The position numbers were made by a program, and so were the translations under genes. Under the pieces are notes generated by a model. That model had not been told where the DNA came from and did not search any database. It saw nothing but the letters and a program-made list of their open reading frames with translations. From Burkholderiaceae bacterium (GTDB taxonomy: Bacteria > Pseudomonadota > Gammaproteobacteria > Burkholderiales > Burkholderiaceae): 64,000 nt of DNA. The stretch is taken from assembly GCA_947450225.1 (NCBI GenBank), contig CANFUO010000004.1, positions 1 to 64,000 of the forward strand, read 5' to 3'. Below are positions 1 through 64,000 of the stretch, piece after piece. Position 1 is the stretch's first letter. Each line of letters begins with the position of its first letter.

Positions 1-411
1 ATCAGGGATGCTTTTGCCGAAACCGGACGAACCGGTAAAACAGTCATATTCCCGATGGTGATTTGTAAGCCAACCCACCAACAAGCTATCGACTACGCAA
101 ATGAGATTGCTTCCAAACCGGACCGCGAATCGATCGTTAACTACGATGGTCGCCACAAAAGCGGTGACGCTCAAGGTTGGCTCGAACATGTCCCCGCCGA
201 CCGTGTCCTCGGCGGTCACGTTCAAATCATCGGCAGCCCTGAGGAGGTAGCGGACCAGCTCGAGGGTTTGCACGCCGCCGGCATCGATGGAGTGCAACTC
301 GGTTTCTACGACTACGAACCCGAACTTGCCTACTTCATTGAAACTGTCCTTCCCATCCTTGAGCGCCGCGGCCTCCGCGTGCCCGCCGTCGCCCCTTCCT
401 TGAAGGTATGA
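1..411 (+). CDS. LLM-class flavin-dependent monooxygenase, C-terminal part
   Basis: The reading frame is open at the first base, so this is the last ~136 residues of a larger gene. The end (Glu-Leu-Ala-Tyr-Phe-Ile-Glu, then Val-Leu-Pro-Ile-Leu-Glu-Arg-Arg-Gly-Leu-Arg) and the stretch with GSPEEVADQL and GIDGVQLGF are typical of the C-terminus of luciferase-like monooxygenases, which use reduced FMN supplied by a separate reductase. A flavin reductase lies 120 bases downstream, which fits a two-component oxygenase. The substrate cannot be told. Base composition is GC-rich, unlike the rest of the window. The stop overlaps the next small ORF. Confidence 0.75.
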   Translation: MRDAFAETGRTGKTVIFPMVICKPTHQQAIDYANEIASKPDRESIVNYDGRHKSGDAQGWLEHVPADRVLGGHVQIIGSPEEVADQLEGLHAAGIDGVQLGFYDYEPELAYFIETVLPILERRGLRVPAVAPSLKV

Positions 412-530
412 TGAATCACTTGCGCATCTCGCACGAACATGACTTCACCGACATCGTTCTGGACAGCCCAGAAAGCCATAACAGATTCACCGTCGCCGAA
501 TACCTACCCCGCAACATCTATGGAATTTAA
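408..530 (+). CDS. Small ORF (40 aa), unknown
   Basis: A 40-codon frame begins ATGATG, overlapping the TGA of the monooxygenase, and ends TAA directly against the ATG of the flavin reductase, so it fills the gap exactly. The product contains HLRISHEHDFTDIVLDS and ends YLPRNIYGI; I recognise no family. It is in the same frame as the flavin reductase, separated from it by one stop codon. It could be a translational-coupling leader, a small partner protein, or the remnant of a deleted gene. Its GC-rich codon use matches its neighbours. Confidence 0.35.
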   Translation: MMNHLRISHEHDFTDIVLDSPESHNRFTVAEYLPRNIYGI

Positions 531-1115
531 ATGACTACCGTAACGAACCGGCTGCAGCACACCACAACCGAAACCGAAGCCACCGGCGTTGTGATTCCAC
601 TCTCCGCGGGAGAGGTTACCCCGGACGAGTTCAAGGCAGTGTTCCGGCACCACCCCGGCGGTGTTTCGCTGATAACCGCCGACGCTGGCGAGGGACCCGT
701 TGCTCTGACCGTTTCATCTGTGTTCTCGGTCAGCGTCACGCCACCGATACTTGTGTTCTCAGTATCGGAGTCGTCTTCATCCACTCCGACGATCCGAAAA
801 ACCGACACCGTCGTCGTGCACCTTCTCAGTGCAGGCGAGATCAACCTTGCCAAACTCGGCGCAACCAGCGGTATCGACCGATTCGCCGACACTTCCCTGT
901 GGAGTAGGCTGGAATCAGGGGAACCTTATTTCCCCGCCGCCCACGCGTGGATCCGCGGCAGAATCGTTAATCGGATGGAGGTCGGTTGCTCCACCGTCAT
1001 CGCCGTTCAAGCGTTACAAACATCTGGACAGAAAGGCGCAGCCGAAAACCCGACCAATCCACTTGTTTACTACAACCGCACCTGGCACCAGCTAGGCGAG
1101 CACTCGGTCATCTGA
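531..1115 (+). CDS. Flavin reductase family protein
   Basis: This 194-residue protein resembles the FMN-binding split-barrel flavin reductases. The segment around residues 33-60 (DEFKAVFRHHPGGVSLITAD, then LTVSSVFSVSVTPPIL) is the usual nucleotide-binding core, followed by INLAKLGATSGIDRF and a C-terminal NPLVYYNRTWHQL. Such proteins reduce free FMN or FAD with NAD(P)H for a partner oxygenase, here most simply the upstream LLM monooxygenase. The first ~30 residues are low in similarity to the family. The sequence style and high GC suggest an actinobacterial or other GC-rich origin (inference). The start follows the upstream TAA with no spacer, which suggests coupled translation. Confidence 0.75.
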   Translation: MTTVTNRLQHTTTETEATGVVIPLSAGEVTPDEFKAVFRHHPGGVSLITADAGEGPVALTVSSVFSVSVTPPILVFSVSESSSSTPTIRKTDTVVVHLLSAGEINLAKLGATSGIDRFADTSLWSRLESGEPYFPAAHAWIRGRIVNRMEVGCSTVIAVQALQTSGQKGAAENPTNPLVYYNRTWHQLGEHSVI

Positions 1116-1171
1116 GTGCTTAATGTCGTGTCAGTAAAATGTATATCAGTAAACACTTAAAGGAGACTAGT

Positions 1172-2131
1172 ATGAAACAACAACGTCGAAACGTGATCGC
1201 AGTTCTGCTCGCAATGACCCTATCAATGACGGCTTTCGCCCAGGTGCCGGATGACCGCATCATGATTATTGTGCCTTGGGCTGCGGGCGGTGCGGGGGAC
1301 AAGGTTGCACGTATGGTTGCCAAGCGCTGGTCCGAGAATACTGGCGCTACTATCTTAGTGGAAAACAAGACCGGAGCCGGTGGCATTATTGCTGCTGATT
1401 TTGTGGCCAAGGCCAAGCCCGATGGCCACACTATCCTCTTGGATCAGTCGTCGATGCTGTTGCATACCTTTATGCGTCAGAAGGTTCCGTTCAATCCGGC
1501 CGACTTTGTGCCCCTGACCAAGCTCGTAGTCCTGCCTCACGTCCTGTTAGTGAATGCGCAGCTGCCTTACACCACGGCTTCCGAGTTCCTCACGGCTGCT
1601 AGGGCGAACCCGAATAAGTTCAACTTCTCGACACCCGGGACGGGCTCCTCGCAGCAATTCGTCTTCGAGCAGTTTGCACGCGGTGCTGGCATCAAGGTGC
1701 AGCACGTTCCCTATAAGGGTGGCGCGCCCGCAGTTCTTGCCGTTGCCACTGGTGAAGTGGAGCTCTCCTCGGTAACCCTCTCGACCGCGCTGCCCCAAAT
1801 CGCAACCGGCAAGGTCCGCGCACTCGCAGTCGACACACCGGAGCGCCTGATGGCTCTGCCGAATGTGCCCACCTTCGGAGAGCTCGGTATCACGGAAATC
1901 TCGCGAGCGTGGTTCGGCACTTTTCTGCCACCCGGCACGCCTGCGGCGGTAGTAAAGCAGTTGAATGAAGGCATTGTCAGTGCATTGAAGGATCCTCGCG
2001 TGATGGAGGCGATGCGTAAGGATGGCTTTGTGGTAGCTGGCAACACGTCGCAGCAATTTGCCGCCGAGATTGTGTTAGACACAAAGTCCGGCGAGAAGCT
2101 GGTACGAGAACTCAACATTCGGATCGACTAA
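1172..2131 (+). CDS. Bug/TctC-family periplasmic solute-binding receptor
   Basis: The product is a 319-residue tripartite tricarboxylate transporter receptor of the Bug family, abundant in Burkholderiales. The start at 1172 is preceded by an AAAGGAG ribosome site; an upstream in-frame start at 1139 is less likely. A Sec signal peptide covers residues 1-23 and ends AFA. Family marks are IMIIVPWAAGGAGDKVAR near the mature N-terminus, the ADFVAKAKPDGHTIL segment, and the VQHVPYKGGAPAVLAV stretch. It should bind a carboxylate or similar small molecule in the periplasm. No TctA/TctB membrane genes are present, as is common for orphan Bug genes. It is GC-rich compared with the genome. Confidence 0.85.
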   Translation: MKQQRRNVIAVLLAMTLSMTAFAQVPDDRIMIIVPWAAGGAGDKVARMVAKRWSENTGATILVENKTGAGGIIAADFVAKAKPDGHTILLDQSSMLLHTFMRQKVPFNPADFVPLTKLVVLPHVLLVNAQLPYTTASEFLTAARANPNKFNFSTPGTGSSQQFVFEQFARGAGIKVQHVPYKGGAPAVLAVATGEVELSSVTLSTALPQIATGKVRALAVDTPERLMALPNVPTFGELGITEISRAWFGTFLPPGTPAAVVKQLNEGIVSALKDPRVMEAMRKDGFVVAGNTSQQFAAEIVLDTKSGEKLVRELNIRID

Positions 2132-2171
2132 GAGTTTATCCCCAAATAGTCGAATGCCATTTTGAGCGGCG

Positions 2172-2366
2172 TTGGCGCATGGATTGTTATCGCCTGCAAA
2201 AACTATAAGGCCAATTATTCTGCGAGTTATTCAAGCCTTAAATGAAATCCTTGCATCGGCAGAGGGTAAGGATCGATTAAATGCAATGAGAATAATATCC
2301 ACAGTTGGTACCCCAGAAAAATTTGCTGAACAAATAAATTTTATTAAATCGTTTTGGTGCAATTGA
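2172..2366 (+). pseudogene. Remnant (3' end) of a second Bug/TctC receptor gene
   Basis: The frame from 2172 reads GLLSPAKT, then PIILRVIQALNEILAS and TPEKFAEQINF. This matches the last ~60 residues of Bug/TctC receptors (pattern: GLLAPAGTP, then a helix with LN, then a PEQFA segment). A stop codon and no homologous sequence lie immediately upstream, so the N-terminal ~250 residues are missing. Unlike the complete Bug gene just before it, this fragment is AT-rich like the native genome. It is probably the tail of a resident gene broken when the GC-rich segment arrived (inference). Confidence 0.6.
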
Positions 2367-2583
2367 AAAAATGCGAATATTAAAGCCGAGTAAAAGTAGG
2401 TATTAAACGCTGGGATTTTAAAAGCACCAAAGTTTTTATAGTTAAAGCGTATTCATTTACCTAAATGCAACAGTAAAAGAGTGCCAGTTATGTTGTGCTA
2501 GTTACGTTGTGTTTTTTGGGTATATTTTGTGTCGAGGTGGGTCGTAAGTCTTTTTTAAAGGATTCGATACACCAAAACCATGA

Positions 2584-2659
2584 TGGCTCCCCGACCTGGA
2601 CTCGAACCAGGGACCTGCGGATTAACAGTCCGTCGCTCTACCGACTGAGCTATCAGGGA
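2584..2659 (-). tRNA. tRNA-Asn (GUU)
   Basis: A 76-base tRNA on the minus strand with an encoded CCA end. The anticodon loop read on the minus strand is CTGTTAA, giving anticodon GUU. The T arm contains GGTTCGAGTCC. The 3' end faces the GC-rich segment at 1-2131, the orientation expected when a tRNA gene serves as an integration site. Confidence 0.95.
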
Positions 2660-2670
2660 ATAAAAGAGTT

Positions 2671-2700
2671 ATTATAACTTTTTTTACGACATTAACGCAA
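2671..2700 (-). promoter_or_regulatory. Probable promoter of tRNA-Asn
   Basis: Read on the minus strand, TATAAT (2676-2671) lies 18 bases after TTGCGT (2700-2695). A start about seven bases beyond the -10 box would fall just ahead of the tRNA at 2659. Confidence 0.45.
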
Positions 2701-2716
2701 ATTTTACTACGAATTC

Positions 2717-3154
2717 ATGGATATCCAATTACTACCTTGGTCTGAAGCAGCAGAAATTGCGTTGCCAGTTCGTATAGAAGTCTTTGTCAAAGAGCAAAGT
2801 GTACCTGAGGATCTAGAGCTTGATGAATATGACCCAATAGCTACCCATGCTGTTTTATTCGAAGATAATTTAGTGATTGGTACCGGTCGAGTTTTCCAAA
2901 AAGATGTGACTACTCGTGTTTTTTATATTGGCAGATTATGCGTGTTAAAGAAATATAGAGGTGCTGGATATGGTGAATATTTATTCAAAACCTTAATTGA
3001 ATATGCAAAACAACAAGGCGCTATAGAGTGCCAAATCCATGCGCAAATAGTCAGCCAACTGTTTTATAAAAAATTTGGATTCCTAGCTGATGAAGATATT
3101 TTCATGGAAGCAGGTATTGAGCATGTGCTCATGCGTTTAGCAATGACGAAGTAG
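2717..3154 (+). CDS. GNAT family N-acetyltransferase (ElaA/YjcF-like)
   Basis: The 145-residue product carries the acetyl-CoA binding motif of GNAT enzymes at about residues 76-92 (LCVLKKYRGAGYGEYLF, an R-x-x-G-x-G pattern). Near the N-terminus VRIEVFVKEQSVPEDLELDEYD is the hallmark of the ElaA/YjcF subfamily. The C-terminal QLFYKKFGF segment is also typical. The substrate is unknown. Its last 18 bases overlap the convergent NUDIX gene. Codon use is native. Confidence 0.85.
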   Translation: MDIQLLPWSEAAEIALPVRIEVFVKEQSVPEDLELDEYDPIATHAVLFEDNLVIGTGRVFQKDVTTRVFYIGRLCVLKKYRGAGYGEYLFKTLIEYAKQQGAIECQIHAQIVSQLFYKKFGFLADEDIFMEAGIEHVLMRLAMTK

Positions 3155-3964
3155 GAAGTCTGCTGTAACAACACCAGCATCGATGGTTAACTCTTCCTTT
3201 AAAACAAGCTCGATAGCTTCTTCAAAATCAACTAAAAGAAATTCACTCACTTCATGATCGAGATTCTGGGGTTGAAATGAGGTTGGCATTTCTAAATCGT
3301 AAGTATAGAGAGTTTCATGATGAAGACTCGAGTTCATTAAGCCTCTTCGAACTGTAATTGAGCTAATAGGCTGTAGTCGATAAATAAGATCGGTAAGAAT
3401 ACCAGCTTCTTCTTTTAATTCACGCACAACACTATTGAGAAGCGTTTCGTTTGCGCTTACCCCACCAGCAGTAATATTATCCAGAAGATTGGGGTCGACA
3501 TGCTTACTGTGACTGCGCCTTGCTAACCACAATTGTTGACCAGAGATATAGCCATTGATATGAACAGCGCGACTATGGAAACCAAAAGCTCGAAAAAAAG
3601 ATCTCTCAACTCTAAAGCGTTCATGAGAGTGTTCGTCAATAAATGAGAACTCTTCGTCACGCCATCCCTCTAATAAATGAATTTCTCGCAAGTATTCAGC
3701 GAGGATGCGAAGTTCAATACTTAATTGATGGGGGGTAACTTCATCAAGAATTATTTTTTGCACAGCACAATGAACAAAATGAAGTTGCTGTTGATCACCT
3801 TCTAAAAACTTTTGAATGGCAAGAAAAATTGTTGGGGTCACATAACCAAAGATCTGATCACCATAATGCACGGGTAATAAATCAATAGGAACACTTCGAA
3901 ATGAGGTCTCAATAATTTCTGTTAATGCAGACCTTGAATTCAAATCCATTTTATAAGTTGGCAT
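3137..3964 (-). CDS. NUDIX hydrolase with DUF4743-type N-terminal region
   Basis: The 275-residue protein has a Nudix box at about residues 167-190: GGVSANETLLNSVVRELKEE followed by AGI, matching G-x5-E-x7-REUxEExGU. Its ~120-residue N-terminal region precedes a conserved HINGYI and LWLARRSHSK segment. This is the arrangement of DUF4743 proteins, related to the NUDIX part of fungal thiamin pyrophosphokinase Tnr3, which acts on oxidised thiamin diphosphates. That substrate is family knowledge only. The gene converges on the acetyltransferase gene and shares its last codons. No associated operon is visible. Confidence 0.8.
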   Translation of the reverse strand: MPTYKMDLNSRSALTEIIETSFRSVPIDLLPVHYGDQIFGYVTPTIFLAIQKFLEGDQQQLHFVHCAVQKIILDEVTPHQLSIELRILAEYLREIHLLEGWRDEEFSFIDEHSHERFRVERSFFRAFGFHSRAVHINGYISGQQLWLARRSHSKHVDPNLLDNITAGGVSANETLLNSVVRELKEEAGILTDLIYRLQPISSITVRRGLMNSSLHHETLYTYDLEMPTSFQPQNLDHEVSEFLLVDFEEAIELVLKEELTIDAGVVTADFLLRHC

Positions 3965-4255
3965 GTAATATTTTTCTCATCAGTATCAGTATATTTTCTT
4001 AAGTATTAACACTTAGAATAAACTTTTAAAAAAATGCAATGATTTTTTTTGAGTTTATTTCTATGCTAATTATGACACTGCTTAAAAATGTAGCAAGTCA
4101 GCTCAAGCCCTATTAGGCTTAGATATTTTATGCATTTTCTTTTACTTATCCACAAAACTTGTGGATAAGTTTCCTGAGAGTTATTGATTAAGGACTATTG
4201 ACAAGTTATTTATTTTAATTAAAGCTTTAGTATTTATGCTTAAAAATAGTCAATA
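3965..4255. other. Intergenic region with no gene
   Basis: No credible coding frame is present on either strand between the NUDIX gene and tRNA-Arg. The only clear structure is the inverted pair of DnaA-box sequences listed separately. The stretch is strongly AT-rich. Confidence 0.6.
4144..4170. promoter_or_regulatory. Inverted pair of consensus DnaA boxes
   Basis: A perfect 12-base inverted repeat (ACTTATCCACAA at 4144-4155 and its complement at 4159-4170) is separated by three bases. Each arm contains an exact TTATCCACA DnaA box (4146-4154 on plus, 4160-4168 on minus). No T-run follows on either strand, so a Rho-independent terminator is unlikely. It lies ~340 bases upstream of parE. Confidence 0.5.
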
Positions 4256-4330
4256 TGGTGTCCCCGACTGGAGTCGAACCAGTATCTAGCCCTTAGGAGG
4301 GGCTTATTCTATCCATTGAACTACAGGGAC
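4256..4330 (-). tRNA. tRNA-Arg (CCU)
   Basis: A 75-base tRNA on the minus strand with an encoded CCA end. The anticodon stem AGCCC/GGGCT encloses CTCCTAA, giving anticodon CCU for the rare AGG codon. The acceptor stem pairs GTCCCTG with CGGGGAC, with one G-U pair. Confidence 0.93.
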
Positions 4331-4341
4331 AATCGTTCATT

Positions 4342-4369
4342 ATTGTAAATCGTTCAGGCCTTTTCACAA
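4342..4369 (-). promoter_or_regulatory. Probable promoter of tRNA-Arg
   Basis: On the minus strand TTGTGA (4369-4364) and TACAAT (4347-4342) are 16 bases apart. The predicted start, near 4335, is just ahead of the tRNA. Confidence 0.5.
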
Positions 4370-4507
4370 AGTAATTGATATAAAAGGCAATTTTAATTTG
4401 TAATACGCTTGTTTTATTAGGGACTTTCAAACTTGTTAAGATAAAAATAGCATCTATTAAGAGTTAGATTCCAGGAAAGTTTCATAATCAAGCTACAATT
4501 TCGAACT

Positions 4508-6496
4508 ATGGCAACACGTAAAGAACAATATAGCGAATCATCCATCAAAGTCTTGAAGGGTTTAGAACCTGTTAAACAACGACCTGGGATGTATACCAGA
4601 ACAGATAATCCACTTCATATCATTCAAGAAGTGATTGATAACGCCTCCGATGAAGCCTTGGGTGGTCACGGTAAAGAGATCATTCTGACACTGCATACCG
4701 ATCAGAGCGTGAGTGTGGAGGATTTTGGTCGGGGTATTCCAGTAGGAATGCACCCAGAAGAAAAAATCCCGGTTGTCGAGATCGTTTTCACGCAATTACA
4801 TTCAGGTGGTAAGTTTGAAAAAGGTAACGCTGGTGCGTATGCCTTTTCAGGTGGCCTGCATGGCGTCGGTGTATCCGTAACCAATGCTTTATCAAACCGA
4901 TTAGAAGTTCAAGTCTGGCGTGATAAGCAATATTCAACCTTGGCTTTTGAACATGGTTTTTTAGTTGATAAGATTACATCAAAGTCGATTCCTGCGGGTG
5001 ATAAAACAGCAGGAACACGAGTTCGCGTTTGGCCAAATGCTAAATACTTCGATTCCCCAGTTATTCCAATCAATGAGTTACAGCGCTTACTTCGATCGAA
5101 AGCAGTTTTATTGCCAGGGGTGAAGGTAACGCTTGTTTACGAAAAATCTGGCGAAGTTCTTTCTTGGTATTACGAAAATGGTTTAAAAGGATATTTGGAT
5201 GAAGCAATGCTTCAAGCCGGTCATAGTGATCTATTGATTCCATCCTTTGATGGAGAGCATTTTGCAGAGCCTGATCGTGCTGGCGAAGAAAACTTTGCTC
5301 AGGGTGAGGGTGCTTCTTGGATTGTTGCTTGGACTGAGGAAGGAGCGCCTGTTCGAGAGAGTTACGTCAATCTGATTCCAACAACAGCAGGTGGAACCCA
5401 TGAAAGTGGACTTCGTGAAGGTCTTTATAACTCAGTTAAAAGCTTTATTGATTTACATGCACTTTTACCTAAGGGTGTGAAATTAATGCCCGATGATGTA
5501 TTTCAACGGGCATCATTTGTTTTATCAGCAAAGGTCTTAGATCCGCAGTTTCAGGGGCAGATTAAAGAGCGGCTTAATTCACGTGATGCGGTTCGTCTCG
5601 TTTCAGGTTTTGTGAAGTCTGCTTTGGATTTATGGTTGAATCAACATGTTGATTACGGTAAAAAGCTCGCTGATCTAGTGATTAAACAAGCTCAGGCTAG
5701 AACTCGAGCCGGACAAAAGATCGAAAAACGCAAATCATCCGGGGTGGCAGTACTCCCGGGGAAGCTTACGGATTGCGAAAGCGAAGATATCATCATGAAT
5801 GAGATATTTTTGGTAGAAGGCGATTCTGCTGGCGGTTCAGCCAAAATGGGTCGTAATAAAGAATATCAAGCGATATTACCCCTGCGTGGTAAGGTTTTAA
5901 ACACATGGGAAACCGAACGCGATCGACTTTTTGCTAACAATGAAGTTCATGATATTGCTGTTGCAATTGGTGTTGATCCACACGGTGTGAATGAAAACCC
6001 GGATTTGACTAACCTTCGCTACGGTAAAGTTTGCATATTGTCAGATGCTGATGTGGATGGCTCGCATATTCAGGTTTTACTCATCACTTTATTTTATAAA
6101 CACTTCCCTAAATTAATTGAACGTGGCCACATTTATGTATCTCGCCCACCGCTGTTTAGGGTAGATGCGCCTGCTCGGGGTAAAAAACCAGCACAAAAAA
6201 TTTATGCTCTTGATGCAGGAGAGTTGACTGCAATCGAAGATAAGTTAAAAAAAGATGGGCTTAAAGAGGGTAGTTGGCAAATTTCTCGGTTTAAAGGCTT
6301 AGGTGAAATGAGTCCAGAGCAGTTGTGGGATACCACTTTAAACCCAGACACAAGAAAATTATTGCCGATTCTCACAGGAGCTATTAATCTAGAAAATACG
6401 AACAAGATGATGGACATGTTGATGGGTAAATCAGAGTCTTCGGCGAGAAGAAACTGGTTGGAAGAACATGGAAACGAAGTTGAAGCTGATATCTAA
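4508..6496 (+). CDS. parE: DNA topoisomerase IV subunit B
   Basis: The 662-residue product is full length for ParE. It has a GHKL ATPase domain with the VIDNASDEA motif (residues 42-50), GRGIPVG and GGLHGVGVSVTNALS. The transducer domain follows, then a Toprim domain with EGDSAGGSAKMGR and the metal-binding ILSDADVDGSHI. The short C-terminus supports ParE rather than the longer GyrB type. With ParC it decatenates daughter chromosomes. parC follows after 22 bases, so the two form an operon. Confidence 0.95.
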   Translation: MATRKEQYSESSIKVLKGLEPVKQRPGMYTRTDNPLHIIQEVIDNASDEALGGHGKEIILTLHTDQSVSVEDFGRGIPVGMHPEEKIPVVEIVFTQLHSGGKFEKGNAGAYAFSGGLHGVGVSVTNALSNRLEVQVWRDKQYSTLAFEHGFLVDKITSKSIPAGDKTAGTRVRVWPNAKYFDSPVIPINELQRLLRSKAVLLPGVKVTLVYEKSGEVLSWYYENGLKGYLDEAMLQAGHSDLLIPSFDGEHFAEPDRAGEENFAQGEGASWIVAWTEEGAPVRESYVNLIPTTAGGTHESGLREGLYNSVKSFIDLHALLPKGVKLMPDDVFQRASFVLSAKVLDPQFQGQIKERLNSRDAVRLVSGFVKSALDLWLNQHVDYGKKLADLVIKQAQARTRAGQKIEKRKSSGVAVLPGKLTDCESEDIIMNEIFLVEGDSAGGSAKMGRNKEYQAILPLRGKVLNTWETERDRLFANNEVHDIAVAIGVDPHGVNENPDLTNLRYGKVCILSDADVDGSHIQVLLITLFYKHFPKLIERGHIYVSRPPLFRVDAPARGKKPAQKIYALDAGELTAIEDKLKKDGLKEGSWQISRFKGLGEMSPEQLWDTTLNPDTRKLLPILTGAINLENTNKMMDMLMGKSESSARRNWLEEHGNEVEADI

Positions 6497-6518
6497 TCAA
6501 TAATCTCATAAAGTACGT

Positions 6519-8843
6519 ATGTCGAATAACGAACCCGATTTATTTTCAAATTTACCTGTTGATCCAGAAGATTCTTTAACGCTGGCAAATTATGCTGAAA
6601 GAGCCTATTTAGATTACGCCATCAGCGTTGTAAAAGGTCGTGCACTACCTGAGTTGGCTGATGGACAAAAACCAGTACAGCGGCGCATTCTTTACTCCAT
6701 GAATGAGATGAGCTTAAAGTCTGACGCTAAACCAGTGAAAAGTGCTCGGGTCGTTGGTGATGTTTTGGGTAAATTTCATCCTCATGGTGACCAATCTGCT
6801 TATGATGCATTAGTGCGTCTTGCGCAAAACTTTAGTCTGCGTTATCCACTCATTGATGGCCAAGGTAATTTTGGCTCAAGAGACGGCGATGGTGCTGCCG
6901 CAATGCGCTATACCGAAGCAAGACTTACAAAGATTGCCAGCTTGTTGATGGATGAAATTAATCAAGGAACGGTTGATTTCATCCCTAATTACGATGGTTC
7001 TATGGAAGAGCCTGCATTATTGCCAGCAAGACTCCCATTTGTTTTACTCAATGGCGCCTCAGGTATTGCAGTGGGAATGGCGACAGAAATCCCGTCGCAT
7101 AATTTAAAAGAAGTTGCTGCAGCGAGTATTGCAGTCCTTAAAAATCCCAAAATAACGGAAGATGAAGTATTGTCCTTTATTCCTGGACCAGATTTTCCGG
7201 GTGGCGGACAAATTATTTCATCACCTGAAGAGATATCGGAGATTTATAAAGTAGGTAGGGGCAGTCTCAAGGTAAGAGCAAGGTGGTCTATAGAGGAAAT
7301 GGCCCGTGGACAATGGAAGCTCGTGATGAATGAGTTGCCACCAAACACATCGACCCAAAAAGTTTTACAAGAAATTGAAGAACTTACCAATCCTAAAGTC
7401 AAAATCGGTAAAAAGGCGCTCACAGCAGAGCAAAACTCTTTAAAGCAAGCAACACTGGCATTACTCGATGGCGTTCGGGATGAGTCGAGTAAAGATGCTG
7501 CAGTCCGATTGGTATTTGAGCCAAAAACCAAGAATATTGATGAAGCTGAGTTTGCTAATTTCCTATTGGCACATACCTCATTGGAGTCAAATGCCTCTAT
7601 TAATTTAGTGATGATAGGAACAGATGGACGCCCTCGACAAAAAGGGATTTTGTCAATCGTTCAAGAATGGGCACAATTTAGGATTGAAACCGTAACACGT
7701 CGCACACAACATCGACTGGGTAAAGTCAATGACCGTATGCATATTCTGGAGGGTCGTCAACTTGTTTTATTGAACATTGACAAAGTGATTCAGATTATCA
7801 GAAATAGCGACGAACCCAAAGTTGATTTGATGAGTGCATTTAAGTTATCTGATCGACAAGCAGAAGATATATTAGAGATACGACTTCGTCAGCTAGCTCG
7901 CCTTGAGGCAATTAAGATTGAGCAAGAAATCACAGAATTAAAATCTGAAAGAAATGATTTAGAAAGTCTATTAGCAAGTGATTCAATGATGCGTAAAAAA
8001 ATCATTAAAGAAGTTGAAGCAGATGCCAAAACATTTGGTGACGATCGACGAACATTGATACAAGAAGAAAAACGTAGTGTTGTACAGACCAAAATAATCG
8101 ATGAACCCCTTACTGTCATTGTGTCTCAAAAGGGTTGGGTCCGATCAAGACAGGGGCATGGACACGACCCATCACAATTTGGGTTTAAGGCCGGTGACGC
8201 ATTATTTGCTATTTATGAATGTCGAACGATAGATGTCATGATTGGTATTGGAAGTAATGGTCGGGCCTATAGTGTTCCAGTAGCTGATTTACCAGGAGCA
8301 CGCGGCGATGGCACACCATATACCTCCTTAATTAATATCGAGCCAGGTACACAAATGGTTTCTTACTATGCAGGAGCTGCAGACGATTTACTCTTCATTG
8401 CGATGGCATCCGGCAATGGATTTTTAGCGAATGTAAGTGATATGCTGACTCGTAACAAAGCAGGTAAGAGTTTTGTGGGTGTCAATGAAGAATTTGAAGG
8501 CGGAGATCATGTCTTGCCTTTGCAGGTTGTTCGTGAAGGCATGACCATGGTGGCCTGTTTATCAGCGAATGGTAGATTGTTAACCTTTGAACTTGCCGAT
8601 TTGAAGCGACTCCAAGCCGGTGGTAAGGGTGTTATCTTGATGGATCTTGAAGCAAAAGAGTCCTTACAAAGTGCGATTGCTTTTGGCAGTCAAGGTTTGC
8701 AAATGGAAGGTCTGGGGCGAGCTGGTAAAGCAACAGCAGTGCATATTAGCTTTAAAACCTTAATGGACTTCAAAGCACAAAGAGCAAGAAAAGGCCATGC
8801 AATTGAGCCAAAACTCAAAGAAGCAAGACTCTTACAAAACTAA
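6519..8843 (+). CDS. parC: DNA topoisomerase IV subunit A
   Basis: The 774-residue protein starts with the winged-helix breakage-reunion domain. [14 protein letters not shown], the [13 protein letters not shown] segment and the RYTEARLTK motif are present; the Tyr of the last, near residue 131, is the DNA-linking residue. A coiled coil is seen around [19 protein letters not shown], then a short beta-pinwheel tail. The length and reduced tail fit ParC rather than GyrA. It is the second gene of the parEC pair. The stop overlaps the convergent ridA-type gene by four bases. Confidence 0.95.
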
Positions 8844-9328
8844 ATAAAATCTTTAATTTCTGCAATAAGCTCAATTTCCACACAGGCACCAAGGGGAAGT
8901 TGAGCTACACCAAAAGCGCTTCTCGCATGCTTACCTGCATCGCCAAAAACCTCGACCATTAAATCAGAACAGCCATTGGTAACGAGATGTTGTTCGGTAA
9001 ATTCTTGGGTTGAATTGACAAGACTTGTAATTTTAATAATTCGTTTGACTAGATCTAAATCACCAAGATGTTTTTCAAGAGTAGCGAGTAAATCGATAGC
9101 AACTGATCTTGCCGCAAGCTTACCTTCTTCTGTAGTCATGTTGAGCCCTAATTTACCCACCCATACTTGAGTACTTTTCTTGGCAATATGGCCAGAAAGA
9201 TGAACAATATTCCCTACATGACTTGCCATGACATAGGAGGCGGCGGGAGCGCTAGCTTTTGGAATCTTAATCCCTAATTCCTGAATACGCGCATATAAAG
9301 GTGATGGTGTATTCATCATTTTTTTCAT
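8840..9328 (-). CDS. RidA/YjgF-family protein
   Basis: At 162 residues this is longer than the ~127-residue RidA enamine/imine deaminase, and belongs to the longer YjgH-like branch. The C-terminal segment [10 protein letters not shown] followed by [11 protein letters not shown] is the family signature and contains the Arg that binds the carboxylate of the imine intermediate in Rid[14 protein letters not shown] near the N-terminus matches the family's first strand pair. The ATG at 9328 has an AAGGAG ribosome site six bases upstream. The exact substrate is unknown. It converges on parC with a shared stop region. Confidence 0.8.
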
Positions 9329-9379
9329 TAAGGACTCCTTGTTAATCGTGATAGGACTACTTTACTCTATATTAACTTG

Positions 9380-10555
9380 TTATTTTGATAATTCTCGCAT
9401 TGCTCTTTCAAGACCTTGAAGCGTGACTGGGTACATCTTTGCCTTCATGAGATCTTTGATAATAGAAACGGATTGTCGGTACTGCCAAACATGTTCTGGT
9501 TCAGGATTTAACCAAGCATGATGCTTAAAGTGTTCCAGCATACGATTGATCCAAACTGCACCAGGCTCACTATTTGAGTATTCAACAGAACCACCAGTGG
9601 CTAATATTTCATAAGGGCTCATGGTGGCATCTCCTACAAAAATAAGTTTGTAATCAGGGCCATACTTTCTGAGAATATCAATCGTTGGAATTTTCTCAAC
9701 AGATCTGCGCCGATTATTTTTCCAGACAAAGTCATAAAGACAGTTATGGAAATAAAAGTGTTCAAGATGTTTAAATTCAGAACTAGCTGCGGAAAATAGT
9801 TCTTCAACCCTAGCAATATGGTCATCCATGGATCCGCCAACATCCATTAAGAGTAAAACTTTGACCTGATTATGTCGCTCTGGCCGCATTTTAATATCTA
9901 AGTAACCAGCATTGACCGCTGTTGCAGTAATGGTCTGGTCAAGATCTAATTCCGTATACTGCCCTTGTCTTGCAAAGCGTCGCAACCGACGTAGTGCTAC
10001 TTTAATATTTCTAGTCCCGAGTTCAATGGAGTCATCATAATCGGCGAAATTTCTCTCATCCCATACTTTGATGGCTGTTCTATTACCAGCGGACTTGCCC
10101 CCAACGCGAATACCCTCAGGATGATAACCATTATTGCCGAATGCAGAACCTCCGCCGGTTCCAATCCATTTAGTACCGCCCTCATGCCGGTCTTTTTGCT
10201 CATCAAGAAGATCTTTGAATCGTTTCATTAATTCCTCAAGACTACCAAATTTTTCTAAAGCCAATTTCTCTTGGGCGCTCAGTTCTCGCTTGAGTTTTTC
10301 TGCTAGCCATTCCAGTGGAATATCAGGATAAAGGTCAAGAATATTTTCGATGCCATTGAAATAAGTACCAAATGCCTTATCAAACCGATCATAAAACTTC
10401 TCGTCTTTAACCATCGTCATTCTAGATAGGTAATAAAATTGATCAAGCGAAGGAGGGATGACGTTTCTTTTTAGTGCATCAAGTAGAGTGAGAAACTCTA
10501 CAATCGAAACTGGAATTTTCGCTTGTTTTAAAGAGAAGAAAAAATTAATCAGCAT
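9380..10555 (-). CDS. CoxE-like von Willebrand factor A domain protein
   Basis: The 391-residue protein matches the VWA_CoxE family. An N-terminal helical region (SLKQAKIPVSIVEFLTLLDAL) precedes a VWA domain whose metal-site motif, near residue 238, reads LLLMDVGGSMD. The usual D-x-S-x-S is therefore D-x-G-x-S. YFHNCLYDFVW and LIFVGDATMSPYEI follow. Proteins of this type work with a MoxR AAA ATPase as a chaperone pair for inserting cofactors or maturing complexes. The MoxR gene lies nine bases upstream in the same operon. No CO dehydrogenase genes are in view, so the client is unknown. Confidence 0.85.
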   Translation of the reverse strand: MLINFFFSLKQAKIPVSIVEFLTLLDALKRNVIPPSLDQFYYLSRMTMVKDEKFYDRFDKAFGTYFNGIENILDLYPDIPLEWLAEKLKRELSAQEKLALEKFGSLEELMKRFKDLLDEQKDRHEGGTKWIGTGGGSAFGNNGYHPEGIRVGGKSAGNRTAIKVWDERNFADYDDSIELGTRNIKVALRRLRRFARQGQYTELDLDQTITATAVNAGYLDIKMRPERHNQVKVLLLMDVGGSMDDHIARVEELFSAASSEFKHLEHFYFHNCLYDFVWKNNRRRSVEKIPTIDILRKYGPDYKLIFVGDATMSPYEILATGGSVEYSNSEPGAVWINRMLEHFKHHAWLNPEPEHVWQYRQSVSIIKDLMKAKMYPVTLQGLERAMRELSK

Positions 10556-10564
10556 GCAAGTGCA

Positions 10565-11422
10565 TTATCTATTTTGACGATTCATAAAGATGAGGCGTTC
10601 AAATAAATGGACATCTTGTTCATTTTTTAAAAGTGCTCCATGCAGGGGAGGAATAGCAGCTTTACCATCCATGCCTTTTAAATCCTCCGCTGAAAAATCT
10701 TCTGCCATGAGAAGTTTTAGCCAATCAATCAGTTCAGAAGTTGACGGCTTTTTCTTTAGTCCAGGTAAATTTCGGATTTCATAAAAAGTTTGTAAAGCGC
10801 TAGCTAAAAGCTCTTTTTTGATATGAGGGTGGTGAACGTCTACAATTTTTTGCATCGTCACAGGGTCTGGAAAAGAAATATAGTGGAAGAAACAACGACG
10901 CAAAAAAGCATCTGGTAATTCTTTTTCATTATTAGAAGTAATAATCACTAGCGGACGATGAGTTGCCTTAATCATTTCTCGTGTTTCATAGACGAAAAAC
11001 TCCATTCGATCCAGTTCTCTTAACAGGTCATTAGGAAACTCGATATCCGCCTTATCAATCTCATCGATGAGTAGGACCGTTGGTTCTTTGGCTGTAAATG
11101 CTTGCCAAAGAACACCTTGGATAATGTAATTACGAATATCTTGGACTTTGCTATCACCGAGTTGTGAGTCTCTCAAGCGACTGACAGCATCATATTCATA
11201 AAGACCTTGTTGGGCTTTAGTCGTGGATTTGATGTGCCATTGAAGAAGGGGCATATTGAGAGCCGCGGCTACTTCTTCGGCAAGCATCGTTTTCCCAGTT
11301 CCTGGCTCACCTTTGATCAATAGTGGACGCTGCAGAGCAATCGCGGCATTGACCGCCATTTTTAAATCATCTGTAGCAACATATTGATTTGATCCCTCAA
11401 AGCCTTTATGCGAAATTGACAT
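10565..11422 (-). CDS. MoxR-family AAA+ ATPase
   Basis: The 285-residue ATPase has Walker A at residues 38-45 (GEPGTGKT), Walker B near 117 (VLLIDEIDKAD), a sensor-1 region with VIITSNNEKELPDAFLRRC, and the MoxR-type lid. It starts at an ATG preceded by GGAA. It is the first gene of a two-gene unit with the CoxE-like VWA protein; such pairs assemble or activate enzyme complexes. The gene is divergent from the cytochrome c genes, and the 110-base gap holds a promoter for those. Confidence 0.9.
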   Translation of the reverse strand: MSISHKGFEGSNQYVATDDLKMAVNAAIALQRPLLIKGEPGTGKTMLAEEVAAALNMPLLQWHIKSTTKAQQGLYEYDAVSRLRDSQLGDSKVQDIRNYIIQGVLWQAFTAKEPTVLLIDEIDKADIEFPNDLLRELDRMEFFVYETREMIKATHRPLVIITSNNEKELPDAFLRRCFFHYISFPDPVTMQKIVDVHHPHIKKELLASALQTFYEIRNLPGLKKKPSTSELIDWLKLLMAEDFSAEDLKGMDGKAAIPPLHGALLKNEQDVHLFERLIFMNRQNR

Positions 11423-11478
11423 TAAATTTCCTATACATGAATTGTTGTAATTTCTTTGAATTCAAAAAATGAACTCAT

Positions 11479-11506
11479 TTGTAAAACTTATCCTCTATAC
11501 TATTAT
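11479..11506 (+). promoter_or_regulatory. Probable promoter of the cytochrome c genes
   Basis: TTGTAA (11479-11484) and TATTAT (11501-11506) are 16 bases apart, about 27 bases before the first cytochrome start. No other good pair is seen in this gap. Confidence 0.4.
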
Positions 11507-11532
11507 CTTATAAAAGTTTTTTACTTAAATAG

Positions 11533-11913
11533 ATGAAAATGATCAAAAACAACATTACATTACCTACCAAACTGTTTCTTTCCCTTTCTTTTTCCTTGCT
11601 TGTTACTTCTGTAGTTCAAGCAGCTGACATACAAGGAAATGCCGAGCAGGGTGCAAATAAAGTCAGATTATGTGCCGGTTGCCATGCAATTCCTGGATAT
11701 CGCTCTTCGGTTCCTGAGGTTTACAATGTGCCAATGATTGGTGGTCAATCTGCAGGATATATGGTCGCAGCCCTCCAGGCTTATAAAAAGGGGGAGCGCA
11801 AGCACCCCACAATGAGAAGTGTTGCTGGATCTTTATCCGATCAAGAAATGGCTGACATCGCTGCGTATTATGCGGCTCAAGATGCAGTCTCTAAGGCAAA
11901 CAAGCTTAAATAA
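11533..11913 (+). CDS. Class I cytochrome c (monoheme)
   Basis: The 126-residue product has a Sec signal peptide (residues 1-30, ending VQA), then one heme site CAGCH (C47, C50, H51). A Met in HPTMRS is a likely distal ligand. IGGQSAGYMVAALQAYKKGER is the usual core of cytochrome c4/c553-type folds. It acts as a periplasmic electron carrier. It is followed by a second small cytochrome after 21 bases; together they resemble the two halves of a diheme cytochrome c4 (inference). Confidence 0.88.
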   Translation: MKMIKNNITLPTKLFLSLSFSLLVTSVVQAADIQGNAEQGANKVRLCAGCHAIPGYRSSVPEVYNVPMIGGQSAGYMVAALQAYKKGERKHPTMRSVAGSLSDQEMADIAAYYAAQDAVSKANKLK

Positions 11914-11934
11914 GATTTTTTAAAGGTTATAAAT

Positions 11935-12279
11935 ATGAAATATTTTGTAATGATGATGGCATTAACCCTTGGTATGGTCTCTAATCTTCAAGCGGCAAGT
12001 ATTCAAGAGGGTAAGGCCTTGGTTGAAAAAAATAACTGTAATTCTTGCCACGGTCCTGATTTAAAAAGTCCTATTGCACCCAATTATCCAAAGATTGCAG
12101 GCCAGCACCAAGACTATCTCTTTTATGCCTTAAAGGCCTATCAAGTTGAGAACAATCCTCAAGTTGGTCGTTCCAATGCAATTATGGCTGGCCAAGTCAA
12201 GCAGTTTACGCTTGCCCAATTGAAGGATATTGCTGCTTACATCGCTTCACTACAAGGTGACTTTGTTGTCAAAAAGTAG
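11935..12279 (+). CDS. Class I cytochrome c (monoheme)
   Basis: The 114-residue protein has a signal peptide (residues 1-20, ending LQA) and a CNSCH heme site (C35, C38, H39). The core is IAGQHQDYLFYALKAYQ and the probable axial Met lies in NAIMAGQ. It is a periplasmic or membrane-attached electron carrier, co-transcribed with the preceding cytochrome. Three bases separate its stop from the end of the convergent GntR gene, leaving no room for a terminator between them. Confidence 0.88.
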   Translation: MKYFVMMMALTLGMVSNLQAASIQEGKALVEKNNCNSCHGPDLKSPIAPNYPKIAGQHQDYLFYALKAYQVENNPQVGRSNAIMAGQVKQFTLAQLKDIAAYIASLQGDFVVKK

Positions 12280-12282
12280 TTT

Positions 12283-12921
12283 TTAGATCGCGGCTGCTTG
12301 TCCTTGTTTAAGGTGATTGATCATTAATTCTTGAGCTAAATCACCTTTTCTAGCAATAATTGCAGAGAGTATAAGTCGATGTTCATGTAAGGACTGCTCT
12401 AATCTGCCGAGTTTCGTCAGTGAGTTTCTTCTTTGCAGTTTCAAGACTTGTCTTAGATCTGTAATGACTTTTCGCATCCAGCGGTTCCCTGAAATCTCCT
12501 GGATTTTGTCATGAAAGTCCTGATTTAACTCAAAAAAACGATTGATATCTCGATCTGCCGCAGCCTTTTCTAATTTAAGATGAAGGCCATCTAATGACTC
12601 TAGCTCTTTATCACTTGCATTGAGAGCGACCGCCTTACAGGCATTACCTTCGAGCAGAGCTATGACATGAAATATTTGCGGAATTTCCTGAATATCCACC
12701 TCAGTAACATAGGCGCCACGTCTTATTTTCATCGTAATAAGACCCTCTGATGCTAGTACTTTGATCGCCTCTCTGAGGGGAGTGCGGCTAATGCCGAACT
12801 GATCTGTGAGTTGTTTTTCGTCTATCCAAGACCCAGGAGCAAGCTCATGAGTAAATATTTTGTCTCGAATAAGGTCGGCAACTTCTTCATATAAAGGCTT
12901 ATTTGCAAGTATTTTACTCAA
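12283..12921 (-). CDS. GntR-family regulator with FCD domain
   Basis: This is a 212-residue FadR-subfamily regulator. A winged helix-turn-helix lies at residues ~10-70 (LTDQFGISRTPLREAIKVLA). An all-helical FCD ligand domain follows, with FFELNQDFHDKIQEISGN and the late His of SLHEHRLILSAI. It starts at TTG, with AAGG eight bases upstream. It is divergent from the methylmalonyl-CoA operon, and the gap contains palindromes, so it probably senses an organic acid or acyl-CoA and controls that operon (inference). Confidence 0.85.
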   Translation of the reverse strand: MSKILANKPLYEEVADLIRDKIFTHELAPGSWIDEKQLTDQFGISRTPLREAIKVLASEGLITMKIRRGAYVTEVDIQEIPQIFHVIALLEGNACKAVALNASDKELESLDGLHLKLEKAAADRDINRFFELNQDFHDKIQEISGNRWMRKVITDLRQVLKLQRRNSLTKLGRLEQSLHEHRLILSAIIARKGDLAQELMINHLKQGQAAAI

Positions 12922-12972
12922 TTTTTAACCTTAATAAATGTATGTAAATAGATGAAATATATGTAAAAAATG

Positions 12973-12994
12973 TCAATTGATTCAAATGAATTGA
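12973..12994. promoter_or_regulatory. Near-palindrome in the gntR/mutase gap, possible operator
   Basis: TCAATT at 12973 and its complement AATTGA ending at 12994 frame a 22-base imperfect palindrome. It lies about 50 bases upstream of the GntR start and within the divergent intergenic region, as expected for a GntR-type operator. Confidence 0.3.
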
Positions 12995-13076
12995 TTATTT
13001 TGAGTTCGTAAAAGAATATTTTGAATTCATAATTAATAATTCATTTAACTATTTATTATTTAGATTGTCAATGTTA

Positions 13077-13088
13077 TTCTTATAAGAA
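13077..13088. promoter_or_regulatory. Perfect 12-base palindrome upstream of mutase gene
   Basis: TTCTTATAAGAA at 13077-13088 is a perfect palindrome, flanked by GTTA before and TAAC after, ~40 bases before the mutase start. The position suits an operator or overlap with the -10 region of the operon. The regulator would most simply be the divergent GntR protein. Confidence 0.35.
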
Positions 13089-13127
13089 CGTAACATTATG
13101 TTGATCAATCTTAATGAAGAAAGAAAC

Positions 13128-15299
13128 ATGTCAGATCAATCATCAAATTCTAAGTGGCCACAATTTCCTCAAGCGAGCATGCAGGATTGGAAGACATCTG
13201 CGGCCAAATCATCTCCTAATAAAAACCCGGATGCATTGGGATGGCAAACACCCGATGATATTTTTCTAAAGGCTCTATATACCAAAGATGATGTGAAGGA
13301 ATTGCCATTTGTTGAAACCTTACCCGGGTTTGAGCCATTTTTACGCGGTCCTCAAGCAACGATGTATGCAGCGCGACCCTGGACAATTCGTCAATATGCT
13401 GGTTTTTCAACAGCGGAAGAGTCGAATGCTTTCTACCGAAAAGCTTTAGCTGGTGGTGGACAAGGCATTTCAGTTGCTTTTGATTTGCCCACACACCGTG
13501 GTTATGATTCCGATCACCCACGAGTCACTGGTGATGTTGGTAAGGCTGGAGTAGCCATTGATACCGTTGAGGATATGAAAATCCTCTTTGACCAAATTCC
13601 ATTAGATCAAGTTTCAGTTTCTATGACGATGAACGGATCTGTTCTGCCAATTTTGGCTGGTTATATTGTTGCTGCTGAGGAAAGTGGCGTTAGTCAGGAG
13701 AAGTTGTCTGGGACTATTCAAAATGATATTTTGAAAGAGTTCATGGTGAGAAATACCTATATTTACCCGCCTGAACCTTCGATGAGAATTATTGGCGACA
13801 TTATTGAATATACGGCAGCCCATATGCCCAAGTTCAACTCCATATCAATTTCTGGTTATCACATGCAAGAAGCGGGGGCTAATCAATCGCTTGAACTAGC
13901 ATTCACCCTGGCAGATGGTAAAGAGTATGTAAAGACTGCCTTGAATAAAGGTTTAGACGTTGATGATTTTGCTGGTCGCCTATCCTTTTTCTTTGCGATT
14001 GGCATGAACTTCTATTTAGAGGTTGCTAAACTTCGTGCCGCAAGAATTTTATGGTGGCGCATTATGAAAGAATTTGCGCCTAAGAACCAAAAATCTTTAA
14101 TGTTAAGAACTCATTGTCAAACTTCTGGCTGGTCTTTAACGGAACAAGATCCCTACAATAATATTGTGCGAACAAGTATTGAAGCCATGGCGGCTATTTT
14201 CGGAGGGACACAATCACTACATACGAATTCTTTCGATGAAGCAATTGCTTTACCAACTGAGTTCTCTTCCCGAATCGCTAGAAATACCCAGTTAATTATT
14301 CAAGAAGAAACGCATATCACGAGTGTAATTGACCCTTGGGCTGGTTCATACATGATGGAGAAGTTAACTCAAGATATGGCGGATCAAGCCTGGGAAATTA
14401 TCCAAGAAGTTGAAAAAATGGGTGGTATGACCAAAGCAGTTCAAAGCGGTTGGGCCAAATTGAAGATTGAAGCTGCAGCTGCCCAAAAGCAAGCCAATAT
14501 TGATATGGGTAAAGATGTCATTGTTGGGGTAAACAAATATCAATTAGATGAAGAAGGTGACGTAGATGTTAGGGTTGTAGATAATATTCAAGTCAGAGAT
14601 AATCAAATTGCTCGTTTGAAAGCGATTAAAGCATCGAGAAATTCAGAGCTAGTAGAAAAAGCTTTACAAGAAATTACAAAAGCTGCGCAAAATGAATCAG
14701 GAAATTTATTGCAGTTAACCATAGCTGCGATTCGACTAAGGGCGACGATCGGGGAAGTATCTGATGCCCTAGAAAAAGTGTATGGTCGACATCGTGCTGA
14801 TACGCAAAAGGTGACCGGAGTGTACGCTGCCGCATATGACTCAGCCCAAGGTTGGGAAAAACTACAACAGGAAATTGCTCAGTTTGGAGATCAGTTTGGT
14901 CGCAGACCCAGAGTGATGATTGCCAAATTAGGTCAAGATGGTCACGATCGTGGTGCCAAAGTAGTTGCTACAGCATTTGCTGATTTAGGCTTTGATGTTG
15001 ATATGGGGCCCCTATTTCAGACCCCTGAAGAGTGTGCACGACAAGCCATTGAAAACGACGTGCATGCTGTTGGGATTTCTACATTAGCCGCCGGTCATAA
15101 CACCTTGGTGCCAGATATTATTTCTGAATTACGTAAGCAAGGTGGTAAAGAGATTGTTGTGTTTGTAGGTGGTGTCATACCCAAACAAGATTATGAGTTT
15201 CTTTATGAGGCTGGTGTAAAAGGAATTTATGGTCCAGGAACACCCATACCTGCCTCAGCCAAAGATGTTTTAGAAAATATTCGTAAAGCGCTTGAGTAA
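13128..15299 (+). CDS. scpA: Methylmalonyl-CoA mutase
   Basis: A single-chain mutase of ~723 residues converts methylmalonyl-CoA to succinyl-CoA with adenosylcobalamin. The N-terminal barrel carries the substrate region [20 protein letters not shown]. The C-terminal B12 domain has the cofactor motif DGHDRGAK (near residue 604) with the His that ligates cobalt, then GISTLAAGH and VFVGGVIP. An upstream ATG at 13098 is in frame, but the start at 13128 has GAAGAAAG ahead of it and gives the usual length. It is the first gene of the operon with meaB, pccB, pccA and an epimerase-like gene. Confidence 0.95.
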
Positions 15300-15311
15300 G
15301 CTCAATTATTA

Positions 15312-16352
15312 ATGAACAATTCATATCATCCCTTGGTGAATGATTTAATTAGTGGGCGAGAAACCGTTCAACCTGTATCTCGACGTGCGCTGGCCAAAAT
15401 TATTACCTTACTTGAATCTACTAAGGCAGACCATCGTAGGGAGTCTGATCAGATTTTGAATGAGTTGATGCCTTTGTCTGGTCAGTCGATGCGCATTGGG
15501 ATATCTGGAGTACCTGGCGTTGGTAAATCAACGCTAATTGAATCCTTGGGATTATATTTGATTCAAAAAGGACATCGTGTTGCCGTACTTGCCATTGATC
15601 CTTCATCGAGTATATCGGGTGGATCGATATTAGGTGATAAAACGCGGATGGAGCATTTGTCTGTTAATCCCCATGCATTTATAAGGCCAACGCCTTCTTC
15701 CGGCAATTTGGGGGGGGTGGCTGAAAAAACTCGTGAGACGATGCTGGTTTGTGAAGCCGCTGGCTATGACATTATTTTGGTAGAAACCGTTGGGGTTGGT
15801 CAAAGTGAAATTGCTGTTTCAAAAATGACGGATATCTTTGTTTTGTTGCAACTTCCTAATGCTGGCGATGATCTACAGGCTATAAAAAAAGGGGTAATGG
15901 AAATTGCTGATCTGGTTGTCATTAACAAAACTGACCTAGACCCCAATGCAGCTATGCAAGCATTAGCTCATATCGTGGGTTCCTTACGTATCTTTAGTCA
16001 GCATGGTCATGCCGATCACCCATCGATTCATCAAGAAACTTGGAGTCCTCAAGTGATTTCAATGAGTGCTTTGGTAGGTGATGGATTAGAAAATCTTTGG
16101 CAAAAGATTGAGGAATTTAAAAATATGGGGCAGGCTAATGGATCATTTGGGCAGCGCCGGACAAATCAAGCGAAAACATGGTTGTGGGACCGAATTCAAT
16201 CAGGATTGGCGCAAGAGTTTAAAGAGCATCCTGGAGTATTTGCCTTATTGCCACTCCTGCAAAAAGAAGTAGAAAGTGGGTCAATTGCCGCCTCTGTGGC
16301 GGCAAGAAAAATTTTAGATGTATTTAAATCCGATAACCAATCTAAGGCTTGA
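15312..16352 (+). CDS. meaB: MeaB/ArgK-type GTPase chaperone of the mutase
   Basis: The 346-residue G3E-family GTPase has Walker A at residues 66-74 (GVPGVGKST), [20 protein letters not shown] and [10 protein letters not shown], plus NKTDLD for guanine specificity. Members load and protect adenosylcobalamin in methylmalonyl-CoA mutase. It sits twelve bases after the mutase gene. Its TGA overlaps the start of pccB, so translation is coupled. The C-terminal helical dimerisation region is complete. Confidence 0.93.
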
Positions 16353-17887
16353 TGATGAAAGATATTATTCGACAGTTAGAAGCAAAGCGCGAACAAGCTT
16401 ACCTTGGAGGGGGGCAAAAACGTATCCAGGCCCAACATAATAAGGGTAAGTTAACTGCGCGAGAAAGGATCCATTTATTGTTAGATGAGGGCTCCTTTGA
16501 AGAGTGGGACATGTTTGTAGAGCACCGTTGTACGGATTTTGATATGGCTGATGAAACAGTTCCTAGTGATGGGGTGGTTACTGGCTATGGAATGATTAAT
16601 GGACGTTTAGTCTTTGTGTTTTCTCAGGACTTTACTGTTTTTGGTGGTTCATTATCAGAGGCCCATGCAGAGAAGATTTGCAAAATTATGGATCAGGCTT
16701 TGAAGGTAGGTGCTCCAGTGATTGGCTTAAATGATTCTGGGGGGGCTCGAATCCAAGAAGGGGTTGCTTCACTTGGGGGTTATGCAGAAATATTTCAAAG
16801 AAATGTAACGGCATCCGGTGTTATTCCCCAGATATCCTTGATCATGGGACCCTGCGCTGGAGGGGCGGTTTATTCGCCGGCTCTAACGGATTTTATCTTT
16901 ATGGTTAAAGACAGTTCATATATGTTTGTAACAGGACCAGAAGTGGTCAAGACAGTCACCCACGAAGAGGTAACTGCCGAGGAGTTAGGTGGGGCTTTAA
17001 CCCACTCGACAAAATCAGGAGTATGTGACCGGGTTTTTGAAAATGATGTTGAAGCGATCTTGATGGTTCGAAGATTTTTTAATTATCTGCCATTGTCGAA
17101 TCGTGAAAAAGCGCCCTTTAGACCTAGCTCTTCGGTTTCAGATGAGGTTGATTACTCATTGGACACGATTGTTCCGAGTAATCCGAATAAGCCGTATGAC
17201 ATGCAAGAACTGATTTTGAAGACAGTTGATGATGGTGATTTTTTTGAAATCCAACCTGATTATGCCAAAAATATCATTATTGGTTTTGGGCGAGTTGATG
17301 GTCAAACTATTGGTATTGTTGCGAATCAGCCATTAGTCTTGGCGGGTTGCCTTGATATAAAGTCTTCGATTAAAGCGGCACGGTTTGTGCGTTTTTGTGA
17401 TGCCTTTAATATACCAGTCATTACCTTTGTCGATGTTCCTGGATTTATGCCAGGTACATCTCAAGAATATGGGGGCATTATTAAACACGGAGCAAAACTA
17501 TTGTTTGCGTATGCAGAATGTACCGTACCTAAAATTACAGTGATCACACGAAAAGCCTACGGTGGAGCATATGATGTGATGTCATCAAAGCACTTAAGAG
17601 GGGATGTCAATTTTGCTTGGCCCTCAGCTGAAATTGCTGTGATGGGCCCAAAAGGGGCCGTGGAGATTATCTTTAGAGATGAAAAAGGTGACCCAGAAAA
17701 ATTAGCTGCAAGAGAGGCCCAATACAAAGCGAAATTTGCTAATCCCTTTGTGGCTGGAAGAAGAGGGTATATCGATGATGTAATCATGCCCCATGAGACG
17801 AGGAAACGTATTTCACGCTCATTAGTGATGCTCCAAAACAAAGAGCTCGAAAATCCTTGGCGTAAACACGACAATATTCCACTATAA
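16352..17887 (+). CDS. pccB: Propionyl-CoA carboxylase beta (carboxyltransferase) subunit
   Basis: About 511 residues make a full carboxyltransferase beta subunit, which moves CO2 from biotin to propionyl-CoA. Both crotonase-like halves are present: [20 protein letters not shown] and [16 protein letters not shown] in the first, [20 protein letters not shown] and [13 protein letters not shown] in the second. The ATG at 16352 overlaps the TGA of meaB (ATGA-type overlap); a TTG one codon earlier is less likely. It is paired with the biotin-bearing subunit next door. Confidence 0.93.
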
Positions 17888-17905
17888 ATTCAGATTGGAA
17901 AAATC

Positions 17906-19912
17906 ATGATGTTTCAAAAGATACTAATTGCTAATCGCGGTGAAATCGCTTGTCGGATTATCAAAACTGCACGTCAAATGGGTATAAAAACGGTAGCCGT
18001 ATATTCCGATGCAGATCGAGAGGCTCGTCATGTTGAATTAGCAGATGAATCTGTTTATATAGGACCGGCACCCTCAAGAGAGTCGTATTTGGTGATCAAT
18101 CACTTGATAGAAGCATGTCGAGCAACAGGTGCGCAAGCAATACACCCTGGATATGGATTTCTTTCAGAAAATGAAGAATTTGCTCGTCTTGTAGAAGAGC
18201 AGGGAATTGTTTTTATTGGCCCCAAGCATGAAGCAATTGCGGCTATGGGAGATAAAATTGCCTCTAAAAAGCTAGCGGAGCAAGCCAAGGTCAACACAAT
18301 TCCTGGACATAATGAAGCGATTGCAAGTGCAGAGCAGGCGGTTGAAATAGCAAAAAAGATTGGTTATCCAGTCATGATCAAAGCTTCGGCAGGTGGCGGT
18401 GGTAAAGGACTTCGCGTAGCTCATTCTGAAGCAGAGGCATTTGAAGGTTTTACGTCATGTCAAAATGAAGCAAGAAATTCCTTTGGGGATGATCGAGTAT
18501 TTATTGAGAAATTTGTAGAAGAGCCCCGCCATATTGAAATTCAGATATTAGGAGATAGCTTTGGCAATATTGTTTATCTTTGGGAAAGAGAATGCTCTAT
18601 TCAAAGACGCCATCAAAAAGTGATTGAAGAAGCGCCATCCGCTTTCATTACCGAACAGACTAGAAAAGCGATGGGAGAGCAAGCTGTTGCCTTAGCACGT
18701 GCCGTGAAATATCAATCTGCAGGAACGGTTGAATTTGTCGTTGGTCAAGACCAATCATTTTATTTTCTGGAAATGAATACGCGATTGCAAGTTGAGCATC
18801 CAGTAACAGAAATGATCACAGGTATAGATCTTGTTGAACAAATGATTCGGGTTGCAGCAGGTGAGAAACTCTCGTTTGCGCAAGAGGATATTAAAAGAAA
18901 CGGTTGGGCCATTGAGTGCCGTATTAATGCCGAAGATCCTTATCGTCAATTTTTGCCGTCGACTGGACGTCTTGTTAAATATCAACCACCACCAGCTTCT
19001 GAAGGAGTGCGCGTTGATACGGGTGTTTATGAGGGTGGCGAAATTCCCATGTTTTATGACTCGATGATTGCAAAATTGATTACCCATGGCAAGAATCGTG
19101 AACAAGCCATTACAAAGATGCAAACTGCGTTAAATCAATTTGTCATACAGGGTATTGACTCGAACATACCCTTTCAATCAACTCTGATGAACCATCCCGA
19201 CTTTCAATCTGGAAAAATCAATACTGGCTTTATTAGTAAGCATTTCCCCAAAGGATTTACTGGCGCCGATTTAGATAAAGATACTAAACAATTACTCTGT
19301 GCAATTACAGCATCGATTCATTTGCAATATATTGAGCGATCAGGACACATTTCTGGTCAGCTTATAGGGCATGCCTCAGATGTTCCTAGTCAATTGACAG
19401 TGGTGATTGGAGAGCATGGTCATCAAGAATATGTTGATATTGAAGTTCAAGCAAATAGTGACGGCGATCATATCATTGTAGAAAGTAAAGAGTTTGATAT
19501 CAATAGTAATTGGCGTCCTGGACAGATTGTTTTTGCAGGTCTTGTTAATAATTCACCGATAGTGCTGCAAGCGCAACGAGAATCTATCTTTTATGTGCTC
19601 ACCTATAATGGCATCACATTTAAGGCGATGGTTATGTCTCGAAGTAAAGCCTTATTGCAAAAACTGATGCCATTTAAAGCACCACCTGATATGTCGCAGT
19701 ATCTACTATCACCAATGCCAGGCTTATTATCTGAAGTTTGCGTTGTGGTAGGGCAACACGTTCAAGTTGGTCAAAAGTTGGCGACGATTGAGGCCATGAA
19801 AATGGAGAATGTTTTAACCGCACAGAATGAGGGTGTTGTAGCACAAATATTGGCCAATAGTGGTGAGAGTTTGGCTGTGGATCAAATTATTATTCGTTTT
19901 GATAAGGGGTAG
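17906..19912 (+). CDS. pccA: Propionyl/acetyl-CoA carboxylase alpha subunit (biotin carboxylase plus biotin carrier)
   Basis: This 668-residue protein has a biotin carboxylase domain (ILIANRGEIACRI at the N-terminus, KASAGGGGKGLRV for ATP grasp, EMNTRLQVEHPVTE in the active site). A linker domain follows, then a C-terminal biotinyl domain with AMKMEN; Lys near 632 carries biotin. With PccB it forms methylmalonyl-CoA from propionyl-CoA. Operon context with the mutase decides propionyl- over acetyl-CoA as substrate. It starts ATGATG after a GGAAAAATC leader. Confidence 0.93.
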   Translation: MMFQKILIANRGEIACRIIKTARQMGIKTVAVYSDADREARHVELADESVYIGPAPSRESYLVINHLIEACRATGAQAIHPGYGFLSENEEFARLVEEQGIVFIGPKHEAIAAMGDKIASKKLAEQAKVNTIPGHNEAIASAEQAVEIAKKIGYPVMIKASAGGGGKGLRVAHSEAEAFEGFTSCQNEARNSFGDDRVFIEKFVEEPRHIEIQILGDSFGNIVYLWERECSIQRRHQKVIEEAPSAFITEQTRKAMGEQAVALARAVKYQSAGTVEFVVGQDQSFYFLEMNTRLQVEHPVTEMITGIDLVEQMIRVAAGEKLSFAQEDIKRNGWAIECRINAEDPYRQFLPSTGRLVKYQPPPASEGVRVDTGVYEGGEIPMFYDSMIAKLITHGKNREQAITKMQTALNQFVIQGIDSNIPFQSTLMNHPDFQSGKINTGFISKHFPKGFTGADLDKDTKQLLCAITASIHLQYIERSGHISGQLIGHASDVPSQLTVVIGEHGHQEYVDIEVQANSDGDHIIVESKEFDINSNWRPGQIVFAGLVNNSPIVLQAQRESIFYVLTYNGITFKAMVMSRSKALLQKLMPFKAPPDMSQYLLSPMPGLLSEVCVVVGQHVQVGQKLATIEAMKMENVLTAQNEGVVAQILANSGESLAVDQIIIRFDKG

Positions 19913-19914
19913 TT

Positions 19915-20379
19915 ATGCAACGACCGTTTCGTGTATTAGGTGTTCAACAAATAGCCATAGGCGCAATTAATAAAAATGAAATTAAAAATCTATGGCAAGA
20001 CATGCTTGGATTTACATTCAAAAGTACTTTTATCTCTGAAAAAGAAAATGTTGATGAAGATATTTTTACCGTTGGGGGTGGAGATCATCCCATTGAGTTT
20101 GATTTAATGCAACCCTTGGATCCTGAAAAAAAACCTGCAGTACATACCACGCCACTCAATCACATTGGTTTATGGATTGATGATTTACCCAAAGCTGTAG
20201 AGTGGTTAACCGAACAGGGTGTGCGATTTGCGCCAGGGGGTATTCGTCGGGGTGGTGATGGACATAACATCATTTTTATTCACCCTAAAAGTAATGAAGA
20301 GTTTCCAATATCAGGATATGGAGTGCTGATTGAATTAGTGCAAGCCCCTCAAGAAGTCATTGATCAGGCTAATAAATAA
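19915..20379 (+). CDS. VOC-family methylmalonyl-CoA epimerase-like protein
   Basis: The 154-residue protein begins two bases after pccA with an AAGGGG ribosome site. It has the paired beta-alpha-beta modules of the vicinal oxygen chelate fold. Position predicts the epimerase that turns (S)- into (R)-methylmalonyl-CoA. Of the four expected metal positions I see His in LNHIGLWIDD and Glu in LIELVQAP. The first, normally the His of a DHIAI-type strand, is Gln (VQQIAIG), and the second reads Glu in PIEFDL. It may use altered metal binding or act on another substrate. Confidence 0.65.
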   Translation: MQRPFRVLGVQQIAIGAINKNEIKNLWQDMLGFTFKSTFISEKENVDEDIFTVGGGDHPIEFDLMQPLDPEKKPAVHTTPLNHIGLWIDDLPKAVEWLTEQGVRFAPGGIRRGGDGHNIIFIHPKSNEEFPISGYGVLIELVQAPQEVIDQANK

Positions 20380-20461
20380 AATTTTAAGAGCCAATTTTTC
20401 ATTTACGATGACTTTTTGGCATAATTGAACCTTGTTTTTAATTTGACCTGCTGGAGAAAAA

Positions 20462-22039
20462 ATGTCTAATTTGCCCCAAGGTATGGAAATCCATGCTGAT
20501 ATCACCCCTGAATTTGCCACGATCTTAACGCCTGAGGCCTTAGCCTTAGTTGCAAAATTACACCATGCTTTTGAGCCACGCCGTAAAGAGTTATTAAAAG
20601 TACGTGTGGAAAGAACTAAACGTCTTGATGCTGGTGAAATTCCAGATTTTCTACCAGAAACGAAGTCTATTCGTGAAGGCGATTGGAAAATTGCTCCAAT
20701 TCCAGAAGCTCTTTACTGTCGACGTGTTGAAATTACAGGGCCAGTTGATGCAAAGATGGTGATAAATGCATACAATTCCGGTGCCGACTCTTACATGACA
20801 GACTTTGAAGATTCCAACAGTCCAAGTTGGTCTAATCAAATTCAAGGTCAAATCAATTTAAGAAGTGCCATTAAACGCGAGTTACGTTTAGAGCAGAATG
20901 GTAAAACTTACGCCCTAAATGACAAAATTGCAGTATTGCAAGTTCGTCCAAGAGGCTGGCATTTAGATGAAAAGCATGTAACGATTGACGGTCAGCGAAT
21001 TTCTGGAGGTGTTTTTGACTTTGCGCTGTTCTTATTTCATAACGCACGTGAACTATTAGCTCGTGGTGCTGGCCCATATTTTTATTTGCCAAAAATGGAA
21101 AGTCATTTAGAGGCACGTTTATGGAATGACATCTTCGTGATGGCCCAACAAGAAATGGGCTTACCACAAGGAACTATTAAAGCTACTGTTTTGATTGAAA
21201 CCATCCTAGCAGCATTTGAGATGGATGAAATCCTATATGAATTACGTGATCACAGTGCAGGATTAAATGCAGGCCGTTGGGATTACATATTCTCGTGTAT
21301 TAAAAAGTTTAAAGTAGACAAAAATTTCTGCTTGGCAGATCGAGCAAAAGTGACGATGACAGCGCCTTTTATGCGTTCATATGCTTTGTTATTGCTTAAA
21401 ACATGTCATCATCGTGGTGCGCCAGCCATTGGTGGAATGAGTGCATTGATTCCAATTAAAAATGATCCAGAGAAAAATGCGATCGCGATGGGTGGCATTA
21501 TTGCTGATAAAAGACGTGATGCAGAAGATGGTTATGACGGCGGATGGGTAGCGCATCCAGGCTTAGTGGAACCCGCAATGATTGAATTTAAGAAAGTATT
21601 AGGCGATAAACTCAATCAATTCGAAAAACAGAAACCAGAAGTGCAGGTAAAAGGTTCAGATTTGTTAGATTTTCAACCTGAAACGCCAATTACGGAAGCT
21701 GGACTGCGCATGAATATTAATGTAGGGATTCATTATTTAGGTGCGTGGTTAGCTGGTAATGGTTGTGTGCCGATTCATAATCTTATGGAAGATGCTGCAA
21801 CAGCAGAAATTAGTCGCTCCCAAGTTTGGCAGTGGATTCGTTCACCCAAGGGTGTTTTAGATGATGGTCGAAAAGTCACAGTTGATATGGTCAAAGGGTA
21901 TATCAAAGAGGAATTAGTAAAAGTGAGTAATTCGGGAGCAACTGGTCATTGGACTCGTGCTGCTGAAATATTTGATCACATGTCAACTGGGGAAGCTTTC
22001 GAAGAGTTCCTCACTTTACCCCTGTACGAAGAAATTTAA
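20462..22039 (+). CDS. aceB: Malate synthase (type A)
   Basis: The 525-residue enzyme condenses glyoxylate and acetyl-CoA to malate. It is the shorter, non-G form. Typical segments include DFEDSNSPSW with acidic metal ligands, LQVRPRGWHLDEKHV, FYLPKMESHLEARLWNDIF, LIETILAAFEMDEILYELRD and the C-terminal ATAEISRSQVWQWI with the catalytic region. A GGAG site lies ahead of the start. It stands alone 80 bases after the epimerase-like gene. No isocitrate lyase is visible in the window. Confidence 0.95.
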   Translation: MSNLPQGMEIHADITPEFATILTPEALALVAKLHHAFEPRRKELLKVRVERTKRLDAGEIPDFLPETKSIREGDWKIAPIPEALYCRRVEITGPVDAKMVINAYNSGADSYMTDFEDSNSPSWSNQIQGQINLRSAIKRELRLEQNGKTYALNDKIAVLQVRPRGWHLDEKHVTIDGQRISGGVFDFALFLFHNARELLARGAGPYFYLPKMESHLEARLWNDIFVMAQQEMGLPQGTIKATVLIETILAAFEMDEILYELRDHSAGLNAGRWDYIFSCIKKFKVDKNFCLADRAKVTMTAPFMRSYALLLLKTCHHRGAPAIGGMSALIPIKNDPEKNAIAMGGIIADKRRDAEDGYDGGWVAHPGLVEPAMIEFKKVLGDKLNQFEKQKPEVQVKGSDLLDFQPETPITEAGLRMNINVGIHYLGAWLAGNGCVPIHNLMEDAATAEISRSQVWQWIRSPKGVLDDGRKVTVDMVKGYIKEELVKVSNSGATGHWTRAAEIFDHMSTGEAFEEFLTLPLYEEI

Positions 22040-22065
22040 TTCTTTTGAAAATTGGTATCGAAAGT

Positions 22066-22761
22066 ATGCCAATCCTTGCCATCGACACTTCATCGCAGTG
22101 GTGTTCGGTGGCAATTTATTTTTCTGATGGCACACATCTATCCCGACACGAAAAAGTAGGCAATCAAGCCAGCCAAGTACTTTTAACTTGGATCGATGAG
22201 CTGATGCATGAGACCAATTTAACTTGGAAAGATCTGCAAGCCTTGGCAGTCTCACAAGGCCCAGGTGCTTTTACTGGCATTCGGCTTGGGTTAGGTGTTG
22301 CACAGGGAATTGCGTATGCACAGCAAAAGCCATTAATTCCTATTCCGAGCTTAGACGGCATGATTGCTTATCAATTATTTATCAAAGGAATGAAGGTCCT
22401 CCCATTGCAAGGTATTCATGCAATGATTGATGCGCGCATGCAACAAGTTTATTTTGCGTCATATCAAATCGGCCAAGATAAAACAATTCATCGTGATTCT
22501 GGTGTGCAACTCATTAATCTCAACGATTTGAACTTTAATCAGCAGGATATTTACTTCGCCTATGACCTCGATGGATATATTCAAGAAGGAATCATTGCGT
22601 CACCGCAAATATATGAAGCCTCTACGCCACATGCTTTAGGTATAGCCTATCTGGCTTCATTAAAGCAAGATACAGAGCAATTTCTACCAAAGGACTGCCA
22701 ACCCCTTTATATACGTGATCAAGTAGCCTTGAGCATAGCGCAACGGGCAAACAAGAACTAA
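22066..22761 (+). CDS. tsaB: tRNA threonylcarbamoyladenosine biosynthesis protein TsaB
   Basis: The product (231 residues from the ATG at 22066) opens with PILAIDTSSQWCSVAI and carries SQGPGAFTGIRLGLGVAQG, both diagnostic for TsaB. TsaB is the scaffold partner of TsaD in the t6A modification of tRNAs reading ANN codons. A TTG seven codons upstream is in frame but adds residues absent from the family. It is followed by rimI, a conserved neighbour. Confidence 0.93.
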   Translation: MPILAIDTSSQWCSVAIYFSDGTHLSRHEKVGNQASQVLLTWIDELMHETNLTWKDLQALAVSQGPGAFTGIRLGLGVAQGIAYAQQKPLIPIPSLDGMIAYQLFIKGMKVLPLQGIHAMIDARMQQVYFASYQIGQDKTIHRDSGVQLINLNDLNFNQQDIYFAYDLDGYIQEGIIASPQIYEASTPHALGIAYLASLKQDTEQFLPKDCQPLYIRDQVALSIAQRANKN

Positions 22762-22783
22762 GATAAATGGCTAACGAATCGCT

Positions 22784-23254
22784 ATGACAAATTTTCGTTT
22801 TAAGATCATGGAACAAGGAGATTTAAAAAGGGTCTTGGAGATAGAGTCCATCTCACACTCACACCCATGGACGGAAAAAAACTTTTTGGACTGTATAAAG
22901 GTGCCTTATTGGAATTACGTATTCCTTGAGGAGTCTTACGAATCACCAATCATTGGTCATTGCATCGTGATGCCTGGAGTTGAAGAGTTACATTTATTAA
23001 ATATTACGATCGATCCTCGTTATCGACGCAATAAAATTGCCTCGCAAGCATTGATAGCTTTAGAGAAAATTGGTCTTGAAAAAGGGTATGCAAGAATACT
23101 GCTGGAAGTAAGGAAAAGTAATTCTTTAGCGATAGCAATGTATGAGAAATTAGCTTATCGACTGATTGGCGCTAGAAAAGATTATTATCCTATGGATGAT
23201 AATCATCAAAAGCTTCGAGAAGATGCGATGGTAATGGAAAAGATCATTCGGTAA
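22784..23254 (+). CDS. rimI: Ribosomal protein S18-alanine N-acetyltransferase
   Basis: The 156-residue GNAT enzyme has HPWTEKNFLDCI near the N-terminus, LHLLNITIDPRYRRNKIAS for acetyl-CoA binding, and a C-terminal RLIGARKDYYP segment with the Tyr typical of RimI. It acetylates the N-terminus of S18. It follows tsaB by 22 bases and precedes a psi/UDG-like gene by four bases, so the three are likely co-transcribed. Confidence 0.92.
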   Translation: MTNFRFKIMEQGDLKRVLEIESISHSHPWTEKNFLDCIKVPYWNYVFLEESYESPIIGHCIVMPGVEELHLLNITIDPRYRRNKIASQALIALEKIGLEKGYARILLEVRKSNSLAIAMYEKLAYRLIGARKDYYPMDDNHQKLREDAMVMEKIIR

Positions 23255-23258
23255 TCAG

Positions 23259-23759
23259 ATGAATAAAGCAATACTCCTCAAAGAAATGGGTATCAGTTCA
23301 TGGAAACTGAGGGATATTAACGCTCAACCAGAAGTGCCGCCGCACAATAAAAAGTTGGAGAACAAAGGAATGAATACAGAATTCCCACTATGGACATTAA
23401 TGTATGAGGAAAGTGATTTACTGCCCTCGTTGTGGAAGGATATTCAAACAGTTGTTCAAAATTTTGGGGTCAACATTCAAGTTCTACCATTTCAACCGCA
23501 AGCAATAGCTTCAGGCCTGATTCAAGGCCAGTTGTTAATCTGCTTTGGAGAAAAATCAGGGCAGCATTATTCAGGTGAAATCACGGCAGTAGAAGGTTTA
23601 AGAGAGATTTTATTTGAAACAATGGGAGCTAATGATCAAGAAATCCCAGTCATTGTTTCCTATTCGATGAAACAAATAGCAAGCTCAGGACAAAAAAAGA
23701 AGAAGCTATGGGACGATTTGATTTTTGCTAGAAATGTTTATCTAGACACCATGTCTTAA
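23259..23759 (+). CDS. UDG-fold protein lacking catalytic motifs, possible DNA polymerase III psi (HolD)-like subunit
   Basis: The 166-residue protein has an N-terminal LLKEMGISSWKLRD (residues 6-19), like the start of HolD as I recall it (LGITQW followed by LR). Its C-terminal half reads LLICFGEKSG, then PVIVSYSMKQI and KKLWDDLIFAR. This follows the last strands of family-4/5 uracil-DNA glycosylases, where the matching Tyr-His-Pro motif would be. Here that His is absent, and no GEAPG motif is seen. HolD is known to have a UDG-like fold, and E. coli holD is beside rimI, as here. It could instead be a decayed glycosylase. Confidence 0.45.
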   Translation: MNKAILLKEMGISSWKLRDINAQPEVPPHNKKLENKGMNTEFPLWTLMYEESDLLPSLWKDIQTVVQNFGVNIQVLPFQPQAIASGLIQGQLLICFGEKSGQHYSGEITAVEGLREILFETMGANDQEIPVIVSYSMKQIASSGQKKKKLWDDLIFARNVYLDTMS

Positions 23760-25081
23760 GGGTGAGGATGTTTTTCTTCACCGATTAAATACAAGGAGTC
23801 ATATTCCTTTTGATTACATTGATGTCGGTAGATTACTAAAGCCATCGTAACGATGACAAAGCAACCAAACATCAGAATCACCGCTTGAACTGGCAAATTA
23901 AGTGAGATGAGCAGGGCGTATAGACCCAGCATGAATAGTACAGATAAATTCTCATTAAAATTTTGAATAGCTATGGAATGACCAGCAGATAGTAGAACGT
24001 GACCACGATGCTGAAGAAGAGCGTTCATCGGCACGACAAAATAGCCAGACATCCAGCCTATCGTTATCAAGAAAACGTATGTAAAGAGAAGATGAGCATG
24101 GATGGTGATGAAGCCCAAGTTCACCATTAAATTACCAAATTGTTCCTTTTGAAAGGCGGCAAGTGTAATCACCAAAAAGCCCATAATGACACCGTACTTA
24201 AGGACAACTAAGGAGTTACTCAAAGGAACTCTTGCGGCGGCCCACATGGCTCCTCCTGCTACCCCAAGGGCAACAATGGCTTGCAAAATAGCACCTTGAG
24301 ATAAATCCATGCCCAGTGTGGACTCGGCCCATTTAATGATGATAAATTGCAAAGTGGCGCCAATACCCCAAAAAAGAGTCGTAACAGCTAAAGAGATTTG
24401 ACCCAAACGATCATTCCATAAAACCATGAAATTGTGAGAAAACTCACGAACGAGCTTGATGGGGTTTTTAGATGAAACATTGTAGGTGACCCCAGTATCA
24501 GGAATCCGTAAATTGATGATAGCGGCAATGACATATAAGCTAACAATTAATGCGATAGCGGCTTCTGGCGGAGTATCAATATGCGTATCAACTAAGGGCA
24601 AGTCAAGTAACAAAAGGGTTTTAGCGATATGAGGACTAATGAGTAAACCACCTAAAACAGTACCTAAAATAATAGAGCAGACAGTTAAGCCCTCGATCCA
24701 GCCATTGGCGGCAACCAACTTTTCTGCAGGCAGCAGCTCTGTCAGGATGCCATATTTAGCAGGGGAATATGCGGCGGCTCCAAAACCCACAATTGCATAG
24801 GATAATAGGGGGTGAAGACCGAGTAACATAGCAACACAACCAACCACCTTAATGGAGTTAGTTAAAAACATGACCTTACCTTTTGGCCGTGAATCAGCAA
24901 AAGCACCGACATATGCAGCAAGAACTACATAGGATAATACGAAGAAGAGTTTGAGCAAAGGTGTCATCCATTCAGGTGACTGAATTTGTACCAAAAGAGA
25001 GATGGCAGCGATGAGTAGAGCATTATCGGCTAACGAAGAAAAAAACTGCGCAGCCATAATTGAATAAAAACCTGGTTTCAT
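23756..25081 (-). CDS. lplT: Lysophospholipid transporter LplT (MFS)
   Basis: The 441-residue membrane protein has about twelve hydrophobic segments and an N-terminus (QFFSSLADNALLIAAISLL) typical of LplT. AYVGAFADSRPKGKVMF is the loop between helices 2 and 3, and AAYSPAKYGILTELLPAEKLVAANGW is the most conserved stretch of the family. LplT flips lysophospholipids across the inner membrane for re-acylation. No acyltransferase partner gene is adjacent. It converges on the psi-like gene with a four-base overlap. Confidence 0.9.
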   Translation of the reverse strand: MKPGFYSIMAAQFFSSLADNALLIAAISLLVQIQSPEWMTPLLKLFFVLSYVVLAAYVGAFADSRPKGKVMFLTNSIKVVGCVAMLLGLHPLLSYAIVGFGAAAYSPAKYGILTELLPAEKLVAANGWIEGLTVCSIILGTVLGGLLISPHIAKTLLLLDLPLVDTHIDTPPEAAIALIVSLYVIAAIINLRIPDTGVTYNVSSKNPIKLVREFSHNFMVLWNDRLGQISLAVTTLFWGIGATLQFIIIKWAESTLGMDLSQGAILQAIVALGVAGGAMWAAARVPLSNSLVVLKYGVIMGFLVITLAAFQKEQFGNLMVNLGFITIHAHLLFTYVFLITIGWMSGYFVVPMNALLQHRGHVLLSAGHSIAIQNFNENLSVLFMLGLYALLISLNLPVQAVILMFGCFVIVTMALVIYRHQCNQKEYDSLYLIGEEKHPHP

Positions 25082-25129
25082 TCGTACAATGATAAGTTAA
25101 ACATTAAATAATTTCCAAAATCTAAATAT

Positions 25130-26257
25130 ATGAAGCATCGTCCAATCAGAGCCTCGATTTTGACACATAATTTAAGTCATAACCTTTCAGTTGTCAAAAA
25201 AATGACAAATGATCGTCCAACATGGGCGATTGTCAAAGCAAATGCCTATGGTCATGGTTTGGAGCCAGCCCTTAAAGCCTTTAGCCAGAGTGAGGGTATT
25301 GCTTTATTAGATATAGGTCATGCTGCATTAGCAAGGAAACTTGGCTGGAGCGGAAAGATACTTTTATTAGAAGGTATTTTCTCCGAGTCTGACTTAAATG
25401 AGGTAAACGCTCTATCGTGCGACATGGTGGTGCATGATGAACAGCAACTAAGTTGGTTCGTTGGTTGGTTGAGCCAACAAACACCCACGATAAAAGCGGT
25501 TTTTCTAAAACAATGTGCTATTTGGCTAAAACTAAACTCAGGAATGAATCGTTTAGGATTTAAATCAGCCCAATATGGACTTAGTTATGAAATCTTTAAG
25601 AATTTGGGTTGTACAGTAAATCATTTGACGCATTTTGCAAACGCGGATGATTCATCCAAATCTCCTTCAGTAGGTTCGCAATGGGAGATCTTTATGAAGG
25701 CCACACAATACGTTGATGGTCTAAAAAGCGCTGCAAATTCAGCTGCTGTGATTAATCATACCCAAACGCATGCCGATATGACAAGGCCAGGAATTATGTT
25801 GTACGGAGCCTCGCCCTCCGGCGTATATCAAGATATCGCGCATTTGGGACTCAAGGCGGGGATGAACTTACGATCCGAGATTATTGCGATCCAAGAAATA
25901 CAAGCGGGAGATAGAGTCGGATATGGCAGTCAATTTGAAGCAATGAAAAATTCTAGAATTGCAGTTATTGCATGTGGTTATGCCGATGGATATCCTCGGC
26001 ACGCTCCTAATGGCACTCCAGTATGGGTAGGTAAACAAGGGAATATTGCTGATGGTCAGATAGCTCCCATAGTGGGTAGAGTATCGATGGACATGATTAC
26101 TGTGGATATTAGTGCAATACCCGACGCGCAGATTGGCTCCCCAGTTGAATTATGGGGGGAGCTATTACCGATAGATGAAGTTGCTACCCATGCAAACACA
26201 GTTGGCTATGAACTGATGTGTGGCTTAGCTAGTCGTGTTGACCTAGAAATACTTTAG
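25130..26257 (+). CDS. alr: Alanine racemase
   Basis: The 375-residue PLP enzyme supplies D-alanine for peptidoglycan. WAIVKANAYGHG holds the PLP lysine (K36). SGMNRLGF and MTRPGIMLYGASP follow, and VGYGSQFEA provides the catalytic Tyr of the partner subunit. CGYADGYPR and GRVSMDMITVD complete the set. The length is normal. It is divergent from lplT across 48 bases and overlaps the end of the convergent bamD by four bases. Confidence 0.95.
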   Translation: MKHRPIRASILTHNLSHNLSVVKKMTNDRPTWAIVKANAYGHGLEPALKAFSQSEGIALLDIGHAALARKLGWSGKILLLEGIFSESDLNEVNALSCDMVVHDEQQLSWFVGWLSQQTPTIKAVFLKQCAIWLKLNSGMNRLGFKSAQYGLSYEIFKNLGCTVNHLTHFANADDSSKSPSVGSQWEIFMKATQYVDGLKSAANSAAVINHTQTHADMTRPGIMLYGASPSGVYQDIAHLGLKAGMNLRSEIIAIQEIQAGDRVGYGSQFEAMKNSRIAVIACGYADGYPRHAPNGTPVWVGKQGNIADGQIAPIVGRVSMDMITVDISAIPDAQIGSPVELWGELLPIDEVATHANTVGYELMCGLASRVDLEIL

Positions 26258-27150
26258 TTCGTTGTATTCCAAAATTGCCACCATTTAGATGGTTGGGCAG
26301 TTACCGCTTGGCGTTTCCCTGTCTTGAAAATCTCACTATTGGGAAAGTTGGTATTAAAAATACGCATCGTATCAGCACTAAGGTCTTTTAATCCAAGTGC
26401 ATCATACGACTTCACCATTAAATACAGGGCTTCTTCAATGGCAGGGGCACGATCATAGTCTTTAAGGGCGGTTTGTGAGCGATTAATGGTTGCTACGTAG
26501 GCACCGCGTCGGTAATAGTATCTTGCGGCATTCACATCACTCTCTGCCAAAGCATTGACAATATAGCGCATTCGATCCAAGGCGTCAGGAGTATATTTAC
26601 TATCAGGGTATCTAAGAGTCAGTACTTTAAAAGCTTCATAGGCATCTTTAGAGGCTTTTGGATCACGTTCACTTAAGTCCTGTCCGGAAAACTTCGCTAA
26701 AAATCCCAAATTATCGTTAAAAGTGATTAAACCTTTTAAATAATATGCGTAATCAATATCAGGATGGCCCGGGTGAAGCTGAATAAAGCGGTTAATTGAT
26801 GCAAGGGCCAGTTCTTGTTCGTTTCTTTTCCAGTTACAGTAAGCAGAGTTAATTTGGGCCTGTTCGGCTAAAGGGCCAAAAGGGTAACGTGCTTCTAATT
26901 TTTCGTAAAATTTGACGCAATTAGGATAGTCGTTGTCGTTAATGGCGGTTTTAGCTTCACTGATTAGTTTACTTTGGGACCAACCAGCTGTTTCATCAAT
27001 ATCCTTGCCAGCACAACCGCAGAGGAGGGAGGTGATCAATAGCAGGGGTAAATACACCCAATTACTAGTTAGACGCTTTAAACTTGGTAAATTAGTCAAC
27101 AATTGAATCTCGAAAAAAATAAAAAACATGGTTAAAAAGCCCATACTCAA
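26254..27150 (-). CDS. bamD: Outer membrane assembly lipoprotein BamD
   Basis: The TPR lipoprotein of the BAM complex. A signal sequence ends in a lipobox (LLCG before Cys at residue 46 of the longest frame). YEKLEARYPFGPLAEQAQI and GHPDIDYAYYLKGL are typical BamD TPR segments, followed by SERDPKASKDAYEAF. The longest frame (298 residues) begins only five bases from the divergent rluD and gives an overlong signal peptide. A TTG about 17 codons further in would give a normal one, so the start is uncertain. Confidence 0.9.
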   Translation of the reverse strand: MSMGFLTMFFIFFEIQLLTNLPSLKRLTSNWVYLPLLLITSLLCGCAGKDIDETAGWSQSKLISEAKTAINDNDYPNCVKFYEKLEARYPFGPLAEQAQINSAYCNWKRNEQELALASINRFIQLHPGHPDIDYAYYLKGLITFNDNLGFLAKFSGQDLSERDPKASKDAYEAFKVLTLRYPDSKYTPDALDRMRYIVNALAESDVNAARYYYRRGAYVATINRSQTALKDYDRAPAIEEALYLMVKSYDALGLKDLSADTMRIFNTNFPNSEIFKTGKRQAVTAQPSKWWQFWNTTN

Positions 27151-27155
27151 ATATT

Positions 27156-28205
27156 ATGAGCGCTATGGAATACTCTGATTATATCGATGATGCGCAAGCA
27201 GGGGAAGAAGTTCCCTTGTTACAGGTGATTGAATTTGATTTACCTTTGGAATTAAGAGGTGAGCGAATCGATAAGGCAATTGCTAAAGTTCTCTCTAATT
27301 ACTCGAGAAGTAGGATTCAGCAGTGGTTAGAGTCAGGGTTGATTTTTGAAAATGGCCGCCAATTACACCCCAAAGACCATGCTTGTGGGCAGGAGCATAT
27401 TAAGATCGAAATCCCTCCAGACCCGCAAAATACCGCTTATCAAGCTGAGGATATCCCTCTTGAAATTATTTATAGTGACGCTGACATAGCAGTTGTTCAT
27501 AAACCCTTAGGTATGGTTGTTCACCCAGCGGCAGGAAATTGGACCGGCACACTCTTAAATGCTTTATTACACCGCTTTCCCGAGTGTTCAGCGGTTCCTA
27601 GGGCTGGGATTGTGCATCGCCTTGATAAAGATACCTCAGGATTATTGGTGATTGCCAAGAATATCGAAGCACAACACGACTTGGTTAAGCAACTTTCGTC
27701 ACGCTCGATGAATCGAAAATATCTTGCCTTAGCTTGGGGGAAAACCCCATTAACCAAGGTCATACACGGTGCAATAGGTCGTGATACGAAAGACCGATTA
27801 AAAATGAGTATTCAGGTCAACCATGGCAAAGATGCAGTGACGCATGTGGAGACCCTTCATCATGTTCTTTTTGAAGATAGGCCTATATCTTTAATCGCTT
27901 GTAAACTCGAAACTGGCAGAACACATCAAATTAGGGTTCACTTAGAATCTCTTGGACATGCTTTAGTTAATGACCCGGTTTATAAAAATAAGATTTCATA
28001 TCAAACCGCTCTTTCTCTTAAAAACAAACTTCTAGAAAGCAATATTCAATTCCCTGGCCAGTTCTTACATGCTGGTTTATTAGGTTTAGAGCACCCTAGA
28101 ACCAGAGAATTACTGCACTTTCAAGCACCCCCACCGGCGGTATTTTTAGAGACATTGGCATTCTTAAATATACCTATTGCCGAATGGCAAAAGCGAGTTG
28201 AGTAA
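27156..28205 (+). CDS. rluD: 23S rRNA pseudouridine synthase RluD family
   Basis: The 349-residue enzyme has an N-terminal S4 RNA-binding domain (LRGERIDKAIAKVLSNYSR) and a catalytic domain with the HRLDKDTSGLLVIAK motif. The nucleophilic Asp is near residue 157. GRTHQIRVHLESLGHALVND is the second signature. It modifies U1911, U1915 and U1917 of 23S rRNA in E. coli. The gene is divergent from bamD, as in many proteobacteria, and its stop overlaps the ATG of pgeF by one base (TAATG). Confidence 0.93.
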   Translation: MSAMEYSDYIDDAQAGEEVPLLQVIEFDLPLELRGERIDKAIAKVLSNYSRSRIQQWLESGLIFENGRQLHPKDHACGQEHIKIEIPPDPQNTAYQAEDIPLEIIYSDADIAVVHKPLGMVVHPAAGNWTGTLLNALLHRFPECSAVPRAGIVHRLDKDTSGLLVIAKNIEAQHDLVKQLSSRSMNRKYLALAWGKTPLTKVIHGAIGRDTKDRLKMSIQVNHGKDAVTHVETLHHVLFEDRPISLIACKLETGRTHQIRVHLESLGHALVNDPVYKNKISYQTALSLKNKLLESNIQFPGQFLHAGLLGLEHPRTRELLHFQAPPPAVFLETLAFLNIPIAEWQKRVE

Positions 28206-28984
28206 TGGAGCTCATCTCCACAGGCAATGGCCTGACCTTATTAAAGCCATGTTGGGAAGTTCCATCCCATGTGCAAGCTTTTGTCTCTACAAGGCTGGGC
28301 GGTGTTAGTCAAGCACCATTTCATTCATTAAACCTTGGTAATCATGTAGGTGATCATCCTGATTATGTTTCACAAAATCGATTATTCATTGGTCAAGAAT
28401 TGCCAATCAACCCGATTTGGCTTAATCAAGTGCATGGCACCCAATTATGGACTCCACAAAATCCTCAAGTTGCAGCCGACGGGGCTGTTACTGACCAACA
28501 TCATGCGTTGACGATAATGACAGCCGATTGTCTTCCTATTTTAATTTGTGATGCAATGGGTGATGTTTTAGGCGCCTGTCATGGGGGTTGGCGCGGCTTG
28601 TCTCAAGGCATCATTGAAACAACGATGAGGCAAATGGTGACTCAAAAGGGTCCTGATCAGCCTAAGGCATATATTTCGCAACTAAAAGTCTATTTGGGTC
28701 CAGCAATCGGACCAAAGTATTTTGAAGTCGGCGAGGATGTTCGACTTGCTTTTATGCAAATGAAAGAAATCCAAGATATTCAACCTTGTTTTCAGCCTTT
28801 ATCTGCACCAAAAAAATACTTAGGCAATCTTTTTCAAATTGCTAAACAATTATTATTCCATCTGGGTATTGAGCAAATTTACTCTGAAGAAATCTGTTGT
28901 TATGAACATGCAGATTTATTTTTTTCTCATCGTCGAGATAAGAAAACAGGGCGGTTTGCCAGTTTTTTATGGAAAACTGAATAA
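28205..28984 (+). CDS. pgeF: Purine nucleoside phosphorylase / YfiH-type (PgeF) protein
   Basis: The 259-residue protein has LNLGNHVGDH and LNQVHGTQLW in the N-terminal half. The metal-binding motifs are MTADCLPIL and GACHGGWRGLSQGI, plus a C-terminal SHRRDKKTGRFASF. These define the DUF152/YfiH family, once called laccase-like, now known to include purine nucleoside phosphorylases and the peptidoglycan-editing factor PgeF. Coupling to rluD is conserved in proteobacteria. Confidence 0.9.
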   Translation: MELISTGNGLTLLKPCWEVPSHVQAFVSTRLGGVSQAPFHSLNLGNHVGDHPDYVSQNRLFIGQELPINPIWLNQVHGTQLWTPQNPQVAADGAVTDQHHALTIMTADCLPILICDAMGDVLGACHGGWRGLSQGIIETTMRQMVTQKGPDQPKAYISQLKVYLGPAIGPKYFEVGEDVRLAFMQMKEIQDIQPCFQPLSAPKKYLGNLFQIAKQLLFHLGIEQIYSEEICCYEHADLFFSHRRDKKTGRFASFLWKTE

Positions 28985-29042
28985 TTAAATTACCCCAATA
29001 TAGGGTTTGCCCATATAACTAATTTTCTAGTTTAAGAATAAA

Positions 29043-30725
29043 TTGTTATCTTATAGAGAGTTATTTAATTTTTTGGGGGTGGATTTGGATACGAATGCAA
29101 TGCCATTTTTAGGTGGTTGGACACCACCTAAACTTTCCTCTATGGACATGGCACTCATCCCCTCAGCAAAATTAGCTGAAATTGAAAAAGAATACGGCGC
29201 GCGCCTATATCAACTGTGGTCCGGCAAATTAGAAGTGCCGTTTGAGGACTCCAGGTTTAAATCTCAGGCTTGGCATGATGGCTTATCGTCACTTGTTTAT
29301 CAATGTTATTTAATTAATTCAGAACATCTAAGTGCATTAGCGCAAGCTGTTGAAGCTGAACCTAAAGTAAAAAATCGTATTATTTTTGCAACTGAGCAAA
29401 TCATTTCCTCAATGGCGCCCACTAATTTTTTAGCTACAAATCCTGAGGCGATTCAAGAGCTGATTAAAACGAATGGTGAGTCACTAACCAATGGTTTAAA
29501 AAACCTATTAGCTGATTTGCAAGTGGGGAAAATCTCTCAAACCGACAGTACTGCTTTTGAGATAGGGAAAAATATTGCGACCTCAGAAGGTGCCATCGTT
29601 TTTCAAAATGCTTTATTCCAATTAATTCAATATAAGCCTTTGACAAGTATGGTGTATGAGAAACCATTGTTAATGGTGCCACCATGCATTAATAAATATT
29701 ACATATTAGATCTACAGCCTCAAACCTCTTTTGTTCAGTATTTATTGGCTGAGGGATTTACTGTATATATGGTTTCATGGAAAAATCCTGATCATGAAAT
29801 GACGCAAGTTACCTGGGATGATTATGTCGGACTTGGAGTGATTGAAGCTATTCGTGTTTGTGTTGAAATTTCAAAACAAGCACAAATCAATGTACTAGGA
29901 TTTTGCGTTGGTGGGACTTTAGTTGCGAGTGCGCTTGCCATACTTGCGGCTAAAAAGATCCCAGCTGTTTCAAGCGTAACGCTATTAACTTCATTTTTAG
30001 ATTTCTCTGATACTGGGGCATTAGATGTCTTCATTGATGAGGCAATGGTTGAGCTTCGTGAAAATGCATTAGGGGGTAAAACCGGTAATTTTGGTTTACT
30101 CAGTGGTGTCGAGTTGGCTAACACCTTCTCCTTTTTACGCCCAAATGACTTGGTTTGGAATTATGTGGTTTCTAATTACTTAATGGGTAAGAATCCATCC
30201 AGCTTTGATTTGCTGTATTGGAATGGCGATTCGACAAACTTACCCGGCCCGATGTATAGCTATTACTTGCGGCACATGTACTTGAATAATGAGCTAAAAA
30301 TACCTGATCGATTAACAATGTGTAATACACCAGTCGATTTATCCAAAATCACTTGTCCAGCATATTTATATGCTTCAAGAGAGGACCATATTGTTCCTTG
30401 GAAGTCTGCTTATAATTCTACGCAAATACTTTCTGGCCCTACACGCTTTGTTCTAGGAGCCTCAGGCCATATAGCGGGTGTAATCAATCCACCCCATAAG
30501 AAAAAACGTAATTATTGGACATCGACTCAACAACCGAAAAATGCGCAAGACTGGTATACAAGTGCCCGTTCGATTGAGGGAAGTTGGTGGCCTGATTTTG
30601 TTACTTGGTTAGCCTCGCACAGTGGCAAGAAAATCAAATCCCAAGCGCGTTTGGGTAGTGTTAAATACAAGGTGGTTGAAGCTGCGCCTGGTAGTTATGT
30701 CAAAGAAAAAGCAGTGAAAGTTTAA
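29043..30725 (+). CDS. phaC: Class I poly(3-hydroxyalkanoate) synthase
   Basis: The 560-residue polymerase makes polyhydroxybutyrate from 3-hydroxybutyryl-CoA. The lipase-like box is GFCVGG with nucleophile Cys288; Asp448 (SREDHIVPW) and His476 (GASGHIAG) complete the triad. PPCINKYYILDLQP and NTFSFLRPNDLVWNYVV are classic class I segments. The first available start is TTG at 29043, just after an in-frame stop at 29028; the next is ATG at 29100. The first ~40 residues differ from usual synthases. phaB and phaR follow. Confidence 0.93.
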   Translation: MLSYRELFNFLGVDLDTNAMPFLGGWTPPKLSSMDMALIPSAKLAEIEKEYGARLYQLWSGKLEVPFEDSRFKSQAWHDGLSSLVYQCYLINSEHLSALAQAVEAEPKVKNRIIFATEQIISSMAPTNFLATNPEAIQELIKTNGESLTNGLKNLLADLQVGKISQTDSTAFEIGKNIATSEGAIVFQNALFQLIQYKPLTSMVYEKPLLMVPPCINKYYILDLQPQTSFVQYLLAEGFTVYMVSWKNPDHEMTQVTWDDYVGLGVIEAIRVCVEISKQAQINVLGFCVGGTLVASALAILAAKKIPAVSSVTLLTSFLDFSDTGALDVFIDEAMVELRENALGGKTGNFGLLSGVELANTFSFLRPNDLVWNYVVSNYLMGKNPSSFDLLYWNGDSTNLPGPMYSYYLRHMYLNNELKIPDRLTMCNTPVDLSKITCPAYLYASREDHIVPWKSAYNSTQILSGPTRFVLGASGHIAGVINPPHKKKRNYWTSTQQPKNAQDWYTSARSIEGSWWPDFVTWLASHSGKKIKSQARLGSVKYKVVEAAPGSYVKEKAVKV

Positions 30726-30747
30726 GAAATTTTTAATAGGAGAAGTT

Positions 30748-31488
30748 ATGAGTAAAAAGATAGCATACGTAACTGGTGGCATGGGTGGTATCGGAACTGC
30801 AATATGTCAAAAATTGCACAAGGATGGTTTTATTGTGATTGCAGGTTGTGGCCCTAATTCTCCGCGAAAAGATCGTTGGATCAGTGAGCAAAAGGCCTTG
30901 GGGTATGATTTTCATGCTTCTGAAGGTAACGTTGGTGATTGGACCAGTACAGTAGCTGCCTTTAATAAAGTAAAAGCTGAAATCGGTGTTGTCGACGTAT
31001 TGGTGAACAATGCAGGAATTACGAGAGATACCGTATTTCGTAAAATGACTCCAGACGATTGGCAGGCTGTTATTAACACGAATTTAAACTCCTTATTTAA
31101 CGTCACTAAACAGGTCATTGATGGCATGGTAGAAAAAGGGTGGGGACGAGTTGTTAATATTTCATCGGTCAATGGTCAAAAGGGACAATTTGGGCAAACC
31201 AATTACGCCACTGCAAAAGCTGGTTTGAGAGGCTTTACTATGGCTTTGGCACAAGAAGTAGCCACCAAAGGGGTTACGATTAATACAGTTTCTCCTGGCT
31301 ATATTGGGACAGATATGGTCAAAGCCATACGAGAAGATGTATTAAATAAAATTATTGAAACGATACCAGTGAAAAGATTAGGTACACCCGAAGAAATTGC
31401 TTCTATGGTTGCTTGGTTATCATCGGAAGATGGTGGATTTGCTACAGGAGCAGACTTTTCTCTCAATGGTGGCCTACATATGAGTTAA
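30748..31488 (+). CDS. phaB: Acetoacetyl-CoA reductase (NADPH)
   Basis: The 246-residue short-chain dehydrogenase has the N-terminal VTGGMGGIGTAIC cofactor motif, NNAGITRDTVFRKM, the catalytic Ser in NISSVNG and Tyr153-x3-Lys157 (YATAK). It reduces acetoacetyl-CoA to (R)-3-hydroxybutyryl-CoA, the monomer for PhaC. An AGGAG site precedes the ATG, 22 bases after phaC. The SPGYIGTDMV segment closes the substrate loop. Confidence 0.94.
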   Translation: MSKKIAYVTGGMGGIGTAICQKLHKDGFIVIAGCGPNSPRKDRWISEQKALGYDFHASEGNVGDWTSTVAAFNKVKAEIGVVDVLVNNAGITRDTVFRKMTPDDWQAVINTNLNSLFNVTKQVIDGMVEKGWGRVVNISSVNGQKGQFGQTNYATAKAGLRGFTMALAQEVATKGVTINTVSPGYIGTDMVKAIREDVLNKIIETIPVKRLGTPEEIASMVAWLSSEDGGFATGADFSLNGGLHMS

Positions 31489-31564
31489 TCAGAGCCTTGC
31501 TTATAATCAGTCTACAATACAGTTTTACCAATTTATAGAAGTTTAAAGTATTTCATTCTTGATT

Positions 31565-32206
31565 ATGGCAAGCCCCCAAACTAAACCCGTTCGTAAAATA
31601 CCCGCTAAAAAGGCTTCCGTAAAATCGAAGCCTGCATCTACTGATCAATCTCAGAAAAATGAGAATGACGCATCAAATGCCTCCCCATTTGAGGGGCACA
31701 GAGTTATTAAAAAATACCCTAATCGACGCTTGTATGACACAAAGCATAGTACATACATCACACTTTTTGATATAAAAGGCCTGGTGATGACTCAAGAGCC
31801 ATTTGTTGTCATCGATGTGAAGTCTGGGGATGAGATAACACGTAGCATTCTTATGCAAATTATTTTAGAGGAAGAATCTGGGGGGCATCCTTTGTTCACA
31901 ACACAAAGCTTAATGCAGATGATTCGTTTTTACGGCAATTCTTTACAGGGAATGATGTCGCCATTTTTGGAGCAAAACTTGAATCAATTCGTTGATTTAC
32001 AAAACCAATACGTATTGCATTGTCAAAAGATTGGTGGCTTGTCTTCACCGGAATCTTGGTTAAGTTTCATCAATAATCGGTCATCGACGGAAGTGATGAA
32101 TCCCATGCAGTTTTTTACGAATGCTGGTGCGCAATTTTGGGAACAAATGCAATCGCAAACTCCTCCCATCATGCAGGGCTTTCCATTCAAACCATTTAAG
32201 ACTTAA
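31565..32206 (+). CDS. phaR: Polyhydroxyalkanoate synthesis repressor PhaR
   Basis: The 213-residue regulator has the PhaR DNA-binding domain ([20 protein letters not shown]) and the accumulation-associated domain with [12 protein letters not shown] and LMQMIRFYG. PhaR binds both DNA and PHB granules and represses phasin and pha genes until polymer forms. It has a basic, Ala/Lys-rich N-terminal extension of ~45 residues before the DNA-binding domain. The ATG at 31565 is preferred over a TTG two codons earlier. Confidence 0.92.
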
Positions 32207-32217
32207 AGGAATACGTT

Positions 32218-33573
32218 TTGTCAAAAGTTGGTTTCGTATCCTTGGGTTGTCCAAAAGCATTGGTTGATTCTGAATTAATTCTTACACGTTTAAGTGCTGA
32301 GGGTTATGAAATTGTCAAAAATTATAGTGATGCCAACATCGTTGTAGTAAATACTTGTGGGTTTATTGATTCTGCTGTAGCAGAAAGTTTGGAAGCAATT
32401 GGCGAAGCGCTGCATGAAAATGGACGCGTCATTGTGACTGGATGTTTAGGGGCAAAGACTGAAGATGATGGACAGAATACGGTGTTCAAGCATCACCCTA
32501 AAGTATTGGCAGTTACTGGTCCGCATGCGACCAATGAGGTATTAGATGCCATTCATCAGAACCTACCAAAACCTCATGATCCATTTACAGATTTAACCCC
32601 AGATATTGGGATTAAATTAACGCCGAAGCACTATGCGTATTTAAAAATCTCAGAAGGTTGTAATCACACTTGCACATTTTGCATCATTCCAGATATGAGA
32701 GGCGGCCTAGTATCTCGTTCAATTGATGATGTTTTAAGAGAAGCAGAAGCACTACTGAAGTCTGGTGTTAAAGAATTATTAGTTGTGTCACAAGATACTA
32801 GCGCGTATGGCCTAGACATTCAATATCGGACGGGTTTTTGGAATGGCCGACCCATTAAATCTAGATTATTTGAATTAGTTCAAGAATTAAAAAACTTAGC
32901 CAGGCAGCATGACGCTTGGGTTCGCTTACATTATGTCTATCCTTACCCCCATGTCGACGATATTATTCCGTTGATGACTGATTTTGCAGAACATGGTAAT
33001 GGGCTTGTTCCTTATTTAGATATTCCATTGCAACATTCCCATCCAGATGTATTAAGACGCATGAAAAGACCTGCCGGCGGGGAAAAGTCGCTTACAAGGA
33101 TTAAGCAGTGGAGGGAAATCTGTCCAGATTTGGTCATAAGAAGTACCTTTATTGCCGGTTTTCCAGGGGAGACAGATGAGGAGTTTGCACATTTGTTAAG
33201 TTTTATCGAAGAGGCGCAACTCGATCGAGTGGGTTGTTTTGCATATTCTCCAGTAAAGGGAGCAAAGGCAAATGCGTTGCCAGACCCCATTCCACTTGAG
33301 ATCCGTGAATTAAGGCGCGCCAAGTTCATGGAAGCAGCGGAACAGGTTTCTACAAAAAAATTGATGAGCAGTATTGGTAAAAAGATGCGTGTAATTGTTG
33401 ATTCGGTGAATACTAAGGGCGGCGTATCCAGAAGCTTTGCTGATGCCCCAGAAATTGACGGGTTAGTCTATATTTCGCCAGCTGATCGACCATCGAAGCG
33501 ATATCGTTCGGGCGAATTGATTAAAGTCACAATTATTGGTACTCAGGGCCATGATTTAATTGCTGCCCCTTAG
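32218..33573 (+). CDS. rimO: Ribosomal protein S12 methylthiotransferase
   Basis: The 451-residue radical SAM enzyme adds a methylthio group to Asp of S12. The UPF0004 domain begins [17 protein letters not shown], with further Cys in VVNTCGFI and VTGCLG for the second cluster. The SAM cluster Cys are 148, 152 and 155 (CNHTCTFC), and a TRAM domain ends the protein. It starts at TTG with AAAGGA seven bases ahead, eleven bases after phaR, inside the PHB region. Confidence 0.95.
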
Positions 33574-33674
33574 AGCCTATAATTTAAATATGAATTGAAG
33601 TAAATTGTTAATAATTTCATGTTTGAATAACGTATAAGAAATTATTTCGGGTAGTTATCATTTAAGGGGGAATT

Positions 33675-34856
33675 ATGCAAGAAGTCGTCGTTTTAAGTGC
33701 CGTTAGATCTGCGGTTGGAAGCTTTAATGGTTCTTTAAGTTCTATTGAACCATGTGATTTAGCTGGAGCGGTAATGAAGGAAGCTGTTAATCGCTCAAAG
33801 GTTGATCCAGCTATCATTAATTATGTCACTGTAGGCAACTGTATACCTACAGAAACAAGATATCCGTATGTGGCACGTGTAGCTTCTATTCAAGCAGGCT
33901 TGTCTATGGATTCTGTAGCAATGGCGGTTAATCGTTTATGTAGTTCAGGCCTTCAGGCCATTGTTACTTCTGCCCAACAAATTATGCTTGGTGATTGTGA
34001 ATATGCAATAGGTGGTGGCGTTGAAGTAATGTCTCGTGGATTGTATGGCTCACAAGCAATGCGATCAGGCGCCAGAATGGGAGATACCAAACTGCTTGAT
34101 TTGATGGTTTCACCACTGATGGATCCTTTTGGCGTTGGACACATGGGCATTACTGCTGAGAACTTGGCTAAAAAATGGAATATTACGCGTGAAGACCAAG
34201 ATACATTTGCTGCCGCATCACATCAAAAAGCCGCTGCAGCGATTGCCGCCGGTTACTTTAAAGAGCAAATTGTTCCTGTCACGGTGAAAACACGTAAAGG
34301 TGACGTTATCGTTGATACAGATGAAGGCGTGAAAGCAGAAACTTCATTTGAAAGTTTGAGTAAATTAAAGCCGGTATTCTTAAAAGAGAATGGCACTGTC
34401 ACTGCAGGTAATGCCTCATCAATTAATGATGGCGCATCATTTTTTGTCTTAGCATCTGCTCAAGCTGCTGCTAAAGCTGGGCAAAAACCAATTGCACGAT
34501 TAGTTTCTTATGCGGTTGCTGGTGTGCCAAATGAAGTGATGGGTGAAGGCCCGATTCCAGCGACGCGTTTAGCGTTGACAAAGGCTGGCATGAGTTTATC
34601 CCAGATGGATGTGATTGAATCCAATGAGGCATTTGCTTCACAGGCTTTGACAGTTGCTAAAGTTTTAGAGTTAGATATGTCAAAAACCAACCCTAATGGT
34701 GGAGCTATCTCCCTTGGACATCCAATTGGTGCCTCTGGAGCGGTGATTGCCACGAAGGCGATCTATGAACTCCATAGAACGGGTGGTAAATATGCCTTAG
34801 TTACGATGTGTATTGGTGGCGGTCAAGGTATTGCTGCAATATTTGAGCGCGTGTAA
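33675..34856 (+). CDS. phaA: Acetyl-CoA C-acetyltransferase (beta-ketothiolase)
   Basis: The 393-residue thiolase has the acylated Cys in VNRLCSSGLQAIV, the VIESNEAFASQAL stretch, the catalytic His of GHPIGASGA and the second Cys in MCIGGGQG. It condenses two acetyl-CoA to acetoacetyl-CoA, the first step of PHB synthesis, supported by phaC-phaB-phaR nearby. It is separated from them by rimO and has its own AAGGGGG ribosome site. Degradative roles (AtoB type) cannot be excluded. Its stop abuts the stop of serB. Confidence 0.88.
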   Translation: MQEVVVLSAVRSAVGSFNGSLSSIEPCDLAGAVMKEAVNRSKVDPAIINYVTVGNCIPTETRYPYVARVASIQAGLSMDSVAMAVNRLCSSGLQAIVTSAQQIMLGDCEYAIGGGVEVMSRGLYGSQAMRSGARMGDTKLLDLMVSPLMDPFGVGHMGITAENLAKKWNITREDQDTFAAASHQKAAAAIAAGYFKEQIVPVTVKTRKGDVIVDTDEGVKAETSFESLSKLKPVFLKENGTVTAGNASSINDGASFFVLASAQAAAKAGQKPIARLVSYAVAGVPNEVMGEGPIPATRLALTKAGMSLSQMDVIESNEAFASQALTVAKVLELDMSKTNPNGGAISLGHPIGASGAVIATKAIYELHRTGGKYALVTMCIGGGQGIAAIFERV

Positions 34857-35717
34857 TTACGGCGCTTGAAATACATCAAGCACACCATCTAAGCCGACGA
34901 AATTAAAAGTTCCGTCGGCTTTTTCTTGCACAATCGGTTTTGGCTGATAACCAATCGACAAACCAGCAATCTCCATCATGGGTAGGTCGTTGGAACCGTC
35001 TCCCATCACAAGGGCTGACTTAGGGCTTAGTCCCAAGCGTTCACAGGCGCGCTTTACAAAAGCTGCTTTAGCAGCCCCATCGACAATTGGACCGATGACA
35101 TTACCCGTCAAATACCCATCAATGATTTCTAAAGTATTGGAGTGCGCTTCATCTAACTGAAGTAATGCTTGTATTTTGTTGGTAAAAAATGTAAATCCTC
35201 CAGAAACCAGTAGAGTTTTCCAACCCATGGCTTGGGCATATTGAACCAATTCTTTTGCTCCTGGATTGAGTTGTAGTCTTTCCTTATAAACTAAATCTAA
35301 ATCAGATTCAGGTACGCCTTTTAAAAGCTTGACTCTTGCGAGTAAGCTGTCAGAAAAGTTTTTAATTTCACCCCGCATGCTTGCTTCAGTAATCGCACTG
35401 ACTTCAGCCACTTTGCCACATTGCCTAGCAATTTCATCAATGCACTCGATATTGATCAGCGTTGAGTCCATATCAAAAGCTAATAGTTGAATGTGTTGAG
35501 GCTCAAACTGGTCTTTTAAGAAAATAGTATCCGTTTTATAGGTAAATGCTTTTTCTTGGATACTTTTTTTCTGATCAATCGTTAGGGGAGTACTAAAAAG
35601 TATTTCTATGGTTTTTTCGCTACGTAGACGAGAAGACGAGCCGTTTAAATGATTTAATACATAAGCAATTAAATCATTGGGAACTAATGTGGGGTGGAGT
35701 AGAAAAAGTCTTGTCAT
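34857..35717 (-). CDS. serB: Phosphoserine phosphatase
   Basis: The 286-residue HAD enzyme has the nucleophile motif FDMDSTLI (Asp82, with Asp84 as acid), LVSGGFTFF for motif II, and MGDGSNDLPMMEIAG for motif III. It makes L-serine from phosphoserine. The N-terminal ~75 residues are a poorly conserved ACT-like region. It lies three bases after mfd, an operon seen widely in Burkholderiales. Its end touches the convergent thiolase gene with no gap. Confidence 0.93.
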   Translation of the reverse strand: MTRLFLLHPTLVPNDLIAYVLNHLNGSSSRLRSEKTIEILFSTPLTIDQKKSIQEKAFTYKTDTIFLKDQFEPQHIQLLAFDMDSTLINIECIDEIARQCGKVAEVSAITEASMRGEIKNFSDSLLARVKLLKGVPESDLDLVYKERLQLNPGAKELVQYAQAMGWKTLLVSGGFTFFTNKIQALLQLDEAHSNTLEIIDGYLTGNVIGPIVDGAAKAAFVKRACERLGLSPKSALVMGDGSNDLPMMEIAGLSIGYQPKPIVQEKADGTFNFVGLDGVLDVFQAP

Positions 35718-35720
35718 ATT

Positions 35721-38700
35721 TTAGGATAAGTAAGAGAGCAGTCTTTTTAAAGAAGCAGTTCTTTGATTCAGGGACTCGAATGCATTTGCTGGATTGGGAG
35801 AAATCCGTAATCGATCTTGCCCTGCAAGTTGAGTAAAGCGGTCTTTTTGAATCAATTGAATAATTTTCATAGAGTCAATTGGAGGGTTTGGAATAAATTG
35901 AACCTTAATTGCTTCTGGGGAGGCCTCTATTTTTTTGATACCCAATTTTTCCATCAGTAGTCTTAAGCGATGATTATCTAATAATGTTTGGGTTGATTCT
36001 GGTAAATCTCCAAAACGATCAATAATTTCAGCATGGATATCGTCTATAGCTTCATTTGTGGTGGAGCTAGATAAACGTTTATAAATAGATAATCGCTCAT
36101 GAACATCGGGACAAAAGGCATTCGGTAAAAGAGCTGGGCATCCTAAAGAGATATCAGTAATTGCATGCATCGGGCTCATCAAGTCTGGCTCTTTTCCTTT
36201 TTTGAGTTCAGAAATTGCCCGGTTAAGCATATCTGTATATAACTGAAAACCAATTTCATGGATATCGCCAGACTGTTTATCACCCAATACCTCGCCAGCA
36301 CCTCGGATTTCAAGATCATGCATCGCGAGGTAAAAACCAGAACCCAGTTCCTCCATAGATACGATGGCATCTAATCTTAATTTCGCTTGTTTACTTAATA
36401 TATCAGGATCTGGAACCAGCAAATAGGCATAGGCCTGATGGTGGGATCGACCGACACGACCCCGCAATTGGTGAAGTTGCGCGAGCCCAAATTTATCAGC
36501 CCTGTGCATAATAATTGTATTGGCAGAAGGAACGTCAATCCCTGTCTCAATAATGGTTGAACACAATAAGACATTGCATCTTTTAGAAACAAAATCATGC
36601 ATCACTTGCTCAAGACTGCGTTCATGCATTTGACCGTGCGCCACTCCAATTCTTGCTTCAGGAATGAGTTTTTCTAGGGACTGTCGTCTATTTTCGATAG
36701 TTTCAACTTCATTGTGTAAGAAGTAAACTTGTCCACCTCGTTTAAGTTCTCGCAGAATTGCTTCTCGAATAACGCTATCACCCTCACGACGAACGAAGGT
36801 TTTAATCGCTAAGCGTTTTTGTGGGGCAGTGGCAATGACCGACAGTTCTCGCAGTCCTTCAAGAGCCATACCTAATGTCCGAGGAATCGGAGTAGCTGTT
36901 AGCGTAAGAACATCAACCTCAGCTCGTAAGGCTTTAAAGGTTTCTTTTTGACGCACGCCAAATCGATGTTCCTCATCAATGATGACGAGGCCAAGGCGAT
37001 TAAATTTAATATCAGGGGAAAGTAGCTTATGCGTGCCGATAATAATATCTGCATGGCCACTTTCAAGGGACTCTAAGGCCTGTTTAATTTCTTTAGCGGA
37101 CTTAAATCTTGATACTTCAACGATTTTGACTGGCCAATCAGCAAAGCGATTTTGCCAAGTGGTCGCATGTTGCTCAGAAAGTAATGTAGTTGGTGCTAAA
37201 ACAGCCACTTGTTTGCCCCCCATGACGGCCACAAAACTCGCGCGTAAGGCAACTTCAGTTTTACCAAAACCTACATCGCCACAAATCAATCGATCCATGG
37301 GCTGGCCACTCGTCATGTCTTTAATGACCTCTTGGATGGCATTTTGCTGATCGACTGTTTCTTCAAAACCAAAGCTTTCGGCAAAAGCATCATAGTCATG
37401 GCTAGAGAATTCAAACGAATGGCCATGACGCAGAGCTCTTTTCGCGTAAATATCAAGCAGTTCAGCAGCTGTATCGCGGATTTGTTGTGCGGCTTTTCTT
37501 TTCGCTTTTTCCCATTGTCCCGAACCTAAATTATGCAGGGGTGCATTTTCAGGATCTGACCCAGAATAACGAGAAATTAAATGTAATTGGTTAACAGGGA
37601 CATATAAGGTTGCGCTATTGGCATATCGTAAATGTAAAAACTCTTCATCGCCATACCCCAAATCTAAAATCAGTAAGCCTTGATAACGACCGATACCATG
37701 TTCCGAATGGACTACAGGATCACCAATTTTTAGTTCTGATAAATCTCTGACTAAATATTCAACATTAGTAGCTTGATCTTTTCTGGAAATTTTTCCTGCT
37801 TTTCGCTGTTCTGAGGAATTGGAAAAAATTTCTGTTTCAGTAAGGACCGTTAGTTGCTGATGCTTGGAAATAAAGCCATCAAAAAGAGGAGCTATAACAA
37901 TGCCAAGTTGTTTGTCACTCATGAAGAACTCATGAATACTAGAGAATTGATCAATGTTGATATGCGTCGCGTTTTCTAGATCATTAGACTCATCGAGTAA
38001 TTGCTTGATTGATTCTCGTCTACCGGGGCTATCAGCACAAATCAACACACGGTTAGTTGTGCTTTGCATATAGTTTTTTAAAAGGTGGATAGGGTCTTTA
38101 TCTCGACGGATCACACCGATTTCTGGAGGCGTGGAGAAATAAGGATTTTCATCTTCAGGTTGAGGTGCATCCAAGAACACTCTTGGGTAGGGCTTTAGAT
38201 AAGAAAAGAAACTATCTTCCTTCTGATAAAGTTGCTCTGGCGGTAAGATAGGATGTTCAGAATCATGCGATAAAAATTGATATCTTTCTTCAACCGAACT
38301 CCAAAATGTTTTAAAAGCATCCTGAAGGTTCCCGAGCCCCCATATCCATGCGGGTTTTTCGGATTGAGGGAAATAATCAAACAGGTAAGACGTTTGTGAA
38401 AAAAACAAAGGTAAATACGATTCAATACCAGCTCCAGGTATACCTAAACCGACATCTTTATAGAGAGGGCATTTGGCAGGATTGCCATCAAAGACTTCAC
38501 GCCATTTACCACGAAAATCTTTTCTGGCTTGTTCATGAAATGGGAATTCGTGCCCGGGTAACAGTTTAATTTCTTTCACTGGATAGAGGCTTCGTTGTGT
38601 GTCGGGATCAAATACTTTTATTTGATCAATAACATCCCCAAATAAATCAATCCTGAATGGCAATGCAGAGCCCATTGGAAATAAGTCGATAAGCCCTCCA

Positions 38701-39254
38701 CGAATACTATATTCACCTGGCCGAACTACTGCTGAAACAGGATCATAGCCACCTTGTTGCAGTTGCTGAAGAAGGGCTGCCTCATTCATATTCGAGCCCT
38801 GCTTAAAAAAGAAGGTATTCGCTGCTAAAAACGCTGGCGGTGCAAGACATGTGATAGCTGAACTTAATGGCACAATCACGATATCGCAAGCACCGGTCAT
38901 CAATTCATGAAGCGTTTTCAGTCTTTCGGAAATAAGGTCGTGATGCGGTGAAAATTGATCATAGGGCAAGATTTCCCAATCCGGCAATAAACACACCCGC
39001 AGATCCTGATTAAATAGAGGTATTTCTTGTGAAAGGCGTTGGGCAACAGTCGGTTCACTACAAATGACTACCATGACTGAGAATTGCTGACGATAAAACT
39101 GTGCATGTTCAGCAATCAGACCCGCGTCGCTAGAGCCTATACAATAATTCCAGGTAAAACGCTTCCCTGGCTCAGGCCCGAGTAATGGGGGGGTGAGTTT
39201 AATTTGCGTGTGTGTGTTAGATTCAACAACTGTGTTATCAGACATTGCCTCCAT
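35721..39254 (-). CDS. mfd: Transcription-repair coupling factor
   Basis: The 1177-residue protein has the full Mfd layout. A UvrB-like N-terminal module (LLPDWEILPYDQFSPH, RPGEYSIRGGLIDLFP) comes first, then the RNA polymerase-interacting domain (IGDPVVHSEHGIGRYQGL). The RecG-like translocase follows, with Walker A GDVGFGKTEVA, DEEHRFG, TATPIPRTL and QLRGRVGRSHHQAYAYLL, and a TRCF domain at the end. It removes stalled RNA polymerase and recruits UvrA. It starts near 39254 or three codons later, divergent from ispDF. Confidence 0.95.
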   Translation of the reverse strand: MEAMSDNTVVESNTHTQIKLTPPLLGPEPGKRFTWNYCIGSSDAGLIAEHAQFYRQQFSVMVVICSEPTVAQRLSQEIPLFNQDLRVCLLPDWEILPYDQFSPHHDLISERLKTLHELMTGACDIVIVPLSSAITCLAPPAFLAANTFFFKQGSNMNEAALLQQLQQGGYDPVSAVVRPGEYSIRGGLIDLFPMGSALPFRIDLFGDVIDQIKVFDPDTQRSLYPVKEIKLLPGHEFPFHEQARKDFRGKWREVFDGNPAKCPLYKDVGLGIPGAGIESYLPLFFSQTSYLFDYFPQSEKPAWIWGLGNLQDAFKTFWSSVEERYQFLSHDSEHPILPPEQLYQKEDSFFSYLKPYPRVFLDAPQPEDENPYFSTPPEIGVIRRDKDPIHLLKNYMQSTTNRVLICADSPGRRESIKQLLDESNDLENATHINIDQFSSIHEFFMSDKQLGIVIAPLFDGFISKHQQLTVLTETEIFSNSSEQRKAGKISRKDQATNVEYLVRDLSELKIGDPVVHSEHGIGRYQGLLILDLGYGDEEFLHLRYANSATLYVPVNQLHLISRYSGSDPENAPLHNLGSGQWEKAKRKAAQQIRDTAAELLDIYAKRALRHGHSFEFSSHDYDAFAESFGFEETVDQQNAIQEVIKDMTSGQPMDRLICGDVGFGKTEVALRASFVAVMGGKQVAVLAPTTLLSEQHATTWQNRFADWPVKIVEVSRFKSAKEIKQALESLESGHADIIIGTHKLLSPDIKFNRLGLVIIDEEHRFGVRQKETFKALRAEVDVLTLTATPIPRTLGMALEGLRELSVIATAPQKRLAIKTFVRREGDSVIREAILRELKRGGQVYFLHNEVETIENRRQSLEKLIPEARIGVAHGQMHERSLEQVMHDFVSKRCNVLLCSTIIETGIDVPSANTIIMHRADKFGLAQLHQLRGRVGRSHHQAYAYLLVPDPDILSKQAKLRLDAIVSMEELGSGFYLAMHDLEIRGAGEVLGDKQSGDIHEIGFQLYTDMLNRAISELKKGKEPDLMSPMHAITDISLGCPALLPNAFCPDVHERLSIYKRLSSSTTNEAIDDIHAEIIDRFGDLPESTQTLLDNHRLRLLMEKLGIKKIEASPEAIKVQFIPNPPIDSMKIIQLIQKDRFTQLAGQDRLRISPNPANAFESLNQRTASLKRLLSYLS

Positions 39255-39302
39255 TATAGAATTGATGCATGAATTTGCTTGTACTTAATGAAAGAGTTTT
39301 AT

Positions 39303-40490
39303 ATGTATGACTCAATAGTTTCATCAACTTGCCATGTTTTAATACCGTGCGCGGGCACTGGCTCACGCTTTGGGTCGGATATTCCTAAGCAATTTCAAAA
39401 GCTTGCTGGAAAAAAGGTCATACAACATAGCATTGATATATTTTCATCAATTGAGCAAATACAGACTATATGGGTTGGCTTAACTACCATAGATCAAGAT
39501 TCCGAAGATCTCACATCAGCCAAAGTTAAAACCGTAAAAACGGGCGGTAAAACAAGATCACAAACAGTACTCAATACCCTAGACCAGATGATTCAGAATC
39601 AAATCCCTTTAAGTGATTGGGTATTGGTGCATGACGCAGCAAGACCGGGAGTTGTTAAACAGGATGTTGAGCGTTTGATACAGCAGGTAACCAATGTAAA
39701 TACCTGTGTTGGCGGGATATTAGCTTTACCGATTACAGACACAGTCAAAGTATCGGATCCATCATTGACGCATATTGTTAGTACCCAGTCTAGAGAATTA
39801 CTTTGGCGAGCGCAAACCCCGCAAATGTTTCGAATTGGACAATTAAGAGATGCCCTGAGTAAAGCTATTCAAAAAGGTATTGAGGTGACAGATGAAGCAA
39901 GTGCTATGGAAGGTTTAGGATTAAAACCATTATTAGTGATGGGTTCAATGGAGAACTTTAAGATTACTTATCAAAACGATTTATTAAGCATGGAGAAATT
40001 GATGAAACATGATTCATCACTAAGAATAGGCCAAGGATATGATGTGCATCGACTTGTGGAAGGTCGAAATCTCATATTAGGAGGTATTCATATACCATTC
40101 CAAAAAGGTTTATTGGGGCATTCAGATGCAGATGCTTTGTTTCACGCAATCACAGACGCACTTTTAGGAGCGGCAGGTTTAGGAGATATAGGGCAACATT
40201 TTCCTGATACAGATCCTCAGTATAAAAATGCGGATAGCGGATTATTGCTTGAACATGCTTATCAACTGGTATTGAAAAAGGGGTATAGCATCTTGAACAT
40301 AGACGCTACCGTTATTTGCCAAGCCCCTAAACTTGCACAACATATACCGAGTATGATTTTAAGTATAGGAAAAGTTTTAAAGATTGACTCTTCCCTAGTA
40401 AACATTAAGGCTAAAACGAACGAAGGTTTAGGTTATTTAGGCAACTCAGAAGCGATTGAAACTCAAGCAGTGGTATTACTACATAAATAG
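39303..40490 (+). CDS. ispDF: Bifunctional IspD/IspF (MEP pathway)
   Basis: One frame encodes both enzymes. The ~235-residue IspD part has [26 protein letters not shown] and TQTP-like RAQTPQMF. A short linker leads to a ~155-residue IspF part with [24 protein letters not shown] and the C-terminal [12 protein letters not shown]. IspD makes CDP-methylerythritol and IspF the cyclodiphosphate. Three in-frame starts exist; ATG at 39303 has AAAGAG six bases ahead and is preferred over TTG 39279 and ATG 39288. Fusion is familiar in alpha- and epsilonproteobacteria but not usual in this group. Confidence 0.92.
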
Positions 40491-40498
40491 GAATTTAA

Positions 40499-41611
40499 AT
40501 GTCAGCATTAGAAAATCTCAAATTATTACAACCCGTAAAAATTGGCTCTTTAGAATTAAAAAATAGAATCATCATGGCACCCCTAACGCGGATGAGGGCT
40601 ATAGAAAATGATGTCCCAACGCCATTAGCTAAGACATATTATGCGCAGCGCGCAAGTGCAGGATTAATTATTTCGGAGGCAACACAAGTCGGCCCACTAG
40701 GTAAGGGCTATCCAGCCACGCCAGGGATTTATAGTCCAGAGCAAACAAAGGCTTGGGCTCAAATTGTTGAGGCAGTGCATGCCAAAGACGGTAAGATATT
40801 CGCGCAACTATGGCATGTGGGAAGAACATCGCATACATCATTCCATGAAAAAGAAGGCCTACCGATTGCTCCATCAGCGATTAAACCATATGGCAAGACA
40901 TTTACCAATTCATGGGCGTTTGTGCCCTATGAAACACCAAGGGAAATGACGATAGAGGATATTGATCTTGTCGTACACCAATTCTATCTAGCGGCAAAAA
41001 ATGCAAAAGAGGCAGGGTTTGATGGCATAGAAATTCATAGTGCGAATGGTTATTTATTAGATCAGTTTTTGCAATCAAAAACCAATCACCGTACAGATCA
41101 ATATGGCGGTTCATTTGAGAATCGGACGCGATTATTGAATCAGATTTTAAATCAAGTGAAAACGGTCTTTGAGCCCTCAAGGATTGGTGTTAGATTATCT
41201 CCATTTGGTACTTTTGGCGATATTGCAGAGGATGAGCCAATGGGCTTATTTACTTATGTCATAGAACAGTTAAACCAACATCAACTCGGGTATTTACATG
41301 TGATTGAGCCAAGATCAACCTCTGCTGGGGGTGATGATAAAGTTCTTGAAAATGCACCAAGTACATCTTCTATATTTAAAAGTACCTTTAAAGGCGTTTT
41401 CATCAGTGCAGGGGGCTATACACGAGAATCTGGCGAAGAAACCTTGAATAAAAATGAAGCAGATGCAATTGCCTACGGCAGACTCTACATTGCAAATCCT
41501 GATTTAGTCGAGAGATTTGCTCAAAATGCTCCACTAAATGCCTATCAACGAGAGACATTTTATGGAGGTAACGAAAAGGGCTATACCGATTATCCAAGCC
41601 TTGGTAACTAA
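40499..41611 (+). CDS. Old Yellow Enzyme family alkene reductase (NemA-like)
   Basis: The 370-residue FMN barrel protein has IIMAPLTRMRA near the N-terminus and the substrate-binding pair His/Asn in EIHSANGYLLDQFLQ. TNHRTDQYGGSFENR follows, and the phosphate-binding FISAGGYTRE and IAYGRLYIANPDLV complete the FMN site. It reduces activated C=C bonds, maleimides or nitro compounds with NADPH. The natural substrate is unknown. It follows ispDF by eight bases, perhaps only by read-through. Confidence 0.9.
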   Translation: MSALENLKLLQPVKIGSLELKNRIIMAPLTRMRAIENDVPTPLAKTYYAQRASAGLIISEATQVGPLGKGYPATPGIYSPEQTKAWAQIVEAVHAKDGKIFAQLWHVGRTSHTSFHEKEGLPIAPSAIKPYGKTFTNSWAFVPYETPREMTIEDIDLVVHQFYLAAKNAKEAGFDGIEIHSANGYLLDQFLQSKTNHRTDQYGGSFENRTRLLNQILNQVKTVFEPSRIGVRLSPFGTFGDIAEDEPMGLFTYVIEQLNQHQLGYLHVIEPRSTSAGGDDKVLENAPSTSSIFKSTFKGVFISAGGYTRESGEETLNKNEADAIAYGRLYIANPDLVERFAQNAPLNAYQRETFYGGNEKGYTDYPSLGN

Positions 41612-41694
41612 TATTTATTAGCTCGTACATCTAATTTATGTCCTTTAGGCCCAAGTCAATGTAAAATAATCGATTACTTTGAGAAATTGAAGTT

Positions 41695-41781
41695 GCGAGG
41701 ATGGCGAAATTGGTAGACGCACCAGGTTTAGGTCCTGACGCCAGAAATGGTGTGGGGGTTCGAGTCCCCCTCCTCGCACCA
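41695..41781 (+). tRNA. tRNA-Leu (UAG)
   Basis: An 87-base class II tRNA with long variable arm and encoded CCA. Acceptor GCGAGGA pairs with TCCTCGC, and the anticodon loop TTTAGGT gives UAG. The T arm contains GGTTCGAGTCC. It lies upstream of tig. Confidence 0.95.
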
Positions 41782-41799
41782 AAAGGAAAAGGGCTGATT

Positions 41800-41857
41800 A
41801 AGTCATTTCAGGCATGCAAGCGAATCTGATCGTAATGCATCAAATGCTGAAATGCTT
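41800..41857 (+). other. Stem-loop between tRNA-Leu and tig
   Basis: AAGTCATTTCAG (41800-41811) can pair with CTGAAATGCTT (41847-41857) with one bulged base and a ~35-base loop. No T-run follows directly. It could stabilise an RNA end or lie in the tig leader; a function is not established. Confidence 0.3.
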
Positions 41858-41901
41858 AATTTCCATATAATGATTAACTTGTTTTATTACCTTAAATAAA
41901 T

Positions 41902-43239
41902 ATGTCACTTCAAATTGAAAATATCGGCGCTTTAGAAAGAAAAGTATCTTTAGAGTTTGCCAAGTCTGAGTTACTTCCTCAAAGAGCAGCCAAATTAAAG
42001 CAACTTGGTAAGAACATGAAAATGGCAGGTTTTAGACCTGGTAAAGTTCCGGCCAAAATGATTGAGCAACAATATGGTCAACAAGTTGACTTCGAATTAT
42101 CTTTCGATCATGCATCGAACCGTTTCTTTGAGTTTGCACAAGAGCAAAAGATTGAATTGGTAGGTCAACCGCGTTTAGAGCCTAAAAGCGAGTTGGATGC
42201 AGATCAAATCATATTTGACGCCTTTTTTGAGGTTTTTCCTGAAGTAACGGTAGGGGACTTTAGTCAATCTGAAATTACACGTTATGACACAGAGGTCAAT
42301 GATGCAGAAATTGACAAAACGATTGATTTACTGCGTAAACAACGCGTTCATTATCATCCTAGAGGTGAAGACCTTGGCCATGGAGATGGTGGTTCAAACC
42401 TATCTGCCCAAGATGGTGATCAGGTAACGATTGATTTTGTGGGCTCTATTGATGGTATTGAATTTGACGGTGGTAAAGCGAGTGACTTTACTTTTATCCT
42501 AGGACAAGGTCAGATGCTTCCTGAGTTTGAAGCGGCTGCACTAGGTTTAGCTAGCGGTCAGGATAAAACCTTCCCCCTTAATTTTCCGCAGGATTACCAT
42601 GGCAAAGAGGTTGCTGGTAAAACAGCTGAATTTAAAATCACCATGAAAAAAGTTGAATGGCCACATTTGCCGGAGATTAATGACGAATTCGCATTAAGTT
42701 TAGGCGTAACAGAGGGTGGCGTAGATAAGGTGCGTGATGAAGTACGTCAAAATCTCCAGCGTGAAATTGAGAGAAGAAAACAGACCATTTTGAAAACTCA
42801 AGCCCTAGATGCATTATCAAATGCAACCACCTTAGAGTTACCAAAATTTTTAGTCAGCCAAGAAGAAGAGCGTTTAATTGAAATGGCAAGACAAGATTTG
42901 GAGCAAAGAGGCGTACCGAATGCTAAAAATGCACCAATTCCTCCAGGCATGTTTGCCCCGCAAGCTGAGCAACGTGTCAAGTTAGGGTTGATATTAAATC
43001 AACTCGTAAAAGATGAATCTTTAAAGCCGAGCCCTGAACAAATTAAAGCGGAAATTGATGAACAAGCTGCAAGTTATGAAGATCCTCAAGAAGTAACGCT
43101 TTGGTACTATAGTGACCCGAAAAGACTTGGAGATATAGAATCCTTGGTGATGGAAAATAATGTAGTTGCTTATGTTTTATCGAAGGCTAAGGTGATTGAT
43201 AAGAAAGTTACTTTTGAAGAGTTAAGTGTCATCAAGTAA
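41902..43239 (+). CDS. tig: Trigger factor
   Basis: The 445-residue ribosome-bound chaperone has an N-terminal ribosome-binding domain with the signature [12 protein letters not shown]. The FKBP-type domain ([31 protein letters not shown]) follows, then a long C-terminal helical chaperone arm. It shields nascent chains and isomerises prolyl bonds. It begins the tig-clpP-clpX-lon block. Confidence 0.95.
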
Positions 43240-43268
43240 TATATAAGTTACTTTATAAGGAAATATTT

Positions 43269-43892
43269 ATGTCTTTTCATGATCAAGATTCTTTCATCAC
43301 CCCAAAAAACCTTGGATTAGTTCCAATGGTGATTGAAACCTCTGGAAGAGGTGAGAGAGCTTATGACATTTACTCAAGACTCCTCAAAGAACGCGTTGTG
43401 TTTTTAGTCGGTGAGGTCAATGATCACACGGCAAACTTAGTCATTGCGCAGATGTTGTTTTTAGAAAGTGAAAATCCAGACAAAGACATTTCCTTGTACA
43501 TAAACTCACCAGGCGGGTCAGTATCTTCTGGATTGGCAATCTTTGATACGATGAATTTTATTAAACCCGATATTAGTACTTTATGTATGGGTTTAGCGGC
43601 AAGTATGGGTGCATTTTTATTAGCAGCAGGGGCTAAAGGCAAACGTTTTGCTTTGCCAAATTCTAGAATTATGATTCATCAGCCATTAGGCGGCGCACGT
43701 GGACAAGCCTCTGATATTGAAATTCAAGCTCGAGAAATTTTATATCTACGTGAACAGTTAAATAAAATTTTAGCTGAGAGAACTGGCCAGACGATTGAAA
43801 CGATTGCTAAAGACACGGACCGGGATAATTTCATGTCCGGCGATCAAGCAGCGCAATATGGTTTAATCGATAAAGTCATTACCTCCAGATAA
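43269..43892 (+). CDS. clpP: ATP-dependent Clp protease proteolytic subunit
   Basis: The 207-residue serine peptidase has Ser112 in [14 protein letters not shown] and His137 in IMIHQPLGG, the positions known from E. coli Clp[19 protein letters not shown] precedes them. It forms the degradation chamber used by ClpX, encoded nine bases downstream. An AAGGAAA site lies ahead of the ATG. Confidence 0.96.
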
Positions 43893-43901
43893 GTTAAATT
43901 C

Positions 43902-45209
43902 ATGACCACAAGTAGCGACGGCTCTAATAAAACTTTAATTTGTTCCTTCTGTGGCAAGACACATGACGAAGTTGTCAGGATGATTGCCGGCCCCTCAGTA
44001 TTTATCTGCGATGAGTGCGTTAATTTATGTAACGAGGTGATTGCAGAAGGGGGAGATAAAAACAAGCCAGCATCAGCAGCGAAACAATCTGAAGATTTGC
44101 CTTCCCCCGAACATATTAAAGCGATACTAGACCAGTATGTGATTGGTCAAACCCAAGCCAAAAAAACATTAGCGGTCGCTGTTTATAACCACTACAAGCG
44201 CTTAAACAATCTTCAACCATTAGAGCTCCAAAATAAAGAGAGCACGTCGGTGCGTAAAACCGCAATGGTGAATGGTGTTGAGTTAGCTAAAAGTAATATC
44301 CTGTTAATTGGACCAACTGGCTCTGGAAAAACACTGCTTGCTCAAACATTAGCTAGATTATTAGATGTACCATTTGTGATGGCTGATGCGACAACATTAA
44401 CTGAGGCTGGATATGTTGGGGAAGATGTCGAAAACATCATCCAAAAACTATTACAAGCCTGTAGTTATGACGTAGAAAAAGCACAGCGTGGCATTGTCTA
44501 TATTGATGAAATTGATAAGATTTCTAGAAAATCTGAAAATCCTTCAATTACCAGAGATGTCTCTGGAGAAGGTGTACAGCAAGCATTATTAAAGTTAGTT
44601 GAAGGTACGATTGCATCGATACCTCCTCAAGGTGGTCGTAAGCATCCGAACCAAGATTTTTTACAAATTGATACAACCAATATCCTCTTTATTTGTGGCG
44701 GTGCTTTTGATGGCTTAGAAAAGATTATCAATCTAAGGTCTTCTAAGGCAGGGATTGGCTTTAATGCCACGGTTCAAAGTAAAAACATGAAAAGTTTTGG
44801 TGAACTCATTGAACAAGTTGAACCAGAAGACTTAATTAAATTTGGTTTGATTCCTGAATTAATAGGCCGTTTACCGGTCATTGCCACCTTGGCGCAATTA
44901 GACGAGGCCGCATTTATACAAATTCTGACTGAGCCAAAAAATGCATTGGTCAAACAATATCAGGCGCTGTTTAATTTAGAAAACGTTACTCTAGAGTTTC
45001 GTGAAGATGCTTTAAAAGCGATTGCCAAAAAAGCGATGGACAGAAATACTGGCGCAAGAGGTTTGCGATCCATCCTGGAGCACATTTTGCTAGACGTCAT
45101 GTATCAGATTCCCTCCCAAAAAACCATTGAAAAAGTCATTATTGATGCCAATTGCGTAGAAGGCGGAACTCCAACATTGGTGCACCATGCTGCATCATCG
45201 GCTGCTTAA
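43902..45209 (+). CDS. clpX: Clp protease ATP-binding subunit ClpX
   Basis: The 435-residue AAA+ unfoldase begins with a four-Cys zinc domain (Cys14, 17, 36 and 39). Walker A is [12 protein letters not shown] near residue 140, with [16 protein letters not shown], Walker [11 protein letters not shown] and sensor-2 [13 protein letters not shown]. The KAGIGFNA loop contains the IGF tripeptide that docks ClpP. It lies in an operon with clpP. Confidence 0.96.
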
Positions 45210-45371
45210 GCACTCTTTTTTTCTTAGCCCTCAACAATTTCTAATAAAATTGATAGAAGTTCTAAAGTTCAATGAAAAAAGTGTATTCTAGACTTGTAAT
45301 TGAGTAATTTGGCACTAAATATTCAATAGAACACCTAAATATAGCTTTTCGCCTGATTGGAGAATATAAAA

Positions 45372-47786
45372 ATGCCCGGCAATCTTTTATTACCTACTGA
45401 GCCTATTCAGTTACCTCTACTGCCACTTCGTGATGTAGTGGTATTTCCGCATATGGTAATGCCTTTATTTGTTGGACGCCCTAAGTCAATCAAAGCACTA
45501 GAGGCGGCGATGGAAACCGGAAAAAGTATTCTTTTGGTAGCGCAAAAAACGGCTTCTAAAGACGAGCCCACTGTTCAAGACCTTTATCAAGTCGGCTGTA
45601 TTGCAAATATTTTACAAATGTTAAAGCTTCCCGATGGGACTGTTAAAGTTCTCGTTGAAGGAACGCAGCGTGCGGATGTTAGTCAAGTTGAAGATTCATT
45701 GGGTTATTTTAATTGTGAGGCTACCCCACAGGCGATTAGTCATACTGAGCAATCCGAGACTGAGGCATTAAAAAGAGCAATCGTTGCCCAATTTGACCAA
45801 TACGTCAAACTCAATAAAAAAATTCCCCAAGAAATATTAGCGTCTCTCACTGGTATTGATGATTCAAGTCGATTAGCCGATACGATTTGTGCGCATTTGC
45901 CTATTAAACTTGATCAAAAGCAATTACTTCTTGAGATGAGTGATGTTGTTAAGCGCTTAGAAAGCCTTCTTGGACAGCTTGAAAGTGAAATTGATATTTT
46001 ACAAGTTGAAAAAAGAATTCGGGGGCGTGTCAAACGCCAGATGGAAAAAAGCCAGCGCGAATATTATTTGAATGAACAAGTTAAAGCCATCCAGAAAGAA
46101 TTAGGTGAGGGTGAAGAAGGGGCTGATTTAGAAGAATTAGAGAAAAAAATTAAGTTAGCAAAAATGCCAAAAGAAGCCCTAAAGAAAGCGGAGTCTGAGC
46201 TGAAAAAGTTAAAGCTCATGTCGCCAATGTCAGCAGAGGCAACGGTCGTTAGGAATTATATTGACACCTTGGTCAATCTGCCCTGGAAAAAGAAGAGTAA
46301 GGTTAATAATGATTTAACCCATGCTGAGTCGATCTTGAATGATGATCATTATGGCCTTGATAAAGTTAAAGAACGCATCTTAGAGTATCTTGCTGTTCAG
46401 CAACGCGTTGATAAAGTAAAGGCTCCTATATTGTGTTTGGTTGGCCCTCCAGGCGTTGGCAAAACATCCTTAGGACAATCTATTGCCCGTGCCACCAATC
46501 GTAAATTTGTGCGCATGGCACTCGGTGGTGTTCGTGATGAGTCTGAAATTCGTGGTCATCGAAGAACTTATATTGGCTCTATGCCAGGCAAGATCTTATC
46601 GAGTCTTACTAAAGTAGGGGTTCGCAATCCTCTGTTTTTATTAGATGAGATTGATAAGATGGGTATGGATTTTAGAGGTGACCCCGCAAGTGCGATGTTG
46701 GAAGTCTTGGATCCTGAGCAAAATCATACCTTCCAGGATCATTATGTGGAAGTTGATTTTGATTTATCTGATGTGATGTTTGTTGCTACCTCGAATTCAT
46801 TAAACATTCCTGGGCCTTTATTAGATCGTATGGAAGTCATCCGTCTTGCTGGATATACGGAAGATGAAAAAACGCACATTGCGATGAAGTATCTCTTGCC
46901 TAAGCAGATTAAGAATAATGGCTTAAAGCTTGGCGAAATTGAAGTCAAGGAATCTGCGATTCAGGACATTATTCGTTATTACACCCGTGAGGCGGGCGTT
47001 CGTGCCTTAGAGCGTGAAATTAGTAAGATTTGTCGTAAGGTCGTCAAATTACTATTGCTCAAAAAAGAGCAAGCTCCGATTGTTGTTGATTCTGATAACT
47101 TAGAAAAATTCTTATCCGTGAAACGTTATGATTTTGGTCTTGCGAATAAAGAAAACCAAATTGGACAAGTGACTGGACTTGCTTGGACGGAAGTTGGTGG
47201 CGATTTATTAACAATCGAAGCAGCTTTAATGCCTGGTAAAGGTAATATTATCCGCACAGGTTCGATTGGTGATGTGATGAAAGAGTCTGTCGAAGCAGCA
47301 AGATCCGTAGTTCGGTCACGCTCAAGACAACTCGGTATTCGGGAAGAGACATTCGAGAAAAAAGACGTGCACATCCATTTCCCTGAAGGGGCAACTCCTA
47401 AAGACGGCCCATCAGCTGGTATTGCGATATCGACGGCCTTAGTATCAATATTGACAGGTATTCCAGTGCGTGCAGATATTGCAATGACTGGGGAGATTAC
47501 TTTACGCGGTGAGGTATTGCCCATTGGTGGTTTGAAAGAAAAATTACTAGCCGCTCACCGCGGGGGGATTAAAACGGTATTAATTCCTGAAGATAATGTC
47601 AAAGATCTTACTGAGATTCCTGATAATGTTAAAAATTCCATCGAAATAGTTCCAGTTCGTTGGATCGACAAAGTCTTAGAAATGGCCTTAGAGACAATGC
47701 CTAAAGCCTTAGCTGACGAGGAAGTTGCCATTGCGAAAGAGGCAACGCCTACGAAAACAGAGGCCGAAGAAGTATTAAAGCATTAA
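45372..47786 (+). CDS. lon: ATP-dependent protease Lon
   Basis: The 804-residue protein has the N-terminal substrate domain ([20 protein letters not shown]) and an AAA+ module with [22 protein letters not shown] and GYTEDEK. The protease domain has catalytic Ser near 680 in [11 protein letters not shown] and Lys near 722 in [14 protein letters not shown]. The ATG at 45372 has GGAG ten bases ahead; the TTG five codons earlier is less likely. The 160-base gap after clpX suggests its own promoter, but I could not pick a convincing heat-shock site. Confidence 0.95.
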
Positions 47787-47791
47787 GGTGA

Positions 47792-47820
47792 TTGAATTGG
47801 CTAAAAAATCGATATATAAT
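47792..47820 (+). promoter_or_regulatory. Promoter of tRNA-Val
   Basis: TTGAAT (47792-47797) and a consensus TATAAT (47815-47820) are exactly 17 bases apart, placing transcription start near 47827 and the tRNA about 70 bases downstream. It overlaps the region just past the lon stop codon. Confidence 0.6.
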
Positions 47821-47895
47821 AGAAGACTTTCTTGGATATCGAAGTTGTCCAAGTTGGTTTTTTAAAAGAAAATTGATTTTCTTGAAAGAATTCAA

Positions 47896-47971
47896 GGGTG
47901 CTTAGCTCAGATGGTAGAGCGTCTGCCTTACACGCAGAATGTCGGCGGTTCGATCCCGTCAGCACCCACCA
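47896..47971 (+). tRNA. tRNA-Val (UAC)
   Basis: A 76-base tRNA with encoded CCA. Acceptor GGGTGCT pairs with AGCACCC, the anticodon loop CTTACAC gives UAC, and the T arm has GGTTCGATCCC. Its place between lon and the ppiD-like gene is conserved in Burkholderiales. Confidence 0.96.
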
Positions 47972-48030
47972 CGGTTTCTTCGATTCTTCTCCTTTATACT
48001 CTTTCTTATTACTCTTAAATAATTGATCCT

Positions 48031-49485
48031 ATGCTCGACTACGTCCGCACGCACCAAAAAATTCTACAAATCGTTTTATTAGTACTCATACTGCCTTCAT
48101 TTGTATTTATTGGGGTACAAAGTTATACCGGTATGGGTGGTAAAGATAGTGATGTGGGTAAGGTTGGCAATGATTTAATTACAAGTGTCGAGTTCGATAA
48201 TGCGATCAAGAATCAAGCCCAGCGTTCAGGAATGCCTGCTGAACTTGCAAATTCACCTGGATTTAAAAATAACGTTTTAAATCAACTGATTCAGCAGAAG
48301 TTATTAAAGTACGAACTCCAGGCTTTACATTTACAAGTCTCGGATGACCGTCTGGCAAAAGAATTAAATAGCTTTCCCGAAATCCAGGCTTTAAAAAAGT
48401 CGGATGGGAGCATTGATGCGGATAAATATCGACAACTGCTTCAAAATAATGGACTCAGTGTTGCTCAGTTTCAAAACATGAAACGTTCTGAATTGATGGG
48501 AGCTGATTTACAAAATGCGATTGCCTCGAATCAACAAGGAATTAATTCGACCACAGTTTCAGAAAAATTGATCTCCGCTTATGGTGTTGAAAGAGAAGTG
48601 CAGGTTCTATTCTTTTTAGCAGATCAATATACAAAAAAAATCAAAGTTGAAGAGACTGAATTAAAAGACTACTTTCAAGCCCATCCAGGCGACTTTCAGA
48701 GCACGCCGAGTGCTGATCTGGAATACGTCATCTTGCATCGCGACGCGAAGATGGATGATAAAGAGTTTGCTAAAAAAGCCGATTCATTTGCCAATATTGT
48801 TTATGAACAGGCTGATAGCCTTCAAGCAGTTGCTGATCAATTGAAATTGACTATTCAAAAAGAAAGTGGTCTTACTGCAGGCGGAAAAAAATCATTCAAT
48901 AAAGATCATCCTTTAAATGATGTCAAAGCGCTAAAGGCTATTTTTAAAGATGAAGTCCTAAAATCAAATAAGAATACGGAAGCAATTCAACTGGCGAATG
49001 GCGATTTAATTTCAGTACATGTCACCCAATTTAATCCTGCTCAAACCCGAAAATTTGAAGAGGTTAAAGCTGATATTGAAAAAAGAGTGACATTGAAAAA
49101 ATCGGAAGAAATGGCCATTACTGATGGTCAGAAGTTGGCTGAGCAATTAGAAAAAAATCCACAACTCAAACTTACTGGAAAAGAATTTTCAAAGTCTATT
49201 TGGGTATCAAGAAATAAGCCTCTTGATTTACAAGGAGAGCCCTTTGAGAAAGTATTTGCGGTTGATCCTACTCAATTACCCCAAGTTGTATCAGCAAAAA
49301 TCCCTGGTTTTGGATTAGCTATTTATCGCATTAATCAAGCAAGAGAAGCAAAGGATCTTAATCCTAAAGCAGCTATTGAACAGTTTAAACAAATAGCCGA
49401 ACTCAACTTACAAAACGAATTGGCTGCTTATTATAGTAATATGCGCGATCGTGCAAAAGTTAAGATTTATAAATCTCTACAGTAG
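48031..49485 (+). CDS. ppiD: PpiD-like periplasmic chaperone without parvulin domain
   Basis: The 484-residue protein is anchored by one N-terminal transmembrane helix (residues ~14-34) after LDYVRTHQK. A SurA_N-like region follows, with FKNNVLNQLIQQKLLKYEL and DADKYRQLLQNNGLS. PpiD of related bacteria is ~620-640 residues and has a parvulin domain in the middle. Here the expected ASHILI, GGDLD and FGYHI motifs are absent, and the protein passes to the C-terminal domain directly. It probably acts as a chaperone at the Sec translocon without isomerase activity (inference). Confidence 0.8.
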   Translation: MLDYVRTHQKILQIVLLVLILPSFVFIGVQSYTGMGGKDSDVGKVGNDLITSVEFDNAIKNQAQRSGMPAELANSPGFKNNVLNQLIQQKLLKYELQALHLQVSDDRLAKELNSFPEIQALKKSDGSIDADKYRQLLQNNGLSVAQFQNMKRSELMGADLQNAIASNQQGINSTTVSEKLISAYGVEREVQVLFFLADQYTKKIKVEETELKDYFQAHPGDFQSTPSADLEYVILHRDAKMDDKEFAKKADSFANIVYEQADSLQAVADQLKLTIQKESGLTAGGKKSFNKDHPLNDVKALKAIFKDEVLKSNKNTEAIQLANGDLISVHVTQFNPAQTRKFEEVKADIEKRVTLKKSEEMAITDGQKLAEQLEKNPQLKLTGKEFSKSIWVSRNKPLDLQGEPFEKVFAVDPTQLPQVVSAKIPGFGLAIYRINQAREAKDLNPKAAIEQFKQIAELNLQNELAAYYSNMRDRAKVKIYKSLQ

Positions 49486-50115
49486 TTTTTTTAAAGTAGG
49501 CAATACGTTTTTAAGTAATATGGCTTGGGCATTTTGATTTGGGTGAATGCCATCCTCTTGAAAATACTCGCGCTTGGTAGCGATGCCTTCAAAAAAGAAC
49601 GGAACAAGTAATGATTGGGTATTCTTTCCTAGATCCACATACATCTTCGAGAACTGTGCTGTATATTCTGGGCCGTAATTGGTGGGTATTTTCATGCCGA
49701 GAATTAATACTTTAGCGCCATTGTTTTTACTGATTTGAATAATTTCGTGAAGATTTTGATAGGTCGTTGCAAGCGGAAATCCCCTTAGAGCATCATTCGC
49801 ACCTAACTCTACAATCACAATACTGGGCTTGTGTTGTTGTATGAGGCTTGATATGCGTGCTTTACCCCCAGCTGATGTCTCACCACTAATGCTTGAATTG
49901 ACGATGGAGTATTTGGATTGATCTCTTTTTAAGTTCTCTTGCAGTAAATTTACCCAACTAGTGCCCATTGGTAAGCCATAGCCAGCAGAGATACTGTCCC
50001 CTAGTATCAGAATTTGATGGGGGGCACTGTTCTGCGCTAAAACCCCAATTGATGTATTAATCAGGATAAGAAAACCAATGCAGTTTTGTAAGATAATTGA
50101 GAGTAATCTATTCAT
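49477..50115 (-). CDS. tesA: SGNH/GDSL arylesterase (TesA-like)
   Basis: The 212-residue protein has a signal peptide (residues 1-28) and the SGNH blocks: ILGDSISAGYGL with Ser41, SISGETSAGGKARI, ELGANDALRG, and DGIHPN with Asp188 and His191. It resembles TesA thioesterase/lysophospholipase I and should act in the periplasm. It is divergent from the ABC ATPase gene, with only nine bases between start codons, the same partner as in E. coli (ybbA). The 3' end overlaps the ppiD-like gene by nine bases. Confidence 0.88.
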   Translation of the reverse strand: MNRLLSIILQNCIGFLILINTSIGVLAQNSAPHQILILGDSISAGYGLPMGTSWVNLLQENLKRDQSKYSIVNSSISGETSAGGKARISSLIQQHKPSIVIVELGANDALRGFPLATTYQNLHEIIQISKNNGAKVLILGMKIPTNYGPEYTAQFSKMYVDLGKNTQSLLVPFFFEGIATKREYFQEDGIHPNQNAQAILLKNVLPTLKKLL

Positions 50116-50124
50116 GGCTTATAT

Positions 50125-50802
50125 ATGTCCCTAAAACCTCTCATAGAAGTTCAGCAATTAAGTAAAAATGTATCTTCTCATGAGGGTGTATTGCCTATAC
50201 TAAATGATATTAATTTTTCTATCTACGAAAAAGAAACGGTCGCCATTTTAGGTGCATCTGGATCCGGAAAAACCTCATTACTCAGTATCATGGCAGGACT
50301 CGACCCTGAGTATTTGGGTTCTGCAAAACTATTTAAGCAAGAATTAAAAGACTTATCAGAGGACCAAAGAGCTTCTCTCAGAAAAAAGCATGTTGGTTTT
50401 GTTTTTCAGTCTTTTTTACTTATCCCAGAATTAAATGCATTAGAAAACATCTGTTTACCTTTAGAGATATCCGGAAAATTAAGCCCACTGCTCATCGATA
50501 AGGCGAAGAGTTTATTAGATAAAATTGGTTTATCTCATAGAGCGAAACACTATCCAAGCACCTTATCTGGTGGAGAGCAACAACGTATTGCATTAGCAAG
50601 AGCTTTTATTAGCGAACCTCAAGTGTTATTCTTAGATGAACCAACCGGAAGTCTTGATTTAGGAAACGGAAAAATGATTATTGATCTTTTGTTTGAGCTC
50701 AATCGAGACCTAGGTACAACCATTGTGATGGTGACGCATGACATAGAATTATCTCAACAATGTGCTAGAGTTTTAACATTAAAAGGCGGTAAATTAGTCT
50801 AA
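50125..50802 (+). CDS. ABC transporter ATPase (YbbA/LolD type)
   Basis: The 225-residue ATPase has Walker A at residues 43-51 (GASGSGKTS), the Q-loop FVFQSFLLIPELNALENI, the signature LSGGEQQRIALARA, and Walker B VLFLDEPTGSLD. The His switch is VTHD. It belongs to the MacB/LolD/YbbA group, which pairs with an FtsX-like permease. The usual ybbP permease is not next to it, so the partner must lie elsewhere or be missing. Confidence 0.88.
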   Translation: MSLKPLIEVQQLSKNVSSHEGVLPILNDINFSIYEKETVAILGASGSGKTSLLSIMAGLDPEYLGSAKLFKQELKDLSEDQRASLRKKHVGFVFQSFLLIPELNALENICLPLEISGKLSPLLIDKAKSLLDKIGLSHRAKHYPSTLSGGEQQRIALARAFISEPQVLFLDEPTGSLDLGNGKMIIDLLFELNRDLGTTIVMVTHDIELSQQCARVLTLKGGKLV

Positions 50803-50842
50803 AAATTATAATGAAATAAGTGGTGTTATCAAAGGAAAAAAA

Positions 50843-51868
50843 ATGAAAAAATTATTAGTTGCACTTAGTCTTTCAGTGTTATCAATGGCATTTGCCAAAG
50901 ATCCAGTTGACAGCAACGCGTCGACGGCTAAGGAGTCTAAAACCACGACTGATGCCATTGTAAAAAAAGAAACGGCGGATGAAAAAAAAGCAAGGATCGC
51001 TGAAGAGAAAAAAGCTGCTGCTGCGAAAAAAGAGCAGGACGCTTTAAAAGCGAAGGAAGCTAAAGAGACGGCCAAAAAAGAAAAAGCCGATAAACTTGCA
51101 AAAGCAAAAGAAGAAAAAGCAGCAGCTGCTAAAGAAAAAAAAGATGCTGTAGCTAAGGCAAAAGAAGAAAAGGACCTTACTGCAAAAGAGAAGTCAGAAA
51201 AAATTAGCAAAGCAAAAGAAGAAAAAGAAGCCAATCAAAAAGACAAGACAGATAAAACAACAAAGTCAAAAGATGATAAAGAGACAGCCGTAAAGGAAAA
51301 GGCAAAAGAAACAAAAGATAAATCGAAAGATGCCAAAGAGACAGTAGTAAAAGAGTCCGCCGTAAAAGATAAGTCAAAAGAAGAAAAAGAAGCCAATCAA
51401 AAAGACAAGACAGATAAAACAACAAAGTCAAAAGATGATAAAGAGACAGCCGTAAAGGAAAAGGCGAAAGAAACAAAAGATAAGTCTTCGGCAAAAGAGG
51501 TTGAAGACAATCCAGTAGCCAAGAAAAAACAAGAGGTAAAAGAAGCGCCAAAACAAGTTGAATCTAAAACGAAGGAAAATCCTGTTGCTCTACCATCACC
51601 CAAAAAAGAGCCTGAAGTTGTTAAAGAGAAACCTCCTGTAGCTAAACAAACACCTAAGACTGTTCCAGCTTCAGGTTCGCCTGAGTCAGATGGAGCTGCG
51701 GCAAGATCAAAACTTGGGGATTTAAAACCAGGCCCTAATGATGTAGATAAAAATGGAAAGCAGTTAACTCAACAGCAAATGAAAATGAAAGAATGTTCAT
51801 CCATGGGTAAGGGTAGAAATCAAGCTGATTTCAGGGCATTTATGAGTGAATGTCTTAAAAACGATTAA
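50843..51868 (+). CDS. Exported lysine-rich protein with C-terminal PsiF-like repeat
   Basis: The 341-residue product has a Sec signal peptide (residues 1-18, ending AFA). A very long low-complexity region rich in Lys, Ala, Glu and Asp follows, then a Pro/Ser region and a C-terminal segment QQMKMKECSSMG with DFRAFMSECLKND. The latter matches one PsiF repeat, the two-Cys motif of the E. coli phosphate-starvation-inducible protein PsiF. Two near-identical 36-codon blocks lie inside the Lys-rich region. An AAAGGA site precedes the start. The function is unknown; the middle is probably disordered or coiled and strongly charged. Confidence 0.7.
   Translation: MKKLLVALSLSVLSMAFAKDPVDSNASTAKESKTTTDAIVKKETADEKKARIAEEKKAAAAKKEQDALKAKEAKETAKKEKADKLAKAKEEKAAAAKEKKDAVAKAKEEKDLTAKEKSEKISKAKEEKEANQKDKTDKTTKSKDDKETAVKEKAKETKDKSKDAKETVVKESAVKDKSKEEKEANQKDKTDKTTKSKDDKETAVKEKAKETKDKSSAKEVEDNPVAKKKQEVKEAPKQVESKTKENPVALPSPKKEPEVVKEKPPVAKQTPKTVPASGSPESDGAAARSKLGDLKPGPNDVDKNGKQLTQQQMKMKECSSMGKGRNQADFRAFMSECLKND
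51213..51321 (+). repeat. Direct repeat copy 1 in the Lys-rich gene
   Basis: A 109-base block that recurs at 51375-51483 with one mismatch (51304 A versus 51466 G). The period of 162 bases equals 54 codons, so the duplication keeps the frame. Confidence 0.9.
51375..51483 (+). repeat. Direct repeat copy 2 in the Lys-rich gene
   Basis: This is the second copy of the 109-base block. The near identity implies a recent in-frame duplication or ongoing gene conversion. Confidence 0.9.
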
Positions 51869-51923
51869 TTTTTTAATACATGAGTTTTATAGTTTATTTA
51901 ACTTTTTACTACAAGGAAATTGT

Positions 51924-52535
51924 ATGCATGTTTTACTAAAACGTAGTATGTTGAGTTTTGTTGTAACTTGGTTCGCTCTTTTGTTAACTGGATGTGGTTA
52001 CAACACTTTTCAAACAACTGATGAGCAAGTTAAGGCAGACTGGGCTGAAGTTTTAAATCAATATCAACGCCGTGCAGATTTAATACCTAATTTAGTTGCT
52101 ACGGTTCAGGGCTATGCTACTCAAGAAAAAGAAGTATTAACTCAGATTACAGAAGCACGTTCACGCGTGGGGTCGATGCAGGCTACTCCAGAATTGATTA
52201 ACGATCCTGAGGCTTTTAAGAAATACTTAGCAGCTCAAAATGAGTTGAAGGGATCTTTGTCGCGATTGATGGTTGTTGCTGAAAACTACCCAGCGCTTAA
52301 ATCTGATCAAAACTTTAGAGATCTGTCTGCGCAATTAGAGGGCACTGAAAACAGGATTACAGTTGCACGTAATCGTTATATTAAAGCTGTCCAAGAATAT
52401 AACCTTGCTGTAAGAACTTTCCCCAACAATATAACGGCGATGCTCTTTGGCTATAAAGCAAAACCAAACTTTACGGTTGAAAATGAAGCCGTTATTGCTA
52501 AGCCGCCGACTGTGCAATTTAATAATCCTAAATAA
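51924..52535 (+). CDS. lemA: LemA family lipoprotein
   Basis: From the ATG at 51924 (AAGGA just upstream) the product is 203 residues. Its signal ends in a lipobox (LLTG before Cys24), then GYNTFQTTDEQVKADWAEVL and QRRADLIPNLVATVQGYA, the LemA signature. SRLMVVAENYPALKSDQNF is the other conserved block. LemA proteins are helical envelope proteins of unclear function. The frame is open back to 51846, but that start would overlap the previous gene and lacks a ribosome site. Two TPM-domain genes follow directly. Confidence 0.9.
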   Translation: MHVLLKRSMLSFVVTWFALLLTGCGYNTFQTTDEQVKADWAEVLNQYQRRADLIPNLVATVQGYATQEKEVLTQITEARSRVGSMQATPELINDPEAFKKYLAAQNELKGSLSRLMVVAENYPALKSDQNFRDLSAQLEGTENRITVARNRYIKAVQEYNLAVRTFPNNITAMLFGYKAKPNFTVENEAVIAKPPTVQFNNPK

Positions 52536-52538
52536 TTA

Positions 52539-53501
52539 ATGCTCAAATTGATACAAGTGCTAGAACATCGTTTTCTAGCACTTTTTATTTTTCTAGTTGG
52601 TACTTTAGGGCCTCTTCAGGTTATTGGCCAAAATGTGTCTACCAGCCAACCTCTGCGTGGCGCAGCTTTTGAAAAAAGCTCTGCTAGAGATGCTGATTTA
52701 GCAAAAATACCAGTATTAAAGTCCCAAGTTACTGATTTAACAGGTACTTTAACAGCGTCCCAGATCACTGCGCTTGAGCAAAAATTAACTGCCTTTGAGG
52801 CTCGCAAAGGGAGTCAAATTGCCATCTTATTGGTGTCAAGTACACAACCCGAAGCGATTGAGCAATATACCTTAAGAGTTGTTGAAAAGTGGCAATTAGG
52901 AAGAAAAAAAATTGATGATGGCATCCTCTTATTGGTTGCTAAAGATGACCGTCGACTTCGGTTTGAGGTGGGTTATGGTTTAGAAGGTGCCGTTAATGAT
53001 TTAACCGCAAAACGAATCATTACAGAAATCATTACCCCTTACTTTAAACAAGGCCAGTTTTATGAAGGTATCAATGCGGGGATTGATCAATTAATGAAGG
53101 TTGTAGATGGTGAGAATTTACCAGCACCTGTTGTGAAAAGCCAAGCTGCAGACTATTCTCAAGACGGTGGGATGGAAGGTGTTCTTTTAATTGCCTTTAT
53201 GGGATCCATTTTTCTTGGGGGGATTTTAAAAAGTATTTTAGGAAAGACCCTTGGGGGTATAACTACAGCTGGCCTGATTGGATTTCTGGCCTTTGTCCTG
53301 ACGGGTGTTGTTGGGATCGCCATTATTGCTGGATTAATTGGCCTTGTAGCATCTATGATGGGAGGGCTTGCTGGTCGCGGTGGTCCTATCATCTTCCCTA
53401 GTGGGGGTGGTTTTGGTCATCGTGGCGGTGGATTCGGTGGTGGGGGATTTGGCGGTGGTGGTGGCGGATTCGGGGGCGGTGGTGCCTCAGGGGGGTGGTA
53501 A
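52539..53501 (+). CDS. TPM-domain membrane protein (YgcG-like)
   Basis: The 320-residue protein has a signal peptide (~31 residues) and a TPM domain (VTDLTGTLTASQITALEQKL, GSQIAILLVSST, GILLLVAKDDRRLRFEVGYGLEG). Two hydrophobic helices follow, then a glycine-rich tail made of GGGFGG-type runs. TPM domains resemble the thylakoid repair factor TLP18.3/Psb32. The gene is three bases after lemA, a pairing common in bacteria. It is probably anchored in the inner membrane. Confidence 0.88.
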   Translation: MLKLIQVLEHRFLALFIFLVGTLGPLQVIGQNVSTSQPLRGAAFEKSSARDADLAKIPVLKSQVTDLTGTLTASQITALEQKLTAFEARKGSQIAILLVSSTQPEAIEQYTLRVVEKWQLGRKKIDDGILLLVAKDDRRLRFEVGYGLEGAVNDLTAKRIITEIITPYFKQGQFYEGINAGIDQLMKVVDGENLPAPVVKSQAADYSQDGGMEGVLLIAFMGSIFLGGILKSILGKTLGGITTAGLIGFLAFVLTGVVGIAIIAGLIGLVASMMGGLAGRGGPIIFPSGGGFGHRGGGFGGGGFGGGGGGFGGGGASGGW

Positions 53502-54001
53502 TGCAATTTTTCAATCGACTATTGAGGCATTTGTTTGCCACAAACTACTTCACAAAGAAGCACTTTACTCAGCTAACGCTTCAACGTATCGAAGCCGCGA
53601 TAGCACAGAGCGAAATAACCCATAGTGGGCAAATCCGCTTTATTGTAGAAACTTCTTTATCTCCTTTGGCTCTATATCACCGTCAAAGCGCTCGGGAGAG
53701 GGCTTTGGAGATTTTTTCCTTATTTAGAGTTTGGGACACCGCAGACAATAACGGTGTTTTAATTTACCTGTTAATGGCCGATCATGACTTTGAAATTATC
53801 GCAGATCGCAATATTCACCTTCGTGCGGGCGGTGATTACTGGGTTTCAGTTTGCAAAGAAATCGAAGTTTTATTAAAAAATCAAGAGTTTGAGAAGGGTG
53901 TTCTGCTTGGTATTGAGCGGATTCATCAAGTTTTAAGGGCGCATTTTCCCGCTGAAGTAATAACCCCGAATGAATTGCCTGATTTACCCCTCATCATTTA
54001 A
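53501..54001 (+). CDS. Second TPM-domain protein
   Basis: The 166-residue protein starts at an ATG overlapping the previous TAA (TAATG). It contains a TPM-type domain with SGQIRFIVETSLSP, then RALEIFSLFRVWDTADNNGV, LIYLLMADHDFEIIADRNIH and a C-terminal IERIHQVLRAHFP. It has no signal peptide or clear membrane helix, so it may be cytoplasmic. It forms a lemA-TPM-TPM operon, an arrangement seen in many Burkholderiales. Confidence 0.85.
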   Translation: MQFFNRLLRHLFATNYFTKKHFTQLTLQRIEAAIAQSEITHSGQIRFIVETSLSPLALYHRQSARERALEIFSLFRVWDTADNNGVLIYLLMADHDFEIIADRNIHLRAGGDYWVSVCKEIEVLLKNQEFEKGVLLGIERIHQVLRAHFPAEVITPNELPDLPLII

Positions 54002-54034
54002 CTGAGTTGTCTTGGCATTTCGTATAATCTGAGT

Positions 54035-57000
54035 ATGCCAATTTTTAGCCTTTTACGCGGTTTATCTGCACTTTCTCATTTTCGTAAGCAAGGACTCCTT
54101 GATACTTTTCGTAAGCATCAACTTCCTGTTCAATCTATCGAAGCCTATTACCAATATTTTATTTGGACAAATCATCCGCTCACAGCAGACGAAGCCTCCC
54201 AATTAAACAAATTATTAAATTTGTCAGAAACTAATGCAAAGATACCCTTATCCTCGCCTCAGTATTATGTGATTCCAAGGGTTGGTACTGTTTCACCATG
54301 GGCAAGTAAAGCTACCGAGATAGCCAAGTTATGTAAGTTCAATGTATTACGCCTAGAACGGGGTATCCAATATGTATATTCTTCTAAAGGCAATTTATCG
54401 GATGAACAGCAACAACAGTTATATGCGCTGACGCATGATCGTATGACTGAGTCAGTTGTTATTGATGCATCGATGCTTGAACATCAATACCAAGTGTTGA
54501 ATGACCAAGCATTTAAGTTAATTGATATCCTTTTAATGGGTAGAGCTGCGCTTGATCAAGCTAATATTGATCTTGGACTCGCTCTTTCTGATGACGAGAT
54601 TCTTTATCTTTTACAAAATTTCCAAGACTTAAAGCGTAATCCGACGGATGTCGAACTTATCATGTTTGCCCAAGCGAATAGTGAGCACTGTCGACATAAA
54701 ATTTTTAATGCCTCATGGACGATTGATGGACAAAATATGGATCAAACCTTATTTGGGATGATTCGTAATACACACCGCTTACAACCTAAAGGTACTGTGG
54801 TTGCTTATTCAGATAATTCTGCCATTATGGAGGGCTGTGAATCCGGTGTCTGGGGACCATCTCCACAGACCAATTTATACGAAGAGCGTCATCAGCTTGT
54901 GCATACCTTAATGAAGGTGGAGACCCATAACCATCCCACAGCAATATCGCCGTTCCCTGGAGCATCAACAGGTGCTGGTGGAGAAATCCGTGATGAAGGT
55001 GCCACGGGTATCGGTGGTAAGCCAAAAGCTGGTTTAACAGGTTTTTCTGTATCGCACTTGCATGTTCCACAGTTACCGATGGTCTGGGAAAAAAATCCCT
55101 ATGGCAAGCCAAGCACTATCGCTAGCCCTCTAGATATTATGGTCCAAGGCCCCATTGGAGGCGCAGCATTTAATAACGAGTTTGGTCGGCCAATTCTGGG
55201 TGGTTATTTTCGGGTATTTGAACAAAGTATTCAAGGCAAGCGCTGGGGCTACCATAAACCGATCATGATTGCCGGCGGTATAGGTTCGATTCGCGATGAA
55301 CATACCCACAAAAAAGATATTCAAGAAGGTGATCTTTTAATTCAGCTCGGCGGTCCAGGCATGAAGATTGGTATGGGTGGTGGTGCCGCAAGTTCAATGA
55401 ATACGGGTGCGAATGCCCAGGATTTAGATTTTAATTCTGTACAGCGTGGTAATCCAGAAATTGAACGTCGTGCACAAGAGGTTATCAATACCTGTATCCG
55501 GTTTGGCACAAATAATCCAATTGTTTCTATTCATGACGTTGGCGCTGGTGGTTTGTCGAATGCATTTCCTGAGTTAGCGGATAGTGCAAAGCTTGGTGCT
55601 ATTTTTGATATGAGACGAATTCCTCTTGAAGAGACAGGGATGAGTCCTGCAGAAATTTGGTGTAATGAATCTCAAGAGCGATATGTCTTGGTCATCAAAG
55701 AACATGATTTGAGTCGTTTTAAAGTCATTTGTGAAAGAGAGCGTTGTCCCTTTGTCGTTGTTGGTAAGACAACGAAAGATCGTCAATTGGTCTTGTTTGA
55801 TGATCATTATGATGAATCAAATCGTCAACATTTACCGATCGATATCCCCATGGAGGTATTGCTTGGAAAACCTCCTCTGACACATCGTAATGTAGAGCGA
55901 GTAGAGCAGACTTCTTACCGTTCAGAATGGTCAGAATTTCCATTACAAGATGCCATCTTTCAGGTATTGCAGCACCCAACGGTTGCGAGTAAATCTTTTC
56001 TAATTACCATTGGAGACCGTTCCGTTGGAGGTTTGTCTCATCGAGATCAAATGGTAGGTCCATGGCAAGTTCCGGTAGCTGATTGTGCTATTACCATGAT
56101 GGACTATTCAGGTTATCGTGGTGAAGCAATGGCAATGGGTGAAAGATCACCCATTGCGGTATTTAATTCAGCTGCTGCAGCAAGAATGGCAGTCAGTGAA
56201 GCCATCACTAATATTTTAAGTGCTGATGTAAGAGATATCTCTCATATCAAAATGTCGGCTAATTGGATGGCAGCTTGTGGATCTTTTGGAGAAGATGCCA
56301 AATTGTATGACGCCGTCAAAGCGGTAGGGTTAGAGTTATGCCCAGCATTACGAATTTCTATTCCTGTTGGCAAAGATTCTTTATCTATGCGCACCCAATG
56401 GCAAGATCAACAAGAATCAAAGAATGTTACTTCTCCTGTGTCATTGATTATTTCAGCTTTTGCACCAGTTGAGAATGTAAAGAAAACCATTACTCCTCAG
56501 TTACAAAATGTGGATGATACTGAAATCATCCTAATTGATCTAGGACAAGGCGAGAACCGTTTAGGGGCTAGTATCTTAGCTCAAGTTTTTAATCAAGAAG
56601 AATCTGTATGTCCTGATCTTGCAAATCCTGAACTTTTAATTAATGCATTTACGGCAATGAGCATCCTAAAAGATGCAGGTTATGTTCTTGCTTATCATGA
56701 CCGATCGGATGGCGGTCTTCTTGCTACGATTTGTGAAATGGCGTTTTGTTCTCACCTAGGAGTTGCTCTTAATGTAGATCTTCTAGTATTAGAAAAGGGC
56801 CACGAGTCAGATTATGGAGATGCCAAGAACTGGGCCAAACAAGTCTCTGGAAGAAGGGATGAAAATACCTTAAGAGCCTTATTTAATGAAGAGCTTGGTC
56901 TTGTGATTCAAATCAAGCGTTGCGATCGTGATGAGGTCTTTGATATTCTGCGTCATTATCAGTTGAGTGGTTTTTCTAATGTGATTGGTAAAGTCAATCA

Positions 57001-58021
57001 AAAAGACGTGATTGAGATTTGGCGAGATGCCCAGCAAATTTTTCAAGCAACAAGAAAAGATCTTCAACAGCTTTGGGAAAAACCAAGCAGTGCCATCGTT
57101 GCTCTTCGAGATAATCCCGAGTGTGCTTTGAGTGAGCAGTCGTTGGTTGATGATGATCAAGATCCAGGCATTACTCCGATAATGAGTTTTGACCCTAAAG
57201 ATAAGCCGCTTGTACATTTTGTGAATACAAATCAAAAACCTAAAATAGCTATTCTTCGTGAGCAGGGTGTGAACTCGCATCAAGAAATGGCATATGCTTT
57301 TTCTTTAGCGGGTTTTGATGCTTATGATGTCCATATGACTGATTTGATTCAGGGGCATCAAAAGTTAAGTTCTTTTAACGGCTTGGTTGCCTGTGGTGGA
57401 TTTAGTTATGGCGATGTTTTAGGTGCCGGTGAAGGTTGGGCAAAGTCAATTTTATTTAATTCTGGATTGAGAGATAACTTTGAGCAATTTTTTCAATCAT
57501 CTAATACCTTTGCATTAGGTGTTTGTAATGGTTGTCAAATGTTAAGTCAGCTCTCAGAAATTATTCCTGGGACCGAAGACTGGCCTTATTTTACGAAAAA
57601 TATATCTGAGCAATATGAATCTAGGCTTGTACAGGTCGAAGTTCTCCCTTCTAAATCAATCTTTTTTGACGGAATGCAGGGTAGTCAATTGCCGATTGTT
57701 GTTGCCCACGGTGAGGGGTATGCCAACTTCCAAGAAAAAGGTTCGTTGTCAGCTATTAATAAGAATCAGTTAGCTGTTATGCGATATACCGACCACTATG
57801 GTCAAGCCACAGAAAAGTTCCCGCTCAATCCAAATGGTTCTCCTGGAGGCCTAACGAGCGTAACAACATCCGATGGTCGCTTTACTGTGTTGATGCCTCA
57901 TCCCGAACGAGTATTTAGGGTTGCACAAATGAGTTGGTCGCCGACACAATGGTCTCAATGGGAGGACGGCTTAAGTCCCTGGATGAGAATGTTTAAAAAT
58001 GCAAGGGATTGGGTTAATTAA
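54035..58021 (+). CDS. purL: Phosphoribosylformylglycinamidine synthase
   Basis: The 1328-residue large form of PurL makes FGAM from FGAR and glutamine in purine synthesis. Features in order are an N-terminal PurS-like region, then two AIR-synthetase-like halves ([29 protein letters not shown], then [18 protein letters not shown] and [18 protein letters not shown]). A C-terminal glutaminase with GVCNGCQML (Cys near residue 1165) and MPHPERVFR follows. A TATAAT at 54023-54028 lies only six bases before the ATG, and there is no obvious ribosome site. Confidence 0.96.
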
Positions 58022-58027
58022 TTCACA

Positions 58028-58795
58028 ATGAATAAAATCAATTTTGAACCAGTCACATTCTCAGAGTATCAAGGTGTTCGTTACCTTCATTTAGGTACAC
58101 CCTGGGTGCAGGGTGCGATGCGTATCAAAAAACCCTATGCAATTGAACTAGAGTATGCCCAACAGATGATGTCGTGGTTGCTTTTCTTGAGTCCAGTAAA
58201 TGCTAAAACTCTGCAGTTAGGACTTGGGACTGGGACATTGACACAGTTTACCAATCGTCTAAATGATTCCGTTCAAACCACAGCAGTTGAATTAAATCCT
58301 GCGGTGATCGTAGCTGCACAAACCATGTTTGGATTAGATACACAAAGTCCACGCATGACAATCATTGAGGATAATGCGCTTAATTATGTTAATAACCAGC
58401 AAAACGCACTTCAATTTGATAGTGTGCAGGTAGATATTTTTAATGGAGAAGCTTCTGGTCCAGCCTTAAACTCTTTAGAGTTTTACCAAGGATGCTTTGA
58501 TGTTTTGAGTGAAGTAGGGGTAATGACTGTTAATTTATTTAGCCGACACCCGAGTTTCCAAAAAAATATCAATCACATTTGCGATGTCTTTGATAATCGG
58601 GTTTTGCTGTTTAAAGAGGTGCATGATTGCAATGTAATTGTCATCGCATTCAAAGGACCACATCTTGAGATTTCTTGGGATTTGCTAAAACAACGCGCAA
58701 AAACAATTCAAAAAGAGTGGTCATTACCTACACGTAAATGGGTTAAACAGCTTATGAAAAGTAATGTTCAACCCAAAGGGGTATTAAGTATTTAA
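58028..58795 (+). CDS. Spermidine-synthase-like methyltransferase-fold protein
   Basis: The 255-residue protein has the Rossmann glycine loop LQLGLGTGTLTQF, the acidic strand-2 end VELNPAVIVAAQ, and IIEDNALNYV. The loop that in true spermidine synthases carries the catalytic Asp reads VDIFNGEASGPAL here. It belongs to the spermine/spermidine synthase superfamily, but polyamine activity is doubtful and the substrate unknown. It follows purL by six bases and ends five bases from the convergent ppiC-type gene. Confidence 0.7.
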   Translation: MNKINFEPVTFSEYQGVRYLHLGTPWVQGAMRIKKPYAIELEYAQQMMSWLLFLSPVNAKTLQLGLGTGTLTQFTNRLNDSVQTTAVELNPAVIVAAQTMFGLDTQSPRMTIIEDNALNYVNNQQNALQFDSVQVDIFNGEASGPALNSLEFYQGCFDVLSEVGVMTVNLFSRHPSFQKNINHICDVFDNRVLLFKEVHDCNVIVIAFKGPHLEISWDLLKQRAKTIQKEWSLPTRKWVKQLMKSNVQPKGVLSI

Positions 58796-58800
58796 GTCGA

Positions 58801-59601
58801 CTACTGGATTTTGGCTTTAGCTTTAAAGCTTTCCATCATTTCCATAAATTTCGCTTTCTGGAAATTCTGATCTTGGGTCAACATTTGAATCAGTTGTGGC
58901 TTAACTTCCGCAAGCGTTGGAATTTTTTGTTCACGAACATCTTCTAGCTTAATAATATGCCAACCAAATTGTGATTTAACTGGCGCAGCTGCTAATTGTC
59001 CTGGAGTTAGTGCTGTCATTGCTTCTGAGAATTCAGCAACTAAAGTTGATGGTGATACCCAATCTAAAGATCCGCCATTAACCGCCGAGCCCTTATCCAA
59101 AGAATTTGTTTTTGCGAGCTCCCCAAAATTAGCACCAGCTTTAATTTGTGTCAAAAGTGACTTAGCGAGCTTTTCATTTTCAACCAAAATGTGACTTGCT
59201 TTATATTCTTTACCACCCATTTGAGACTTCATAGAATCATACGCAGTTTGTAAATCAGCATCTTTGATGCCGTCTTTAGAGATCCAATCTTCAAAAACAG
59301 CAGACACAATGACACTTAATCTTGCTTGCTCAATAGCGTCTTGAACCTGTGGGTCTTTAGTAATGCCTCTTTTGTTAGCCTCTTGGGAGATAAGTTCCTT
59401 CGTGATAAGAACATCACGAGCCTTATTTCTTACTTCAGGCGTATTTTCTTGACCAGAGCTTTTAATTAAGCGGTCCAGTTTCGAAAGTGGAATCGGTGTG
59501 CCATTAACAACTACGGCATTTTGCGCGTAAGTGTAGGAATGCGTTGTTAATAAAACAAGTAATGCAATGCTGATTTTTTTTACTAGATTAGACATTTTCA
59601 T
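58801..59601 (-). CDS. Periplasmic parvulin-type peptidyl-prolyl isomerase
   Basis: From the ATG at 59601 the product has ~266 residues. It comprises a signal peptide ending TYAQ, a SurA_N-like helical segment (ARDVLITKELISQEANKRGI), and one complete parvulin domain (KASHILVENEKLAKSLL, NGGSLDWVSPSTL, SQFGWHIIKLEDVR). It is a soluble periplasmic foldase of the PrsA/PpiC type. The start overlaps the end of bolA by 14 bases, so it is the last gene of a msrB-yciB-bolA-ppiC unit. It may supply the isomerase activity that the PpiD-like protein lacks. Confidence 0.88.
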   Translation of the reverse strand: MKMSNLVKKISIALLVLLTTHSYTYAQNAVVVNGTPIPLSKLDRLIKSSGQENTPEVRNKARDVLITKELISQEANKRGITKDPQVQDAIEQARLSVIVSAVFEDWISKDGIKDADLQTAYDSMKSQMGGKEYKASHILVENEKLAKSLLTQIKAGANFGELAKTNSLDKGSAVNGGSLDWVSPSTLVAEFSEAMTALTPGQLAAAPVKSQFGWHIIKLEDVREQKIPTLAEVKPQLIQMLTQDQNFQKAKFMEMMESFKAKAKIQ

Positions 59602-59878
59602 TTTCTGATGGAGTTTTCGCGTTAATAACAAGAGCATGGATATCAGACTTCATCCAGTTACCCAAGACATCATACACTAAACGATGCCTAGCGACCCTTG
59701 ATAAGCCTGTAAATTTCTCGGAGACGATATTTACGGTGAGGTGACTTGCTCCACTGGAGGTGTGGCCTGCATGACCAGCATGTTGATGAGAGTCATCGAT
59801 AAACTCAATTCTTTGAGGGGCAAGATGTTGAATTAATTCATCTTGATAGATCTTTATTTGGGGGTGAACATTTGACAT
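59588..59878 (-). CDS. bolA: BolA family protein
   Basis: The 96-residue protein has the BolA fold: IEFIDDSHQHAGHAG, a strand with HLTVNIVSEKFTGLSRVARH, and the late RLVYDVLG helix. The conserved His in that segment binds iron-sulfur clusters with monothiol glutaredoxins. It is near the length of E. coli BolA. It starts one base after the end of yciB and overlaps the ppiC-type gene. Confidence 0.92.
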   Translation of the reverse strand: MSNVHPQIKIYQDELIQHLAPQRIEFIDDSHQHAGHAGHTSSGASHLTVNIVSEKFTGLSRVARHRLVYDVLGNWMKSDIHALVINAKTPSENENV

Positions 59879-59879
59879 A

Positions 59880-60434
59880 TTAGCTTTCTTCGCTGGATTT
59901 ATTTTTGATATATTTACTCATCCACAGGCCTTGCAATAGGATAAATACAAGAAGAAAACCAATCGTAGATAGTTTAAAATTAACCCAGATTTCTTCAGAA
60001 TAGTTATTCGCAATAAAGAGATTCAATCCCCCCAAAAATGCAAAGTAAATAATCCAAGATAAGTTGATTTTTGACCAGATACTGTTGGGGCTAGAGGTCT
60101 GAAACTCAATTTCTTTACCAAGAATCATCTCGATTAGGTTCTTTTTAAAGACATACATACTGATTGCAAGAGCCAGTGCAAATCCCCAATAGAGAATAGT
60201 GGGTTTCATCATGATAAACATTTTGTCATGTAACAAAATGGTTAACCCACCAAAAACAAGAATGATTAAGCCATTAAAAATTTGCATTTTAGAGATGGGT
60301 TTATTTCTATAAACCAACCAAGCCATCTGTAATAAGGTAATACCAATAGCCACCCCAGTTGCGACATAAATGTCGAAAGCTTTAAAAGCGATAAAGAATG
60401 CGAGAATGGGTAAAAATTCATTTAAAAGTTTCAT
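59880..60434 (-). CDS. yciB: Inner membrane septation protein A (YciB/IspZ)
   Basis: The 184-residue membrane protein begins LLNEFLPILAFFIAFK and has five or six hydrophobic helices. KPTILYWGFALALA and NLSWIIYFAFLGGLNLFIA are the conserved blocks. Members affect cell division and membrane integrity. It is flanked by msrB and bolA in a tight minus-strand operon. Confidence 0.92.
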   Translation of the reverse strand: MKLLNEFLPILAFFIAFKAFDIYVATGVAIGITLLQMAWLVYRNKPISKMQIFNGLIILVFGGLTILLHDKMFIMMKPTILYWGFALALAISMYVFKKNLIEMILGKEIEFQTSSPNSIWSKINLSWIIYFAFLGGLNLFIANNYSEEIWVNFKLSTIGFLLVFILLQGLWMSKYIKNKSSEES

Positions 60435-60440
60435 GACGAG

Positions 60441-60827
60441 TTAGTCTTTAGTATTTAAATTCAAAGAGGCTGAGTTAATGCAATAACGCAGTCCTGTAGG
60501 CTGTGGGCCGTCATCAAATACATGCCCTAAATGCGCGTCACACTCTTGACATCTCACTTCGGTCCGAATCATGCCGTGTGTCATGTCTTTAACTTCTGCA
60601 ATAGGAGCTCCCTGGGCTGGAATAAAGAAGCTTGGCCAACCACATCCAGCATCAAATTTGCTGGATGACTCGAAAAGCTCAGCATCACAGCACACGCAGT
60701 GATAGATACCATTCGTCCAGACATCCCAATATTTACCGGTAAAAGGTCTTTCCGTGGCTGATTTTCTGGTCACTTCATACTCGATTGGAGTAAGTTGCGT
60801 TTTGTACTCCTGATCAGTTTTTTTCAT
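60441..60827 (-). CDS. msrB: Peptide-methionine (R)-S-oxide reductase
   Basis: The 128-residue enzyme repairs methionine R-sulfoxide. Zinc is held by Cys44/Cys47 and Cys93/Cys96. GCGWPSFF is the substrate region, and the catalytic Cys116 lies in RYCINSASL. No signal peptide is present, so it is cytoplasmic. It is the first gene of the minus-strand operon with yciB, bolA and a parvulin. Confidence 0.95.
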
Positions 60828-60914
60828 AAAATTGCCTAGTAAGTAGTTATTTAAGTAATATAGACATCAATTATAAATTTTAAATAAATTAAAAAGTGAT
60901 TGTGGAGATAGGTA

Positions 60915-62570
60915 ATGGTTCATTCAACTGATTCAAAAGGAAATTTTGGGCAAATGATGGATTGTCCAATGCTTATCTCTACTATTATAAGTTCTGCAGC
61001 AAGACATCATCCGCAATGTCAAATTGTTTCAAAGTCTGGGGAAGGTGATATCCACCGATACTCCACTCAAGACCTTCAGTTACGCGCTAAAAAATTAGCA
61101 CAATCTTTACAAAAATTGAATCTTCAACAAGGTTCTAGAGTAGCTACTTTAGCCTGGAATGGATACCGACATTTAGAAATTTATTATGGTGTTTCAGGAA
61201 GTGGTCTTGTCTGTCATACGATTAATCCAAGATTATTTTCTGATCAAATAGCCTATATTATTCAACATGCTCAAGACGAGGTCGTGTTTTTCGATATGAG
61301 TTTTTTGAGTTTGATAGAAACCTTGGCACCTTTATGTCCTTCTGTTAAGTATTGGGTTTGTTTAATCCATCCAAGTCATCAACCGCAGAGCTCACTTACG
61401 CTATTGAATTATGAAGAATTCATTGCTGCTGAAAATGGGCAATATGAATGGCCATTGCTTGATGAAAGAAGTGCCTCAAGTTTATGTTATACCTCTGGAA
61501 CAACTGGCAATCCGAAGGGGGCTCTTTACAGTCACCGTTCAACAGTCATGCACTCGTATGCAACAGCATTACCAGATTCATTATGTTTATCGGCAATGGA
61601 TATTATCATGCCCGTCGTCCCTATGTTTCATGTGAATGCGTGGGGGCTCCCATATTCTGCTTTAGTCGTTGGGGCTCAATTAGTTTTTCCTGGATCCAAA
61701 TTAGATGGACAGTCTTTATATGAGCTTATCGAGTCTGAGAAAGTTACCTTATCTGCGGGTGTACCTACTGTATGGGCTGGTGTTTTACAACATATGAAGA
61801 CACATGACTTGCGATTCACAAATTTTAAGCGGGTCCTCATTGGTGGCTCAGCGTGTCCACCGGCAATGATGCAAACCTTCGCACAATATGGTGTTGAAGT
61901 GATCCATGCATGGGGTATGACTGAGTTATCTCCTATCGGGACAGTCGCTCGATTACGAGCAACTGATGTTTATAAAACAGCCGTTGAACAAGAAAAGATC
62001 TTACAAAAACAAGGCCGAGTAATTTTTGGGGTTGATATGAAGATTGTGGATGATCAACATCAGGAGTTACCTCATGATGGAGTAGCATTTGGTGATCTCT
62101 ATGTCAGGGGACCATGGGTAATTGACCAATACTATAAGGCTTTGGATCATGCGTTAGTTGGCGGTTGGTTTCCTACGGGCGATGTAGCCAATATAGATGC
62201 TGAGGGTAATATGCAAATTACCGACCGCAGTAAAGATGTCATTAAATCTGGTGGTGAGTGGATTTCTTCAATTGATATTGAAAATATTGCCTCAGGCCAT
62301 CCAGAGGTCATGATGGCGGCTTGTATTGCTATTGCACACCCCAAATGGGATGAACGTCCTTTATTAGTAATTGAAAAAAAGCCCAATCATCAATTATCAG
62401 ATCAGGAATTAAAAGCGCAACTTTTAAAATATTTTGAAGGTAAGATTGCTAAATGGTGGACACCGGACGATGTTGTTTTCGTAGAAAAGATTCCTCTTAC
62501 TGCAACTGGTAAAATGCAAAAGCTCAAACTGAGAGAACAATTTAAAGATTATCAACTCCCGACTATATGA
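60915..62570 (+). CDS. AMP-forming acyl-CoA ligase
   Basis: The 551-residue adenylate-forming enzyme has the phosphate loop [18 protein letters not shown] near residue 193, [13 protein letters not shown] and [30 protein letters not shown] and the C-terminal catalytic Lys in LTATGKMQK follow. It resembles medium/long-chain fatty acid ligases (FadD3/AlkK-like). The GGAGATAGG leader gives a good ribosome site. The stop overlaps the PaaI thioesterase ATG by four bases, so the pair may act on the same acyl-CoA. Confidence 0.9.
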
Positions 62571-62983
62571 CAGAAAACTATAAAGCAATACCCCTAGACG
62601 TCCCATTTTTAAGGCTCTTAGGCGTACAAATCGTAAAAATGTCTGACGGCATTGGAGAAATAGAATTAGTCATTGAGGAAAAACACACGAACTCATGGTC
62701 AGTTGCTCATGGAGGAGTATTGTTGACGCTGGTAGACGCAGCAATGGCTATTGCCGCAAGATCTGCAGATGCTAATGACCGAAGTGTGGTGACAATCGAG
62801 TTGAAGAATAGTTTTATGCAAGCCGCTCAGGGGCAGGTTAAGGTAATCGGTAAAGTGGTTCATCAATCAACAACAATGGCCTTTTGTGAAGCGAGAGTAT
62901 TTGATGAGAATGATAAGTTATGCTGTTTAGCAACGGGTACCTTTAAATACTTTAAAAATCTCCCTATGCGTCCTCAAAAATAA
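62567..62983 (+). CDS. PaaI-family acyl-CoA thioesterase
   Basis: The 138-residue hotdog-fold protein has VAHGGVLLTLVDAAMAIAAR as its active-site helix, ELKNSFMQAAQG, and the closing strand FCEARVFDEND. It hydrolyses acyl-CoA thioesters. ATGA overlap with the ligase gene signals coupling. The acyl chain is unknown. Confidence 0.88.
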   Translation: MTENYKAIPLDVPFLRLLGVQIVKMSDGIGEIELVIEEKHTNSWSVAHGGVLLTLVDAAMAIAARSADANDRSVVTIELKNSFMQAAQGQVKVIGKVVHQSTTMAFCEARVFDENDKLCCLATGTFKYFKNLPMRPQK

Positions 62984-62991
62984 GCGAATTG

Positions 62992-63843
62992 CTAACGATC
63001 GATTTGCTCCGAACGTTGTAATTGCCCTTCAATCGAAGTGCTTTCATACTTATCTGATTGATCAAAACGCCTTTCAATCATCTGAAAACTGCCGTCCTTA
63101 CGGATGCGGAGTAATGTACTAGAGCGAGTACCATAATGCTCTGTTTTAATAAAAAGAGGGGAGAGTGCTCTTTCCCAATCTTGATTCACTCCGGTTGCGG
63201 GTAATTCAGAATCAGGAAAAGCCGAAGGATTATTGAGAAATTTAAAGTAATGCTCTGGATGGTTAAATTTTCCTTGGTCCATAGCAATTGCTTGTGCAAA
63301 CTGCGCAACACCTTGGCGAACTTTTGGCCATGGTGTATCTAACATTGCATTGGATAAACCATAAATACCTGGATCAATAGTGACAGGGTGAACAACTTTC
63401 CGTTGTCTTATCTTGCCCCCCATCAACATTCGGTTACTGGTCCAACATAATTGAGGTTTTTCAGGCTTACTTAAATCAGCGGTTAATAAATTAAATCCGT
63501 TGTATTGCATAAAAGATTTTTGTTGCGCATGGATAAACTCTTCAATCGATAATTTTTGAGATAGAAATTTGGCCGTCAATTCACCCCGAGTTCTCAAATC
63601 AGGGTTTTTTTCACTAGGCGCACGAATATTTGTAATTGCTGAAAATTTGCCATCTAATGAAAGACCTAAGGCAGTTCCACGCATGCCAAGGACATCGGCA
63701 TTATCTCTTGAACCTAAAATTGTTTGATGATCTGTCCACCAATCGAGAGCTTGTGTTGGTCTTTCATAAAACTCATCTCGATTAGCCGCTACAACAAGTG
63801 AGTAATCAGGATGGGAGTTCCAGGAAAAAAGTATCAAACACAT
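62992..63843 (-). CDS. NRDE/TANGO2 family protein
   Basis: The 283-residue protein begins MCLILFSWN and has the family name motif AANRDEFYERPT, then GSRDNADVLGMRGTALG, a variant of the usual GG-rich turn, and FSAITNIRAP. The N-terminal Cys2 suggests an Ntn-hydrolase fold. TANGO2 homologues are linked to heme or acyl-CoA handling in eukaryotes; the bacterial function is not settled. It converges on the thioesterase with eight bases between. Confidence 0.85.
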   Translation of the reverse strand: MCLILFSWNSHPDYSLVVAANRDEFYERPTQALDWWTDHQTILGSRDNADVLGMRGTALGLSLDGKFSAITNIRAPSEKNPDLRTRGELTAKFLSQKLSIEEFIHAQQKSFMQYNGFNLLTADLSKPEKPQLCWTSNRMLMGGKIRQRKVVHPVTIDPGIYGLSNAMLDTPWPKVRQGVAQFAQAIAMDQGKFNHPEHYFKFLNNPSAFPDSELPATGVNQDWERALSPLFIKTEHYGTRSSTLLRIRKDGSFQMIERRFDQSDKYESTSIEGQLQRSEQIDR

Positions 63844-64000
63844 AAGACTAAATAGTAATTAATGGATAAGGTGGTTCAAAAATATGGATATAACTCGATT
63901 GTTTTGATGGATTGATTAAAAAATAAAGATTTGAAGAAATTTCTGTTAATTTCAATTCTATTTGGAAATAATACCTATGATTTGAGATATTTAAACTAGA

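Follow-up and report, generated by a model that had tools for sequence, protein, structure and literature searches.

A candidate psi subunit of the DNA polymerase III clamp loader, probably derived from a family-4 uracil-DNA glycosylase, in a Burkholderiales bacterium

In Escherichia coli, the psi subunit (HolD) contacts the collar (domain III) of the DnaX subunits through its N-terminus, and SSB is bound by chi (HolC) (PMC3290774, PMC11044049, PMC12871192). One review places chi genes in alpha-, beta- and gammaproteobacteria and psi genes in gammaproteobacteria only, and asks whether psi has elsewhere diverged beyond detection or is truly missing (PMC3290774); a further paper calls both HolC and HolD gamma-only (PMC8092217). 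The cryptic psi of Pseudomonas aeruginosa (PA4679) is described as too divergent for sequence search and as roughly double E. coli psi in size (PMC3197488, PMC8879598). Uracil-DNA glycosylases (UDGs) are mentioned in a fourth source only as a domain of some polymerases (PMC3919608), and the vaccinia virus UDG (PMC1936997), which belongs to another UDG family and has another partner, is an analogue rather than a sign of kinship. No report of a link between UDG and psi was found in the excerpts returned by a search of the open-access literature, a search whose scope excluded the HolD crystal-structure and pseudomonad psi papers and which leaves priority uncertain.

We describe here a gene of the window (the whole stretch of DNA that was analysed, 64,000 nt) that very probably encodes the psi subunit of this bacterium's DNA polymerase III clamp loader and derives from a family-4 UDG (UDG4). 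Its features and neighbors are collected in Table 1.

Table 1. Positions in the window of the candidate psi gene, its parts and its neighbors
Feature	Positions	Strand	Basis or remark
tsaB, upstream in the same gene row	22045..22761	+	TIGR03725, 148.1 bits
rimI	22784..23254	+	TIGR01575, 97.0 bits (cut-off 86.4); frequent neighbor of HolD and psi-type UDG4
Candidate psi (HolD) gene, 166 aa + stop	23259..23759	+	Apparently UDG4-derived; neither catalytic motif left
Psi-type clamp-loader-binding peptide, residues 4-21 (LLKEMGISSWKLRD)	23268..23321	+	HolD N-terminal profile, Pfam
Place of lost UDG4 GEAPG motif, residues 49-53 (YEESD)	23403..23417	+	hhalign to Burkholderiales UDG4
C-terminal part, residues 92-163, with homology to the ends of both UDG4 and HolD	23532..23747	+	UDG4 and HolD profile alignments
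Place of lost UDG4 His-Pro, residues 136-137 (Ser-Met)	23664..23669	+	hhalign to UDG4

The reading frame is intact, its ATG lies 4 nt past the end of the rimI stop codon, and the row tsaB-rimI-candidate gene is followed by lplT on the opposite strand. The sole Pfam family seen in the protein is DNA_III_psi (PF03603; residues 3-19, E 3.9e-4), at 21.1 bits against a cut-off of 22.2 bits, which was set by curation and does not mark a feature of the biology. The NCBIfam psi model matches residues 4-19 (E 1.3e-3), and a profile of HolD N-termini gives 20.0 bits on the N-terminal region and 18.9 bits for the domain within the whole protein. Beyond the peptide, the UDG family 4 model TIGR00758 matches residues 87-154 (E 0.013; model positions 98-164 of 173), and the core aligned with its relatives meets UDG4 at E 5.5e-15 in hhalign. 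This homology covers the C-terminal half and the first core strand. In the hhalign alignments to UDG4, GEAPG is absent and YEESD is aligned there, His-Pro is absent and Ser-Met is aligned there, and the stretch between the two motif positions is shortened. An earlier note on this DNA had likened the N-terminus to the HolD clamp-loader peptide and the C-terminal half to the end of a UDG lacking GEAPG and His-Pro, and both likenesses are upheld by these matches.

Family-4 UDGs have four cysteines for an iron-sulfur cluster; the window protein has a single cysteine (residue 95). In the alignment, IPVIVSYSMKQIASSGQKKKKLWDDLIFA of the window protein stands opposite IPLIVTYHPAYLLRTLPDKAKAWEDLCLA of UDG4 and AQVASPALTDLRANPTARAALWQQI of E. 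coli HolD. A phmmer search of the PDB with the window protein gave no match. The protein thus resembles two described families in different ways. With HolD (PF03603; E. coli NP_418789.1, PDB 3sxu_B and 1em8_B, peptide 3gli_O) it shares the MGI..W..R peptide, the length class, a rimI neighbor, a core alignable by profiles over most of its length, and a holC gene in the genome; it differs in falling under the Pfam cut-off, in the order of the genes (rimI-gene in the window, holD-rimI in E. coli), and in a C-terminal half that is still recognisably UDG4, which that of E. coli HolD alone is not. With family-4, iron-sulfur UDGs (TIGR00758; PDB 1ui0) it shares the C-terminal half and the first core strand, but it has neither GEAPG nor His-Pro, one cysteine and a shorter middle.

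In all counts below, the order to which the window belongs is called Burkholderiales and the class gamma; GTDB puts Burkholderiales inside Gammaproteobacteria. The N-termini of 13 short gamma HolDs were made into a peptide profile, with which the N-terminal regions of UDG-like ORFs were scored. Left out of it were L044, the one of 16 short HolDs that has no recognisable peptide motif, and L046 and L047, which resemble UDG. At least 5 bits were reached by 14/14 sequences of the window's genus (the cut frame L015 through a fragment only) and by 49/49 gamma UDG-like ORFs (five genes counted twice). All 32 gamma UDG4s chosen by UDG4 search alone (L164, L165, L194-L223; the top-scoring UDG4s rather than a random draw) carry the psi peptide, the lowest at 7.5 bits, and this profile found it in 0/27 UDG4 controls from outside the class. 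Among the other ORFs of the fetched loci, 4/3692 reached at least 5 bits (best 6.5), and reversed N-termini gave at most 3.9 bits. On these scores, chance resemblance of the window peptide, at 20.0 bits, was rejected.

The same threshold was reached by only 8/15 proteins of family f1 and 27/85 of the order, paralogues included, because the Burkholderiales peptide is often one residue longer between Gly-Leu and Trp (GLxPxW) than that of HolD. A looser peptide expression, devised after the sequences had been seen, matches 15/15 in f1, 50/70 other strong Burkholderiales matches, 26/32 gamma UDG4s and 16/17 gamma proteins found via the psi search, against a background of 1/15 weak or paralogous matches, 0/27 controls, 22/3810 other ORFs, 2/195 reversed and 0.1/195 shuffled sequences. 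Among the 20 Burkholderiales misses are L064, whose frame is truncated where its contig stops, two unrelated fusion proteins (L096, L097), a protein of f222 (L144), and variants that have another residue for Gly or no basic residue. Furthermore, the gamma UDG4 peptides align with the HolD peptides at E 8e-16 in hhalign, and 0/100 shuffles scored as high.

A class-wide psi search led to the same proteins. From it we took 80 matches that lie wholly within model positions 1-48; matches extending further were left out, as were the window gene and the second stretches of two HolDs (G261, G378). Where a UDG4 of the same genome was listed, 49/50 of these N-terminal-only matches lay on the same strand and in the same frame, <450 nt before the UDG4 domain; 17 of the other 30 were read, and 16 of them are UDG-like (G512 is not). 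At E up to 1 this search also matches 3/14 control genomes, B. subtilis and a Bacteroides among them, so that such matches are unspecific singly; above the cut-off, E. coli alone of the controls is matched. In a scan of 10 proteins, L051 and L049 pass the Pfam cut-offs for both psi and UDG.

The resemblance between HolD and UDG4 is not confined to the peptide. With peptides cut off, HolD aligns with the gamma UDG4 core at probability 96.9 (E 1.7e-10, score 69.7), with Burkholderiales UDG4 at score 61.5, with control UDG4 at 69.0, and at 97.3 when two bridging sequences are added. All such comparisons give probabilities of 96-98 and scores of 61-97, and the controls (RimI, TsaB, UDG4 in reverse, and two queries each with 60 column shuffles) all stay at or below 21. 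Without the peptide, the 13 sequences of the window's group (A2) reach a score of 94.8 against Burkholderiales UDG4 in an alignment of 117 columns, and profile-profile alignment with the 13 HolDs, peptide cut off, gives probability 96.1 and E 3.7e-9. An HMM-HMM comparison with both families had been suggested in the earlier note, and the group proves similar to both. Against 13 short HolD-like proteins (A3), the group aligns over 140 columns and window residues 1-161, peptide included (probability 99.1, E 5.9e-19); motif-altered full-length gamma proteins (A4) match A3 at E 4.1e-22 in the region outside the peptide and A2 at E 2.1e-21.

Against the PDB, A3 finds E. coli psi (3sxu_B, E 1.7e-9), its core alone (1em8_B, E 0.0064) and the clamp-loader-bound peptide (3gli_O, E 0.013), and A4 finds UDG (1ui0, E 4e-42) and, weakly and at the N-terminus only, the psi peptide (3gli_O, E 0.23). 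The A2 profile finds type-4 UDGs only at E 0.2, ranked below an unrelated phycoerythrin chain. UDG4 profiles do not recognise E. coli HolD when it is taken alone, and the HolD-UDG4 link rests on family profiles. An AlphaFold2 model of the window protein with its three nearest relatives was poor (mean pLDDT 44, pTM 0.41). The structural neighbors that VIA-align gave for this model are generic alpha/beta folds, among them Argonaute, receiver and kinase domains, with Z no higher than 7.6, and neither UDG nor HolD was among the 50 listed.

A family search with the window protein found matches in 27/150 genomes, 15 of them within the genus, the window's own counted. The 14 other genus frames measure 169-189 aa except for one of 103 aa, and MGI..W is kept in 13 of them, the short frame being the exception. 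The peptide is the best conserved part of the window's group: 7/17 invariant columns among 13 aligned relatives fall within residues 1-15 of 166. One genus member (L021) retains His-Pro and has psi and UDG matches side by side, both slightly below their cut-offs. At the 12 loci of other genera, the frames are 273-406 aa long with GEAPG and His-Pro, and an N-terminal peptide such as LIEELGIGPVWVRR lies ahead of a linker. For the relatives, dN/dS is 0.07-0.11 in 4/10 pairs and the remaining six are saturated, including, over the whole gene, both pairs that contain the window gene; these values point to purifying selection in the relatives.

Gene position connects the two families as well. A RimI-like gene lies directly upstream of the UDG4 in 53/69 strong Burkholderiales matches and in 15/15 f1 loci, and directly upstream in 13/14 genus loci and 3/3 window-like loci. 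It lies directly downstream in 25/32 gamma loci chosen by UDG4 and in 12/13 HolD loci. RimI adjacency was seen in 2/4 loci of f222, 4/15 weak matches and 0/27 non-gamma controls; many loci in this tally carry only about 1.5 kb of flank, so that a miss in it is no proof of absence. In E. coli the two genes holD and rimI overlap, which confirms the adjacency given in the earlier note, with the order holD-rimI reversed relative to rimI-gene in the window. Since both adjoin rimI on the same side, HolD and psi-type UDG4 occupy the same slot in gammas, and the order in the window is the Burkholderiales order.

The host genome (G000) is a metagenome-assembled genome of 2.46 Mb, 91% complete. It encodes HolC on contig C33 (Pfam E 5.6e-25, above the Pfam cut-off; best NCBIfam chi match E 1.9e-38, below the NCBIfam cut-off), and the psi search found no HolD match besides the window gene, although another HolD could be missing from an assembly 91% complete. 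Both results agree with what the earlier note had proposed to look for, a holC gene and no other holD. A profile search of the same incomplete assembly gave no UDG4 match at E 1e-3, and its sole Pfam UDG match is a protein on contig C79 with GQDPYH, which we take to be the motif of family 1, Ung. In the alignment of the host HolC with E. coli chi, LNELLWSFSTEDFLPH stands opposite LDEALWARPAESFVPH, and a Trp and a Phe align with W57 and F64, the only residues of the psi-binding face that were examined. Chi F64 is described as mattering for the binding of YoaA and psi, and a second paper on chi names W57 and, as printed, P64 (PMC8092217). The partner HolC is encoded, and its psi-binding face, as judged by this Trp and Phe, appears to be kept.

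Across the class, 21/369 genomes pass the psi cut-off, 16 with frames of 127-199 aa and five with frames of 232-259 aa. UDG4 is found at 1e-5 in 286/369 class genomes overall and, read by eye, in 0/16 of the genomes with a short HolD, for which a random draw has a chance of 1.3e-11 if relatedness is ignored; 5/5 genomes with the longer psi frames also have UDG4. HolC is found in 194/200 genomes of the order and 314/369 of the class, and also matches in Caulobacter, a control genome. The six HolC-less genomes of the order are G550 and five genomes of f222, and the four f222 UDG4s that were read (L144, L226-L228; G599 is the genome left out) show no psi motif. In three of these four (L226-L228), an NLW stretch lies close to the N-terminus. 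Joint loss of HolC and peptide fits f222 but was rejected as a rule: HolC and the psi peptide are not strictly tied, because G366, G465 and G457 (58% complete) have no HolC match and keep the peptide. In two further HolC-less genomes, the peptide is weak (G162) or altered (G222).

Between UDG4 and HolD stand UDG-like proteins without a match to GE[AGP]PG, most of them with a psi-like peptide. In Burkholderiales, such intermediates lie beside rimI in f187 (L098), f186 (L110, L114), f2 (L111, L112) and the window's genus, as well as in f223 (L099), where the peptide is mostly lost, and f225 (L106, L113), where it is shifted. In gammas, L050, L054, L229-L233 and L254 lie beside rimI, and L049 and L240 have no RimI match within the locus stretch examined. 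His-Pro is retained near the end of L098, L106, L110, L113, L049, L050, L054, L229 and L254, and the motif of L054 is one letter off GEAPG (GEAPN). Because the degree of alteration differs in this way, some of these proteins may still be active as glycosylases. At the far end of the series, G176 encodes a 145-aa protein beside rimI that ends in YSPAELLRDGDLKPKTWDALKKAIRLMEA. Among nine altered gamma proteins, 5/24 invariant columns are peptide residues. By sequence features such as these, the motif-altered intermediates appear to connect UDG4 and HolD.

In each of the families f1, f2, f186, f187 and f223, an active-looking member and one with altered motifs were seen, the two of them adjoining rimI, which suggests that the catalytic motifs have been lost repeatedly; the altered member of f190 (L116) has no RimI match in its locus. 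In a tree of 124 rows made by a quick method, active UDG4s fall roughly by taxonomy with weak support, the outgroup does not lie on one side of a branch, and altered UDG4s cluster as long branches, of which the program warns. The number of independent losses can therefore not be read from the tree, and the argument for repeated loss from taxonomy is the weaker one.

We propose that the peptide (LLKEMGISSWKLRD) would bind in the collar of DnaX like the psi peptide of E. coli, and that HolC (chi), the subunit that binds SSB, would be held by the UDG4-derived alpha/beta core; the clamp loader would thereby be tied to the SSB-coated lagging-strand template. That the window protein bridges DnaX and HolC is expected from its homology to psi. 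The ancestor would have been a family-4 UDG already carrying the peptide, and probably an active one, given that intact-looking enzymes are widespread whereas altered ones occur here and there. The gene is still an intact-looking, peptide-bearing UDG4, as a rule next to rimI, in most of the Burkholderiales families sampled and in many other Gammaproteobacteria. In the window's genus, in the E. coli HolD line and in a number of further lineages, the catalytic motifs were lost with peptide and gene position kept, and catalysis may have been given up where another UDG exists, as in the host genome. Binding to DnaX and HolC, the role in the replisome and the order of these events are inferred. The earlier note had raised the possibilities that annotation misses a psi here and that psi descended from a glycosylase; at the sequence level, both are supported by the profile matches, the profile-profile alignments, gene position, genome complementarity and the intermediates.

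Three other readings of the window protein were weighed. It might be a degenerate UDG4 kept for binding DNA or uracil or for regulating repair, with no clamp-loader role and an accidental N-terminal likeness. Its clear UDG4 homology fits this, and the psi role is read from sequence while the structure model, at pLDDT 44, is uninformative. We nonetheless consider such a protein improbable, given that the peptide is the best conserved part of its group and scores 20 bits with a profile made from HolDs only, that the group matches HolD outside the peptide too, and that HolD also adjoins rimI. Even less room is left for a glycosylase that has kept its activity with an altered active site, which has the homology to UDG4 in its favor and nothing further; YEESD and Ser-Met at the motif positions, the shortened segment between them, the single cysteine and the Ung-like protein with GQDPYH in the host genome make it very nearly negligible.

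The peptide could also be a clamp-loader tether on a protein that does not hold HolC, a psi-like adaptor tying a UDG remnant or some other partner to DnaX. The genomes G366, G465 and G457, in which the peptide is kept without a HolC match, would be accommodated by such an adaptor, and intact peptide-bearing UDG4s would make sense as repair enzymes borne by the replisome. Against it, HolC is present in the host genome and almost throughout the order, the host HolC keeps the Trp and Phe aligned with W57 and F64 of E. coli chi, and the HolC-less f222 lacks the peptide motif in the four UDG4s read from its five genomes; we regard the adaptor as unlikely. The preferred reading remains that the window gene encodes psi.

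The pattern extends past the single case of the window to Burkholderiales and many Gammaproteobacteria. In most of the former and many other members of the latter, the intact-looking, peptide-bearing UDG4 is itself likely to be psi, so that uracil excision would be built into the replisome and E. coli HolD would be its worn-down remnant. For the beta group, represented here by Burkholderiales, this would give a concrete answer to the question of the missing psi: it would be a rimI-adjacent UDG4 or its stripped descendant. Psi would gain an ancestry in a repair enzyme, which would explain its wide variation in size, and the prediction follows that the clamp loader of many bacteria is accompanied by a glycosylase. 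Likening PA4679 by its description, we infer that the extra core segments of this P. aeruginosa protein are UDG remnants.

Several further frames deserve mention. In two genomes of the gamma family f15, a frame combines WLQAMGY.VY with a HolD-like end, AAKRALWPQLR (L055:700-1671, L062:397-1629); these are perhaps cryptic psi proteins of the pseudomonad type in which Tyr replaces the Trp of the peptide. In the two fusions named above (L096:37-2085, L097:100-2046), the UDG domain closes frames of 650-680 aa with an unrelated N-terminal part. Outside the gammas, one alphaproteobacterial-looking UDG4 group (L167, L168, L171, L177, L186, L190, L192, L193) has a conserved N-terminal peptide of the FYxEAGVD type. 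As an alpha psi peptide, LxFYxEAGVD was dropped for want of significance, 3/100 shuffles scoring as high against the gamma peptides and 50/100 against HolD; it could be a tether for some partner. The UDG4s of the non-gamma family f238 (L166, L169, L170, L172-L176, L178, L181, L184, L185, L187, L189, L191) have a conserved N-terminal YLR[EQ]IGV that is marginally like the psi peptide and lacks its Trp. Compared with psi-type peptides, YLREIGV was equalled by 0/100 shuffles, but over 8-9 columns only, and it hints that the arrangement of UDG4 and peptide may be older still.
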